A DNA stretch of 64,000 nt from Antedon mediterranea (Eukaryota > Echinodermata > Crinoidea > Comatulida > Antedonidae): positions 3,917,001 through 3,981,000 of the forward strand of contig NC_092671.1 of the NCBI RefSeq assembly GCF_964355755.1, read 5' to 3'. A program made the position numbers and the translations under genes. The notes beneath the pieces were generated by a model. The model ran no database searches. It was not told the DNA's origin and worked only from the letters and a program-made list of their open reading frames with translations. Position 1 is the first letter of the stretch; each line of letters opens with the position of its first letter. Positions 1 to 64,000 of this stretch are shown here, piece by piece.

Positions 1-304
1 AACAGCGGTAAATCCTTCAGCTTTTGGTGGCATTTTTGGCAAGAAAAATGGACTTATTGTGTTTTCCTAAAACAACAAATCACATAACAATATAATTTTT
101 TAAGTTTAAGAAAGTTTAAAATAGTATGTTAGGATAAATAATGTTAAGATAATAAATCTAGGGTTTTCCACAGGAATAATCAGGGAACCACAACCACTTT
201 GTGATTGTGAATTTTTAGTTAAACTTTTTTTAAATAGTGGTGGTCAGAAGCTAGTTAGTAGTAGTTGGACATTTGAGTTGGAGTTAAGTGCTGATAGAGG
301 CCGA

Positions 305-578
305 GTACCATCAATCAGCATGGGATGAGCCCTGCAAATGTTTGTAGGGGCTGTCCAACATCAATCAGAACGGGAGGAGCCTTGTGAATTTTTATAGGTG
401 CAGCTGTCCACCACTCAGCATGGAGAGAACCTTATGAGTGCTTTTTGGGGCTGACTACCACCAATCAACATGGAGAGAGCCCTGTGAGTACTCGTAGGCC
501 CAACTAGTCACCACCCATAAGCATGAAGAGAGCCTTATAAGTGCTTGTACGAGTTGACCATCAACAATCAACAAGGGG
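305..578. repeat. Minisatellite, about 60-bp unit, 4-5 diverged copies
   Basis: The phrase 'accatcaatcagcatgg...agccctgtgagtgcttgtagg' recurs about every 58-64 bp with substitutions and small indels. It sits in the EXT2 intron just 3' (minus sense) of the 824-602 exon. No coding or regulatory role is apparent. Confidence 0.75.
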
Positions 579-601
579 AGAAAAATCACATTACAACTTA
601 C

Positions 602-3435
602 TTTGCTTGGCTCATTCCAAGATGCATAACTCTTTTTCATATATGGAAATATCCTGTCATTGATAATTTGCAGTGTTGTCAATGCTATCTGGCCCATCGA
701 CTTAAAGTAGTTCTCCCAATAGAACAATGCCTGTTTTCGCATCAACTGAATTTGTGTCGAAGAGGTCAAGCTGAGAATGTCTGGTAAACGCTCTAGTTCT
801 TCTTCCCTGATTGAAATTGACGCCCTACAAAAATTGAAAATTAGTTAAGTTTTTAATACCAACCTAGTAATCTAAATTTTTAACAAATTAGTACCTGACC
901 AATGATTTGAGATTGCAATTATGTATTTCTTTTTTTTTTATAAATTGTTGAGAGTAATAAATAATTAACATATTGAAAAGCAGTCACAGTGTTCTTTTAC
1001 TGAGTACAGTATGTAGATGTATTATATTATCAGGGATGTAGTTGGGAAGTTTAGTAGTGGGTGTCAATAACTTTAAGACTGGGTGGGGAAAAAACAGTAC
1101 TTTAAAAGGTATTCAGACATTGTGTGCTGTGGTAAAATTAGAAGGCTTTAAAATAAGCTTTTATTAGGTTGGAAGACATTGAAGGTGTCTTCACCCACCT
1201 CAGCACATCCATGTAATATTAATATTTTTCTGTTGTACATTAGCCAGTAAATATGTTTATTTTTCAAAGTATAAATTTATAAATGCTTACCGTGTCCAGT
1301 CTAAGACATCTGCGAATGGCATTACATATGTATCTATTACAACAACTGGTATACAACCTGCTTTCAATGCGTCACTTAGGGCCGGTTGGCCTAGACGTGC
1401 CCGACGCAATATTATACAAAATGTAGCATCCTGATAAAAAATAAAAATGACAAAGTGAGCCGCTGTGTCATATCTCGCAGTACTGACCAAGTCCAATTTT
1501 TACCCAAAAAAATGTTATCCTATTATTATATTATTCTGAAAACCAAATAATTCTGGAAAAATCCAAGGTGTATTTCATTAAAAACTCTTAAAATATAATT
1601 TCTGGAAAAACCCAAACTATATTTCTGGAAAAACCCAAAAAACATTTTTGTGAAAAAACCAAAGGTAAATTTAGGGAAAAACCCAAGGTATATTTGTGGA
1701 AACACCCAAAAAAATCCATATATTAATATTCAAATTTTAAACACAAACCTGTAAAACATGTGGGTAGCGAAACTGATCATTGCCTTTGCACATTTTCGAG
1801 GTGTCCGTCTCATCTTCGTTGCCCGATTCACATCGGTCCAGAATCAGTATATCTGAATGACTGTTTGCTAGATCATCAAGTTCGTCCCGGAAGTCGGGAT
1901 GTATTCCAATTTGTGCAGATATTGCCAAATATTTTCTATCAGCCCTATAGAATAATTTAACAATCAATAATTATTAGAAAAGTACTGTAAAGTAGTATGT
2001 CTTTATATAGAAATGCACTGGAAAAACGACAAAGTGAGCCGCTGTGTGAGAAATGACTTTCAAAAATTGAATAGGACCTATGGTGCAATGACCTATGGTG
2101 CAATTACCTAGGTAGTATTTAATTCAGTATATTTCACAATGCAACATTAGACAAATACATTCTATCAGATGTTATAAATAACAAGTGCATTTTTTTAAAA
2201 AGATAATCACTATAACTGTGCAATTTACCTCTAATAGAGAAAAGGGCCTGTAAACATAACTATACTCACTTTATATCCACTTCAGGAAGTAGGATTAAAC
2301 TAACTTCTGGATTGAAGACGGGAATGCTAACATCAAACCCAGAACGGTAAGTCCACGTAGAGAAGCCGCCACCAGCAACGATAGCCTTACCACGAGGAAC
2401 ATCCAATGACGTGTTGAAATCTGGTACAGTTCCAGGCAAGATATTAAATAGCAGATGATTCAAACCATGATTCCACCTATAATATGAAAAAAATATGTTA
2501 AGCTCTGTTTACACTAAAAAATGTGTGATGTGCATAAATATGGTAGTGATATGCCTAAATATGGTAGTGATATGACATCATCATGTGCATATGTGCACAT
2601 CACATTTTTTGTCAAATAAAGTTTGATAGTGTAAACAGTGCCTTAGATGAGCGCATTTATATTTGACTTTGACAGGGCCCAAACAAATATAATGTACATA
2701 CAATAGTACCCAAGGAGCATTTGGATAATATATTATTATGATGATTGTACAAGAAATAAACATAAAAGTACTTGTGTACATCTCTCTATAATTTTTACTG
2801 TATGCTTTAATAGCAAAGCCGACCGACAATCGGACAATAATTAAATTAAGAAGACATTTATAAAGGTGTCCCCTTAATAGGGGTTCTGCTGTATATAAGA
2901 ATTTATATGCTTGTATACAGTATGTACACTACCTAGGTAACTGCGCCAATACTTGACCGTTCTCATGGGTCCTAAGTGTGTTCTGGCTTAGCATGTCAAT
3001 AGACGGTATAAACAGACATGCTCTCTCCGGTTCAGCAGTGTAAAACGAACTTGAAGCAATTGTGGTTAACACCTCATGAAACTCCTTCGATAAAGTGTTT
3101 GTTATTATAATTCCATTCTCATCTATATATTTCTTAACTGGATATATATAAACACTAATCATATTTGCATCTTTCCCACAGTGATAAACATCTAGGCATT
3201 CATAGTGGCTACATGTTATGTCCCCTTTGTGTGCTGGTTGGCTTGTTGATAAAATCTTGACCTCTGGTACGGAATTCAAATCCGGAATGGTGAAAAGGTT
3301 TCTCCGTTCTCTTTCGGTCTCTTGCGTGTGTGGCCAAAATTGAAAGAATCCTGTTACTATAACGCCGAATAGAATAACTGTAAATAATACTATGTAAAAG
3401 TTTTGGTATTTTGAGCGAAGTCTCATCGTAATCAT
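602..3435 (-). CDS. EXT2: Exostosin-2 (EXT2), first five coding exons, 3' part outside window
   Basis: EXT2 with EXT1 forms the Golgi co-polymerase that extends heparan sulfate with alternating GlcA and GlcNAc. Exons on the minus strand are 3435-2933, 2476-2270, 1944-1749, 1430-1291 and 824-602. All junctions are AG/GT and the frame is kept throughout (1269 nt, 423 codons). The start is the ATG at 3435, giving a short cytoplasmic tail and a signal-anchor helix (residues about 14-33, [12 protein letters not shown]...). The exostosin (GT47) domain follows, with family-typical stretches such as [37 protein letters not shown] and [15 protein letters not shown]. The vertebrate protein is about 718 residues, so the C-terminal GT64 half lies left of position 1. 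Identification rests on near-colinear similarity to vertebrate EXT2. Introns carry a MITE and small repeats. Confidence 0.95.
1548..1715. repeat. Degenerate short tandem repeat in EXT2 intron
   Basis: About six units of roughly 28-32 bp are each recognisable by 'ggaaaaacccaa' followed by an AT-rich spacer. The array lies between EXT2 exons 3 and 4. Confidence 0.6.
2498..2646. mobile_element. MITE, 'TTAAGCTCTGTCTACACTA' family, copy in EXT2 intron
   Basis: The left end ttaagctctgtttacacta is mirrored by the right end gatagtgtaaacagtgcc. The interior has the family's 'gtgatgtgc', 'aaatatggtagtgatatg' and 'atgacatcatcatg' blocks, seen also at 12.7, 44.2, 46.1-47.4, 58.4 and 61.2 kb. It is non-coding and lies between EXT2 exons 1 and 2. 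Confidence 0.8.
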
Positions 3436-3911
3436 TATGGCAGCGCTTATGACAAGAAATCTGTAATTAAACAAAACATTTAAAGAAAATTTATATTTTT
3501 AAAAATTAATTCGATGAACCCATTTTGGCCACTAAATTGGATCCAAGAAGGCGGATAATGTTGAAACTTCATTTAACATTCCCAGAGTACAATTACTTTA
3601 ATACTGTACCCCATCATGTGTATAATTTTAGATGTGTGCTGTAAGCAAAATTTGTATAACGAACAAACGTACAAACTCTATATATTTATATACAGTAGAT
3701 GCGGACGGTGTAACAAAAATCAACCACTTCAACTTCATTAATCAACTATCATAATAAAATTTAAAGTACTAATACAATTTCATTATCCACTAAACTTGAT
3801 TTACTGTTTTACTGTATGTGTAAACACTCTGTAGTTACAAACCTCATAACCACTAACGTAACCAAATTTAAGCAACAATTTTTGTTATACTGTATTATTG
3901 ATTAAAGTTTG

Positions 3912-3972
3912 TTTTTAAATGGTTGAAAGTAGTAGTACTAATAGGCCCTAGTTACTTTCAACCATTTAAAAA
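3912..3972. repeat. Perfect 20-bp hairpin upstream of EXT2
   Basis: The arm at 3912-3931 (tttttaaatggttgaaagta) is the exact reverse complement of 3953-3972, separated by a 21-nt loop. It could be the core of a tiny inverted-repeat element or an intronic hairpin between the EXT2 5' UTR exon and the first coding exon. Confidence 0.7.
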
Positions 3973-4188
3973 AATAAACAATGACATTAGTTTTATTTAT
4001 TCAATTGACTCACAAATTTATAAAATCGCGACAGAGAGTGACAGAATAATATTGTGGCCGGTCATTATCATGCATGAAATGGACTATTGTGGTCATTCAT
4101 GCATGACATTTATTTACTGGAATTTTCCGGATTTTTGGGGGGTTTTCCATCTAATATAAGCTAGAAAATGTTATTGACTTTTGTAAAT

Positions 4189-4272
4189 GTCACGGTGGCC
4201 GAGTGGTTAAGGCGTTGGGCTTAAAATTCAATGGGTATTACACCCGCGCAGGTTCGAGTCCTGTCCGTGACG
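4189..4272 (+). tRNA. tRNA with serine-type body and UAA (Leu) anticodon
   Basis: Acceptor stem GTCACGG/CCGTGAC is perfect, followed by discriminator G. The D-arm, long variable arm (GGGT/ACCC stem) and T-arm (GGTTCGAGTCC) are intact, and a T6 Pol III terminator lies just downstream. The anticodon loop CTTAAAA gives UAA, which reads the leucine codon UUA. The body is almost that of the tRNA-Ser(CGA) at 5768-5849, including the serine-type acceptor stem and G73; metazoan leucine tRNAs normally have A73. The anticodon stem TTGGG/TTCAA needs two G-U pairs. It is either a tRNA-Ser duplicate with a changed anticodon arm or a decayed copy. Confidence 0.85.
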
Positions 4273-4700
4273 TACTTTTTTATAACTTTTGTTATCATTT
4301 CCAAGATAACATAGAGGCCTAGCTAGGCCTACCTAGCCTAGCCTAGGCTATCTATGTCAATTTATTTATTAATAAAAGTCCAAACATCAATCAAAATAAT
4401 AATAGCAAAAACATGTACTACTATTTTTATTAAATTATAATACTTCTGTTTAGTAAATCAGTAGTAGTAGTATCTTTATTTCATTCAAACGACTGCTAGT
4501 ACTACTACTACAAACTACAGAGTACTAGGCTAGTAAGTAGTAGAGCCGCTTAGAAGTAGTACTAAACTACCTAGGCCTAGCCTAGATAGAGGCTAGCTAG
4601 AGACTAGAGTAGGCCTACAGGCCTTTGTTACAACCACACCTAAACCTTCCTAAACACAAACAAAAAAGGTTTAATTTACATTAATTTTGAAACTACTAAC

Positions 4701-4850
4701 CTTGTAAAGTGAAAGTAATAAAGCTTAAGTGATATTATTTAATAATAGATGCATTTTTCGATACATTTTGAACATGATTTTTGCTCTGTTGTCTCTTTTT
4801 GTCGTGGTTCCTACTTCCGGCAGGGCGGCGGCGCTGTTACGTTTTTTGTG
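4701..4850 (-). promoter_or_regulatory. Putative EXT2 5' UTR exon and promoter
   Basis: On the minus strand, CTTTACAAG|GTTAGT at 4701/4700 is a usable splice donor, so a 5' UTR exon could begin near 4.8 kb and join the acceptor at 3461 that precedes the EXT2 start codon. An ETS-type acttccgg (4813-4820) next to a short GC-rich patch (gcagggcggcggcgc) stands out in AT-rich surroundings, as expected of a housekeeping promoter. This is inferred from position and motifs only. Confidence 0.35.
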
Positions 4851-4939
4851 TGTTTAATGTCTGACGTTGAGGGGGTGATAATTATCAATATTAATTTTAA
4901 TTTATTCAAAAACCGCTTTCAAAACATAGCATAGTGGCC

Positions 4940-5240
4940 AAATCTGGCATCTAGCATTTATGCTAGGCATAATTTTAGAAAATCTGGCATAATCTGGCAT
5001 AATTTTAAAAACGCATTTTTACAGCGAATTAGCATATTATCTGGCATATTTTCGAAAAAATCTGGCATAATTTTGTAAAAATCTGCCATAATTTGGCCAA
5101 AACATGTTAACTTTTTTTTTGTTGCTTTCTAACCTTTGTAGTACATAAAACATAACCATACACCGCCCTTCTAATACATTGATTTTGTGCTATTTTGGCC
5201 TTAATTGTGTCTGGCATAATCTGGCATAATTTTGTGCTGC
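4940..5240. repeat. Dispersed 'tctggcataatttt' repeats
   Basis: About nine copies of tctggcata, often followed by atttt, are interspersed with AT-rich sequence. No ORF or inverted-repeat structure was found. Confidence 0.65.
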
Positions 5241-5767
5241 CATCTATCATAATTTATTTCGATCGCTGGCGCGGCCACACTGAAACAGAGGCACAATGTC
5301 ATAGTATTGGTACACATCCTCAATAATAAAACATGCTCAACTACAAAAATACAAAAATATGTAAATACATAGTAAAAATTAAACTCAATTAATCACAACA
5401 GATAACATAATTTATAGATAATATTATTATTTTATCGATAAAATGTTAAGTAAAACACATTCGAATGTGTTTAGTATAGATTATGAAGATTACACTTATG
5501 TTCTATAATTATCTTAAAACTGATAGCTTTAAAATAATCCGTTGCTACAATTTCCACTTATGATGATCGTGTTTTGTGTCTTCAGAATTTCTGACGTTGA
5601 GGGGGTGATAACACAAAAACAATCATTTATTATTTATTTATGAATAATGAAAGTAAAGTTTATGTATTTATCGTTTAAAAAATTAAATTCACTGATAAAA
5701 TTAACTGAATTGATAATAATAAAATGTTCGATTATTTTCAAAATGATATTTACAAAAAAAAAAAGAG

Positions 5768-5849
5768 CGTCACGGACAGGATTCGAACCTGTGCGGGGAG
5801 ACCCCATTGGATTTCGAGTCCAACGCCTTAACCACTCGGCCACCGTGAC
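5768..5849 (-). tRNA. tRNA-Ser (anticodon CGA)
   Basis: On the minus strand the 82-nt gene folds fully: acceptor GTCACGG/CCGTGAC with discriminator G, D-arm GCC/GGC, anticodon stem TTGGA/TCCAA around loop CTCGAAA (anticodon CGA), long variable arm GGGG/CCCC, and T-arm ACAGG/CCTGT with GTTCGAAT. The T-run after the 3' end (+ strand poly-A around 5752-5764) is the Pol III terminator. It decodes UCG. No intron or CCA is encoded, as expected for a eukaryotic nuclear gene. Confidence 0.95.
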
Positions 5850-6474
5850 ATGCGCATAAATTCTTCGCTAGATTGTATTTAGACGCTGTACAGTATTTAC
5901 AAACAAATCTTAAAGGGTAGTTCCGTTTTCAAATTTATCAATACAACATTTTTCTAAAATCAACATGGAATTATCATCAAAGTTGTATAAGCACGAACAT
6001 CATGTAATAAGCTTCTTTTTTTGCAGTGCTACACAGTCTAGGGACTTTTTATAAGGCCTATGAGAAAAACTATTCAGTAGTAAAAACTCGCACATTTGAC
6101 TCACTTAAATTTGAGGGTTCTAGGACACCTACCCCCTAGACAGTTACCCCCCGGATGTTTACCACCCGGACAACTACCCCCTTAGGACAACTACCCCCCG
6201 GACAACTACCCCCCGGACAACTACCCCCTTAGGACAACTACCCCCTTAGGATAACAACCCCCCGGACAACTACCCCCCGAACAACCACCCCCCCCTAGGA
6301 CAACTACCCCCTTAGGACAACTACCCCCCCGGATAACTACCCCCAGTCAACAACCCCCAAGTCAACTACCCCCCCCCCCCCCCCAACTACCACCCCCCCC
6401 CCCCTCCCCACCAATCCACAAGTTGACAAATATATAGGACCGGTTTCTGTAAAAATGAAATCATCTGTTTTTAA

Positions 6475-6903
6475 CGGGTGTTTCGAAACTAGAGACCCGA
6501 GACCAGAGACCTGAGACGAGACCCAATACGAAAAGGGAGACCTATATTTTGGTCTCCCTTTTCGTATATTAGGGTCTCCCTTTTCGTATAGTGTGGTCTC
6601 TCTTTTCGTATAGTGGGGTCTCCCTTTTCTTATAGTAGGTCTCCCTTTTCGTATATTTGGGTCTCCCATTTTGTATATTTGGGTCTCCCTTTTCGTATAT
6701 TTGGGTCTCCCTTTTCGTATATTTAGGTCTCCCTTTTCGTATATTAGGGTCTCCCTTTTCGTATAGTGGGGTCTCCCTTTTCGTAAAGTGGGGTCTCCCT
6801 TTTCGTACGTGGGTCTCCCTTTTCGTATATTTAGGTCTCCCTTTTCGGATTGGGTCTCGGGTCTCTGGTCTCTGGTCTCGGGTCTCTAGTTTCGAAACAC
6901 CCG
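6475..6903. mobile_element. Nested inverted-repeat element with 22-bp satellite core
   Basis: Terminal inverted repeats of about 55 bp begin cgggtgtttcgaaactag and flank roughly 14 copies of a 20-24-bp unit, gggtctcccttttcgtatat. The element is bounded by a 7-bp direct repeat tttttaa (6468-6474 and 6904-6910). It sits in the loop of the larger fold-back element, so it is probably a later insertion. It is non-coding. Confidence 0.75.
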
Positions 6904-6962
6904 TTTTTAACCGATTATTCTGTTTAACAGCACGCTAGACCCTAGATGTGCTAGATTTAAAG

Positions 6963-7346
6963 TACCGTATTTATTGAAAAAACGGTCTGGGCTGTTTATT
7001 GTTTAGTTGGTTTTTAGGTGGACATTTATTGGAAGAAAGTTGTTTATTCAATGGGAGGGGGTATAATCTAATGGAAATAGACGCCGATTATTCCATATGA
7101 TGTTTCATGGAAGTGACATGGTCACCGTTTATTTGAGGGGAATTTATTTAAAGATCGCCGTTTATTCGGTGAGTGAACATTGAGGTCAAATATCAAAAGT
7201 GATATTATTCTTCAAGTGTACAAAAATACATATATGACAAATTTGAGACAAAAATTCATTCTTTTAAGACCAGTGGTTATCGAAGCATTGTCCTGACGCA
7301 AAAATTATTATTATTATTAGCGAACCCAGTCTTTACAGTAAATACA
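6963..7346. mobile_element. Possible small element with 'accgtatttatt' ends
   Basis: The left end taccgtatttattgaaaaaa is weakly mirrored by ctttacagtaaatacag at 7331-7346. The interior repeats 'gtttattcgg'-like words, as does the clearer element at 29044-29421. Divergence makes the boundaries uncertain. Confidence 0.35.
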
Positions 7347-7529
7347 GGGAGTACTATATAATACGTTCGACTATCCTATGATCATGTGTGACAATCTTCA
7401 GTTTATAACAGGTATTTATGTTCAATCTTTTACTTTTGTTTACAATAATGAATAGTAATTCGTCAAAGTAACGAATTAAAATATAGTTATTAATTCCTAT
7501 TATACACTGTTGCAGAGTCAGGTTGTTGA

Positions 7530-8075
7530 ATGGTCTGGGTGGTAGTTGTCCGTCCGGGTGGTAGTTGTTCTAAAGAGATAGTTGTCTGGGTGGTAGTGGT
7601 CCAGGGGTTAGTTGTCCGTCCGGGGGGTAGTTGTTCTAAAGGGATAGTTGTCTGGGTGGTAGTGGTCCAGGGGTTAGTTGTCCGTCCGGGGGGTAGTTGT
7701 TCTAAAGGGATAGTTGTCTGGGTGGTAGTGGTCCAGGGGTTAGTTGTCCGTCCGGGGGGTAGTTGTTCTAAAGGGATAGTTGTCTGGGTGGTAGTTGTCC
7801 GTCCGGGGGGTAGTTGTTCTAAAGGGATAGTTGTCTGGGTGGTAGTGGTCCAGGGGTTAGTTGTCCGTCCGGGGGGTAGTTGTTCTAAAGGGATAGTTGT
7901 CTGGGTGGTAGTGGTCCAGGGGTTAGTTGTCCGTCCGGGGGGTAGTTGTTCTAAAGGGATAGTTGTCTGGGTGGTAGTGGTCCAGGGGTTAGTTGTCCGT
8001 CCGGGGGGTAGTTGTTCTAAAGGGATAGTTGTCTGGGTGGTAGTTGTCCAGGGGTTAGTTGTCCTACGGAGGTAG
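7530..8075. repeat. 66-bp higher-order repeat in right fold-back arm
   Basis: The landmark 'ttctaaaggga' recurs at spacings 66, 66, 66, 51, 66, 66 and 66 bp. The single short unit lacks exactly one 15-bp monomer, showing that the 66-bp unit is a higher-order repeat of about 15-bp monomers that has expanded recently. Confidence 0.8.
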
Positions 8076-8655
8076 TTGTCCTAAAAGATTATTTGCCCTC
8101 GGAGTATTGTCCAGGTCCAGGAGGTAGTTGTCCTACGGGGAGTATTGTGTCAGAGGTAGTTGTCCGCGGGGTAATTACCCGGGGGGGGGGTAATTGTCAG
8201 GGGGTAGTTGTTCCTAAGGGGTAATTGTCCGGGGGTAGTTGTCCAGGGGTTAGTTGTCCTACGGAGGTAGTTGTCCTAAAAGATTATTTTCCCTCGGAGT
8301 ATTGTCCAGGAAGTAGTTGTCCTACGGGGAGTATTGTGTCAGAGGTAGTTGTCCGCGGGGTAATTACCCGGGGGAGGGGGGTAATTGTCCGGGGGGTAAT
8401 TGTTCCTAGGGCGTAATTGTCAGGGGGTAGTTGTCCAGGGGGTAGTTGTCCAGGGGGTAGTTGTCCTAAGGGGGTTGTTGTCCTAAGGGGATAGTTGTCC
8501 GGGGGGTAGTTGTCCGGGGGGTATTTGTCCGAGGGGTAGCTGTCCTAAAGGGGTAGTTGTCCTAAGGGGGTAGTGGTCCAGGTGGTGGTTGTCCGGGGGT
8601 AGTTTTCCGGGGGGTAAATGTCCAGGGGGTGAATATCCGGATACGAAATTTGAGG

Positions 8656-9855
8656 CATCTTTAAAGGAAAGGTATTAATTATAAATCGAAATAACAATTG
8701 TACATAGGTATTTCGCACTTAATACTGGAGAACCATTTGGGTTTATAATCATCAATTGTTGGAAAGGTTTATATTCGATAATAAACAATAGAAATATCAT
8801 ACACCAGGGGCAAGTTTGAGTCAGCACAAGAATATATAACACAAGTGAGCGTGTTTTTTTAATTCAATTTTATTATTATAAAAGAATAATATGACCTTAT
8901 ATAAAGAAAATCAAACAGACTATAGGATTTCATGGATTCTATCATAGTAGGCCCTGATTTATAATATGCTGTACACTAATTATACCAATTAGGCTATACT
9001 TAATTCAAAACGGTCTGGAATATAAACTATTTTAATATATAAAAATCGGCGACACGGATTCTTGTGAGACGGGGGACACTTTGTGTTTTAAGATTGGCTT
9101 GCTGATAATTAGTTAAATTCTACCGTATAAGTGACTCTATCAGGAGCATTAATTTATTCATTCATTCACATTTTTTATTAATCGTTTTTGTAGCTAATTT
9201 ATTGATGGCAAGTTTGTAATTCTGTTTTCGCAAGATTCTTTTACATAAAAGCATAAACATGGGTATGGTGGGATAACGAAATTTGGCAGTGCATGACCTT
9301 TAAAGTATGAGTGGGATGAGTACTCATCCGACGAAAAAATGTTAAACTATTCCCAATGTAAGAACTGTAAGGTGGTGACGTGATATGATCCTTTCCGTAT
9401 TGTATTAAAGATTGTCCTTCTGAAAAAAAAAAATTAGTTAATTTTGTGTTGAATATGTCATTTTAATGTCAGATTATAGTTAATCACTATGATCAAAAAT
9501 TAGATTTTTTTTAAATATGTAAAAAAAGAAAAAATAATAATAATAAAAGAAAATAAATTGTAATTTAAATTTACAAAAATAGTCAAATTGGCTGACAGTG
9601 GTTTTTCGATTGAATTTAACCGCTATTTTTTCCCCTTTCGAATTGATTAAAACTACAAAATTGCCTTTTTATCCAATGTCTAATTTTACTAATCTTTTAG
9701 TGTTTCAGGTTTTTCGGGCACAATACATTTTTAAATGGATCACACAATCACGTTGTCGTTTCACAATATGATTCCTGGTTGCATAAAAAATAATACGTTA
9801 TTCGTTCAGATCATCCATACAAAATTCACACCCACCGAATATTCGATCCGATATT
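8656..9855. other. AT-rich 3' flank of receptor gene, no gene seen
   Basis: No ORF, tRNA or clear repeat was found. It lies downstream (minus sense) of the receptor stop codon and may hold its 3' UTR; tttatt words (AATAAA on the minus strand) occur near 9.15-9.18 kb. Confidence 0.4.
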
Positions 9856-12800
9856 TCATGTTTGCGTGTAAATTTCATGTGGATTATAGTCTCGTATAAA
9901 TCTCGTATTATCAATATAACCGCTATCGTTATTTTGTTCTGGCACTGTTCCAAAAAGTTCCGCTTTTGAATAATGTTCTAATGAATTTAAACTTGAGTGG
10001 GATGATATCTTCCCAGAATTCATAGCTTCCCAGTCGATTAGCAATGGTCTTTCTTCAAATAAGTCAGTTTCTTTCTGATTATCTGACGACAAAGGAAAGT
10101 CTATTTTTGAATAGGGACATGTATCCGATTCTACTAAACTGCTGCTTCGTAAGTTACTACTACTTGGTCTTGGTTGGCAGTAGACAACAGCGCCTGACCT
10201 CGATTGATCGTTGTCATCAGGTCTAGATTGGTAGTCAACATCATCGTCATCAGGTGTCGGTTGGCAGTCAACATCATCAACACCATCTAGTCTCGGCTTG
10301 TAGTCGACACAATTGCCTGCTTTTGTCGGCGATAGTTCATTGTAAGAGGTATGATACGGGTTTGCCTTCTTTAGTTGGTCAAATTTTTCCGGTTCCTTAG
10401 TGTTATTTCTGCACGGTTGTGTTTCTTTGCCAAACAGTTTAGACTAGACAAAATTGAAAACAGGATTTAAATGTAAAACTCTCTTCTTCTTTCGTAAAAA
10501 AGTGAAAATTAAATGCCGAACATAATAGTATTTGTATTGTTCATTTATTTAAATTATTTCTTTTCCAAAAAACATCCGATTACCTTACCTTATTTATCCA
10601 GTTGTCTGTTAGTACAAATTTATTTTTAAAATGTTTCGATCGACAATACCGGCCAAGAATGAAAACTAACGCCATAAAGAAGAAGAAGATGAAGATTACT
10701 AGTAGCGCTATGTAGGTGCTTTTGATCTGTTGGTCGTTGATGTTGGTCAACGTTGTGCCTAAATAATACAAAAGGATTAGTACTGGAATGATAAGTTGAG
10801 TGTGTAAATTGTAATGGGCCGTGATACAAACTATATGCCTGTTGTTCAATAAGGCGCGTCTCTTTTAATTCTCTATCCAGTCTGCGCCAAGTGTTGCCTA
10901 AACACACCATCAAAATAATGTGTAATAAAATGTGTGACGTAAAATTGGTGCTTGATTTCGATACAGGCTTGTTATGCATGAAATTGAACAACTTTAAGAA
11001 TATCATAGCCTAGATATCCGATACTCATTGCTGTATCTTCACATTCTACAATATTGCCTAGTATTATAGGATTTGATAATACAGCATCGTGTATCACATG
11101 TGGTGCCTGTATCATGAGGTTAGGGTATTTGACTACAGTGGAGATACATGCACATGTGAAACACATGTGATACTACCAACATATTTCTATGATACTGGGC
11201 AAATCTAGATACAGTACCGATAATCGGGTGGGAATATTATATATAACAGTGGAATAACCATAAAATAAAATAGCAAATACTCGATAAACTTACAATCTTC
11301 ACAGGGTTCTATACTTCCAGTGTCAGAAATACTGCCGACAGAATTCCACGTTTCTAACAAGACTATGTATTCTGAGCACGTTAAATTCTTCAAGATGACG
11401 TAATTCAAGGAAGCGTTCACCGTCTGATTGACGAAATCTAGAGGTTGAGTATCCGTGAGTGCATATTTAATTTCGTAACGTGTGATTTCTCCATTTTGAT
11501 CCTGAGGAGGTTCCTATGTAAATGTATTAATAAAACAATTTATTATTACTATGTATATTTTTTATAGAAAACCGGTATGTTTTTTCTTCCAAAACCTCAG
11601 CCCTTTTTTTCTGCCATTATTAGGCCTACATTTTTACATTAGATATTTGCTTAATTTGTATCTTTTTTGAGGTCTATCAAACACATGTTGCCAACAGCAT
11701 TGCTTTTACTTTCGTGTAAACAATAGAAAACCTTTGTTTGCAAACTCGAACACATTATGAAGTTTGCTATGGTATCAGTTGAGAAACTTCTGCGACTGCA
11801 GAAAACTTCAAGAATTGAACTTAGTCTGCACTGAAAAACTTATGTTTGCAAACTCAAAGTTTGTCAATAAAAGTTTCCAATGTTTCCTAGGTGTTGGCAA
11901 ACTGCGGAAAGTAAGTTGGTAGAAGTCTACACTAGCAAACTTTAGTTTAGTTGTACCTGCCAATCAACTCTGACGTCATGTGACATACACCCATTCCTTT
12001 TTGTGGAGATAATATTTGCTGGTTTGTCTGGAGCTGATGAAAGAAAAAAACACGAAATTACTATAGAAAACAGAAACATTGTTTATTGGTGGTATACCAG
12101 ATTAGTTTCTATCATGCGAAAATGACGCGTTAAGAGATATTTTCGCCTACAATAGGTTTTGTATTGCTTAGTAGCTCAAGTAGGCCTTATGTGGTGACGG
12201 GGATTAGATGGTGTGAGTGGGGTGGGAGGATGAGTAGTGATTGTTGTAGTGGTTGCCGCTGAGTAAAAATGACATTTGCAATGCAATACGAACCTTTACT
12301 AAGTGTCCATACTTCAAACGTACACACATCACTCTCGGTACCAACACCTCCATACTTCGAAATTATACTGATATTGAACATACTATTAGCCGTAAGACCA
12401 GAGAATGACTGGGGTTTAGGCAACTTCTCAAATTCTCCGTAGACAACTGGTTCAATCTTAATTAAACAAAACACAGAATAGAGCCCATATGATTTTAAGT
12501 AACAAGATATGAAAAATATCGTATTATATCAATGTGATGAACACACGTCACGAAATCATCATCAGGGCTGTATAATTTAGTAGCCGAAAAATAAGTTGCA
12601 GTGGAAATAAAGAATTTTCTAAAATATCTTTGTGTAGTGTTGAGTTCAATATCAGATCTATCAGCTTAGACCATGTGATTATGGTACTAAAAATAAACTA
12701 CATAAGCTCTGTCTACACTATCAAACTGTATGTTACAAAAACTGTGCTACCACTACCATATTTGGGCATATTACTACCGTATTTGGGCACATCGCACTTG

Positions 12801-15800
12801 GCTGGGGAAGTCCTCGACATTTCGGTTGTTGTGCTACAACCGTACGTCTGCTGGCTTGAGTTGAATTCTAAATCTTAGACCCAACATATTTCCCCTTGGA
12901 GTCACATAGTGTACCACAAACCAACTTTACTGCGTTTATTCGCCATGCAAATGAACAATATCAGATATTTTGTCATTTGCGTTAGTAATTCCAAGCGAGT
13001 TCTAGTCCTAATAATATCAAAATTGTCTTACATTTTCACCATTAATCTTAAATTTTGACGATACACCATATCCAAGAAGTCCGTCAGACATGCGTATAAC
13101 ATTTCCATTTTCGTCATAATACGGTGATTCTGGAGCTTGTACATACATGCTGATATGATCATTTGATGCGGTTATTGTGACGTCATTATCAGTTGGACAA
13201 GAAACACCTAGACAAAAAACACATCCAGTGTAAATCCACATACCAGGACTATTCAATATCCTATTCAGTTTCATGTGAATTTAATGGCTATTTTATAACA
13301 TCATATGTTAATATATTATAATAATCATTTCAAATTAACTAATTACAAACATTTCAATAAAGAGTTTTAGAATTTAGTCTGTGTCTGTGGTGTTTAATAA
13401 CATTATTAAGATAATATATTACAATTTTTGCGGTATCTATTTACATTGTTAAAACATTTCCTTCCAATTTTAAGCCTCAAATCAAATTTGCATTCTATAA
13501 TATGGGCTCTAATCAAGCCCAGATTTGATTAGATCTTTTCAATTCACGTCCTGTTGGTAAAGTTGATTAAACTTAAAATCAAGAAATGTTTATTATAAAT
13601 CATTAAAAAAAATAAAATGGTTGCAACTTACTGTTGGTTCTTTTCTGATTGAAATCTTGGCATTTCTCTTCAGGGTTTTCGTTTATTGCTGTATTAACAC
13701 AGACTGTCCAGTCGATCATCAGGATATCATTTCCGTTTGGGTTGAAAGTTGGTTCGTTGTCTAAAATGCCCAGAAAACAACTTGTAGCATTGATATTCTG
13801 GCAGTTTGCAGGATAAGTCCAACTGTAATGTTACATTGTAAATAAGAAATTTCAGTATTGTTAATTAGTGGAAGATCCACGATTCTGAAAATAGAAATTG
13901 GGAATGGGTAGTGGAGAGCATGGACCTGTAAAATAATTGTTTATATTTTAAAAACGTGTTGGGAGGCTCAATGAACCGCTGATGGTGTAGCCTAGAAGAC
14001 TGGGGTAATAGGTCTACATATAAAAGAACGTTTCACATCACCTCTTTGTTATTTTCAAATATTGAAATTAGTTATATTTTAAGATAGACATATTTGCTTA
14101 TTAAAGAGATAAATTATTAGGCGTGCGTATTGAACTTTCTTATGAACTTAAAGTATATCCTATACATAGTTTTCAAAGTTGCATCTTAAACCTTGGTTCA
14201 CACTAGGACAACGCAAGCACGTAACCGCACCGCAACAATTTGACCAATCACAAGCGATGGATCATCCGAACTGTCGCTTGTGATTGGTCAACTCACTTGC
14301 ATTGCGCCTCATTCGCGCTGCGTTGTTATCCAAGTGGGAACTATACGCTTTATCAAAATTATCACTTATTTAAATCAGTATTATTTATTTTTTTATATAT
14401 ACCGTGACTCATCCTGTGTGTATTTTACCGAAAAGTGTTCAACATCTCTTATCGGTTTCCATGAGACTGTCGTTTCCAAATTTAAAGTCTTTACTTGTAA
14501 GTCTGCTAGATGTGAAACTAGACAAATAGAAATTGAAACATTTAAAAAGATGTTTTCTTTATTTTGTTAACTTTAAAATAGCTGGACAATTTATTCGATT
14601 CACATGAGTGATCATTCGTTTCTGGAGCTTGTTTGCCCACTTTCTCTTTATCATGATTTGTTTTATTTTGCGCGAATATAATCGTCATTTGGAAAACATA
14701 CTTTATTTAGCGATTGCCAATAACGAATTGTTACGACAAAGCGTCTCTGTGGTAACGTATAGTAACGTAATTTGACGTAACAAGTACGAATGTGAAAATT
14801 CATGCATCTTAGCATGTCATTAATCCTCGCGAAACGTATAGGCTACATGCTGAGGTATAGTCATGCCCAAAGTATCTATCTAGTTAAGTGTTTCTAATGC
14901 TGTAGACCTATTCCTTTACGAGTGTTATATTTTTTCTCAAACTATGACACGCCATTTGTGTTTATATTTTTTACCAATATTAAGCCGAAGGCCGTCTAGA
15001 ACATAGACTGCACAGTATACTAGTACTACACGTAGTGCAGCAAGGATACATACAACGCTTTAACTCACGGGTAAATGTTTGTATCTCTTCAAGCCCAATG
15101 ACAAATTTAAGAAACCGACACTTCTGGTATAATGGAACACGAGAAAGGCGATGTTACATGTAAACATAGAGGAATGAGTAAACACCCATTTAAAGGCAAT
15201 CGCGCGTTAATACCAATTTTGCCACACAAAGGCGTTATAAACGCATTATTAATACACTGCATTTTTATGGTTGATACATATTTATTTAATATTATTTGAT
15301 TAATTGCCTAGCTTTAAGAAACTATGCTTATACGATCTCATTGTTAAAGTTTGTAAAATAATCATGCTTGAAGGATGCTGAACATAGGCCTATATTTTAC
15401 AATAAATGTTTACATAGTTTGTATATTATGTTTATGCAGTGCGTTATAATTCATAAGTACCGTAATATTGAGTGTAAAGTAAAGTTGAACAGCAGTTTAT
15501 GGACTCTTTTTATTATAATAGTGCCATTATGCTCTCAAAATTTACTTTTACTATTCTATGATAAAATGATTAGATTAGAAGTATATAGTTTTTTAGTTAT
15601 TGCATGTAGGCCTATTATAGATTGAAGTTTTTTTATACCAAATGTATGATCTTATGTAGACTTAAATGGTTAGATGTGTGCCCAGGCCTATTGTGAACGT
15701 GTTTTACTTCAACTAGGCCTACATCAGTTTATTTAGTTTGTATACTTCTGAGTCATATTCAATTCTTGGATGTGTGATATTGGAATTTCCCTGTGCGTTA

Positions 15801-16849
15801 CCGGATTGATAATATATATAGTGTACTATGTCAACTTGACCAAAATCAATATGCCAAATCATCGTCCATGTTTATAACGTTTAGGCTTAACGCTAATAAT
15901 TCTTATCGTTGCTCATCAATATTAGTCAAAGTTCACAAGATAAGAATATTTATTGTAAATTATTCATCAAATGATTGTCAATTCGTGGCTTTCAAATTTC
16001 AAACAAAAATATTCATTGTCGATTTCAGAGAACTACTGTAATACAACAATTATTATCATTTGATTACGTCACTTAAATACTCTAAAATAAATCCCTGAAT
16101 CTCTAAGGCCTATAGATATACAGGGTAGAAGTAAAGTATTTGTAGTGTTGATTTGAGAGAAAGTTTATCGTCCTCTTTTCGTAAGCCCTAAAATGAATAC
16201 TATAACCAGATTGTTGGTTCTGGAACCGCCCTTTCGTAAGCCCTAAAATGAATACTATAACCAGATTGTTGGTTCTGGAACCGCCCTTTCGTAAGCCCTA
16301 AAATGAATACTATAACCAGATTGTTGGTTCTGGAACCGCCCTTTGCGATGTCAGGTACAATTAAACATTACTCTTTATAAAGAAGATTAGGCCTACATCA
16401 TGTGCACCTTAATTACAGCAATACACCATAATAGTAGACTCTGCATATTGAGCGTGTTCATTATTTCAATTTCAATGTGAAAGTCCTCGGCTGCACTGTG
16501 AGGTGAAGGTGAGTCCCGTGTTCTCTGAACGTAGGGGAGTGAGCTGTTAGGAGCTCATTGTACTAAGCCTCGGCATTATGTGGTAGGGTGGCCAGTTCCT
16601 TTCCACGCCGCCTTTTTTCTCATTTACAGCTGAGTGGACTGGGAGTTGTCGGGAATTGAACCCGGGTCTATCTGTATGACAGTCAAGTGTCTATCCAACT
16701 CCATATACGCACTGTACCATACGCAAAAAGTCACATTGACACTTGACACTACCACTACCTAAATTAATTATTTTACCTGTTGCTGACACATGTTGTACTT
16801 GTATTCCTCCAATCAACACTAAACAACAGAATAAAGTTATCCTGGACAT
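9856..16849 (-). CDS. Type I membrane receptor, FN3 / class I cytokine-receptor-like
   Basis: Seven contiguous coding exons keep frame to a stop: 13822-13632, 13207-13032, 12456-12294, 12033-11957, 11513-11294, 10758-10589 and 10443-9856 (527 residues). The ectodomain has a cysteine-rich N-terminal part (WTYPANC...CVNT...EEKC), a first FN3-like domain (...LTANSMFNISIISKYGGVG...C) and a typical FN3 domain (APDKPANI...VRVDWQEPPQDQNGEITRYEIKY...). A helix (YIALLVIFIFFFFMALVFIL) crosses the membrane. The 195-residue tail has tyrosines in VDYQS, CPYSKI, SGYIDN and REYN-like contexts. Exon 16849-16777 (MSRITLFCCLVLIGG..., a good signal peptide) is probably exon 1. Its phase 1 end does not fit the phase 2 start of the 13822 exon, so at least one exon between 13.9 and 16.7 kb is missing from my model. 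No WSXWS motif is seen. It could be gp130/Domeless-like or another FN3 receptor. Confidence 0.65.
12703..12800. mobile_element. MITE, TTAAGCTCTGTCTACACTA family, partial copy
   Basis: It has the left end taagctctgtctacactatc and the family's 'accatatttgggcatat' interior, but no right terminal repeat. It is a truncated or decayed copy inside a receptor-gene intron. Confidence 0.65.
14190..14349. mobile_element. MITE, 'GGTTCCCACTAG' family, receptor intron copy
   Basis: The left end ttggttcacactagg is mirrored by ccaagtgggaact. The interior carries a long inverted repeat around ttgaccaatcacaagcga / tcgcttgtgattggtcaa. Relatives are at 20935, 40015 and 57.1 kb. TTAA precedes the left end. Confidence 0.75.
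16176..16343. repeat. 55-bp tandem repeat, three copies
   Basis: gtaagccctaaaatgaatac starts at 16181, 16236 and 16291, giving an exact 55-bp period with near-identical units ending ggttctggaaccg. It lies in the first intron of the receptor gene. Confidence 0.9.
16461..16702 (-). mobile_element. tRNA-derived SINE
   Basis: On the minus strand a tRNA-like head (16702-16641) begins GGAGTTGGATAGACAC and has a B-box GGTTCAATTCC and closing GACAACTCC. A 160-bp body follows, with a conserved-looking core (GAACTGGCCACCCTACC... GCCGAGGC), and it ends in a short ATTGAAATTGAAAT tail. This is the layout of a tRNA-head SINE. It sits 75 bp downstream of the signal-peptide exon donor in the receptor intron. 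Confidence 0.65.
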
Positions 16850-17918
16850 ATTTTCCGTCTTGTTAAATGTCCCTATCCTGGTTGCGTCGTGACGTGCATG
16901 ACCAGTACCGCCTCCAGTGGTTGTAAAAAGTACAATAGCGTGCTGCATTTGTGTTAAACCTAATCAGTCGGGTCATTAAACTGACAATGTTTGTATTTTG
17001 ATAACATACAATTTCTATTCCGTGCTTTTATAATACGGACCCGGAAATATGGATTTCAGTGTAGACAAACAATAATGATAATAATACGAAACAAAGAATT
17101 AAACACAATATTTTGTTTGAAGTTCTCCCATGCGGAAGATTATTTAATATAAAAATCGATTATAATGGCAAAGGATTTCCATTCATATATTCCTGATATG
17201 TTCGACAAAATTATGATGATACAGCCTTTTCTGCAAATGTTTTGATTTATTCGTAGGGTATACTCTAATTCTATATTAATAATTATTATTTTAGTACCAT
17301 GCAAGAGTCACAATAGCAAATAAGTAAAAATATTCATTTAGAGGGAAAAAAAAGTTTCGTATTCTATACTGGTATTGTTACGCCTACATATTATGTCCTA
17401 ATGTTTACTTTTTATCGTATTCAGTAAGTTAGTTTCAATGTATATGTAAATAGAAACCAAACGTTACCGCTGTCGTAAAACTTCAATCAAATACAAATCA
17501 TAATTATGTAAATAATTGTATGTTAAACCATGGAGCTATAAAATGTTAACTAATTCCTCTGGTATCCTGGATTCAGGTGTTTGTGATAGATCATCAGGTG
17601 TATAACATCATCATCAAGATATTCTGTTAAATCACATGATACATTTTGTTGAATACAATTATTTTACATTATTTTTTTTTCTTTCTTCACAAATAATAGT
17701 ATATATTATACAATTATAGTAAGTTAATAAAACTGAAAAAAAATGTCTTATATTCAATGTGTAAGGAATGGTAGGACATAACAATAAAATATCAATTATG
17801 TATATCTTATAAACAGCGTATATCTATTACGTCATCAATATAAAATCAACCAAGACACATTTTATATTAGTTGCATATAGTAACCGTTCATATTGTGTAT
17901 TTCTTTTAGATTCTTTTA

Positions 17919-20506
17919 TCATTTACTTTTCTTCTTTTTTCCTTGAGATTTTTCTTTCTCTTGAGCTGCAAGTTTTGCCATTGTTTCAGCAAAGCTCATA
18001 GCACTACTTCTCATATCTGTTGTTTCGTTCGAAGTTCTTCCTAATCTATCACCTCGCCACTTTGTTTCCTATAAAAAAAAGAGATTTTTTTCACGGGATG
18101 CTTATTTGATCATAGGAATTATTTACCGATTTTCAATGGCTTTACAACCGTAAATCAACCAGATGGTGATGATAATTTTTCAAAGTAATATAAATTTGAA
18201 TAAATGTTGGTGCTTTTTATATTTGATAATAATAATTGATTAATATCAAGTTTTTTTAACTTATTTTTTTATAAAACTTTTAGTCTATTCAAAATTCAAT
18301 ATATTTCCAAAGAGAGTATAAAATAAAAGCCATAATTATTATTTATAATAAAAAAATGAATTGAAAAATTATAAACACGGAGCTGCCCTTTAAGTTACCC
18401 AGAAACACTACCGTATCTCTTTGTGCATATATCAATTCTAACAATTGTGGGAAATTCCCCGTGTGTCGGTATCGTATAATATTGATTTTCTCAATACTTT
18501 CATGATTTCCGAATCGAAAATCGAACCATAAATGTTTACAGAAGCTAGAATACAAAAGATATATGCGCGTATAAAACACAGAGTAGGAGTGTCTGTGGAG
18601 CTCGGTGGCGCACGCGCTCTTCTTTCTGTAGCCACACCAGGAGGGGTTTATTTTACAACTCCCTGGCAAAACTCAATTGATCAACTTGTTCATATCAATT
18701 GCTTTTGCCAGAATATCATCATAATTTAACTAGTTTCTAGATATCATTTGACCGACATTTCATTTTCAAGGTTATTAAATCCAATATTCAATAAATTACA
18801 TCTGATTATTTGATGTTTAGTTAAGCGTGCCAATATGAGTTTGTTTATCAAGACGACCGTAAATGGTATAAATTATAAAGCCAAGATGGTGGCATTACCT
18901 ACCCTCACTGTTGCTTTAATTCCCTGTGATCTCTGAGAACCTCGAATTGATCCATTTCTACTGAATTTCCCTGAAAAGTGAGGTAACTATTTAAAAAATA
19001 TACCCAAGTGTTAATTTTCTTTTCACTTATCTTGTTTTTACATGGTTAGACTTGACAAACTGAAGTGGAGAAATCTACTAAACAAATTACATATGTAAAT
19101 AATTACAATAGCTGATTAATCAGTAATAATATAATCAGGGAAGAGTTTTAACTCTTCCCTGATATAACGTTAAATCATTATAAGATAATAAAAACAAAAT
19201 GTAGGCCTACTACTGAAACGTATCAGTGTGCCATGGTATTACTCGAGTCGTAAATTCGTTTTGTACGGCCAGAATTCGGAAGGTACAATAAGAAAACATG
19301 CCATTTCCACTTCTTAAAATTTCACTCAAAATTGCCAAAAAAATGTATAAGGTAACATGCTTATAAAATAAGTCTCAGCTTGAGTTTAGAAAGAGTGAAG
19401 TAGAAAGTGTCGTGAAGTTACAACCATGAGACTATAGGACACAACTTAGGAGGGTTGAACCCTACACTTTGGAATTGGAAGGCAAGCATTAACGACCGCA
19501 GCTTTCAACATGTACGCCTATATTTGTTCTGTTTATTTATATAACGTGTTGTCGATGATGATTGTGTTACATACAGTTTTATAGGCTTTCGTTGTTTCAC
19601 TGGCAATAACTGGCATTATTCGATACCGTAATATAATGGCCTTAAGATAAGATAAGATAAGATAACTTTTATTGATCCTCAAAAAGGAAATTCATTGCTC
19701 GTCATAATAACAAAGAAAACACAATAAAAACAAATATAGCATAAAACCATTCATATAAAAACATCTAACAAATTACAAGATAAAATTATCTTCTTGACTT
19801 CCTGTACTGGATGATACCGGAGGGAATAAAGGATTTAGCAAATCGATTTGTTTTCACACTGAGGAGCCTCAATCTACCACTTGGATTAAGTTGGTCTATG
19901 ATCACTTTGTGGAGAGGATGAGAGGCATCCGACTCAATGCGTTCGAAATCTTTCTGGAGGTGTTCTAGGTGCACATCGGTAAAGGAAGGCAGTTCCAGAC
20001 CAATCATTTTACCAGCCCGACGGATGAAAGTTTCAAGGCGTCCTTTATTCCCTCCGGTAACATTACCAGCCCAACAGGAGAGGCAATACGTCCAAACACT
20101 ACAAATAACGGATCTATAGAACGAAAGTAACATCAAATCACAGGAGTTAAATTTATATAAAGTTCTCATACAATACATTCTGGGATTTAATTTTTTGCTG
20201 ATGAAGTCTATATGGTCTCCCCAACTCAGTTTATCATTGAAAACAATTCCTAGATACTTGTACTGGTCAACAATTTCAATTTCTTTACCTTTGATAGTGA
20301 TTGGTTGAAAATTAAATTTATGTTTAGTCCTAAAATCAATGATCATCTCCTTTGTTTTTTTATGCATTTATTTGTAGATAATTATCGTCACAAAATTTAA
20401 CAAATCTTTGTATTTCGCTACGATAATTGCTTAAAAAGAAATGAAAAAATGGATTCTTACCCTCTGAAGGTGTTTGTGTCCGTGTTACTACCTTCTTATC
20501 AGCCAT
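17919..20506 (-). CDS. Small basic protein of 85 residues, unrecognised, three exons
   Basis: Exons are 20506-20461 (start MADKKVVTRTQTPSE), 18970-18909 (GKFSRNGSIRGSQRSQGIK) and 18068-17919 (ETKWRGDRLGRT...KLAAQEKEKSQ, then a lysine-rich tail and stop). Junctions are GAGG|GTAAGA, CTTTTCAG|GG, ACA|GTGAGG and TTATAG|GAA, and the frame closes exactly (258 nt). The protein is hydrophilic with no signal peptide or membrane helix. Its middle has RGDRLGR and a short amphipathic stretch (SSAMSFAETMAKLAAQEKEK), and the C-terminus is KKKK-rich. I do not recognise the family. Exon structure and coherent composition support a real gene; function is unknown. Confidence 0.6.
19647..20435 (-). mobile_element. 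Non-LTR retrotransposon (LINE) 3' fragment
   Basis: On the minus strand the frame beginning near 20435 (EIQRFVKFCDDNYLQIN) continues after one frameshift near 20370 into KKTKEMIIDF, DQYKYLGIVFNDKLSW and a C-terminal region of 190 codons ending at 19786. YKYLG...L.W is typical of the end of LINE reverse transcriptases (CR1/L2-like lineages). The 3' end is a (taaga)n microsatellite tail at 19645-19667. It is 5' truncated and inactive, inserted in the first intron of the 85-residue gene. Confidence 0.85.
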
Positions 20507-20934
20507 TGCAAAATTATTTCAACCATTTAATCTTTAAAAATATTATTAAACTCCTACAAAAACAGTGTACCATGGTTAGATGCAACTGAATATTGATATA
20601 GATCTAACTTTCCTTCTGCCTTTATTTCTGTCTTCCACTTGGTTTGCCATAATGATTGATACCCGACAAATGAATTGATTATTATGAAATATTCAACACT
20701 TGAGGAAGAGAGAAGAAATGGGAAGGGGAAATAGGGGTTTATTTATTTATTATTTTTGTAGATTCGTCCCACTTTTATGTAATTTGTGGTACATTTTTTT
20801 AATCTAATTAAATTTTAAAATGTACCATTATTAATTAGTTTGATAATACACCGTATTGTTTCACATTTACGATATTAATACAATTGGCCCAAAAAACGTA
20901 TTTAAAAGGTGTACTTTAGAAATTACTTCCTTAA

Positions 20935-21111
20935 GCGTGGTTCCCACTAGCGACGCAACGCAAGGACGTAACGCAACGCAAGTGAATTGACCAATCACAA
21001 GCGATGGCTTATTCGCTTGTGATTGCTTAGTGTCTATAACTTCGCTTGTCATTGGTTAAAACGCTTGCGTTGCGTTTACATCCTTGCGTTACGTTCTAGT
21101 GGGAACCAAGC
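20935..21111. mobile_element. MITE, 'GGTTCCCACTAG' family, best preserved copy
   Basis: TTAA-gcgtggttcccactag at the left is mirrored by ctagtgggaaccaagc-TTTA at the right. Internal inverted repeats contain ttgaccaatcacaagcga. It is about 177 bp and non-coding. Confidence 0.85.
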
Positions 21112-21378
21112 TTTATACTTATTTCTACTTTATTTACACCTAAATATGTTTATTTTAATTATTTCATGGTAAAGAAGAAAAAAGAATTGTTTGTACATTA
21201 CTGTAGATAAAATTAATATTTGATGATATTGATAACAGATTTTTAACTGAATTAATTAATTTATGTCTAATTTAGTTTTCATCGAAATTTACCCGCTGCA
21301 AATCAATCCATTGTATTTCGAAAATCGGTCATTGCGTGTTAGAAAATTTTAAAAAAAACCCGTCACTTCCTAGAAAAA

Positions 21379-21591
21379 GAAGCGAATAACTGATAAGGTG
21401 CACGCAGCATAGTTAAGTAGCTGTGTAGTCATAAGTGGTCAAGTAGTCCAAAACTATCATAAGTTTGTTTATCATTGTAATCTTCTTTCTCTCGTACCTT
21501 ATCGTAATGTTGATTTACCAAGTTAAGCCTGAAATCAGCAAACTGGAGAGGGCTCCTGACATTTCAAACGCATACGGATTTATTTCGTCAC
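21379..21591. repeat. Dispersed about 210-bp repeat, copy 1
   Basis: It is colinear with 33718-33929: actgataaggt..cacgcagca, taatcttctttctct, atcgtaatgttgatttacca, ctggagagggctcct and a shared right end aacgcatacggatttatttc. No terminal inverted repeat and no ORF were found. It may be a SINE-like or MITE remnant. Confidence 0.75.
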
Positions 21592-22207
21592 CGGGTATTG
21601 TCACCGCCATTTACAGGATGATATCAAATACAATTTGACAAACTTTAACAAAAATACATGAAACTACATTCAAACATAGGAATTTTAATAAAATTGAGTA
21701 AAGAATCAATATTTGTTCTCAATTATGACGCTAGGCCTACTGGTTTTTACTGTTTGTTGTACACAATATGTACAATTAATTGTGTATCGCTACAAAAGGC
21801 GAAATTAATCAACTTAGGCCAATGTATTGTTTTTATTGAGGCAATAATAAAATTGCCAGCTGAAATCAGTAAGATTTTTTATTTTATAGAATTCTTGTTT
21901 CAAGCAAATGTTTTCTTAAAATAAGTAATAACTTATTCTATAGATTCTTGTTTCAAGCCATATTTTCTGAAGTAAGAATTCTTTTTAAAAAAATTACTTA
22001 TTTTAAAAAATATAATTTTTTTTTCTTACTTAGAATTTTGTTGTGTGATGATACTACAGTTGTACTCAGATAACACGGTAATCAATGCTTTGAACTATTG
22101 GCGGGGAATAGTATATTTGAGGCGTTTATTACCAAACATCACAATTTATAATCACTGCACTTCCACTACAAGGCAGACGTGTGTCTTACTTGAGATTGTA
22201 GTAGAGT

Positions 22208-22305
22208 TGTTTTCGTCGTGATAAAAATAGCTGTTTTCGTTGTGATAAAAATAGCTGTTTTTGTCGTAATAAAAATAGCTGTTTTTCTTGTGATAAAAAT
22301 AGGAA
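22208..22305. repeat. 26-bp tandem repeat, about four copies
   Basis: Units of the form gtgataaaaatagctgtttt with cgtcgt/cttgt variation repeat every 26-27 bp. A separate (cgt)n run lies at 22621-22637. Confidence 0.75.
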
Positions 22306-22379
22306 CGAGTGGAGAAATCTAGTGAGGTGTATGTATTTCCAAGGCAGCCCAGGAGGAAAAGCACATGTACCTCTCGGAG

Positions 22380-23940
22380 AAAATAGACCTATTCATTCAT
22401 TCATTCTATTTTTTTCAAATAAAGAATAATTATAACAAAACACTTGAAATTAACATATCTTATTACTGTAATGGAAATTGTTTAAGGAACTTTAAGGCTA
22501 AGTCTTCAGAGGATATTCATTATAACGATGGTAAATAAGTAATTCTTCAAGTGTCCTTTGTGATCAGCTTCGACTGGATGGTCCAAGGATTAATACATAG
22601 AAAGCAAACGTTATTACCGCCGTCGTCGTCGTCGTCGTAAAACTGAATAAAACAATGATCATACTTTAATTTATTTCTAAATTTATTTTGAAGTTGACAA
22701 ATGTAAATATTCAAAGATAAAAACACAGAACCCACTAAAGCAACTTTTTACCCTTAACCCTTAAATAATTGTCAGAATAATTATACTGAAAGAAACCAAT
22801 ATATTAATTATATCATTTTTAAAAATAAATAATACTGGTAATTTAAAAAAAATGGTAATTAAAAAAAAAGGGTAAATAAAATAAAATGGTAATTAATCAA
22901 ATCTCTGTTAAGTTTTAATGATTCTGAAATTATATGTTGAAAGTAAAACCAGCAAAGAGTCATTCTTTCGTATAACGAGCATTTTGAACATTTTAGGTAA
23001 CTTTACTCCCTGTATATTTCAGACATCAGTTTATAAATTGACATTCTGGACGTAGAAGTATAATTATGAATTTGTTGAAACACAAGAATTTAATTTAATC
23101 AGGAGAAAAAAACATTATAATTTTAAATCTGTATCGATTTACATTCTAAACTTTAGTAAACAACAGGCAGTCAATTTAATGTTTTTAATTCATTGTAGCC
23201 AACATGAGTTTGAGGATCCAGTTATAAAATATATCTGATAACATACAAACCAACATGTAAATTTGTTACTTTTGTTTTCAATATTATAACCACAATAAAA
23301 AAAAAATAGGGCAAAGCCAAGCTTATGGTACGTATCTTTTCTAAACAAAGATTTAATTGATAAAACTAAAACAATTGATAATGTCTCAAATATATTGACA
23401 CAAAATACAATGTGTATTACCACAACCAATCGAAACTACAATGTTTCGATAGTCTTCTAAACCATCTTCAGTGAAATAAACTGATTAAGTGGTTGCTAAA
23501 TCTACTATAACAAATTGCATGTTTGCAAGAAATTCATTGAGAATAATAATGGTAATAATAATATTGTTGAAAAATGTTAACTTTTGAAGGTGATTTTAAA
23601 ACATATAACAATAAAACAACCAAAGAATTTGAATTCTACTAAGACCACAAAACTATTTTAACAACATTTTCCAATATAAATTCTTACATACTATCACTAC
23701 AACAGTATATTCATGTAAGTTATCAACGGAAATATTTTAAGATGCGGGTATTTTTATTTGTTTTAGATATTACGACCTTCGGAAATTCATTATTACTGAT
23801 AGATACAGCAGTGTATAATCAAAACATAAATTGTGTTTGGTTCAATTTCCATTAAAAAAAATAACACTTAAAACCCACAAAACCCACACAATTTAATTGT
23901 TTTGTTATCAATCTTATAATTGGTTTTAGCTTTTCGCATT
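22380..23940. other. Gene-free AT-rich stretch
   Basis: Only AT-rich sequence, scattered short ORFs without splice context and homopolymer runs are seen. It may include the 3' UTR of the gene at 24064-24920. Confidence 0.4.
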
Positions 23941-23962
23941 TTCCTTCATCAGTATAAGTTGC

Positions 23963-24031
23963 TTTTCTTCTTTCTTTGAGATTTTTCTTTTTCTAGAACT
24001 GCAAGTTTTTCTGCAACTTGCAGAAAAACTT
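23963..24031. pseudogene. Partial copy of neighbouring last exon, with 29-bp palindrome
   Basis: On the minus strand this reads KLAVLEKEKSQRKKK followed shortly by a stop. It is a near-copy of the end of the 85-residue protein (KLAAQEKEKSQGKKKK) encoded at 17919-18068; about 50 bp align at high identity. Next to it, 24003-24031 is a perfect inverted repeat (aagtttttctgcaa and its complement). It lies in the probable 3' UTR of the 24064-24920 gene, so it is not part of an open frame with a start. Confidence 0.6.
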
Positions 24032-24063
24032 TGAAAAAGGCTCTTTGACCTTATTTTCTCATT

Positions 24064-24920
24064 TTAGTTGTTGTAGTCTCTAGGATTCATCTATAAAATA
24101 CAAAATGGAAAAAATCGCATATTTATTGTTATTTATATGCGGCCAAATTGAAAATTTATCGTTTAGGACTGTAAATAGAGGTTAAAAGTCGGAATAATTT
24201 TATATACACGAATTCCTTTTGTTCTTTATTTCCCTACTTAAAAGTGATCACAAGATTAAGTTGTGTTATAAATACTGCTAGGTATAGTCAGTATCACTCC
24301 TACGACACAAATCAGTAAACATGTTGAAAAAGAGTGTTGATATAATACGCTTTTAGAATATTGACAAAAATACTCACTCGTTTCTGGTTGGCAGCATACT
24401 CCTCCAAATAACCACGAAATCTGAGTATGGATTGTTTAACCTGTTGCTTTTCCCAGCAATCCAAGTTAAAATATGGCTTTTCCATCATACTTGTCAAATC
24501 ATTGATAAGTTTACCGAAAGTCTCTACGTGACGTGCATCTTGTTGTCTGTCATGCATTTCGGCATACATACACATTTCTGTGGTATCTACTTGAAATACC
24601 TGATGTCTGGCCTGATCCTTTTCGGTCTGTAATGCACTGGCCTTCAGATATTTGTCGGATTTTGCATCTAATTCGGAAAACAAGTCCGGTATTTCTATGT
24701 TGATGTTAGTCTCACGTCTGCTGCGTATATACCATACACCCAGTAACACTTCAGCTAAAGTGTTGACAAAAAACAATCCGTCGCTATCAACGTCTTCTGA
24801 AAAACATCTCCATCCTAGACCACGTTTTTTAAGCCATATAATTATGTCATTTTTCAGATGTGGGATAGTGTGGTTTGGGCTGTCAAACAGTTGGGGAACA
24901 ACAACTTGATCTTCTTCCAT
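24064..24920 (-). CDS. Unrecognised 189-residue protein, two coding exons
   Basis: Exon 1 (24920-24378, 181 codons) starts MEEDQVVVPQLFD and ends ...YAANQKR at the donor CGA|GTGAGT. A short last exon (24090-24064) after TTTTATAG adds MNPRDYNN and a stop, in phase 0. The protein has no signal peptide. Its N-terminal third is mixed hydrophobic (IIIWLKKRGLGWRCFSEDV...NTLAEVLLGVWYI). The middle is charged and helix-prone (ELDAKSDKYLKASALQTEKD), and the rest looks helical (KQQVKQSILRFRGYLEEY). It is probably a soluble intracellular helical protein. I cannot place the family. The promoter side has CCAAT-type ttgaccaatcaga near 25.04 kb. Confidence 0.65.
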
Positions 24921-24999
24921 CGTAACGTTTGTACTGTGACTATGTACTATTCACTCGACAGGCTCTTCTGGTTGTGATTTTGCGGAAAGTCAGCTGCGA

Positions 25000-26264
25000 A
25001 ATAAATAAAGCCTCCAGAAATACGCGCACGCTCATTGGTTTTGACCAATCAGATTACTTAAATTGACACGTTGAGAGAGACGGATGGGGAAAAAATATGC
25101 TTTTTTTTTTACAATTCTTAACATAGGGGATCGGATATAGGCCTATACAATATCATTTTATGTGTGCACATAGGACCTGTTGATTTTAGAGGTAATCCTG
25201 ACGATTATAATAATGATTGAGAAAAAACTGTTTGATTCGTTAACTCTGTTGTTTCGGAAAAAAGAAATTCAGGAGATATATCGAATACAAAATTAGTACA
25301 GTTTAGTGTGTTACAAGTGTGAAATAATGTACCGGTACAATATAATGTAAAACCAAAACAAAATAACAACATAACATTATTTTTTGTATTTTGCAGCTTT
25401 AATAAAGTTTACTTAAGCGAGACACCAAACACAATACCTAACAAATCCGCCCAATTTGCCGAATTTTAGCTTGCAAAATAAAATCTTTGTAGAGTCTATT
25501 TAAAAAAACGAAGAACATAATTATTTAGGATAGACTTATGGGTGATTTTGATATTATTTTGCCTGTTATTAATTATATTAACTCCGCCTTTTTTAGGAGA
25601 CATAATTAATTGTTCTGATGTAGTTTAGGCCTATTTGTTTGTTTTGTTGCTTATCTTCTTGAGGCTAATTTTATCAAATTTGTTTTTATGCAGTAATAAA
25701 GAATTTAATTGAATTATATGATTCATATGACATGACAAGCTGTGTTGCAGTTGTATTATCTTAAAATATAGAATAAATGCGGTCAAACAACATATGACAT
25801 GAGATTTAAATGCAGATATATCGTAAATAAAAGAACAATATTCAAAGGGTGTATTGTACAGATGACAAGCCTATTGTAAAACAAGCCAACTGTGTGACAA
25901 GCTGTGTTGTATATCTATTTCTAACACATCGATGTGTTTCCTTCCTAGTAATGTTTGGTTCCCAGTAAACATCAATTGAAAAAGTTGGAAAACCCCAACC
26001 AATCAATATTCCTCACCTCCTAAGCGTGTGAATGGTTTTAACTGTTTGTTATCATCATCCTGTGTAGATCAATTGCATTATTTATTCTTCGCACAAAAGC
26101 TGAAACATTACGTTAAATCAATTTATTTAATGAATGTTATTAATTGAAAATCTACGAGTCGATAGTATTAAATTGATGGGCATGTGTCGATTACAAAATG
26201 AATTGACAACCGAATATGATATTAGAAAGACGAGTGTAATAATCTATGTTTCAGGTATAGAACA
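25000..26264. other. Upstream flank of 24.9-kb gene, otherwise empty
   Basis: A CCAAT-like element near 25.04 kb may belong to the promoter of the minus-strand gene. The rest is AT-rich with no ORF, RNA gene or repeat that I can support. Confidence 0.35.
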
Positions 26265-26268
26265 TTTA

Positions 26269-29200
26269 GCCTGGGTGCAGAGCAGTTAATATACACATTT
26301 GCGGGAAAAAAGTATAGGAAAGCTTTTTTTTTTGTTTTTCTGATAGAGTATACCATATAGAATGTCAGAAAAAAATCCCCATCCCAGGATCTTAGGGGAA
26401 TTTTTTTACGGCATATTTTGGCCTATAACACACACAAATGCCTATTAACGCACACAAATACCTATATAGGGAATAGGGAAAACCAATTAACGGTTTTTGT
26501 TACTTGCAGTTGTGTTTTAATGATTAAAATTAGTAGAGGCTTACTTTAATAACTACTTCTCATAGTAGTTGATGAATCGAGTCGATACGATGACATCATC
26601 ATGCCAGAATCCAATATGGCTTCCAATTTGGCGGGAAAACCCCCATTTTTTTTTTAATGCATTTTTTGTCCACACAATGTACAGACTTACTATCTTAAAA
26701 CAAAACACGAATCCACACAAATGTACATCTACCTACAGTAATTGTCCCCCTTCCCAGTCTTCCCAACATTAGGATGACGAAACCAAGATTTTGATTTAGG
26801 GGGTTTGGGTTGGAGCGGGGGAGGATTTGCGAAGACTTATTGGATCTCTATCTGGATCAGACTATGGATAATGCAGATTCACCTATTATGCATTTCTCAG
26901 ACGGAACCGGAACATTTCTTGCTATCCACCTAAAAATTGACAGCAAATTACCGACCAGGGTGATAAGCTTTTGGAAAGGATCAGTATATTAAGAGACATC
27001 ACTTTTGAGAATTATTCCTTGCACAACACCAGAGATTTTCTAAGCATTAACCTGAATCCTATAGTGATTTAACCGGCATTTACTCATTGTCGTACTAGTA
27101 CAGGAAAGATATGCTCAGAATCAGTAAAAGGTTGAAAAAATTGCAACAGAATTTTTTTCACCACAATGCATTTCTATAAGGTCCTTATATGAACATACTA
27201 AAAGTCTAGAAAAATCCAGGTAGGGGAAAAAACAAAATGGCCGCCAATGGTGAAAAATGTCAAAAAATGAACAAAAAACATATATTGTATATCTAATTAC
27301 CACTTGATAGCAGTTTTTATAATGCTTTTTATATTTCTTTAGTGTCAAACATTTAAACTGCAATATACATATTAATTTAAGTGCTATTTAGCAGCAAAAA
27401 CACAAATTTAAGTATCAAGATATCAATCACCACGGTTATAATAATAGACAACGTAGTCCTATGCATTATAATGCAGGACTACGGTGTCTAATAAAACAGT
27501 TCATTTACAATAGAATTATACAATCTTACAATCTATTAATCCATTCATTTTCATTGTCCAGTTATCATCCTCTGTCTATAGGTAGGAATTAAGCATGTGC
27601 TGATGATGCCGTGGTATTCGTCACAAACAGTGGTAACTGGTGGTAAGTTTGTCATCAATGGACACATCACGCCATTTGTAACTTTCCATCCCCCAGTCTG
27701 TGGGTTGAAGAGTATTTTCTATCCACTGCTGTACCATGGTAATATACACGCAGGGAATGACATTTTGCAGCATTTGTTGTTGGGGGGAATCGACTTTATT
27801 TCAAGTGCTGTTTTGCTTTTTGCTACTTTCTCCCAGAACGTATTCCTCCATAGCGCTACCAATGCCAATTCCTCTGAGGCGATGGAATCTTTTTTTTGAA
27901 GACGTTTGGTTTTACAGAGTTTGTAAGCATACTACTGCCCAGGTGTTATGACTTTTTAAGATTAACACCTTTTTTTTTACCAAATAGATGGGATGTAGCA
28001 TCACATCCCTGGATTACATGTATAAAAAGCAAATTAATTTTTACAGAGCTTCACACCAAGGAAAGACTTTACATGCATTCACAGTGCTCCCCCATCGAGA
28101 ACATACAGTATTAAATCAATGAATGAAGCAACCGTGACAGAATATTAATTTAAGAGGAAAGAACATATATTATTACACATGGGTCAAAATCAACCATTTT
28201 TATCAATAGAGAAGCAGTGCACATTCCCTCACATATACTATTTCATCATTGATGGCTATGTTAGACAGTCATACACAATGCATCATTTGTTCAAAAAGAA
28301 CCTTGTACTTTTCCTGCAGCCCTCTTTTACTCCATCGACTCCATACACACTGCTAGACTACTCAGAAACATTCATCTCACTGCCCACTGTATGTTATCAA
28401 TGGGGGAGCACTGCTACATCAAACCTCATGGCCCGAAACACCAACATTTCAAGACATTTATTATGTACCATGTATGTTTGTTACGTTATGTGAAGGCAAA
28501 GTAAACTCTTGTGTTTTTATATAATTATGGGCCGTCAGTAAATTTGGTTTAGGAAAAGCTGGAAAATCATCACAGTTGGAGTTGTATGTCAAATTTTGTA
28601 AACTAAACAGTTTCCAAAAAAAAAGAAAACATTGCATCAGGAATTCGGCATTGGTAGCTCTATATGGAGGGAAGTCAATGGAGACTTTAGACAGCCTACT
28701 TTTCTTTGAGAAAGTTGCAAAAAGCAAATCTATTCCCTTGCTGCAAAATGTTATTTCGTGAGTCTTTATTACCAGGTAGGCCTATAGCAGTGGATAGGAA
28801 ATACTCTTCAACCCACAGACTAGGGATGGAAAGTATTGATGACAAATTTACTACCAGCACCAGAGAAACTATTAAAGTTGATTAGATGTACCTGTAAATA
28901 AGGTTGTAGTTAAATGAATTGCAGTTGCAGAAAATATAGGTTGGACTGCTGCTCCACTATTTTTTAAGAATGCCACGGCATCAGCACATGCTCAATTCCC
29001 CACCAATAGATGGAGGATGAGATACTGACAAGATGAAAGTGAAATTACCGCATTTATTTGAATAAATGCCCTTGGTGGTTGGGGTAGTGGGGGCGTGTAA
29101 TCGTCGTGAGGAGTTTATTCGGAGAGGCGTTTATTTTTGTGGGTGTAATGTGGTAACATGTATTAATCAAATAAATAAACCCTTTAGATATGAACAAATA

Positions 29201-31517
29201 CAACACCATCATGTCATTCAGTGAATTCTATTACAAATAGAGATGTGTTAAAACACAATATTGAATGTGGCGAGTCGTACATTCGACGAAATAAATTCAA
29301 AATGATGTCCGATGGGGGCAGGGGAGGGGGTGCGCTGGTGTAGGTTATTCAAAATGATGTCTTATGGGGGAGTTTATTCGATCTTTCTAAATGTAGCATT
29401 TATCCGAATAAATACGGTAATAGATTGATTGTAGTCCAGTGATGGCGCAAGGATTTTGCTGGGGGGGGGGGGGTGGGGGGGAGAGCGCAGCTAGCATCAA
29501 TTGGCTGGGCCATCAATGGGAGCGCACCCAGAAGTTCCAACAATATTATACCAGTAAAGGGTAGTTTTAGTCACTTTTAAAAATGAAAATCCTTGAAACA
29601 GCACTCAATGGGGTATTGTTTTATATTAGGAATTATCATCATATTGTCTACATATACTCCCGAAAATAGCCAATTGGGGAGAGGGGATGGGGGGCCGGAC
29701 AGACTCCCTCACCCTTCCCATATGATCTCCCATCCCTATACCCCTCCCCACTGGTACCACCAATGTTGTAATATATTGTTATAACAGTACAAATGTAAAC
29801 TGATTTATTATTAGACACCGTAATCCTATGCATTAAGCATAGGAAGGACTGCGTTTTATATATTATAACAATAGGGATATATCTAGATACTTAAACATTT
29901 GTTTTGCGGCCATTTTCTAATTAACAGCACTTAAAATAATGTGTATATTGTAGTTCAGATCTTCGAAACTGTAAAGAAATATAAAAATCATTGTAAAAAC
30001 CGCTATAAAGTGGATTATTAAATTGAATTAGATCTACTATTTATGTTTTTTTGTCCTTTTTTAGGCTGGATTTTTCTAGACTTTTAATATGTTCATATAG
30101 GGACCTTATAGAAATGCATTGTGGTGAAATAAATTCTGTTGCAATTTTTTCAACCATATTTCATAGTTTTCCTGTACTATACGTACAAGACCAAGTTACT
30201 AACTAAGTTATTTCCTTATTCAACTCAGCCTCTTCATTAAAATCTGTTGTTAAAATCTCTACAACCAAACTCTTAAACTTGTGAGTGCAATAGGATTCAT
30301 ATGAATCATATTAGGAATAGATTAGTCCAACTATCTGATAGTTGGTCCTATTATATGCCATTATGTATATTGCCTGTCAATTTGTACAAAGATTTCTGAA
30401 CACTGAGTGAGAAGGAATCGCTGATCAATGTGAAGTATCTTTTTGCTTAACCGAACTCTATAGGACGTAGATTTTGCAGGGTTTAATTTGTTCAGATCTC
30501 TTTTTTTGCAGCATTGTACAATTTACAATGTTAAGCTTCTTTAATTAGATTTCTACAGTATTGCACTAAGTGGTTTGGAACCCACCAAATAAAATTGCAA
30601 GTTGTTGATTTTAACAGCTTTAATGAAGAGCAGTTGATCAAAGAAATGTTACAGATATATTCGATAGTTTAGTTTTGCAACTTGATCTTATACAACAATG
30701 TAGACTAATTCCAGATTCAGGCCAATGATTGCAACACATTAACACTAATTTTATTACTCATGTTTATACATAATGCATAATTCCAGACTAGTTTGTCCAT
30801 CTGTATATTGGGGAATCATTTTTTCAGAGTTCCTATGAGTAATTTTGAATAATACTACAGGTGGAACCGTGATAATGTGTAAGGAATAATTGGCAAACTT
30901 TTATCGAAAGTGATGTCTCATACACTGATGCATACTCTTAACACCCTGATCGGAATCTGCTATTGTGACATGGATACCAAAAACAACACCCTACCGTGAA
31001 TGTTCCTTTCCATCTGAAGTGCGTATTTGAGTCAGCATTATCTGCAACCTATTTTTCTAATACTGGGAGGTATAATGAAATACAATCGCGTTTGGATTTG
31101 TGTATACATTTAATTTTAAGATAGTATTCGTACATTTTAACGTTAAAAGGAATTTTTCAAAACTGTTGTTTTTCCCGCCAAATTGGACGCCATATTGGAT
31201 TCTCGATTTATCAACTACTATGAGAAATAGTTATTAAAGTAAGCCTCAGCTAATTTTAATCATCATAACACAACTCCAAGTAGAAAAAACGTGAATTGGT
31301 TTTCCCTATCCCCTATATATTATATAGGTATTTGTGTGTGTTAATAGGCATTTTTGTGTGTTATATAGGCCAAAATTTAAAAGTGCCGTAAAAAAATTTC
31401 CCCAAGACCCTGGGATGGGGATTTTTTTCTGACATTCTATATGGTATACTCTATCAGAAAAACCAAAACAAAATTTTCCTTTACTTTTTTCCCGCAAAAT
31501 TTGTACTGCACCCAGGC
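26269..31517. mobile_element. 5.2-kb palindromic DNA element with TTAA-type ends
   Basis: The left end TTTA-gcctgggtgcag is mirrored by ctgcacccaggc-TTAA at the right. About 380 bp inside each end are clearly inverted copies (26269-26650 versus 31160-31517). Matches continue inwards: 27130-27250 with 30065-30165, 27465-27500 with 29810-29855, 27590-27900 with 28610-28990, and the innermost near 28085 and 28400. Right-arm spacing shows about 1.3 kb of extra sequence, partly the nested element at 29044-29421. Arms are diverged and no intact transposase was recognised. It may be a fold-back derivative or two head-to-head copies of one element. Confidence 0.75.
29044..29421. mobile_element. Nested MITE with 25-bp terminal inverted repeats
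   Basis: The left end attaccgcatttatttgaat and right end attcgg-type complement (29397-29421) match over 25 bp with two differences. The interior is G-rich with repeated 'gtttattcg' words. It is inserted in the right arm of the palindromic element. Confidence 0.75.
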
Positions 31518-32029
31518 TTAATTGTCAGCTGAAATAATCAGGGAAGAGTAAAATTAATTTCACTCTTCACCTGAAAGAATGTATAAGTGTATCACCCAGG
31601 GTAAAGGGAACTAGATGATGTGTTGGATGCGATAGTCCGCAGTAGATTTTTCATGTTGGTTGGTGTTAACAATTAAAAAACAGACAGGCAGATACAAGAA
31701 AAGATAATTTTTTTTAAAGCTATAATATACATTAAAAAAATTAAACATAACATCAATAGAGACAGATGATCTTCCACACGTACGATAATTACCTGAAAAG
31801 GCAGAAAAGTGAAGACCAGTGAAAACGCTCGTAAAATCAAGACAACTGCCCAATCCAAAAATTAGTTTGAAGACGTCGACATGTTTTATTTTTGTTTGGT
31901 TCAGCACAAAAGTAAAAATCAAAACTTATTTGTTTATATACTTGTTACTTGTTACAAAAGCACAATATAGCCTTCTTAATAAAGATCCAATCCAATTTAC
32001 ATGGTGTAGACAGTCACTAAATCTCTAAA

Positions 32030-32620
32030 AGATTAGACTGGTTTGTATCTGGTATCAAACGGAGAAGAAACAATAGAATTAGAAATCAAAAGAAAACTGA
32101 AGAATTTTATTTTATTATTTTATTTTATTCAAACTCATTCAACAGCGGGAAACCCCGCCCCTTACAGAATGGAACAAATTTCAATTGGAGGATATTTATG
32201 AATATGCGCCTAAAAATACGTTCAAGAACCAAGTGGATAGAAAATGGTGAAATAATCAGTAAATACTTTCTATCTGTGGGAAAAAATAATGGTAGAAAAA
32301 AAATAATAAGATCCAATGGATCTTATGCCGAATAAACAAATGAAATTATTTCAGAAGAGGTAAACATTTTGAGAATCTATACGAAAATCAAAAGATAAAT
32401 TTTTGAAGTATCTAAAAGAAACAAAATTAACAGATGATGAAATTAACAGAGGGTGAACTGACACTTTTGGATAAGGATGGATGCAATGTTGGCAATGAAA
32501 CGTAATAAAGTAGGCTTACTGACGGCCCTACCGTTGAATTGTATCAATTTTTCTGGCCTAAAATAGGCTCATTAATCTATAATGCTCAAGCTTTAAAGAT
32601 GGGAAACTATCAATATCACA
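32030..32620 (+). mobile_element. Degraded L1/Tx1-like LINE fragment
   Basis: Reading across several frames gives a linear set of matches to the region between endonuclease and reverse transcriptase of L1-like LINEs: WIENGEIISKYF, NNGRKK.IRSNG, EIISEEVN, LTEGELTLLDKDG, then PTVEFYQFFWPKIGSLIYNA. Many stops and frameshifts, and a (tttta)n insertion near 32105, show it is dead. Confidence 0.65.
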
Positions 32621-32904
32621 AATCACGCATGTATGTATGCGAATCATATGCACTTGTGTGTTTATATGTATATGTACAGGAACATAGGCCTACTGCTAAG
32701 ATAAATATTTAAAAAAAAAGATAAAAATGGGAAAATTAATTACATCACAGTAGAAAATGTTTTTTAGTACATTTTAATTTTCAAGTTTTAGATGTAGAAA
32801 AATATTGAATTGCTTTGATAAAATCGTATGAAAGATAGGAGAAAATATAAGAAAATAACCGATGGGGGGAATCAGAATATCAATGAAAGATGTATAAAAT
32901 CGTA

Positions 32905-33600
32905 TTTTTTTGCAGCAGAAACTGCGCTCATAAAAAAAATACCGTATTTTGTATACCGTATTTTCCCCACAAAATTTATACCGTATTTTTTGTACCCTTT
33001 TCTGCTGCCAATAAAAAATATTGTATTTTTTTTTACCTGCAACATGAGGTCAATATCGTGTTTTTATTTTCTGTCGCTGTCAGCTGTCTTACACACGTGT
33101 ATAGATAATTCGTCGAAAATGTGGAGCGAAGACGTCACAGTATTTACTATATAAATCTGTGTGGGAAGGGAGTGGGAGGGAGTGGGAGGGAGTGGGAGGG
33201 GGAGGGGAAGCTAAAATGTCCGGCCAACTACTAAAATGTAATAAAGGGGACAACCACATTTATAAAGACATTTGTAAAAAAATAAAGCAGGATTACGAAT
33301 AGACTTGTCTCCAAAGCAAGTAAATTCAAAGCTGAAGAGCCTCCGAAAGCAGTACAACATTGCAAAACCGAATTACTTGTCCCCATTACGGTGTTTTCTG
33401 TGCTCTCACAACATCTCTATCACTAGGGCTAGGCTGTTGAAAGTGAGGCGTAAAACATCCTTTATTTATTAATTAATTTTGGTAAAAAGGATGAATTTTA
33501 ACACGACCACCCAAGAAGTATTGTTAGCAGAAACGGGGTACTAAAAAATACGGTATAAAATATACCATATTTTGAGCAGTTGCAGCAGAAACAGGCCTAA
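32905..33600 (+). mobile_element. DNA-transposon relic with Myb/MADF-like domain fragment
   Basis: Plus-strand fragments read KMWSEDVTVFTI (near 33117) and, after a (gggagt)n insertion at 33163-33205, HIYKDICKKIKQDY followed by a frameshift and LSPKQVNSKLKSLRKQYN (to about 33370). A tryptophan start, a basic middle helix and K.K.LRKQY are typical of Myb/SANT-like or MADF domains carried by Harbinger-type and related transposons. Flanking blocks with ttgcagcagaaac and taccgtatttt occur on both sides, partly inverted, suggesting terminal repeats. Exact ends are unclear. Confidence 0.5.
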
Positions 33601-33717
33601 AGTTAGGTCCATGCTATCGAATTTTAACCGCTGTAATCAATCCATGCTGTAGGCCTATATGAATATCAGTAAATTACGTGTGAGTAGAACGTTATAAAAA
33701 ACCACATTCTTCCCACA

Positions 33718-33929
33718 GAAGCGAACTGATAAGGTACACGCAGCAAAGTTGAGTGTAGTCGTAAGTGACTAGTAGGCCTGAAATATCTAAATTTGTTTAT
33801 CATATGGTAATCTTCTTTCTCTGTTATCTTATCGTAATGTTGATTTACCAACTAAGCGTAAATTAGGCTGAAATCACCAACTGGAGAGGGCTCCTAACAT
33901 TTCAAACGCATACGGATTTATTTCGTCAC
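33718..33929. repeat. Dispersed about 210-bp repeat, copy 2
   Basis: Partner of 21379-21591, in the same orientation and with several small indels. Confidence 0.75.
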
Positions 33930-34504
33930 TCTTATCTGTTTTTTTCGGAAATCAAGTATTAAATCATTTTTTGTTACGTTGTCGTTTCGAAAGTTGCGGT
34001 CCTTTTACGAAATTATTTCTGTGTTTCCTAATCAAATCAAATGTTTCTAGTGCATAAAATTAACAAACAGCAAATCAAAATCAAGGAAACACGCCTATTA
34101 GTTCTATAATTTCTGTAACAGCGTCAACACTTTTCTTCACGATTTGGTTTCGTGTTTGTTGAAACAAGACAGGCGCCATCAGGCGATGGAAGTACCTACG
34201 TACGTACACTAACAACATGGTTATGGCACAAATTATATAATTTGATCACTTTTGCGTATACCTAAACAAATAGTCTGCAGTGGAAACATACTATGTTCAC
34301 TTCCTGTCAACCAGAATAATGAGTTGTTTATATATTATTTCCTATATATATTTCCTATATAGTTAATTGGCGTTCCTTATCAAAAATTGTATCAAAAATA
34401 ATTATAGCTCCCAGTAAAATGACGATAAATACAATTTCAACAAATAAAGTTGTGTAATCTGAAGTTATAAGAGGGGTGTTATAAACATAAATGGGTAGTA
34501 TAAT

Positions 34505-34585
34505 ATTATATAATAATAAGATTTATACAGCGCACATATCCACAAAAGTGCTCAAGGCGCTTGTGAAAACCATGAAACAAATTGA
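34505..34585. repeat. Dispersed repeat tail '(taa)n..cagcgcacatatccac'
   Basis: A (taa)-rich run is followed by acagcgcacatatccacaaa and gtgctcaaggcgcttgtgaa. The same block recurs at 54448-54515. It resembles the 3' tail shared by many SINE/LINE copies. Confidence 0.6.
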
Positions 34586-34599
34586 CCTTAAACCTAAAT

Positions 34600-36800
34600 A
34601 CTACTGATAATTTTGACAAAAACCGAAATAAAAACAAGACCAATCGAACCCACATCACTGCTTCCGTTTACCAGCAATTTAAGGTGCATAGACCATCCAG
34701 TACATAACTCACAGGTGTTCTCTGTGATGTGTGTATCTAGCAAAACAAATAGTAGGCCTAGCTGTAGGACTAGGCCTACCAGCAGTTAAAAGCCTATAAC
34801 ATTCATTATTTGAAACCACACGTACCTATACCTTTTCTTTCAGATATTAAATTATAAGAACTTAACAATTACATGGATTAGAAATCCGGACCAGGTATTT
34901 TCAAACAATTATTTTTGACTTAAAACAAGGAATCTTTTAATTTCGCTTGTTTGTGGCTCATCTTTTATTTTAAACAGTTATCCACTTTCATTGTTGATAC
35001 AAAAAAGACTAATTTTCCAGTAAAACCACAACAAAATCTTAATGACTTAATACGAGATTTTATGAGTGAGCACTAAATGGCGGCGTAGTGAATTATTTGA
35101 CTCGTTTTAAAAGCACTACGTGGGAGTAATGGATTTTCTTCACACGTCTTAAGACTACAAATGTACTCTAAATAAAATTCACCGTTATTTTGTGTAGTTT
35201 AAGTACTTAATAAGTTCGCTTGAAATGGACACTAAAGGCCATCAGAGCAGTTTTATCGCCATTTATTTGCCGATGAGGTTAATTCATGGGTACTTAGATG
35301 CTGCGAAGAAAAGGCAACTCAGAAAAGAGTAAAGGCAATTGTATGGATCTTTAAAACACGACACGACAATCGTAGGTGTTCCATATGGTTCGAAAGGTAT
35401 TCTTGGCCCTTGTGAATTATTTCTAAATAGATGTACTACTACTATATTTTGTTTCTTCAACTTCATTGTTGTTTTCTGACTTTTAATTTCATTTTAAAAT
35501 CTTAGCCTAAATACAGAAAGAGAAGTAAAAACATCATTATGTTTTCCGCTAACAGAGGCTGAATGAACCACACAATGATCAATTGGCTATCATTTTATTG
35601 TATTTCATATTTTACTTTTGACCCAATGGGAGTCCTAGACACCTCAGATATTTTTCTCAATTGTTTTCAATATTTAGATGATGAACTTGATGATGAGAAG
35701 TTGTTGGTATAGACGATAATGATGTAATCAAAAGTATTTTGAAGGTGTTGTTAATGGTGAGGAAGGTGTTATTAATGAATTAAATTATTTATAACGATTA
35801 AATCATGATAACAACCGACAAGATATGTTCTTGTGTGACTTTTTGCTGCAAACCCAATCTGTCATTGTACTCTCTTAGGATAAAGTACAATATTGATTTA
35901 CAACCAAAATAAACCGCTTCACAAAAAATAGTACTTATAAATTATATTAAACGTTTTAATAAATTGCAATAAAAATATATCATCTTAAATTATCATAATT
36001 ATAGTAATTACTGCTTATACTTAAAAAAAACATCAATTATTACAATTATTATTTTTTTAAACAGTGTCCAATTGTGTAATAAAATGAATGCATTACTGTA
36101 GCACATAAATAATATAATCGTTGTACTTATTGAACATGTGATTAAAGTATTCAGTTATTAATTGACAGTCACAGAGGAATTGTATTGGCGTGTTTAAACA
36201 CATTGCTATTATATTCCATTACTAACTACGAATACAACATTTATACTAATTGTCGATTAGTGTATTTGACGAGCATATAAATTAGCTATAAATGAATGTT
36301 GCGAGTGCGCAGATCGATCTACGCTTCACAAATTTGCACAATGTCAAAACGGTATGTTGACAAAAATTGATTTTCCAATTTATAAGCAGTATTGACTATA
36401 ACACAACCATGCTACAACAACCTGGCCAAGTTCCCTAACGAAGGCATAGTGAAGTCCACTGGGAACGACCCTTTCTTTTAAATGCTGATTGGGAATGATA
36501 ATTATACTGGCTTGCTTAAAATAATTTGCAGATTAGAATTAGAATTTTTAAGTTGTAATACTCAAAATGCAAACTACATCTATAGTATGAACGCATCAGT
36601 GACGGTTCTGAAATTGGGTCTTGAGGTCATCGCGCACACTATGTGACATAATTATCTATTCGTTTAGTATGTTACTATAATAGTAATTGTTTTCATGCGT
36701 AATAGACATCAGGTGTTTATTAACAAAACCATTAAAAAAATTCCACAAACAAAATCTTGAAACTTAATCTAATTTAGTGGTCAAAATTTGTATCAGTTGT
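34600..36800. other. AT-rich gene-free stretch
   Basis: No supported gene, RNA or structured repeat was found. Short ORFs lack domain content and splice logic. Confidence 0.35.
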
Positions 36801-36811
36801 TGAAACTTTAT

Positions 36812-36946
36812 TTTAAAGTTTTGTCCACACAAAGAAAAAAAACACTCCTCACAAAATGATGACGTCATATCTATACCTTATTTGGGAACATCACAATTTT
36901 GTTGTCAAACTAATTTTAACGTGTAAACAGTGCCTAAATTACAGAT
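36812..36946. mobile_element. Decayed MITE, TTAAGCTCTGTCTACACTA family
   Basis: It retains ttgtccacaca, atgacgtcatatc, ttatttgggaacatcacaat and a right end with gtgtaaacagtgcct. The ends have diverged. Confidence 0.5.
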
Positions 36947-36949
36947 TCA

Positions 36950-39900
36950 AACCATTCCAAAACTATTAGAAACCTAAAATATCAATAGCTAGGCCTAGTT
37001 ATGCAACCCAGCTGTGCCACGGATTTAGAATGCACAGTCGACCTTGACATTGCACTCAATGTAGGCCTAACTCATATTCTACAAAATTATTAGTATGTTA
37101 TACGAACTGTCATTAGTATAGAATGTCTTTTATCGTGTCAGATTATTATCGTGTTTCTTCATGAATTTAATATATCACTTATCACCTGATCAATTGAAAA
37201 TTCTTTCCATGCTGTATAATCTGTCGGTAATCTCTTCATCGTTTCTGTAGTTTTTTCTACCCACATCATTATTATGTATATGTACTTCTATCTACGGGAC
37301 GACCAGTACATTACTAATATGAATTACATTAAAAAACATAGATCGCGCTTTTAATTTCAAACCTAAAATGTTTGACAAAACCAACATAAAAATATTCCGG
37401 AGTCGCATACAGATCAAAATGATAAATAAAAAAAAATAAATAAAATTATATGAATATAATCTCCTATAAGAGTAAGACTGTAATTTCCTCAATTTCTAGT
37501 TAAGTCTAAATTATTTACTTACCGTATTTGTGTTTGTCTATTTCGTCCTCCTTGGTAACAAAATATAAATCATGTACATCGTAGAGTATGTCTAACAATA
37601 ACAAAATTATTTAATATAATACCAATTCCTATTGTTTAATGGTGAATATATTACAGTAGAACAAGGCCCTATTAAGAGGACCCTATAGAGTTGAGAGAAA
37701 GTGTCCCTTAAATAGGGGTGTTTAAACCACTGTATACCATTCAATATTGAGATGCTTTTTACAATAACAACAATCACTGCTCATCTGTTGAATAGTGGCA
37801 TCTCAGTGTTCTGATTCTTATTGAGTAAAATGTGTGTTATTGATGTTTCGGACATTTATGGTAGACAAAATCAACGCCTCACTACTCTGACCACTAAAAG
37901 AAGAATTAGATTAAACCAATACATCTATCACAAACTTTATCACTTAACAAGTGCACATGGCAGAATATAGGCCTATCCAATTAACGTAGAAATATGATAG
38001 CGTTTCACTCGCAATATATTTAGATTAATTAATCTCGACAAATCAGAATGCCATTCATATATCATAGTTTTAATGGCAATCTATATTCAGGTAATCTATC
38101 AATGCAGTTCTAATTTTTTTTATTATAAAACAGAAAATTCTATAGTGAAAACTCCAACCTGCTTTTACCGCAGAACGATTTATTCGGATAATACCTCACA
38201 ATATCAGTCATTTTATAGTATCATCAAGAAGTAGTCGCGCGCGTACTAACCTGCACCGTTATCATTTTTTGAACGCGAATAACAAATTATATTAATCTAA
38301 AAATGTAATATGATTATGCCTCTACCATAAAGACAAAGAAAGGGCCAATCGAGACACATTATCCAAATTACCAAATATAATGATAATGATATGCTAATAA
38401 CCGGAATCAACGTTTATACCAAATACGGTTTAGGCCGAAGTGTACAGTACTGACAGTTTATTTTGTAACTCATTTTAATGAAACAAGTATTAAGTTAAAC
38501 CTTACTCTTTTAATGGTTTCATTACTTGAGCGTCATCCAAATATCGGTATACATGCTTATGAGAGGTATTTCTGGAGTAACTACTTACTTGTGGTATGAA
38601 TGTGTGAATTTATAGACATGCATTATGAGATCATGAGATAAATAAAACGATAGTAAGAGCCGTAATAGACGATATGTGACGGCGTCGCGAGTACATCACA
38701 AATCTCAGTCAGATACTCGGCTCTTCTATGTTTATCAATTACAGCACTAAAACAACTACCCGCATTTATAATACATTCAGTGCAGTACATGCGTTTAAAA
38801 AGTTTTAACTGATGCGGCAATCGCATAGCTGGCACCATCGTTAATTAATCTGTTTTCAAACACTTATTTTATTTAACTCTAAATATTTTCGTTGTTCAAC
38901 CTGTGATTTTTTCTGTCTTTTTAAGTAAGATAAAATTACACATTATGTGAATCATCCTCATATCGCGCTCTAAATATGTCTACATCGAACGCGCGCGCGT
39001 ACAAACTCCGATAAAAAGTTGACGCGTACAGATGCTGAAAAAGTTATATCTAGTAGTAATATCTCATCACATTTTTCTTGGTGTTATTACTGTCAATGAC
39101 TTTGTAAACTAATCTAAACATTTGAAATCACTTTGACACTTTCACTGATCATTTTTATCAAAGTGTATGACTTACTATATCGCATGAAAATTATTTCCGA
39201 GACGTTATTATCAACATTACCAGCATCAGAATGCTCTTGCTGACGTCAGACTACATGCTGATAAACACATGATACCAACCCTGGATGAGATAATGTGTTT
39301 TGAAAAAAAATAATTTAGGTCTCTACCTGTATAAAGGGTAATACGGTCACTTAATTGGAAAAATTCTAGGCCTATATGATTAGGCCTAAAAATCCGCTTG
39401 ATTGAATCGAAGTGGGAAATGTAAGGAGGATTTTTCGGGTTGAAAAATATGTTTAAACTTGGTATGGATACACTTGAGCCATGCCTAATTGTAATGAGGC
39501 GCGCGCGTGCAGCGCGTGACATGATACAGTAAAAAATAAAATACTAACAGGTAATATTTATAACAAATTGATGGGATTGAAAAATGTCTTAAAAAATATA
39601 TAGGCCTACTCTATATGTCAGTCTTGTGTTTATCTATATATCATGTAATTTTACCGTTATATATCGTGTTTCATTTTCCGTTAAAATGGATGTAAAAAAA
39701 ACGTTGGTTCGCCATATCCATCATGTCACGACAGCTGCCGATTTCATGCCAATAAAGTTACTTACTGTTAGATTTAATAACAAAGTCAACTACTTATGAA
39801 TATTATAATGTGACCACATTATATGACCACGTATGTTTAAGTTGTATGTGAAACATATGGGCCTAATATTGGACCGCCAAATTGATATATAGGTCCGCCA

Positions 39901-40010
39901 AAAAGATGGTACAATGATACACAAAAATGATGGTATATTGTTCTACCTGATAGTTGTTAATTTTTGAAAATGTTAGCATAATATGCTTATACCAACATTA
40001 CGTTACATAT
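36950..40010. other. Gene-poor AT-rich stretch
   Basis: Minus-strand ORFs at 38623-38838 and 39226-39522 have no recognisable domain and no supporting splice partners. Otherwise there are alternating purine-pyrimidine runs (cgcgcg near 38.99 and 39.5 kb) and nothing I can annotate. Confidence 0.35.
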
Positions 40011-40014
40011 ATTT

Positions 40015-40083
40015 TTACAACCGACGGATCATCTGAACTGTCGCTTGTGATTGGTCAAATTATGTTTTGTTGCGCGTACATCC
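40015..40083. mobile_element. Fragment of 'GGTTCCCACTAG' MITE family
   Basis: It has acggatcatctgaactgtcg and cttgtgattggtcaaatt, as in the 14190 copy, and lacks the terminal repeats. It directly abuts the next MITE. Confidence 0.6.
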
Positions 40084-40087
40084 TTAA

Positions 40088-40244
40088 GCCGATTTTCCAC
40101 TAGGCGAATTTGTTCGAGCGAATCGAATGCGTCAGGTTATACGCATGTGTAGATAGGGATTTGGAAGATGGAAACATGAATACGCATGCGTATAAGCTAA
40201 CGCTTTCGATTCGCGCTAACAAATTCGCCTAGTGGAAAATCAGC
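40088..40244. mobile_element. MITE, 'GATTTTCCACTAGGCGAA' family
   Basis: TTAA-gccgattttccactaggcg at the left is the near-perfect complement of cgcctagtggaaaatcagc-TTTA at the right. The arms extend about 35 bp (gaatttgttcgagcgaatcg against cgattcgcgctaacaaattc). Confidence 0.85.
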
Positions 40245-40249
40245 TTTAG

Positions 40250-42390
40250 CGTTGATTACGTCCAGATTATACAGATCAAAACAAATGTTTCCAAGTCAAA
40301 ACATTCTTATAATGTATCATTTATTTTAAATTTCGCATTTCCAAACTTAACATCACACTATACTCACAGATAATTAGAATACCATTTTTTCTTTATAAAA
40401 ATCTAAATAATTAACATTTAAAAACCATTTATTTTATAATAATTTTCTTGAATCGAATCAACTAAAGGTTGGACAAAATGAAACGTATACGCATTGAAAA
40501 AAATCTACTTTACTATAGAACAAATGTAATGACAAAATTAGTTATCAATATGTGTAATTCCTTTAACTATACTAGTGTGGAGCTTTCGTTTCCAAACCAC
40601 ATTACTAGCAAGCTGTCGAGTATAAAAGTCATTCTGGCCATGCTGTTTCTGAGCTTATGCAACCTGACTTGTGAAAGAAAGGAATTCTGCAAAGCCATCA
40701 GGACACTTGATATATCAAATTCACGGTTTATGGTGCAAAATTAATGTCATATTTTTTTACGTTCAAAGACACAGAATTGACACGCGCTTACAACAATATC
40801 TACTACTGTACTACTAACAACGTTGGTATGCGCGCGCGTACAAAATGTCTATGTATTTGGTAGACACGCGCGTACAAACATGGTTACTGTACGCTGATTT
40901 AAGCACGACAAGCGTTGTGTTCGTGATGATATCTCTGATGATTTATGTACTATTTTCTATTAAAGTAATTAATTACAAAATATGCCTATATTACACATTT
41001 TATACATCTACCACGCATTATCATTATACATGTATATTTATTTAACATTATACTTACATAATTTCAAGTAGAAAGATATTAAAATTTACATCTATTATTA
41101 TTGTCTAATAATTATTATTACATCAAGATAAAACTGAAGCATGTATCTAAATAATTAATTATAATTTAGTAAGAAATGTGTTTGCATACAATAAACACCC
41201 GCTTAAAACTCTAACTAAGAATTCAATGTACAGTATATATATATATGTATATATCATTATGATGTATTACTATTAATATATTGCTTTGAATCGAGATTAT
41301 TTAACAATTTATTTTTAGACTGCTAAATTACATCATCGATACGACGATGTAAGCTACAAGAAAACATTTAAAACCTGATTGTTCATATGAGCCATTTTTA
41401 TAACTTTGTTGTAATCTTTACTGCGCATGCGTTAAGAGTAATCTGCATGAGTGAGTTTTTAACCGAATCAATTTTACCGGTTAGTATCATTTTACTTCAA
41501 CACCCATTTCCACTTTGTCCAGAAGAAATAAATGCGTACAATAGATCTTAGTATTAACTTTAACTTTAGTAACTGAAACAAGTTAATCAATTGAGTTAAA
41601 CAAACTCAATCGCAGAAGAAATTAGTATGTAGGTTTGGGTATAACAATCTTTATAACGACTTTAGTGACTAAATTCACCAATTGGGTTAAAAATTCAAGC
41701 GCAGAACAAATTAATAGTAGGCATACTAATCTGCAACTTCAATGACATGAGATTGTCTCCAAGGTACATAAGTTGAAGTTGAAATTATATTGTCCTAAAG
41801 CATATTTTCTCAAACTCAATATATTACACTAATATAAATGCCTACAATATATACATTACAATTTTGTGTATAAAAATGCAAATATTTCTAATATTTCATG
41901 CCGATCGTTTATCTCTGGAGGTTTTGTCAATTCAAGTTAAAGAGTATACCAATATAATAATTATTTTTTCGCGTTTATTCCACCAGTCATTTGTCTATTT
42001 CAGTTTATTAATGTTGTAACTTGGACAGGATCTCGCTGAACATAAAACTACTAACTTAATTATGAACTTTTTCCATTATTGAGAGGGTACGTAAATCAAA
42101 ATGTTGCTGTATCCTAACATATGATCACATATTCTTATATTATTTGCTTTGTGAAGATTGACGACCAATATTAATTATTGGAGATGCGTACATCTGCTTT
42201 TCAGGTGACTATACAATTGGATAATTTTCCAGAAGATCATCTTAAACTAAAACACTGTATCATACCACATAGTTCTACATGTAATTGTAAAACGTTCTGA
42301 TGGTAGAGGCCTAATCAATTTCTAAGAAGCTAAAAACTGCAGGAACGAAAAATATGATATTCCTTTCATGTATTCATTGGAATTACGAAG
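40250..42390. other. AT-rich gene-free stretch
   Basis: A plus-strand ORF at 40469-40744 has no recognisable domain. There is an alternating (ta)n run near 41.23 kb. No supported gene. Confidence 0.35.
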
Positions 42391-42394
42391 GAAT

Positions 42395-42930
42395 ATATAC
42401 GTGACCAATAATTATTGGATCTATGAACAAAAATAGTTAATTTAAAGCTAAAACTATTGAAAAACATGTAGGGACAAAACAAAATGCGTGTCCATTATCA
42501 AACAGATATTGATATTCATTGAGTTGCATACGTACATACATATTCCAACATTTTTATAAATCAATACACGTGACTATAGGCCTAAGGATTTGATCTATGG
42601 ACAAAATAGTTAAATCTTAAAGCTAAAAACTATTTTAAAAACATGTAGCAACATAACAAATTGATGACATTATCAAACAGATATTGATATGCATAGAGTT
42701 GCATACGTACATACATACCATCAGGATCGATTTGATCTAGGAACAAAATAGTTAAATCTTAAAACTATTTTTTGCAATTTTTTATAACATGCAAACGGAT
42801 GTCATTATCAAGCAGATATTGATATTCATAGAAAATGCTTGTATCTTATTCCTTGCATGCATGCATACGTATTGAAACATTTCACAAAGAAATATACGTG
42901 ATCATAAGCATTGGAACTATAAGAACAAAA
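42395..42930. repeat. Imperfect tandem repeat, about 180-bp unit, three copies
   Basis: The set 'ggatctatgaacaaaaatag', 'aacatgtag', 'ttatcaaacagatattgata' and 'gttgcatacgtacatacata' recurs in order near 42415, 42590 and 42725, with decay and indels. Confidence 0.7.
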
Positions 42931-43583
42931 TAAATAACACGGTAATTCTGTAAAGAACGACTACACACAAAAATGCATGTCATTTAAGCTAGCTAAATTG
43001 CTTATTTGAATAGATCCATTAATATCAGTACTTCAAATACCGGCATCTATTAATCTAAGTTTAAGAAATATGTCATTATGTATTAAAACCACATTTGAAT
43101 AATTACTGAATTTCTAATTATGTCTAAGCAGAGAACGTGAACAAATAGTAATCATGACATTGCAAGATTTCCATAAATAAACATATTTTACTGTGGAAAG
43201 TAGTTAATATTTGAAAGACTTTTGGAACCATGTTTTATCAGTCCCGTGTTGTATTGCTTTTGAATAATTTTTTCCATTCACTCCATCAAAAGTACGGTTC
43301 TCACGTGTGTTATCGTTTTTTAAATTCCTCCATCCGAAACACAATCTTACACACACAACTTCATAGATGCGGTACATTTCAGCGACATTTCTTGATCATA
43401 CGGTATCCACATATTCCATCGTATATGATAAAACAGTTTTTCTTCTTCTTACTACGTTTTTCCAAAACTTCTCAGTAAACAAAACTGATCACAAAGGCGA
43501 CTCATTGGTGTATGAAACGTCATAATATGGAACGATCTTTCGTTCGCAAAGATTATCGTACCAGCTTCATCAACATCTTGGTT

Positions 43584-45256
43584 TTACCTCCGAATCAGCA
43601 GCAAACTAAAAAATCCTAACATAACGATTAATAGTAAATTGCAAGAAGTTCGTTGACTATCGCTTGTAGACTTAAAACAATTTGTTTCACAACAAGTTAC
43701 ACACATATCACTGTCATTTTGTATGTTACATTTGTCATTGTCCCTTTCAAGTTCTGCATATCCGTTTGTCAAAGGTTTATCACAAAATTTGTTGACGTTG
43801 ATTACATTATCCACCACTATGGAAAAATCGGAAAAACACATTTTAAGTATACAAATCAAACACATTAAAATGTATCCAAATTTCATCTAGGCCTTCATGC
43901 AATATTATTTACCAACTTGACAATGGTCTATGTTGCTGTCATGTTCAATCTTATATTGTTCAATACGAAAACTCTTGATTAAATATCCCGAAACACTTAT
44001 TGAGATCATGTAACTTTCAAGAATGACTACAGCTAGGCTGCTACACATTAGAACGGAAACTATCGAAGATAAATAGATAAACAAACATTTTTCTTACATA
44101 AAACTTTTCTAATTTCTTTTGTTTTACGTAAGAAAAATATATGTTTATGTATTCATCGTCGTTCGTTAGACTTATGTCTTGGCATTTGGTTGATAAGAGA
44201 GCCGAACTGTTACATATTAAGCTATGTCAACACTATCAAACTAGACAAAAAGTGTGATGTACCGAATATGTTAGCGATATGACATCATATCATGTCAATA
44301 CATTAGCACACATTTTTTGTCACATAAAGTTTGATAGAGTAGACAGGGCTTAAAAACCCTGAAACTCACCGTTAGCTGAAATTTCACAATTTGTGGAATC
44401 TCCACAATCGTCAAACTTGTACTTTTGTATTGGTGTCATCGGAGGTGGAATGGGAAAATCTCCTAAAGCCCCGTCATTGCACCCAGAACCAGTGCAGCAA
44501 CTTATGCACCTAACACCGTCGGCTGTGACGTCACAGTACGTTTCATTGGTGTCGATAAAATCCGGTGGACAGTGACTTTTGGCGTCGCATTGTTTGGCAA
44601 TTTTTAGTGGATTGTATAAATTACCTAAAATGATAAAAACTAATTTTCATTACTGATATTTCAAAAGTAATTTGTGACTTTTCTTAGTTAGTGAGTATGA
44701 AATGTTACATACTTTTGATTATTCAATTGTAAATGTTTTTCCCTAAATTGTATGCACAGCGCTTAGAGGTTTTAAGATATTATATTCTTTATAAATCTAG
44801 GAGTTTAAGCAAACAATATCCGATATTGTAAGAATAAGTAATATAAACGTACCGTCCCATGTGGCCACAATTGCACATACATCCTGGTCGTTAAAACACG
44901 TTATTAGAGGTGCTTTTGAACAGTCATCACACTTGGAACATGAATAGCATTGAATGGGATTTGTGTTTCCTGTTTATACAAAAAGTAGTATGTTTTACCA
45001 AGATTCAAATATACGCATAAAAGGTTAAGTTATTAATTAAAAATGGGCTAACGTTCAAATTATGCGTCACAAACAGTACTAACGTATTGTTTCTACCCCG
45101 GGGCGCTTGCTCGTTTGAATGTTCTCTCTAATGAGTTCATTAATGTCTTTGTGGAATGCATGCGTCTGAAAAAATCTAGCTCTCAACTAAACTAAACATC
45201 AGAAATTTACAATTCTTACCAGTTAGTAACAATACTGAAATAAAAACGAGAAAATC
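43584..45256 (-). CDS. Ly6/uPAR-type GPI-anchored protein 1 (first exon not found)
   Basis: Exons are 45256-45220 (FLVFISVLLLT, signal-peptide core), 44969-44853 (NPIQCYSCSKCDDCSKA...), 44624-44370 (...YCDVTADGVRCISCCTGSG CN..., then IQKYKFDDCGDSTNCE) and 43816-43584 (...CNIQNDSDMCVTCCETNC..., stop). The three introns between these exons are all phase 1 with good AG/GT sites. Cysteine spacing (CY.C, CC....CN) marks one complete three-finger domain followed by a second, shorter one. The C-terminus is hydrophobic (CNLLLIVMLGFFSLLLIRR), as in a GPI signal. The protein is probably on the outer cell surface; ligand unknown. The 45256 acceptor (TTTCGTAG) has an in-frame stop just before it, so the ATG must be on an upstream exon that I cannot locate. 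Paralogue of 55982-60614. Confidence 0.8.
44217..44353. mobile_element. MITE, TTAAGCTCTGTCTACACTA family, TTAA-flanked
   Basis: TTAA-gctatgtcaacactatcaa at the left is mirrored by gatagagtagacagggc-TTAA at the right. It lies in the last intron of Ly6 gene 1, 17 bp from the exon. Confidence 0.85.
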
Positions 45257-46110
45257 CTACGAAAGTTGAAAAAAGGAACCAAATCATAATATCATAATTC
45301 GTTAAAAAATGTTTTCTTTTATTTTTTTTTATTTTCTCTTCTAAATGACACTACTATACCATTGAGATTTGAAATAAATGATAATGTTCTGTCCTTCAAA
45401 ACAGGGAAATAATCTTCAATAGAGCATTTTGTAGTTTAATTTTTTTTCATGGGTAAGCCTATATTTAATCAGAACCTCGTTTATTTAAACACAATGTTCC
45501 TACAGTTATACTATCTTTTTTTTTCAATCAAGGTTTGTTTTTGGTCAAAGTCAATTATAATTCTTGAAGTCATCAGTCATCGCGCGTCCTGTGTTCGGAA
45601 CTGCGTTTTTTTTTTTAGTTTTGCAAGTATGTGTACAGGCCCGTGTGTATGTAATAATAATATTATGTGACATAGTGACAATGGCCTTTCAACCAAAAAT
45701 AATCTTAAATTGTCAGGGAGACATAATCTTTAAATTATTATTCCAAATTATACCTGTATGTACGTTTAAGTGGCTTACATATGTGTGTTGAACTAGTGAA
45801 TTAAGTACCCGTATACGTTTACAGTTTTGACTCAATTCGACATCGCCTATGATGTGACTAACACCTTACAGATTTCTGTTAAGCAAGGTTTCAATAAAGT
45901 TGCATTTGAGTAAATATCCTGCAGGTTAAAGTGTGATCGAACGCAAATCAATAACCCGTTATTGAGACTAATTAGTTTATTTAATTCAGCAGACGCGTTA
46001 TGGACGCACAGTGCAAATGGAAACCTTCTAAGTATACAACTTTAGTAATCAATAACGTTGCAAGGCGTCCTCATCAATTGTGTACGCGGAAAGTTAATTC
46101 CGATACGACT

Positions 46111-47369
46111 CTAAAGCTCTGTTTACACTATCAAACTAGTTTGACAAAAAAGGTGTGATGTGCCCAAGTATGGTAGTGATAGTTCCAAATACGGTAGTGA
46201 TATGACATCATCATGTCCATATATGGGCACATTACATTTTTTGTCACATCAAGTTTGATAGTGTAGACAGAGCTTAAGTAAATCAAAACGAACTCGTATA
46301 AACGATTTTGCATAATTATGTTCTACTATATAGAAATGTAGTATGGTTTAAGGTGATTTATGGACTCACTATCGAAATAACCTGAAGCTTCAATCGAATA
46401 CACTGTATTAAGTTCTGTCTACACTATCAAACTAGTTATATGATGTGCCCAAATATGATAAATGAGAACATCACATTTTGTTGTCACAAAGTTTGATAGT
46501 GTAGACAATCATAAAATGGTCCTAAATGAAAGAGGCAAAAAACATGAAAGTAAAATAAATTGGAAATAAAAGAGGGCCGAGCAGTGACCCTTAAGGAAAT
46601 ACCAAAGGAAATGGGCTTAAGTTCATAAGCAATAGTAATAGGCCTAATTTCTGATATAAGTATACGTTTCTATGAATTACAAAACAGATTATTTGTTTTA
46701 TAACACATCACTGTGATTTTATATGTTATACGCTTAAAAATATGAGGTGTCTTAAGCTCTGTCTACACTATCAAACTAGTTTGACAAACAAGTGTGATGT
46801 TCCCAAATATGGTAGTGATATGCCCAAATATGGTAGTTTGATAGTGTAGACAGAGCTTAAGAGTTCAACTCTCGATGTTTCCACTCAAAGTTGATGATGT
46901 AAAAGGACATTCTTTAAGTTTGGATAGTTGTGGTGGTCATAATTGAATTGATAACAAATCGATCAATGCTATTAATGAAGAATTATTAGGTGCGTATAAT
47001 TGATACACCTCAATACAATTGACAATTACGATCGATATTTGTCGATAAAATCGATCAAAATGATTGTATAATCTAGCGATGCTATAATGGTCAATAAATG
47101 CCGACACTTCATATTGATTGGAGTTTACTATTAATATGAATGGGGAACCTTGACAATTCGTACACGTTCCTGACATACAAGAGGCAGCCATCTGAACCAA
47201 CCTATGTGGACAGATACAATGTGAACTTTTCTTTGATAATACGGGCACTTCATGTGACAACAACAATGTGATGTGCCCATATATGGCCACGGTGACGTCA
47301 TATTACTACCATATTTGGGCACATCACATTTTGTTGTCACATGAAGTTTGATAGTGTGGACAGAGCTTC
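46111..47369. mobile_element. Cluster of four MITE copies, TTAAGCTCTGTCTACACTA family
   Basis: Copies are at 46111-46277 (complete), 46408-46510 (interior deleted), 46752-46860 (complete, nearly symmetric, both ends ttaagctctgtctacac) and 47250-47369 (right half only, with ccatatatggccacggtgac and agtttgatagtgtggacaga). They show internal deletions with the ends preserved, typical of non-autonomous elements. ORFs crossing them are not genes. Confidence 0.85.
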
Positions 47370-47940
47370 AATGTTGCTTCTGATTCATATAATACTGTGG
47401 GTCATATAAAGTTAATGGATATCAGAGAAAAAAAATTAAGCTTTTCTTAGTACTTAATGACTTAGGTTACACGACTGATACAAAACTGTAGGCCATAATG
47501 TGTCATGTAAAATTAATAAACCACAAATCAAAATCCTAAGCATCTAACTAACCTATAAACTAGTTAAATTATACATTACATTATACAGTTCTAGGCATTA
47601 CGATCAAACAGCAGAACCCCTATTACATTCACCGAAGTTTCCCCTTAATCTAGGTAAATCGATTGGTTGTCTTATAATGATAATAATTTAATTATTAACT
47701 CTCGTTGTTTCAGTTGAAGAGGTGTCGCAATGAAGAGTTTTATTGAATTTATCAAATGTATGTGCAGTTCCTCCTAAAACACAGAACTAGTTTGATTTAG
47801 TTGCCTTATCATATCTGTCCACATTTTATTAAAAATATCTACCGTTATCATGGAGGAGTTGGCAGTGTTGCCTACGCATTATATCAATCTGCAAAATTGA
47901 GGTCATCACCCGTACTGTATCTTAATTTGTCAGTTTCTTA

Positions 47941-48060
47941 GGAAAGTTCCGACAACGTCACATGTTACAACTGTGTACGAGAGAGGTCTAGATCTGGTTA
48001 AAACAGTATCACCGTGCGACTTATGTCTTTAGGAATGTGCCTATGGCACTATGCAGATTA
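47941..48060 (+). pseudogene. Possible broken Ly6-type exon
   Basis: After an acceptor-like tcagtttcttag the plus strand reads ESSDNVTCYNC, very like the first Ly6 exon of both genes (LECYNCSN, IQCYSCSK). A one-base shift continues as VYERGLDLVKTVSPCDLC, with a stop and then ECAYGTMQ. The nucleotide string gaaa...cacatgttacaactgt resembles the start of the 58676-58560 exon. With a frameshift and a stop it would be dead. It is on the opposite strand to the two intact genes. The evidence is suggestive only. Confidence 0.3.
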
Positions 48061-48069
48061 TGACATTTG

Positions 48070-51000
48070 CCTAAATACATTAGTAGCAGAATCGGTTTGT
48101 AGATATAGCAGTATTAATATTATTATTGATATATGCATTCATTTTACTTAATGTTCATATCATAACTTATTTACATATCTTTAATATATTCTGATGCATA
48201 TATTATAGAAGAAATATCCGCGGTAATACAAACCACTACACTAGATTTGGAATTGCTAGAAAATCAAAAATTCACAAACTCGAAATGAGAGCCACGATGT
48301 GACAACTCGTAATGCCACATTTGGGAACAACATTACTTCCTAAATGTTGATCATGGCGCGCTGCTTAAAGATGTCGTCTGCCACTGGAGACTTCTCTGGT
48401 ATGAATCAATACGATTCATAAAATCTGATGGAATAGATGACTGACTTGGGAACATACATACTGAAATGCATTCTGTAACGAGGAGTATTAAACCGAACAA
48501 TTTATAGAGAGACGAGACATTCTGTTTTTAAATGACCCTTTACATCCACTAAATACTCTATGAATACATTAGCTAGAATTCTCATAAAAATGACAGATGC
48601 AGAAACTTTTTGTTCCGAATAACATTATGTATTACGATCTACGTGTTCATTGATTAACATTAACAACAACATTCGATTATTACGGATAGAATAAATACAT
48701 TACAACAATGAAGCTATCAAGTCTTACTTGCCCGATAGTCCGATGTTCTTACTTTAGTGTGTATTTTAAACCACTTATTGTTTTTTTAGAAAAGTTTTAG
48801 TACAGTATATACTCATTACTAGTATCCAAAGTTATACATATGCTTTACTTGTATTGATAATTTATTAGCAGAAGTAACTCGCGCTCGTTCAATACAGCTT
48901 TGTACGCGCGTCCAGTTTGTGTCATCAAATTTTAATATTGAACATCTTAACTCGGCGTTTAATCTTTGATATTTAATATAACATTATGTTATTTCTTATA
49001 TACATTATAAATGTTATTGTAAATACTTTTAATGTCATACAACTCAATATCAGTTTACAACCTTTTATCAACAAAATGACGAAGTAACTCTCGGGTCCAT
49101 TTTATAGTCGTCACAGATTGACTTCTTTCTCAGTACATTTGGTAACCAGTTGGTGACATGAAAACTAATATCAATTAGTCATTCGGGATATTTATCTCAC
49201 GCCTATAGCGTGTATACGTATACCAACTGCGATTTTATAGAACCATGTTGTATCCGCACTCAATGACAATTTTCTGAAGTTTTTACGTTCATTCCAACCT
49301 CAATTTGTTTTGGCGATTTTATCATGAATGTTCCTATAAAAGTGTGTTCTTACACAATCCGTCATAGTATAGTGTAATAATTCTGTCTCGTATAATTGAC
49401 TGCTTTAAGATCCTCATTAGCTACGAATTCCGTATAAATAAATTAAAATGACCTCAGTATCGATTGCTAGTACTCAACGTTGCAATAAGAGCATGGTTTT
49501 ACGAAACAATGGACATATTCAATTAAGTAAATTGATGCAAAATACCCTTATAGAATGTTCAGATATATGAAGAGTAGTACTTTAATCTAAAGGAACTGTC
49601 ATTAACTTGACTCATTCATGCATGATATTTCAGAAATTACAATAATTTATAAATTGTTTAAAATAATAACATATCAAGATAATTGATAATGGCTGTATAA
49701 TAATGATTACAAAATAGCATAAATATTATTTCGTTTGAAAGGAATTATTTACCAATTATTAGACTAGGCGTAGATTACACCATAAATCAGCATGTACTGA
49801 CTATGTCATGACTTAACCAATTACTTTACTTTTGTTTAGCACGCATGCGCAATTTTCTTAACCACGTACAAAGGCAACCGCGACATTAGCGCGTACCAGA
49901 CTACGCGCTATAGAACGTACCAAGACAGTGTGACGGTTCAATGTTATTTTAGCACACTTTTCTAAATGGGAGGAAGCAGCCTAGCATATATTTCTTTTTC
50001 GTCTAAAGATTTTGATAAATATTCGCTAAAAATGTCCATCTCAAATTCCATAATGTGTTTTTCCTGGAATTGGTGTCGATACTGCACTTGGAGATTTGTT
50101 TTAAGTGCACATTTCGTTTATGACGATCGTAATGATTTCCTTCACGTGACCTGAGCAGGCGTTACAAATCCATAGTGGTAAAAATCACATAATTACGATG
50201 TCTTGATATTAGTATTTGGCAGACGATGTGTTGTATATCATATTAGATATGAATAAGTAATTTAGATTTATTTTCATAATGAAAAAATACAGCAACACTA
50301 ACAATAATAGACAAAATAATAATGATAATAACATTATTAGTATTTCCATCAACATACGTTCACTTAATAACAATTCAGAAAAACAAAACAGAGGTTTGTT
50401 AACTTAAGTCAATTATTTTGCTTAGGTCAGCTTTCACAAATGTTTACTGGTTTTTTTCCTTAAATCTTATATGACAAAGTGGTTCATTCCATAAGATAAA
50501 AGGAACTTTTACTTTATTAATTTCGGCCAACACATTTATACAAACATTCAGCTTTATTGCGCCAAGGAATGGCAAAAGAGGCAACAGCTTCTGTCGCCAA
50601 TTAGGCGTGCCACTTCAACCAACAAAGCTAAAACGTACTAAAATGAATAGATAAAGCCTCAGTTTTCACTTAGGTACTTCTTAACTATTTTGACTAAAGC
50701 AAACATATTAATAAAATGCCAGCCCAGGACTACTATGCGTCAATACTAAGCATCATGTCGCCGTCCTCTTACGAACCTGTTTTCGTAAACTCATTAATAG
50801 TAGGTCTAGTAGTTAGCAGAAAACGGAGAAGTAAAATAAGAGCGAAAAGAAGATTAAGGTTAGATAACGTATCAAATTGTGAAGACTAATTTCTCGGGCA
50901 TTGGATTATTGTGACAGAATAACTAAGCTGTCATCCGCCTCTGCCTAGAGTAGTTGCGTTCTTATTGATTTAGATGCAAGATAATGACCCCAATTTAAGT

Positions 51001-51130
51001 ATGTCACAGAAAGCTCGTATACAGCTCAGGTGGATAAGACATCCAGCCAGGCTGTCAAAGTGTGTATCAGACTGATAAAAATGGCTTGCAAACATGTTTC
51101 ATAATCCCATTCTATGAAATACTATCAGCA
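48070..51130. other. Gene-poor stretch between the Ly6 paralogues
   Basis: AT-rich sequence with isolated short ORFs (for example 49966-50154, plus) that show no recognisable domain. No RNA gene or transposon could be supported. Confidence 0.35.
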
Positions 51131-51134
51131 TATT

Positions 51135-51445
51135 ATTTTGTTTATGCGAAAGCGAGATGGTCAAGACAAAACCAACGCTGTGATAATTATGAATTAGACC
51201 TAAGTTAGGAATGAAAATCAGGTAATAAATGTGTCAAAAATTATATAAAAATGGAGAAAATCTAACGGGTGCATAATTGAATGTAATAATGTATTATGGT
51301 AATGGTAGCGAAAGCTAGATAGTGAAGAAAAAACTCAAGCTGTGGTAATAATTAAATTAGACCTTTCGTTAGTTTAATTAGAAATGAAAATCAGGTAATA
51401 ACTATAGTGGAAAAAATGGAGAAAATCTAACCGGAATACGGACAA
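51135..51445. repeat. Two-copy tandem duplication, about 170 bp
   Basis: The order gcgaaagc.aga, taattatgaattagacct, gaaatgaaaatcaggtaata and aatggagaaaatctaac appears at 51147-51270 and again at 51310-51430, with substitutions and an insertion. Confidence 0.7.
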
Positions 51446-52294
51446 TTTCATATTATTGATTATTACAATTAGACAACAATTAGAATGACGACTAGAAGTG
51501 CAACATATTCTCTATCATGTTACGTAACACAATTCATTATTACCTATCATAGGAATAACCAAGATTGGAAAACTGTTTTACGTTTGAGCAGAGACGTAAC
51601 ATAACATAACATGAATATCTATAATTTCAACAAGTACTTATAAAGTTGTTTTCAAATATGTCAAATTGTTATCTTAATTTGGCGATATCCTGAACGTTAA
51701 ATGAATTTTCTTAAACAGTTTAAAATGCTAATTGTGTTTATTAAATCTACTAGACACAATCAGGTTTGTGCCCTTTAATACTAGACCTTTCACATTATGA
51801 TATATTGTACTGCTTTTAGTTGAACTTAATTAAATGCATGAGCGTCGACGAGGCAGCATTTTTTTTCAACGTAAAAAAATGATGCCTTATCGAAGTAGAG
51901 TGACTACTGAATCATTACGTATAGTTTATAGGTAATTTACGTCCTTTATACCAATAGATTCATCACACTAAGTTGTAACAAATGAACGCGTTTTTCAAGA
52001 CGGATTATAATATTGATTAAATCGTTATAAATCAAAGTACACGTTAACAAAACTCATTTATGCAATTTTGATTGAACCTATATTTTTTTACATGGTTGAA
52101 TTAGTTTTATCTTCAAGTTTTTTCTTTTAGTTGAATGAATCGAAGTTTGAGCCGGGGGCATTTAACTTTAATCATCGTATCATCTGAAGTTGCGTTTAAA
52201 CTAAATGATTTGCGTCATTTTGCGAAGTAAGGTTCCGTGATACAGCGGTTTATGTTTGTCACATGTTACAAACTGTATCATAAGGAATTATTTG

Positions 52295-52445
52295 ATGGTT
52301 AAAGTAAAAGCAATATTACAAGTGATACTGTATTTAGAATTTGTCTATACTCTACTAATCTACTCTACTAGTGCAATCAGACAGGAAATCTTACCATTTG
52401 ATGTGTCGGTCCATAATAGAACCAAACTCACACTCCACATCCAGA
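52295..52445 (+). CDS. Possible first exon with signal peptide, unrecognised
   Basis: An ATG opens MVKVKAILQVILYLEFVYTL..., a plausible signal peptide, then a polar segment (FDVSVHNRTKLTLHIQNIST) with two N-glycosylation sites and a possible donor G|GTTTGT. No partner exon was found downstream, and the frame otherwise stops at 52480. It may be chance; kept because of the clean hydrophobic-to-glycosylated pattern. Confidence 0.2.
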
Positions 52446-52479
52446 ACATATCTACTGGTTTGTATATCTCACTTCACTA

Positions 52480-54440
52480 GCCTTCACTATAAGTGGAAAT
52501 AACAAAGCAACAATAGTATCAACATTTTTATAGCATTTTATAACAGAAAGTAAATCGATATAGAAAGTTTAATGTATTATTTAAGGAATTTGTCGTTGAG
52601 ATGGAGAAAGAAGAGAAAAATATGTGATATGATGACAATGAACCTTTGTTGAAAATGATATTTATGAAAATCCAAGGAGAAGATGTTAATAGCGTTAACA
52701 AAAATTAGCTTAACTAGGTGCGGTTATTCTAAGAGTTCGAATCATTCCATTTCTTTTTTTTTAATAAACTCAAGATTTATAGGCGGATTACGTCAACAAT
52801 AGTGTCTACCTTTTATTTATATAATAAACCACTAAGCAAATAAATCACTATCGACATTAATCAGCTGATCACAAGAATATTGAATTAAAGAATTTACCAA
52901 TGAATAAAACATTGCCCAGTTTCAAGTAAATGTTGTATTTATATATAGATTGTAACCAGATTGTCTAAATGCGCTTAGAAATAGTCAGATACTATAAAAA
53001 AAAAAGATTGAGTTGAAAAATAAAAAGTTTGTTTGTTTTCAAAAGGGTTTAAAAACTTTGAATAGAATTGAGAAGATTATTCCACAGTTTTAGAGCTGCA
53101 ACCTCAAACATTATATTATTAACATTAGCATCGTTTAAGAACGAATATATAGAGTATTAAGATTCTTACCTGAAAAATAAAAATAGTCAGGCTTTATGAA
53201 AACTCCTTACATGAAATCTGCAGATGATTCAGATGTTTTTGAGAGCGCTTAGCTGGTTCATATTCCAGGGAACGTGTCAGCTGCTTCGTCAATACTTGGT
53301 CCTTGCCTTGATGCTTCGATATTCCGTCCTTCAATTTTACGTCTCACCGCCTAGGCCAAAAGGCCTTATACATCAAATTACAAATCGAATAACGACTAAT
53401 CGCATCCACATCTTCAAATTAGTTCATTCTTTGCTCACCTCCTCCAAGACTATTTCCAACCTTTTGCGTATTATCCAGATGAACAGAGCTCGCAGAATAC
53501 AACTACGAAACGTATATCCTTCCTCGGACCTTGGAAATGAAACTATCGCGAGTTCAGTAGCGAATCGTCATCAGTTCGCGCGGGAATCTTCTTTTCATAT
53601 TCTGCAGACGATTGAGAGGAATTGCTCTAAACTACGTTATTTTACATAGGCTGCTGCTGTTTGAGGCACTCATCGATTTGACTGGAAATATTCAATAAAC
53701 AATAACTCAACGGGTTGTAGCTAAACGCCATTAATAAAGTAACAATACAAATGAAGACAAACGAAAAAAATCGAATGTAAAAATTGACTCAATTGTTTCT
53801 GAGGGTGTTTCGTTGCATCTAATTAATACAATAATTTAAAACTGCCATGTTTCTACTATTTTACAAAGAAGTATAAAATAACAATCGAATAACGGTCACG
53901 GTATGTTACGGATAAGTATACAAAACTTCCAATATCCGGAAAATATCAAATGCGTCCAACGAAGCCATAAAGAAACTGATTATGGAAATTTATTATTTGA
54001 ATATCAGATACAATAACGTATTTTAAAGCTTATTTCATGTTATAGTGTTAAACGTAAACATCTGATTGGCTGTAAAAATATATTTGTATGAGCGGTGAGG
54101 GCGTATTAGTAATTCGTTTATTTCTTGTCGGTAATTGGTGCGTAGGGAGAGATAAATAAAGAATTCTCTAATTACATGGACTTGTTTCTGTTTGAAATGA
54201 GCAGTAGCATCAAAGTATTAGATAGATGACGAACAGAGGCCGGTGGATCCCAAAACGTAAAACTCACAGTCGGTAGGCTACTATTTTATATTTCTGTGTG
54301 TCCGCCTATGGAATACAGCACCTTTTTTAATCATTAACTAAACGATAGTACCGTCCATATTCTAGGGTGGGTAGGGGCGTTACTCCCTAATGTCGTAGTG
54401 AACTACATACCCCAACATTCAAGTAAACACATTTCCCAGC
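52480..54440. other. Gene-poor stretch with one uninterpreted ORF
   Basis: A 141-codon plus-strand ORF (53224-53649) lies in a segment of somewhat higher GC, but has no recognisable domain, splice partner or homologue known to me. The opposite strand has several stops in all frames. I cannot call it a gene. Confidence 0.35.
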
Positions 54441-54447
54441 TGTACTC

Positions 54448-54515
54448 AATAATAATAATAACAACATATACAGCACTCATATCCACTAAAGTTCTCAAGG
54501 CGCTTGTGAAAACCA
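54448..54515. repeat. Dispersed repeat tail, second copy
   Basis: Same block as 34505-34585: aataataataataacaa, atacagcactcatatccact, then gttctcaaggcgcttgtgaa. Confidence 0.6.
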
Positions 54516-55544
54516 AACAATTCTTCATCTAATAGGCCTACACATCATTCGCCAAAAATATTTACCAAAGAGGAACAAATGTTTTGACCTTTATTCAATG
54601 ATAAATTGATGGTATTATACCCGGCTTATTTTGACTATTTGCCTACAAACAGACTACTGTCTGTATGGTATTCATACTACCTGTCTGCATACATCTCAAA
54701 GACGCGCTTTGGGTCCGAGTTTACAAATTCCCATTTCTGTCAGCCCTAGTACTGATAGCTTCCGCGTGATACAGTTTCCTAATGCTTCTGTCCTCTTGAA
54801 TATAACTGCCTAAAAGCGCGGCTCGAAAAATACAAATTAATTAGGAGTATTTAGAATTAAAAAAACGGGTCATATATTAATAAGCAAAAATACAATCTTT
54901 TTCATTTATTTATTTTTTCAATAGACTCATATATAAAACTCAATATGTTCATTAATTATTTTAATAAACAATACCGTAACGTTACGTTTGAATATTTTCT
55001 AAACTGTCTTGGCGTGCCATAGACAATCGTAATTAAAAGTTTAACTATTCAATGTTAATCAAAATCTCTAGTATAAATAAGTAATAATAATATGTCAAAT
55101 TATATTTTACACTTGCACTATTTACTTCAGAAAAAAACAACGACGTAGTGTAACACCTATTTAGCATTTAATCGTGTACATGGATAAACTCTATAATATT
55201 TTTTATCAAAAGACTGTGAAATGAAATCTAACATTTGTAATTTAACAGATTTATTTCTATGGATACAAATCACAACATCTATAGCAGTGTATACTTGATA
55301 AATGGTGAACTTGAATTTTCTTTAAACGGAAATTACCGTTGCAATCAATCCAATTTATTACTTTTACAAATTGCTATAGAAGGTAGTATCGTTGATTAGT
55401 TGGCTTAATAACTCGTGACGGTAAAATATAAAAAAAATGAATTCGTTTTGCTCGTTTATCATATAGAGTTGTATACGTCACACCGCTAATGATTATGAAT
55501 TATGTTACAATAAATGAATCAATGTCGTAGAAAAAAAAGTGATT

Positions 55545-55992
55545 CGATAACAAACGCGTTTCTCTATCTGTGCGGTGGATAAGAAATGCGTTTCTATATC
55601 TGCTGAATACAAACGTGTTTCTCCATCTTTGCGGCGGATCTGACGCGTTTCTCTATGCTGATATAAAACATAATATGTTTTATATCAGCATAGAGAAACG
55701 CGTCTGATCTCTATATTCTGTGTGGATAAGAAACGCGTTTTTCTATCTGTGCGGCGGATAAGAAGCGCGTTTCTCTATGTGCTGATAACAAACGCGTTTC
55801 TCTATCTGTGCCACGGATAAGAAACGCGTTTTTCTATCTGTGCGGCGGATAAGAAGCGCGTTTCTCTATGTGCTGATAACAAACGCGTTTCTCTATCTGT
55901 GCCACGGATAACAAACGCGTTTCTTTATCAGCTGATAACAAACGCGTTTCTATATACTCTGCTGATAAACAACGCGTTTCTCTATCTGCGGA
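55545..55992. repeat. MluI-containing satellite, about 35-bp unit, about 12 copies
   Basis: Units contain aacgcgtttctctatctg and a variable ending such as tgcggcggataag or tgccacggataac. Some pairs of units form about 105-bp higher-order copies (55722-55830 resembles 55820-55930). A perfect 63-bp palindrome lies at 55642-55704. The array runs into the last codons of Ly6 gene 2. Confidence 0.9.
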
Positions 55993-58900
55993 TGACCGTT
56001 ACCATTGCAAGGCATAAATACGCCAACATTTTATGCAAGGTTATTTTTATACTATAATTGGTGGTATCGAATACATTTTTACTGTTATTATAGCAATCTC
56101 GATTACAACATGTAACGCATAAATCCGTTTTATCCTCCACATTACAATGATTTATATCACTAGTGTTCTTGTTTTCTCTGCCCATCGGAATAAATGTATC
56201 GCAAATTTTACTAATGTATATTACGTCGTTTTCAACTGAAAGAAAAACACATTAAATATAATCATACCGGTAATTTAACAAATTGTTTATTTGTAAAAGT
56301 TTTTCTAATAAGAATTGAACTTCCCCAATAACAAGAAATTGAAGAGCAATAAAATCAGACTCTAAATAGACTATTTCGAATTTTTAATAAAGTTACTCAC
56401 TTCCTTCTGTAGAAAAAAAAGGCAATCTAACAACAGGATACAAGCTCCAGAGATCAAAGAGGTTATAAGTGGCTGCGACACGATGAGTTGCTGACATTTT
56501 CCCGTGTGTTCCCGCCTTTAACAGACACGCACCGTGAAGAATAATTATGTACAAAGTAAAGAATTGTTGGTATTTGTCGCAGCCAGACATAAGAACAATG
56601 GACTGTTACGAGTTCCTATCTTGACAAAGCAGGCTCAGTGTCCTGTTGTTAGATTGCCTTGATTAAACCAACTCACCATTAGTCGTCGTCTTACATTCTT
56701 CAACTGAGTCTGCGCATTGCTCTAGTTTATACTCTGGTATTGGTGGTACTTTTGGCGGTTGTGGGAAATGTCCGATGGCACCACCATTGCAGTAATTTTC
56801 CGTACAACACATTATACATTTAAATACATCTGTATTTTCACAGTGAGTCGCGCTTCCATTGACTAAACCACGGGGACAAACATTCAGCGAATCACAACGC
56901 TTTGAAATGCGCATGTCACGGTGATCGTCACCTACGATAAAATAGTTTAGATAAATAACTTTATATTTTGTTTTAGTATAATTTTTCTTTCTTTTTTCTT
57001 ATAGATCATAAAGCTGCTTGTCTTCCAGTACCACTGGCATGGGTTCAATCGGACTCATTGCCAGGGTACCTCTCCTACTTGCCAATGATGTAGGTAGGCG
57101 AAACGCAAGTGAGGTGGTAAGCGAGTTGACCAATCACCTGTGACAGTTACGATAATAAATCGCGTAGTGATTGGTCAAATTACTTGCGATGCGCTTTACG
57201 TTTTTGTGTTACGTCAAGGTGGGAATCAAGCTTTACTCTCTTTTTAAGTTTACACCTTTAGGTGATAAGCACGATATGTCATCTATCCGGTAACTTGCTA
57301 TCTGATGTACGTGAATATAAAGAAATGAAAATAAGTTAAAGATTATGTTGTTTAAGTGTAGTTGAATACATAACTAATAGGGCATATAGACTGCTGTAAT
57401 AAGTCACCTTTTATACAGTATTACAGAATATATTCTAATGTATAAAAAGTATTCAAAATGTTGTAGCTTAAATAAATAAGGAAAGGATGTGTGGTCTAGA
57501 AGAAAATAGATATGTTGTTGTTTCCTAACATCTATATTAATAGCCATAACCATACTCTTTTGACTTCCTAATGTATGGTTTGTTTTCTGTAATAGCAATT
57601 ACGCGCGCATGTTCGGAAAGACGAATTTGAACATCCCACCGCCGAGTGCGTCCGATATGAATCGATTTGACAAACTCTCGTACCGTAAGGAAACATTCTG
57701 TAGGCCTACACTTCATTGTCCTGCACTTCGTTAAGCTAACTTACTCTCATTTCTTACGCCAGCTTTATTATTGTGTAGTACAGCATTTAATGTAAATAAA
57801 TGGGCATTCAACTGTTGGTCGATGGGTGTCAGTCACATCTTAAATTGATTTCATGAACAAAGCATATGAGAATAATTGGATTTATAAACGGAACAAGCTA
57901 TAGCAATTCCACACTGACATTGTTTGCGCAACTTGTGTTAAAACATTCGCAAAATCGATTCTCAAGTAGAGAGGAAATACATGCTAGAGTAAAGCCAATA
58001 AAAAAACAAAAATTGATGTAAATTTTATTATATGCCTTCAGATGGAAAACCATTTCACGTTGATTGAAGAAAAATTGACAGAAAATTTAATGTATTAAAA
58101 TTGGGTGGTGAAATATAATATTTCTTGTCTAATATGAATTGATCAGTACTTATAAACATTACTAGATCGATAGCCGATTCTCGGTAATAGCGGCTTCGGT
58201 AATTTGTTCAATATTATAGGCAAATTATGTAATACAGAGTCACATGTACCACGTATGACCCCTGTATCATCATGCCATGGCCTAACCATTGAGGAATTAT
58301 TTGGAAATAAATAATTCCACTATGGTTGTGACCTAGCATAGGCGCCAAATAGTTCTTCTAAGGCTCTGGCTGTCTATACTATCAAACTTTATTTAACATC
58401 AAAATGTAATGTGCCCATATATGGGTAGGCCCATATCACTGCATATTTGGGCACTTTACACATTTATGTCGAAGATAGCGTAGCTTTATACGATATTTCT
58501 AATACTGTGATGAGATCGACAGTTCTACCACATAAGTAGTGACGCGATCGTTCACGTACCTTCCCATAATGCAACAGTGACGCAAGCATCTTGACCACTA
58601 GAGCATGACGTAGTAGTGGCATTCACGCATTCTTGGTAGTTGGAACAATTGTAGCATTCAAGTGGCATTGTGTTTCCTATAAGATAAATATTAATATTTT
58701 AACTCCAATAAGGCGCAGACGTTAAATTTCAAATTATAAAATACTTTAAATCAATACATTCTCAATATTATTGTTTATGATGACATATTTATTAATGTCG
58801 AAATATTGTGTATACCTCTCTACACTAACAAATAGTAGGTGGGGGGGGGGGGGGCAATACGCTATTCTACTGTAGTGTAGGCTATTTAGTACACCTGCGC

Positions 58901-60614
58901 GCGTAATTACCGAATCAAATTGAGATCGATCGATATTTGACTTTTCACACTCTCGCAAGATGAGCATTAAATGGTTCGTCACCCTCGAGATGTTGAAGGT
59001 ATTCAATTGTATGTAACTATAATACCGGTAATTGAAGTTAACGTATCAAGACGGAATTGTTGACTCGAGCGTAGTATGACGTCACAAAATATAATCAGGT
59101 CATGAAGATGATAACGCAAATTAACCTACGTAAAATTAGCGTACAGCTGGACTAGATATAAAAAAGATAAAGCAAGAAGATGAGAAAGGAGAACATTGAA
59201 AGGCAGGTCTGTGTTAGCGGGTGCTTGTTAGTGATGATTAAAGGCACGAACCGACGCGTTACAGATAACGGACTTTCATCGCCTCTTAATTACCTGTAAT
59301 GATTTATTAAGTAATTACGTCACTGCGTTAGAGGTCTATCATCAAACTTGTTCGATTTGACATTTTTATTAATTTGTGAACAGATGACACCGCAATGCTA
59401 TAAATAAATAACATTAGCTTGAAAAGTGTTCTAGATAATAACATTATGTTATGTGAAATATGTCTGTGATTAGACCAACTCTTCGTCAGCACTGTTGGAA
59501 TGGACGTGGAGAAGTTGATTCTGCTTGACTATAAAGGTGCCCAGGCCTGGGAGAGAAAGTAGAGAAAGTTGTATAATGACGCGCAACGTTTAACGTACAC
59601 GAAATTATTTGTACGAAATTTGACCAATCATGGGTCGAATCAGACTAATATATTAGACTACATTATTTTTGTAAACCCATAATAATAATAATAATAAGAT
59701 ATTTTAAATTAGGTTGTAAAAACATAGTTCATGACTGAACATTGCTTTCCTGTAGTCTATGTTTGGTATCGAATGTTTGACATTAGTAATGTGGTTAGAA
59801 TAATGTATGGCATTTAGGCCTATAGATAGACCTATATAATTTAATACGCATGCGTATATCAACGCTATTGTACATAATGTTTTGTGAACAACATTCTACA
59901 GAAAACCAAACGATCTTCTTTTTAATTTTTAACTCAGTGCACACTACATATATCTTTGTTAGATATTTTCGTCGTCGTCGTCGTCGCCGCCAATTTGCGA
60001 TAATAATAATAGCTTACGTAAAAAGCAAACTATCAGTAATTGCTAATTAACTAGAAAAAACAACAATTAGTGGAAGTCAAACTCGTTTCAGCTTAACTCG
60101 CTTAAGCAACTGACAGTAAGCCTTTCAGTTGGTATTGTATCGGTGATAATTATGGAGCTTAGCTAAATACGATCAAAAAGACATAATCGATGAGGAGTTT
60201 GTATTTTTTTGCCACTTAGCTGGTCCGATCGACTAATTGTTGGTGCACGCCGTTTTTCAACATTAGGGGCCTAATGTAAATGGTGTTTTACTGGATATAA
60301 TGATGGTGAATATGCCAAGCCAAATGGGTGTGTGTGGGATGGGAGTTGGGGTTGGTTGTGTGGGGTCTCTGGTCGGCTATTTCGACACCGATAAAACTTA
60401 ATTAACACTTATCTATCAGTATAATTTGAAAAGTGTGTTTTGACGAAGAAAATGCCAAACACGTCACGCGTCTTGTACGAAATTTTCGAGGTTTTAAGGT
60501 ATAAGACATGATAGGCTATGTGTATGTTCACAACTCACCTCTGACTAACTCGATAAGAATAAATAAAATCAGCTTTATATTCCAAACACATAACATCGTC
60601 TGATTGCCGGACAT
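55982..60614 (-). CDS. Ly6/uPAR-type GPI-anchored protein 2
   Basis: Five-part model: 60614-60539 (start MSGNQTMLCVWNIK, signal peptide LILFILIELV), 58676-58560 (NTMPLECYNCSNYQECVNA...), 56931-56677 (...RCDSLNVCPRGLV...KCIMCCTENYCNGG..., then EYKLEQCADSVEEC) and 56235-55982 (...HCNVEDKTDLCVTCCNRDC..., stop), joined by three phase 1 introns with consensus sites. The mature protein has one complete three-finger domain and a second shorter one. A C-terminal hydrophobic stretch (LHKMLAYLCLAMVTVIRR) suggests GPI anchoring. Exon order, phases, the proline-rich linker (FPQPP... versus FPIPPP...) and the final IRR match gene 1 at 43584-45256, so the pair arose by duplication. The role is unknown; Ly6 proteins act as surface receptors or modulators. 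Confidence 0.85.
56419..56660 (-). other. Intronic inverted repeat enclosing a small ORF
   Basis: aaggcaatctaacaacagga (56419-56438) is the exact complement of 56641-56660. Between them a 66-codon minus-strand ORF begins MSGCDKYQQFFTLYIIILHG (56590-56393) and looks like a signal peptide, but it has no cysteine pattern and no partner exon. It may be a small insertion in the intron of Ly6 gene 2. Confidence 0.45.
57080..57233. mobile_element. MITE, 'GGTTCCCACTAG' family, copy in Ly6 intron
   Basis: Inner blocks gagttgaccaatcac and gtgattggtcaaattact and right end aaggtgggaatcaagcttta match the family. The left end is decayed. Confidence 0.65.
58362..58480. mobile_element. Decayed MITE, TTAAGCTCTGTCTACACTA family
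   Basis: It has aaggctctgg, tctatactatcaaactttat, taatgtgcccatatatggg and catatttgggcactttaca in family order. The right end is lost. It lies 80 bp from a Ly6 gene 2 exon. Confidence 0.65.
58680..60535. other. First intron of Ly6 gene 2
   Basis: It holds a poly-G run at 58838-58853, (aat)n near 59.68 kb and a (cgt)n run at 59970-59990. No other gene was detected. Confidence 0.5.
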
Positions 60615-61237
60615 ATTGTATGTTACTGTCTAATTGGTCTAATACACGGTACAGTAGTCGATGACATTACCATCACCTGGTATATATATACAATGCCTGG
60701 CGATAATATGAAACTGACGTGTATAAATGTAGCTCGTTCCAATGCTTCTTCCATAAAAAGGTTCTTCTTCAGCGTTCCATAGTTTACTAAAATTCCTATT
60801 CTCACGAATCCAAATAGAGCTTACCAAAAATTGAAAATGTATTGCAACAAGTAACTGCTGTCGGTCGATCAATACGATCGTCCCATCATGACGTCATCTA
60901 ACGGAACCTCATTTGAACTATAGTAAGTTGTACATCTGTTTTTCTATCATTACATACAATAACATCTTCAATAACGTTTATAATAGGCACGAATGACCTT
61001 TATAGATGAGGGTCAAAATGAGACTAGAAATATTATTATGGTATCTCATGCTGATACTGTTATCTAAAGGCCTACTATAATTGTCAGCAAGTCTGTTGCA
61101 TATTGTAATATTATATTATAAAATTGTTGAATAAATTCTTTATGATTTGCCCTCTTAACACTTGCGTTTTCAATGTGTCACCAAAACCTACTACTTAAAT
61201 GGATAAATATGATTTCAAGACACTTAAGACATAATTA

Positions 61238-61370
61238 TTGTCTACACTATCAAACTTTATGTCACAAAAAATTAGATTTACCCATATATGGACACGATGA
61301 CGTCATATCAGTACCATATTAGAGAACCTCACATTTTGTCACATACAGTTTGTAGACAGAGAGAGCTATA
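61238..61370. mobile_element. MITE, TTAAGCTCTGTCTACACTA family, near EZH promoter
   Basis: tgtctacactatcaaacttt at the left, cgatgacgtcatatcagtac inside and cacatacagtttgtagacag at the right. It is about 130 bp upstream of the probable EZH promoter and carries a CRE-like tgacgtca. Confidence 0.7.
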
Positions 61371-61489
61371 GGAAAACCCCAAAGAAACCCCAACTTTCAA
61401 CCAATCAAAACATTTTAGAAAGACATTCGATTGAAAAATAATATAAGTATTTGAGCTACTAACTGTTTTGTTTTTGTGTACGGCGCCCT

Positions 61490-61628
61490 CAAATTTGACC
61501 ATGTGGACGACGCGCGGCGGGTATTTGTATTTCCGGTGGTGCATTCTCTCCCCGTGTTTTAGGCTAAAATACCCATTTTCGGTTGGGAAAATGTGTTAAA
61601 TCCCTTATTTCGATTGCTATATTTTAAG
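61490..61628 (+). promoter_or_regulatory. Probable EZH promoter and 5' UTR exon
   Basis: A GC-rich patch (gacgacgcgcggcgggt) with an ETS-like atttccggtgg near 61.53 kb precedes a sequence ending ttttaag|gtaaga at 61628, a strong splice donor. It would join the acceptor cccatag at 62265, upstream of the EZH start codon. Confidence 0.5.
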
Positions 61629-62277
61629 GTAAGAAAAGTGATTTATTGTCATACATTTTGTAGTGCTTATGAACATTATGAAAATGGTTCGATATTCTAG
61701 GCCTCCTCCAACAAATCATATCATAGTTCATACACAACATTGAAAGAGGAGTAACTGGATATGGGGATCCCTGATTACTACCAGTGACCGAGGCCGGCCG
61801 TAGTTGAGGGGGGACCAGTTGAGGCTGCTGCCTATGCCAAGCACTGTAGGCCTAGGTTGGTTAGTGACTGACTGGGGGTGGGGGCCGATAGTGATTTCTG
61901 GGCTGGAAATTTTTTAGACCATTCATATTTTGGCGCTACTCCTCCTACTGGTGCACCTTTACCATTACTAAATACTATTATCTGTGTGTAAGATTATTTT
62001 GGGTTAATTTCAGGTCACAGCAAAAATGCTAATTAACATGAACCTAACTAAAGATTTAATCTCAATAGAATAGGTGCGAAAATGCAGTATACTGTAGCGC
62101 CCATATATTTTCAATTGCAAGATACAAAAATGCATAGCACTTTTATTTTTTGTGATTAAATAACAGATGTCAATCGCTATAAATTAATTAATTACGATTC
62201 AAGCAACCATCCATGTCTCTTTATAATATAAATTATATTTTCATTGCTTTCGTTTGTACCCATAGATTTGATTTAAA

Positions 62278-63784
62278 ATGGCATCTAACAATTTATCAAT
62301 TAATATGGATGACGGAGGAAACACATCGCAAACTGCACCAACAAAAGAAAAAAAGACTGAAGTTGCTGTACCACAAACAGATTTGAGAAAGATTGTCAAG
62401 TCGGAGTACATGCGAATTAGACAACAAAAACGCATAAAACGGGCAGAACAAGTTAAGGTACCAAAGACGTGAATGACTTTCTATTTTAAAAGATGAAGTG
62501 GATAAACAAACGTTTACTGTTATATTTCCTAATTGTTTGAAGTAGGTGTCCACTATGGACACACGGCAGCCACAGAGCAACCACAGGACAATAACAGGGA
62601 AAACACAGGGCAACCGCAGGGCAACAGGGGTTGTGATGAACCACTACACCATAAACTCTCTAAAGCCCCTTTCTCACAGATGTGTCTGCAATATACCGGT
62701 ACAGTGCTGGCGTCGTGCCGGTATCGTTACCGGCATATACCCATTCTCATCGGACTATCGTGCCGGAAATATAACCGGTATATACCGGCTTTCTGTGAGA
62801 AAGGAGTCGGGCATATTCGGCCAATAAAAAGTCTCTGACAAAATAATTATTGAGGGCGTCCTTTATTGTTATTATTTTTGTCTAGGGATATATGGCGGCG
62901 AATGTTAGGTTACAGATTATTATCTTCCTTTATAGCATATTTATGCAATACATGCTATGTACAGTATATTGTGCATATATTATACAGGTACAGCAATTAA
63001 TTAGCCGTCAATCGGCAATCTGTAAAACACCTTAGAAGGCTGTACAATTTACAATACAAGGCGACGAAGGGTCATACCAGGCTAGTTAGGCACCAACAAA
63101 GAGCTATATGGCCTAGGCTAGGCCTGCTATAGTATCATTATGCTACAAATTTCTTCTTGTCCCCTTATTTTAAGCAGCTCTCTTATCTCATTATCCCTCC
63201 AGTTCGACATTATTATTGTTAATTGAATTGAATCGGCGCCAAAGTGATACACTTGACCGCGCAAGGTGTCTGAAGCCTCGACAGGAGGTGCCGGCATGAT
63301 GCCAAGACGACCCGTTCTCACAGAAAACCATACCGGCATGGTAATGGTATATTCCCGCAATATTCCTGGCACTCAGCTCTGTGAGAAAGGGGCTTAACTA
63401 AGTCACGCACATTTTTTCTTTCTGCCTTTTTTTTCTCATTTGTCCTTTTTTCCCTCCTTTGCTTATTTTCCCTCCTTTGCTCATTTTCTCCCCTTTACAC
63501 CATAAAAAGCACAGGCCAATCAAAAGTAGCTAACATTATCAACATGATCATTTTAGAAAGTCAAATGAATTAATAATAATAATTATATTTTGATATATAA
63601 ATCATCTTTCAAATAATTTTGTGTTTTTCCAAATCTTTACTCTAATTGTTTACAGAATGCTTTTGCTTCAAATCGAAGATGGATTGAGGCTACAACTGAC
63701 CGACACAATACGGTATGGCAAGAGAAACCTTTCCAGTCAATACACACTGCAGCATCTTTTGACCAATTACCAGTAACCAGAAGG
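62278..63784 (+). CDS. EZH: Histone H3K27 methyltransferase EZH (E(z) homologue), first two coding exons
   Basis: EZH proteins are the catalytic subunits of Polycomb repressive complex 2 and methylate histone H3 lysine 27. Coding exons are 62278-62457 (60 codons, start MASNNLSINMDDGG) and 63656-63784 (43 codons), joined in phase 0 (AAG|GTACCA, TTTACAG|AAT), with a further donor AGG|GTGAGT at 63785. The sequence LRKIVKSEYMRIRQQKRIKR AEQVK and NAFASNRRWIEA... aligns with the EED-binding N-terminus of vertebrate EZH1/EZH2 (KSEYMRLRQLKR...ADEVK). The CXC and SET parts lie beyond the right edge. The 5' UTR exon is predicted near 61.6 kb. A MITE occupies the intron. Confidence 0.92.
62665..63393. 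mobile_element. MITE pair, 'GCCCCTTTCTCACAGA' family, in EZH intron
   Basis: The outer left end taaa-gcccctttctcacaga pairs with tctgtgagaaaggggc-ttaa at the far right. A second right-type end (tctgtgagaaaggagtc) at 62792 closes a 140-bp inner copy with four 'taccgg' palindromic words. It is either one element with an internal duplication or two copies, the second with a decayed left end (63240-63393). Confidence 0.75.
63410..63500. repeat. Pyrimidine-rich tract in EZH intron
   Basis: Repeated 'tttccctcctttgctcatt' words form a 90-bp CT-rich run upstream of the EZH exon at 63656. Confidence 0.6.
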
Positions 63785-64000
63785 GTGAGTATCTGTTCAC
63801 TGATTGCTATCCAAATTTCCTCAGTTTCCAGTTAAGCTTGAGGACAATAATAAAGATCTTGCCTTGCTTTTTATATACAAAAAAGTCAAATATATTTTAC
63901 TTATCTAATTATTGCTACCATGGTTATCTCTTTCCTAGGAGCATTGCCTAGGCCATTTATTATACCATTTATTATACCATTGGCCCGAATACGTCAATAT

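What the first reader, a model, noticed from the sequence alone, without database searches (positions are those of the whole stretch)
4189..4272. Serine-type tRNA body carrying a leucine (UAA) anticodon
The gene shares its acceptor stem, discriminator G, D-arm and most of its T-arm with the tRNA-Ser(CGA) 1.5 kb away, but its anticodon loop is CTTAAAA (UAA). SerRS reads the long variable arm and G73, not the anticodon (established). If transcribed and charged, it could put serine at UUA codons. Two G-U pairs in the anticodon stem may instead mark decay. It could also be a gene conversion between Ser and Leu tRNA anticodon arms, since the arm (GTTGGxCTTAAxAT) resembles tRNA-Leu(UAA).
Basis: partly seen in the sequence, partly recalled or inferred. 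Interest (0 to 1): 0.65.

Follow-up and report, generated by a model that had tools for sequence, protein, structure and literature searches.

The report
Serine tRNA copy with leucine anticodon
One copy of a serine tRNA gene in an animal genome has acquired a leucine (UAA) anticodon; its anticodon stem is weakened and it looks like a redundant duplicate drifting out of use, so a change in how the animal reads its genetic code is unlikely.

Summary
At 4189-4272 (+) there is a complete class II tRNA gene (Rfam tRNA 58.4 bits). Its acceptor stem, discriminator G73, T-stem and anticodon-loop bases A37/A38 are of serine type, but its anticodon is UAA. Isotype models built from this genome score it Ser 81.1 against Leu 71.5. 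Its nearest relative is the inverted Ser(CGA) gene 1.5 kb away, and its acceptor plus D-arm sequence occurs exactly only in these two genes in 354 Mb.

The genuine Leu(UAA) genes (about 200 candidate places, array on C5) carry A73, another acceptor stem, and G37/U38. The gene is therefore a serine duplicate that drifted by transitions. Gene conversion from Leu is not supported, and no donor was found.

Box A, box B and a T6 terminator are intact, so transcription and serylation are possible. However, two tandem G-U pairs leave the anticodon stem predicted unstable (pairing probability 0.02, against 0.52-0.94 in five other genes). The gene scores below the intact Ser genes compared, and it is outnumbered about 200 to 1. 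Two Ser(AGA)-array copies with the same G35A change show that such copies arise and decay here. This is an ordinary alloacceptor anticodon shift, most likely without a coding role. Expression and charging are untested.

The parts
4189..4272 (+). tRNA gene: serine-type body with UAA (leucine) anticodon
   Evidence: Rfam RF00005 58.4 bits; ARAGORN Leu(taa); own Ser model 81.1 bits, own Leu model 71.5 bits
4189..4195 (+). acceptor stem 5' strand GTCACGG, identical to Ser(CGA) at 5849-5843; its 3' partner CCGTGAC is at 4265-4271
   Evidence: exact acceptor plus D-arm string only at these two loci in the genome
4196..4206 (+). box A (TGGCCGAGTGG), intact
   Evidence: sequence; comparison with the Pol III consensus rests on established knowledge
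4215..4231 (+). anticodon arm TTGGG-CTTAAAA-TTCAA with tandem G-U pairs 30-40 and 31-39; anticodon UAA at 4222-4224
   Evidence: stem energy +1.4 kcal/mol against -0.5 to -5.6 in five other class II tRNAs
4233..4245 (+). variable arm GGGT-ATTAC-ACCC: 4 pairs, 5-nt loop; 13 nt against 11 nt in the genome's Ser genes
4252..4262 (+). box B (GGTTCGAGTCC), intact; contains derived A59G
   Evidence: the same A59G occurs in one Ser(AGA) array copy, L066:1857-1938
4272..4272 (+). discriminator base G73 (serine type; genuine Leu genes here have A73)
4276..4281 (+). T6 Pol III-type terminator (TACTTTTTTA)
   Evidence: sequence
5768..5849 (-). tRNA-Ser(CGA), sibling gene in inverted orientation
   Evidence: Rfam 66 bits; Ser model 105.6 bits

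Best explanation
The gene is an old inverted duplicate of a solitary serine (UCN) tRNA gene. Its anticodon drifted to UAA by transitions: one step (G35A) from UGA, or two (C34U, G35A) from CGA, where they fall on the two strands of one CpG. It still carries Pol III promoter boxes, a terminator and the serine identity elements G73 and a long variable arm. If transcribed and correctly folded it would be charged with serine and would read UUA. The anticodon stem is destabilised by two adjacent G-U pairs, the variable arm is changed, and about 200 genuine Leu(UAA) gene candidates compete with it. The most likely state is therefore a redundant copy under relaxed constraint, with little or no output and no selected decoding role. 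Shown: anatomy, serine ancestry, uniqueness, weakened stem prediction. Inferred: transcription, charging, lack of function.
For: Serine ancestry: Ser model above Leu model by 9.6 bits despite the Leu anticodon; the genuine Leu(UAA) gene shows the reverse, 76.6 against 102.2. Acceptor plus D-arm exact match only to the inverted Ser(CGA). Residual flank similarity over about 40 bp on each side. A37/A38, G73 and T-stem as in Ser, not Leu. Relaxed constraint: 81.1 bits against 95.2-111.3 for full-length Ser genes in the loci searched; predicted anticodon-stem pairing 0.018 against 0.52-0.94; 5 derived substitutions plus a variable-arm indel here, against 1 in the sibling. Same route elsewhere in the genome: two Ser(AGA) array copies with G35A giving AAA, one of them also with U8C. 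Literature: most alloacceptor remouldings sit at branch tips and are probably pseudogenes (PMC4981973). C40U and A59G, both present here, are each among 22 secondary changes that make a mistranslating yeast tRNASer non-lethal (PMC6827378).
Against: All tRNA invariants, all cloverleaf pairs counting G-U, both promoter boxes and the terminator are kept. All stem changes preserve pairing, and the fourth variable-arm pair changed on both sides (G-C to U-A). Three random changes outside the anticodon would keep pairs and invariants in only 5-17% of cases. The body has diverged less than the flanks (6/71 against 14/65, p about 0.05). Some purifying selection, past or present, is therefore not excluded.
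Confidence: 0.8

Rival explanations
1. It is an expressed serine-accepting tRNA that inserts serine at a small fraction of UUA leucine codons, with the G-U pairs and variable-arm change acting as attenuation that makes it tolerable.
For: Serine determinants and Pol III signals intact. Eukaryotic SerRS ignores the anticodon (PMC9976931). C40U and A59G are known attenuators in yeast (PMC6827378). Structure retained better than a random walk would give, weakly.
Against: Single copy against about 200 Leu(UAA) candidates. Stem predicted mostly unpaired. Overlap with the yeast attenuator list is expected by chance in 14-18% of cases. A59G also occurs in a Ser(AGA) array copy with a normal anticodon. 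No expression data.
Confidence: 0.12
2. It has been remoulded into a leucine acceptor, so anticodon and amino acid agree.
For: Leu anticodon. Acceptor pairs C3-G70 and A4-U69 match two of the three human Leu acceptor determinants (PMC9976931). Longer variable arm.
Against: G73 instead of A73; A73 is the key human Leu determinant and antideterminant against SerRS (PMC9976931). The same C3-G70 and A4-U69 are in the Ser(CGA) sibling, and the genome's own Leu(UAA) lacks C3-G70. No G37. Ser model scores above Leu model.
Confidence: 0.04
3. Gene conversion placed a tRNA-Leu(UAA) anticodon arm in a serine gene.
For: The strings GTTGG and CTTAA are shared with the Leu(UAA) arm.
Against: The arm differs from genuine Leu(UAA) at 4 positions (31, 37, 38, 40); A37 and A38 are serine type. 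UUGG and the other shared bases are also present in Ser. No second copy of the patch in the genome within 3 mismatches.
Confidence: 0.04

Closest known systems
CUG-clade and Ser2-clade yeast tRNA-Ser(CAG) (PMC5951914)
   Same: A serine tRNA gene with a mutated anticodon that reads a leucine codon; in the Ser2 clade a true Leu tRNA gene coexists and the serine tRNA has A37, as here.
   Different: There the tRNA is the main decoder and the codon is reassigned. Here it is one weak gene among about 200 genuine Leu(UAA) candidates, with no sign of reassignment.
Human variant tRNA-Ser-AGA-2-3 G35A, anticodon AAA (PMC6779403)
   Same: The same G35A transition in a UCN serine tRNA; potential mistranslator.
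   Different: Reads Phe codons and is a population variant reported with the single anticodon change. A close analogue (Ser with AAA, A31G, U8C) exists in this genome's C10 array.
Alloacceptor anticodon shifts or remouldings of nuclear tRNAs (PMC3923123, PMC4981973)
   Same: A redundant tRNA gene whose anticodon now names another amino acid; most such cases are young and probably non-functional.
   Different: Ser shifts are rare in those surveys: PMC3923123 reports only one shift involving a Ser/SeC anticodon.
Nematode nev-tRNAs (PMC4033280)
   Same: Class II body with a non-matching anticodon; low expression.
   Different: nev-tRNA-Gly is charged with leucine and the bodies carry Gly or Ile anticodons; they are multi-copy and shared by several nematodes.

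Membership tests
tRNA-Ser (eukaryotic, by identity elements) | G73 discriminator | tested here: met
   G at 4272; all Ser genes compared have G73, all full-length Leu genes compared have A73
tRNA-Ser (eukaryotic, by identity elements) | Long variable arm, positioned as in Ser | tested here: met
   4-bp arm with one base (U44) before it and GC after it, as in the genome's Ser genes; loop 5 instead of 3 nt. Leu genes here have the same layout, so the arm alone does not decide
tRNA-Ser (eukaryotic, by identity elements) | Best isotype model is Ser | tested here: met
   81.1 against 71.5 bits; models built without the query or its sibling from 5 Ser and 5 Leu genes
tRNA-Ser (eukaryotic, by identity elements) | Serine anticodon (UCN or AGY) | tested here: not met
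   Anticodon UAA
tRNA-Leu(UAA) | A73 discriminator | tested here: not met
   G73
tRNA-Leu(UAA) | Body similar to the genome's Leu(UAA) genes | tested here: not met
   Acceptor AGTACGG and T-stem ATGGG in Leu(UAA) against GTCACGG and GCAGG here
Alloacceptor anticodon shift | Body of one isotype, anticodon of another, derived from a paralogue | tested here: met
Alloacceptor anticodon shift | Direction and age established by synteny in relatives | not testable with these tools
   no related genomes are held for this animal
Genetic-code reassignment tRNA (yeast tRNA-Ser(CAG) kind) | Is the main decoder of the codon | tested here: not met
   By gene number only: about 200 Leu(UAA) candidate places against this single gene
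Genetic-code reassignment tRNA (yeast tRNA-Ser(CAG) kind) | Expressed and charged with Ser | not testable with these tools
   no RNA or protein data
tRNA pseudogene | Broken structure or promoter | tested here: inconclusive
   No mismatches and boxes intact, but tandem G-U makes the anticodon stem unstable in prediction, and the Rfam score is 58.4 against 66 for the sibling
tRNA-derived SINE or repeat | Many dispersed copies | tested here: not met
   patch unique genome-wide; exact acceptor plus D-arm string only at two loci

The most novel reading that the evidence does not exclude
An animal naturally makes a second, serine-charged tRNA for the leucine codon UUA, attenuated by a weak anticodon stem, giving low-level Leu-to-Ser mistranslation that may be maintained by selection.
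Probability: 0.06. Interest if true: 0.75.

Novelty: new member of a known kind. Interest (0 to 1): 0.25.

Why it matters
Natural anticodon-shifted serine tRNAs are the raw material of code reassignment and mistranslation, because SerRS does not check the anticodon. If this gene were expressed and conserved it would be a natural animal case of two tRNAs giving different amino acids for one codon. As it stands, it mainly illustrates how redundant tRNA copies drift, and why annotation by anticodon alone (tRNA-Leu here) can be wrong.

Tried and rejected
Gene conversion from Leu(UAA): rejected on A37/A38 and on the absence of a donor. Repeat or SINE origin: rejected, unique copy. Leu remoulding: disfavoured by G73 and the isotype scores. 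The overlap with yeast attenuating mutations (C40U, A59G) and the recurrence of A31G together with G35A in the C10 copies looked striking. The yeast overlap is expected by chance in 14-18% of cases; my rough estimate for A31G recurring is about 10%, so neither is used as proof. A first free-end alignment of the flanks was misleading and was replaced by one anchored at the tRNA. Two early pattern searches used wrong spacing and missed the query itself; they were replaced. A search for COX1, to identify the phylum, found no match in the assembly. No promoter conclusion is drawn from the bacterial-type scan.

Full report
What is there. The window lies at C2:3917001-3981000 of a 354-Mb, 18-contig genome that has minisatellites, an exostosin-like gene and large tandem tRNA arrays, taken here to be an animal. 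At 4189-4272 (+) Rfam finds a full tRNA with 58.4 bits, and at 5768-5849 (-) a second one with 66 bits. ARAGORN names them Leu(taa) and Ser(cga). They are identical in acceptor stem, D-arm, G73 and the first strand of the anticodon stem up to base 30. They differ at 31, 34, 35, 40, 49, 59 and in the variable arm.

Which body is it? In this genome all full-length Ser genes examined end in G73 and have T-stems of GCAGG type (ACAGG in the sibling). Full-length Leu genes end in A73 and have ATGGG or GTGGG T-stems. The genuine Leu(UAA) gene is AGTACGG...TTGGACTTAAGTTCCAA...A73. A pattern for it with one mismatch allowed matches 211 places including the query; those listed apart from the query lie in one tandem array on C5 with about 155-bp units. 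The D-arm is the same in Ser and Leu(UAA), so it does not discriminate. Covariance models built from five Ser and five Leu genes of this genome, leaving out the query and its sibling, score the query 81.1 (Ser) and 71.5 (Leu). The sibling scores 105.6 and 79.3; the genuine Leu(UAA) 76.6 and 102.2. The query is a serine body, but a weak one: full-length Ser genes in the loci searched score 95.2-111.3.

How did it arise? The 18-nt acceptor plus D-arm string occurs exactly only in the query and the inverted Ser(CGA) neighbour. About 40 bp of flank on each side retains weak similarity (24/32 and 27/33 ungapped columns, roughly 2 and 3.5 standard deviations above shuffles). This fits an old small inverted duplication. 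With other Ser genes as outgroup, A31G, G35A (with C34U if the parent was CGA), C40U, A59G and the variable-arm change are derived in the query. A49 is derived in the sibling. All substitutions outside the variable arm are transitions; CGA to UAA is what loss of one CpG on both strands would give, and UGA to UAA needs one change. Bases A37 and A38 are as in Ser, not as in Leu(UAA) (G37, U38), and the patch from base 29 of the tRNA through the variable arm has no other copy within 3 mismatches. Conversion from Leu is therefore not supported.

Could it work? Box A, box B and a T6 terminator are intact (sequence; the consensus is established knowledge). Eukaryotic serine identity rests on G73 and the long variable arm and not on the anticodon. 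Human Leu identity needs A73, and A73 is an antideterminant against SerRS (PMC9976931). The prediction is serylation if the RNA is made. Against efficient function, the tandem G-U pairs give an anticodon stem of +1.4 kcal/mol alone and a predicted pairing probability of 0.018, compared with 0.52-0.94 in five other class II tRNAs of this genome, and the cloverleaf lies 3.5 kcal/mol above the predicted minimum. These are unmodified-RNA predictions. In yeast, C40U and A59G, both present here, are each among 22 secondary mutations that make a mistranslating tRNASer(UGG) tolerable (PMC6827378); about 14-18% of random triples of transitions would overlap that list as well.

Constraint or decay? All pairs and invariants are kept, which three random changes outside the anticodon would do in 5-17% of trials. 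The body diverged less than the flanks (p about 0.05). On the other side, the query changed more than its sibling (5 to 1 plus an indel; 0.11 on substitutions alone), and the variable arm is altered. The evidence is mixed and weak both ways.

Is it special in its genome? No. A pattern for G35A in any UCN serine body finds the query and two copies in the Ser(AGA) array on C10, with anticodon AAA (Phe) and the same A31G. One of them, readable in L066:2760-2841, also has U8C, which breaks the conserved U8-A14 pair. The same G35A shift is known as a human variant, tRNA-Ser-AGA-2-3 (PMC6779403). Anticodon shifts are documented in primates, flies and worms (PMC3923123), and most alloacceptor ones are thought to be young pseudogenes (PMC4981973).

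Compared with what is known. It works, if at all, like the yeast tRNA-Ser(CAG) genes: a serine body carrying a leucine anticodon, with A37 as in the Ser2 clade (PMC5951914). It is not a reassignment tRNA of that kind, because by gene number it cannot be the main decoder of UUA. It belongs to the known class of alloacceptor anticodon shifts. tRNAscan-SE 2.0 would flag such a gene as an isotype disagreement, a recognised category (PMC8450103).

Conclusion. The likeliest account is a drifting duplicate with weak or no activity. Reassignment of UUA is very unlikely given the number of genuine Leu(UAA) genes. Low-level serine insertion at UUA is possible but untested.

Noticed in passing
L066:2760-2841 (C10:15185789) and C10:15187414: Two Ser(AGA)-array copies with anticodon AAA (Phe); both matched stretches show G35A and A31G, the same pair of changes as in the query, and the copy in L066 also carries U8C and G57A. 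Probably decayed array units; the repeated A31G is unexplained.
   Followed up: partly
C5:7071725 onward (L034-L062): Large tandem array of tRNA-Leu(UAA), unit about 155 bp, about 200 pattern matches genome-wide, some units degenerate.
   Followed up: partly
C3:11558681-11581970: Tandem tRNA-Leu array, unit about 185 bp, in which anticodons AAG and UAG alternate (one CAG) with nearly the same D-arm and anticodon-stem 5' strand: isoacceptor shifts inside one array.
   Followed up: no
L014-L019 (C7:20.588 Mb): tRNA-Leu(CAG) array with units that lost part of the anticodon arm; ARAGORN misnames them Val(tac) and Pyl(cta).
   Followed up: no
window 6120-8640: Minisatellites: GTAGTTGTCC-type repeats and GTCTCCCTTTTCGTAT-type repeats, giving long spurious open frames.
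   Followed up: no
window 455-3498 (-): Likely exons of an exostosin-like (GT47) glycosyltransferase gene; Pfam E 3e-7 on 2929-3498, slightly below the curated cut-off; no Pfam match for 455-844.
   Followed up: partly
window 19786-20367 (-): Open frame that looks like the 3' part of a non-LTR retrotransposon reverse transcriptase, judged by eye; Pfam gives only a weak ALKBH8_N match.
   Followed up: no
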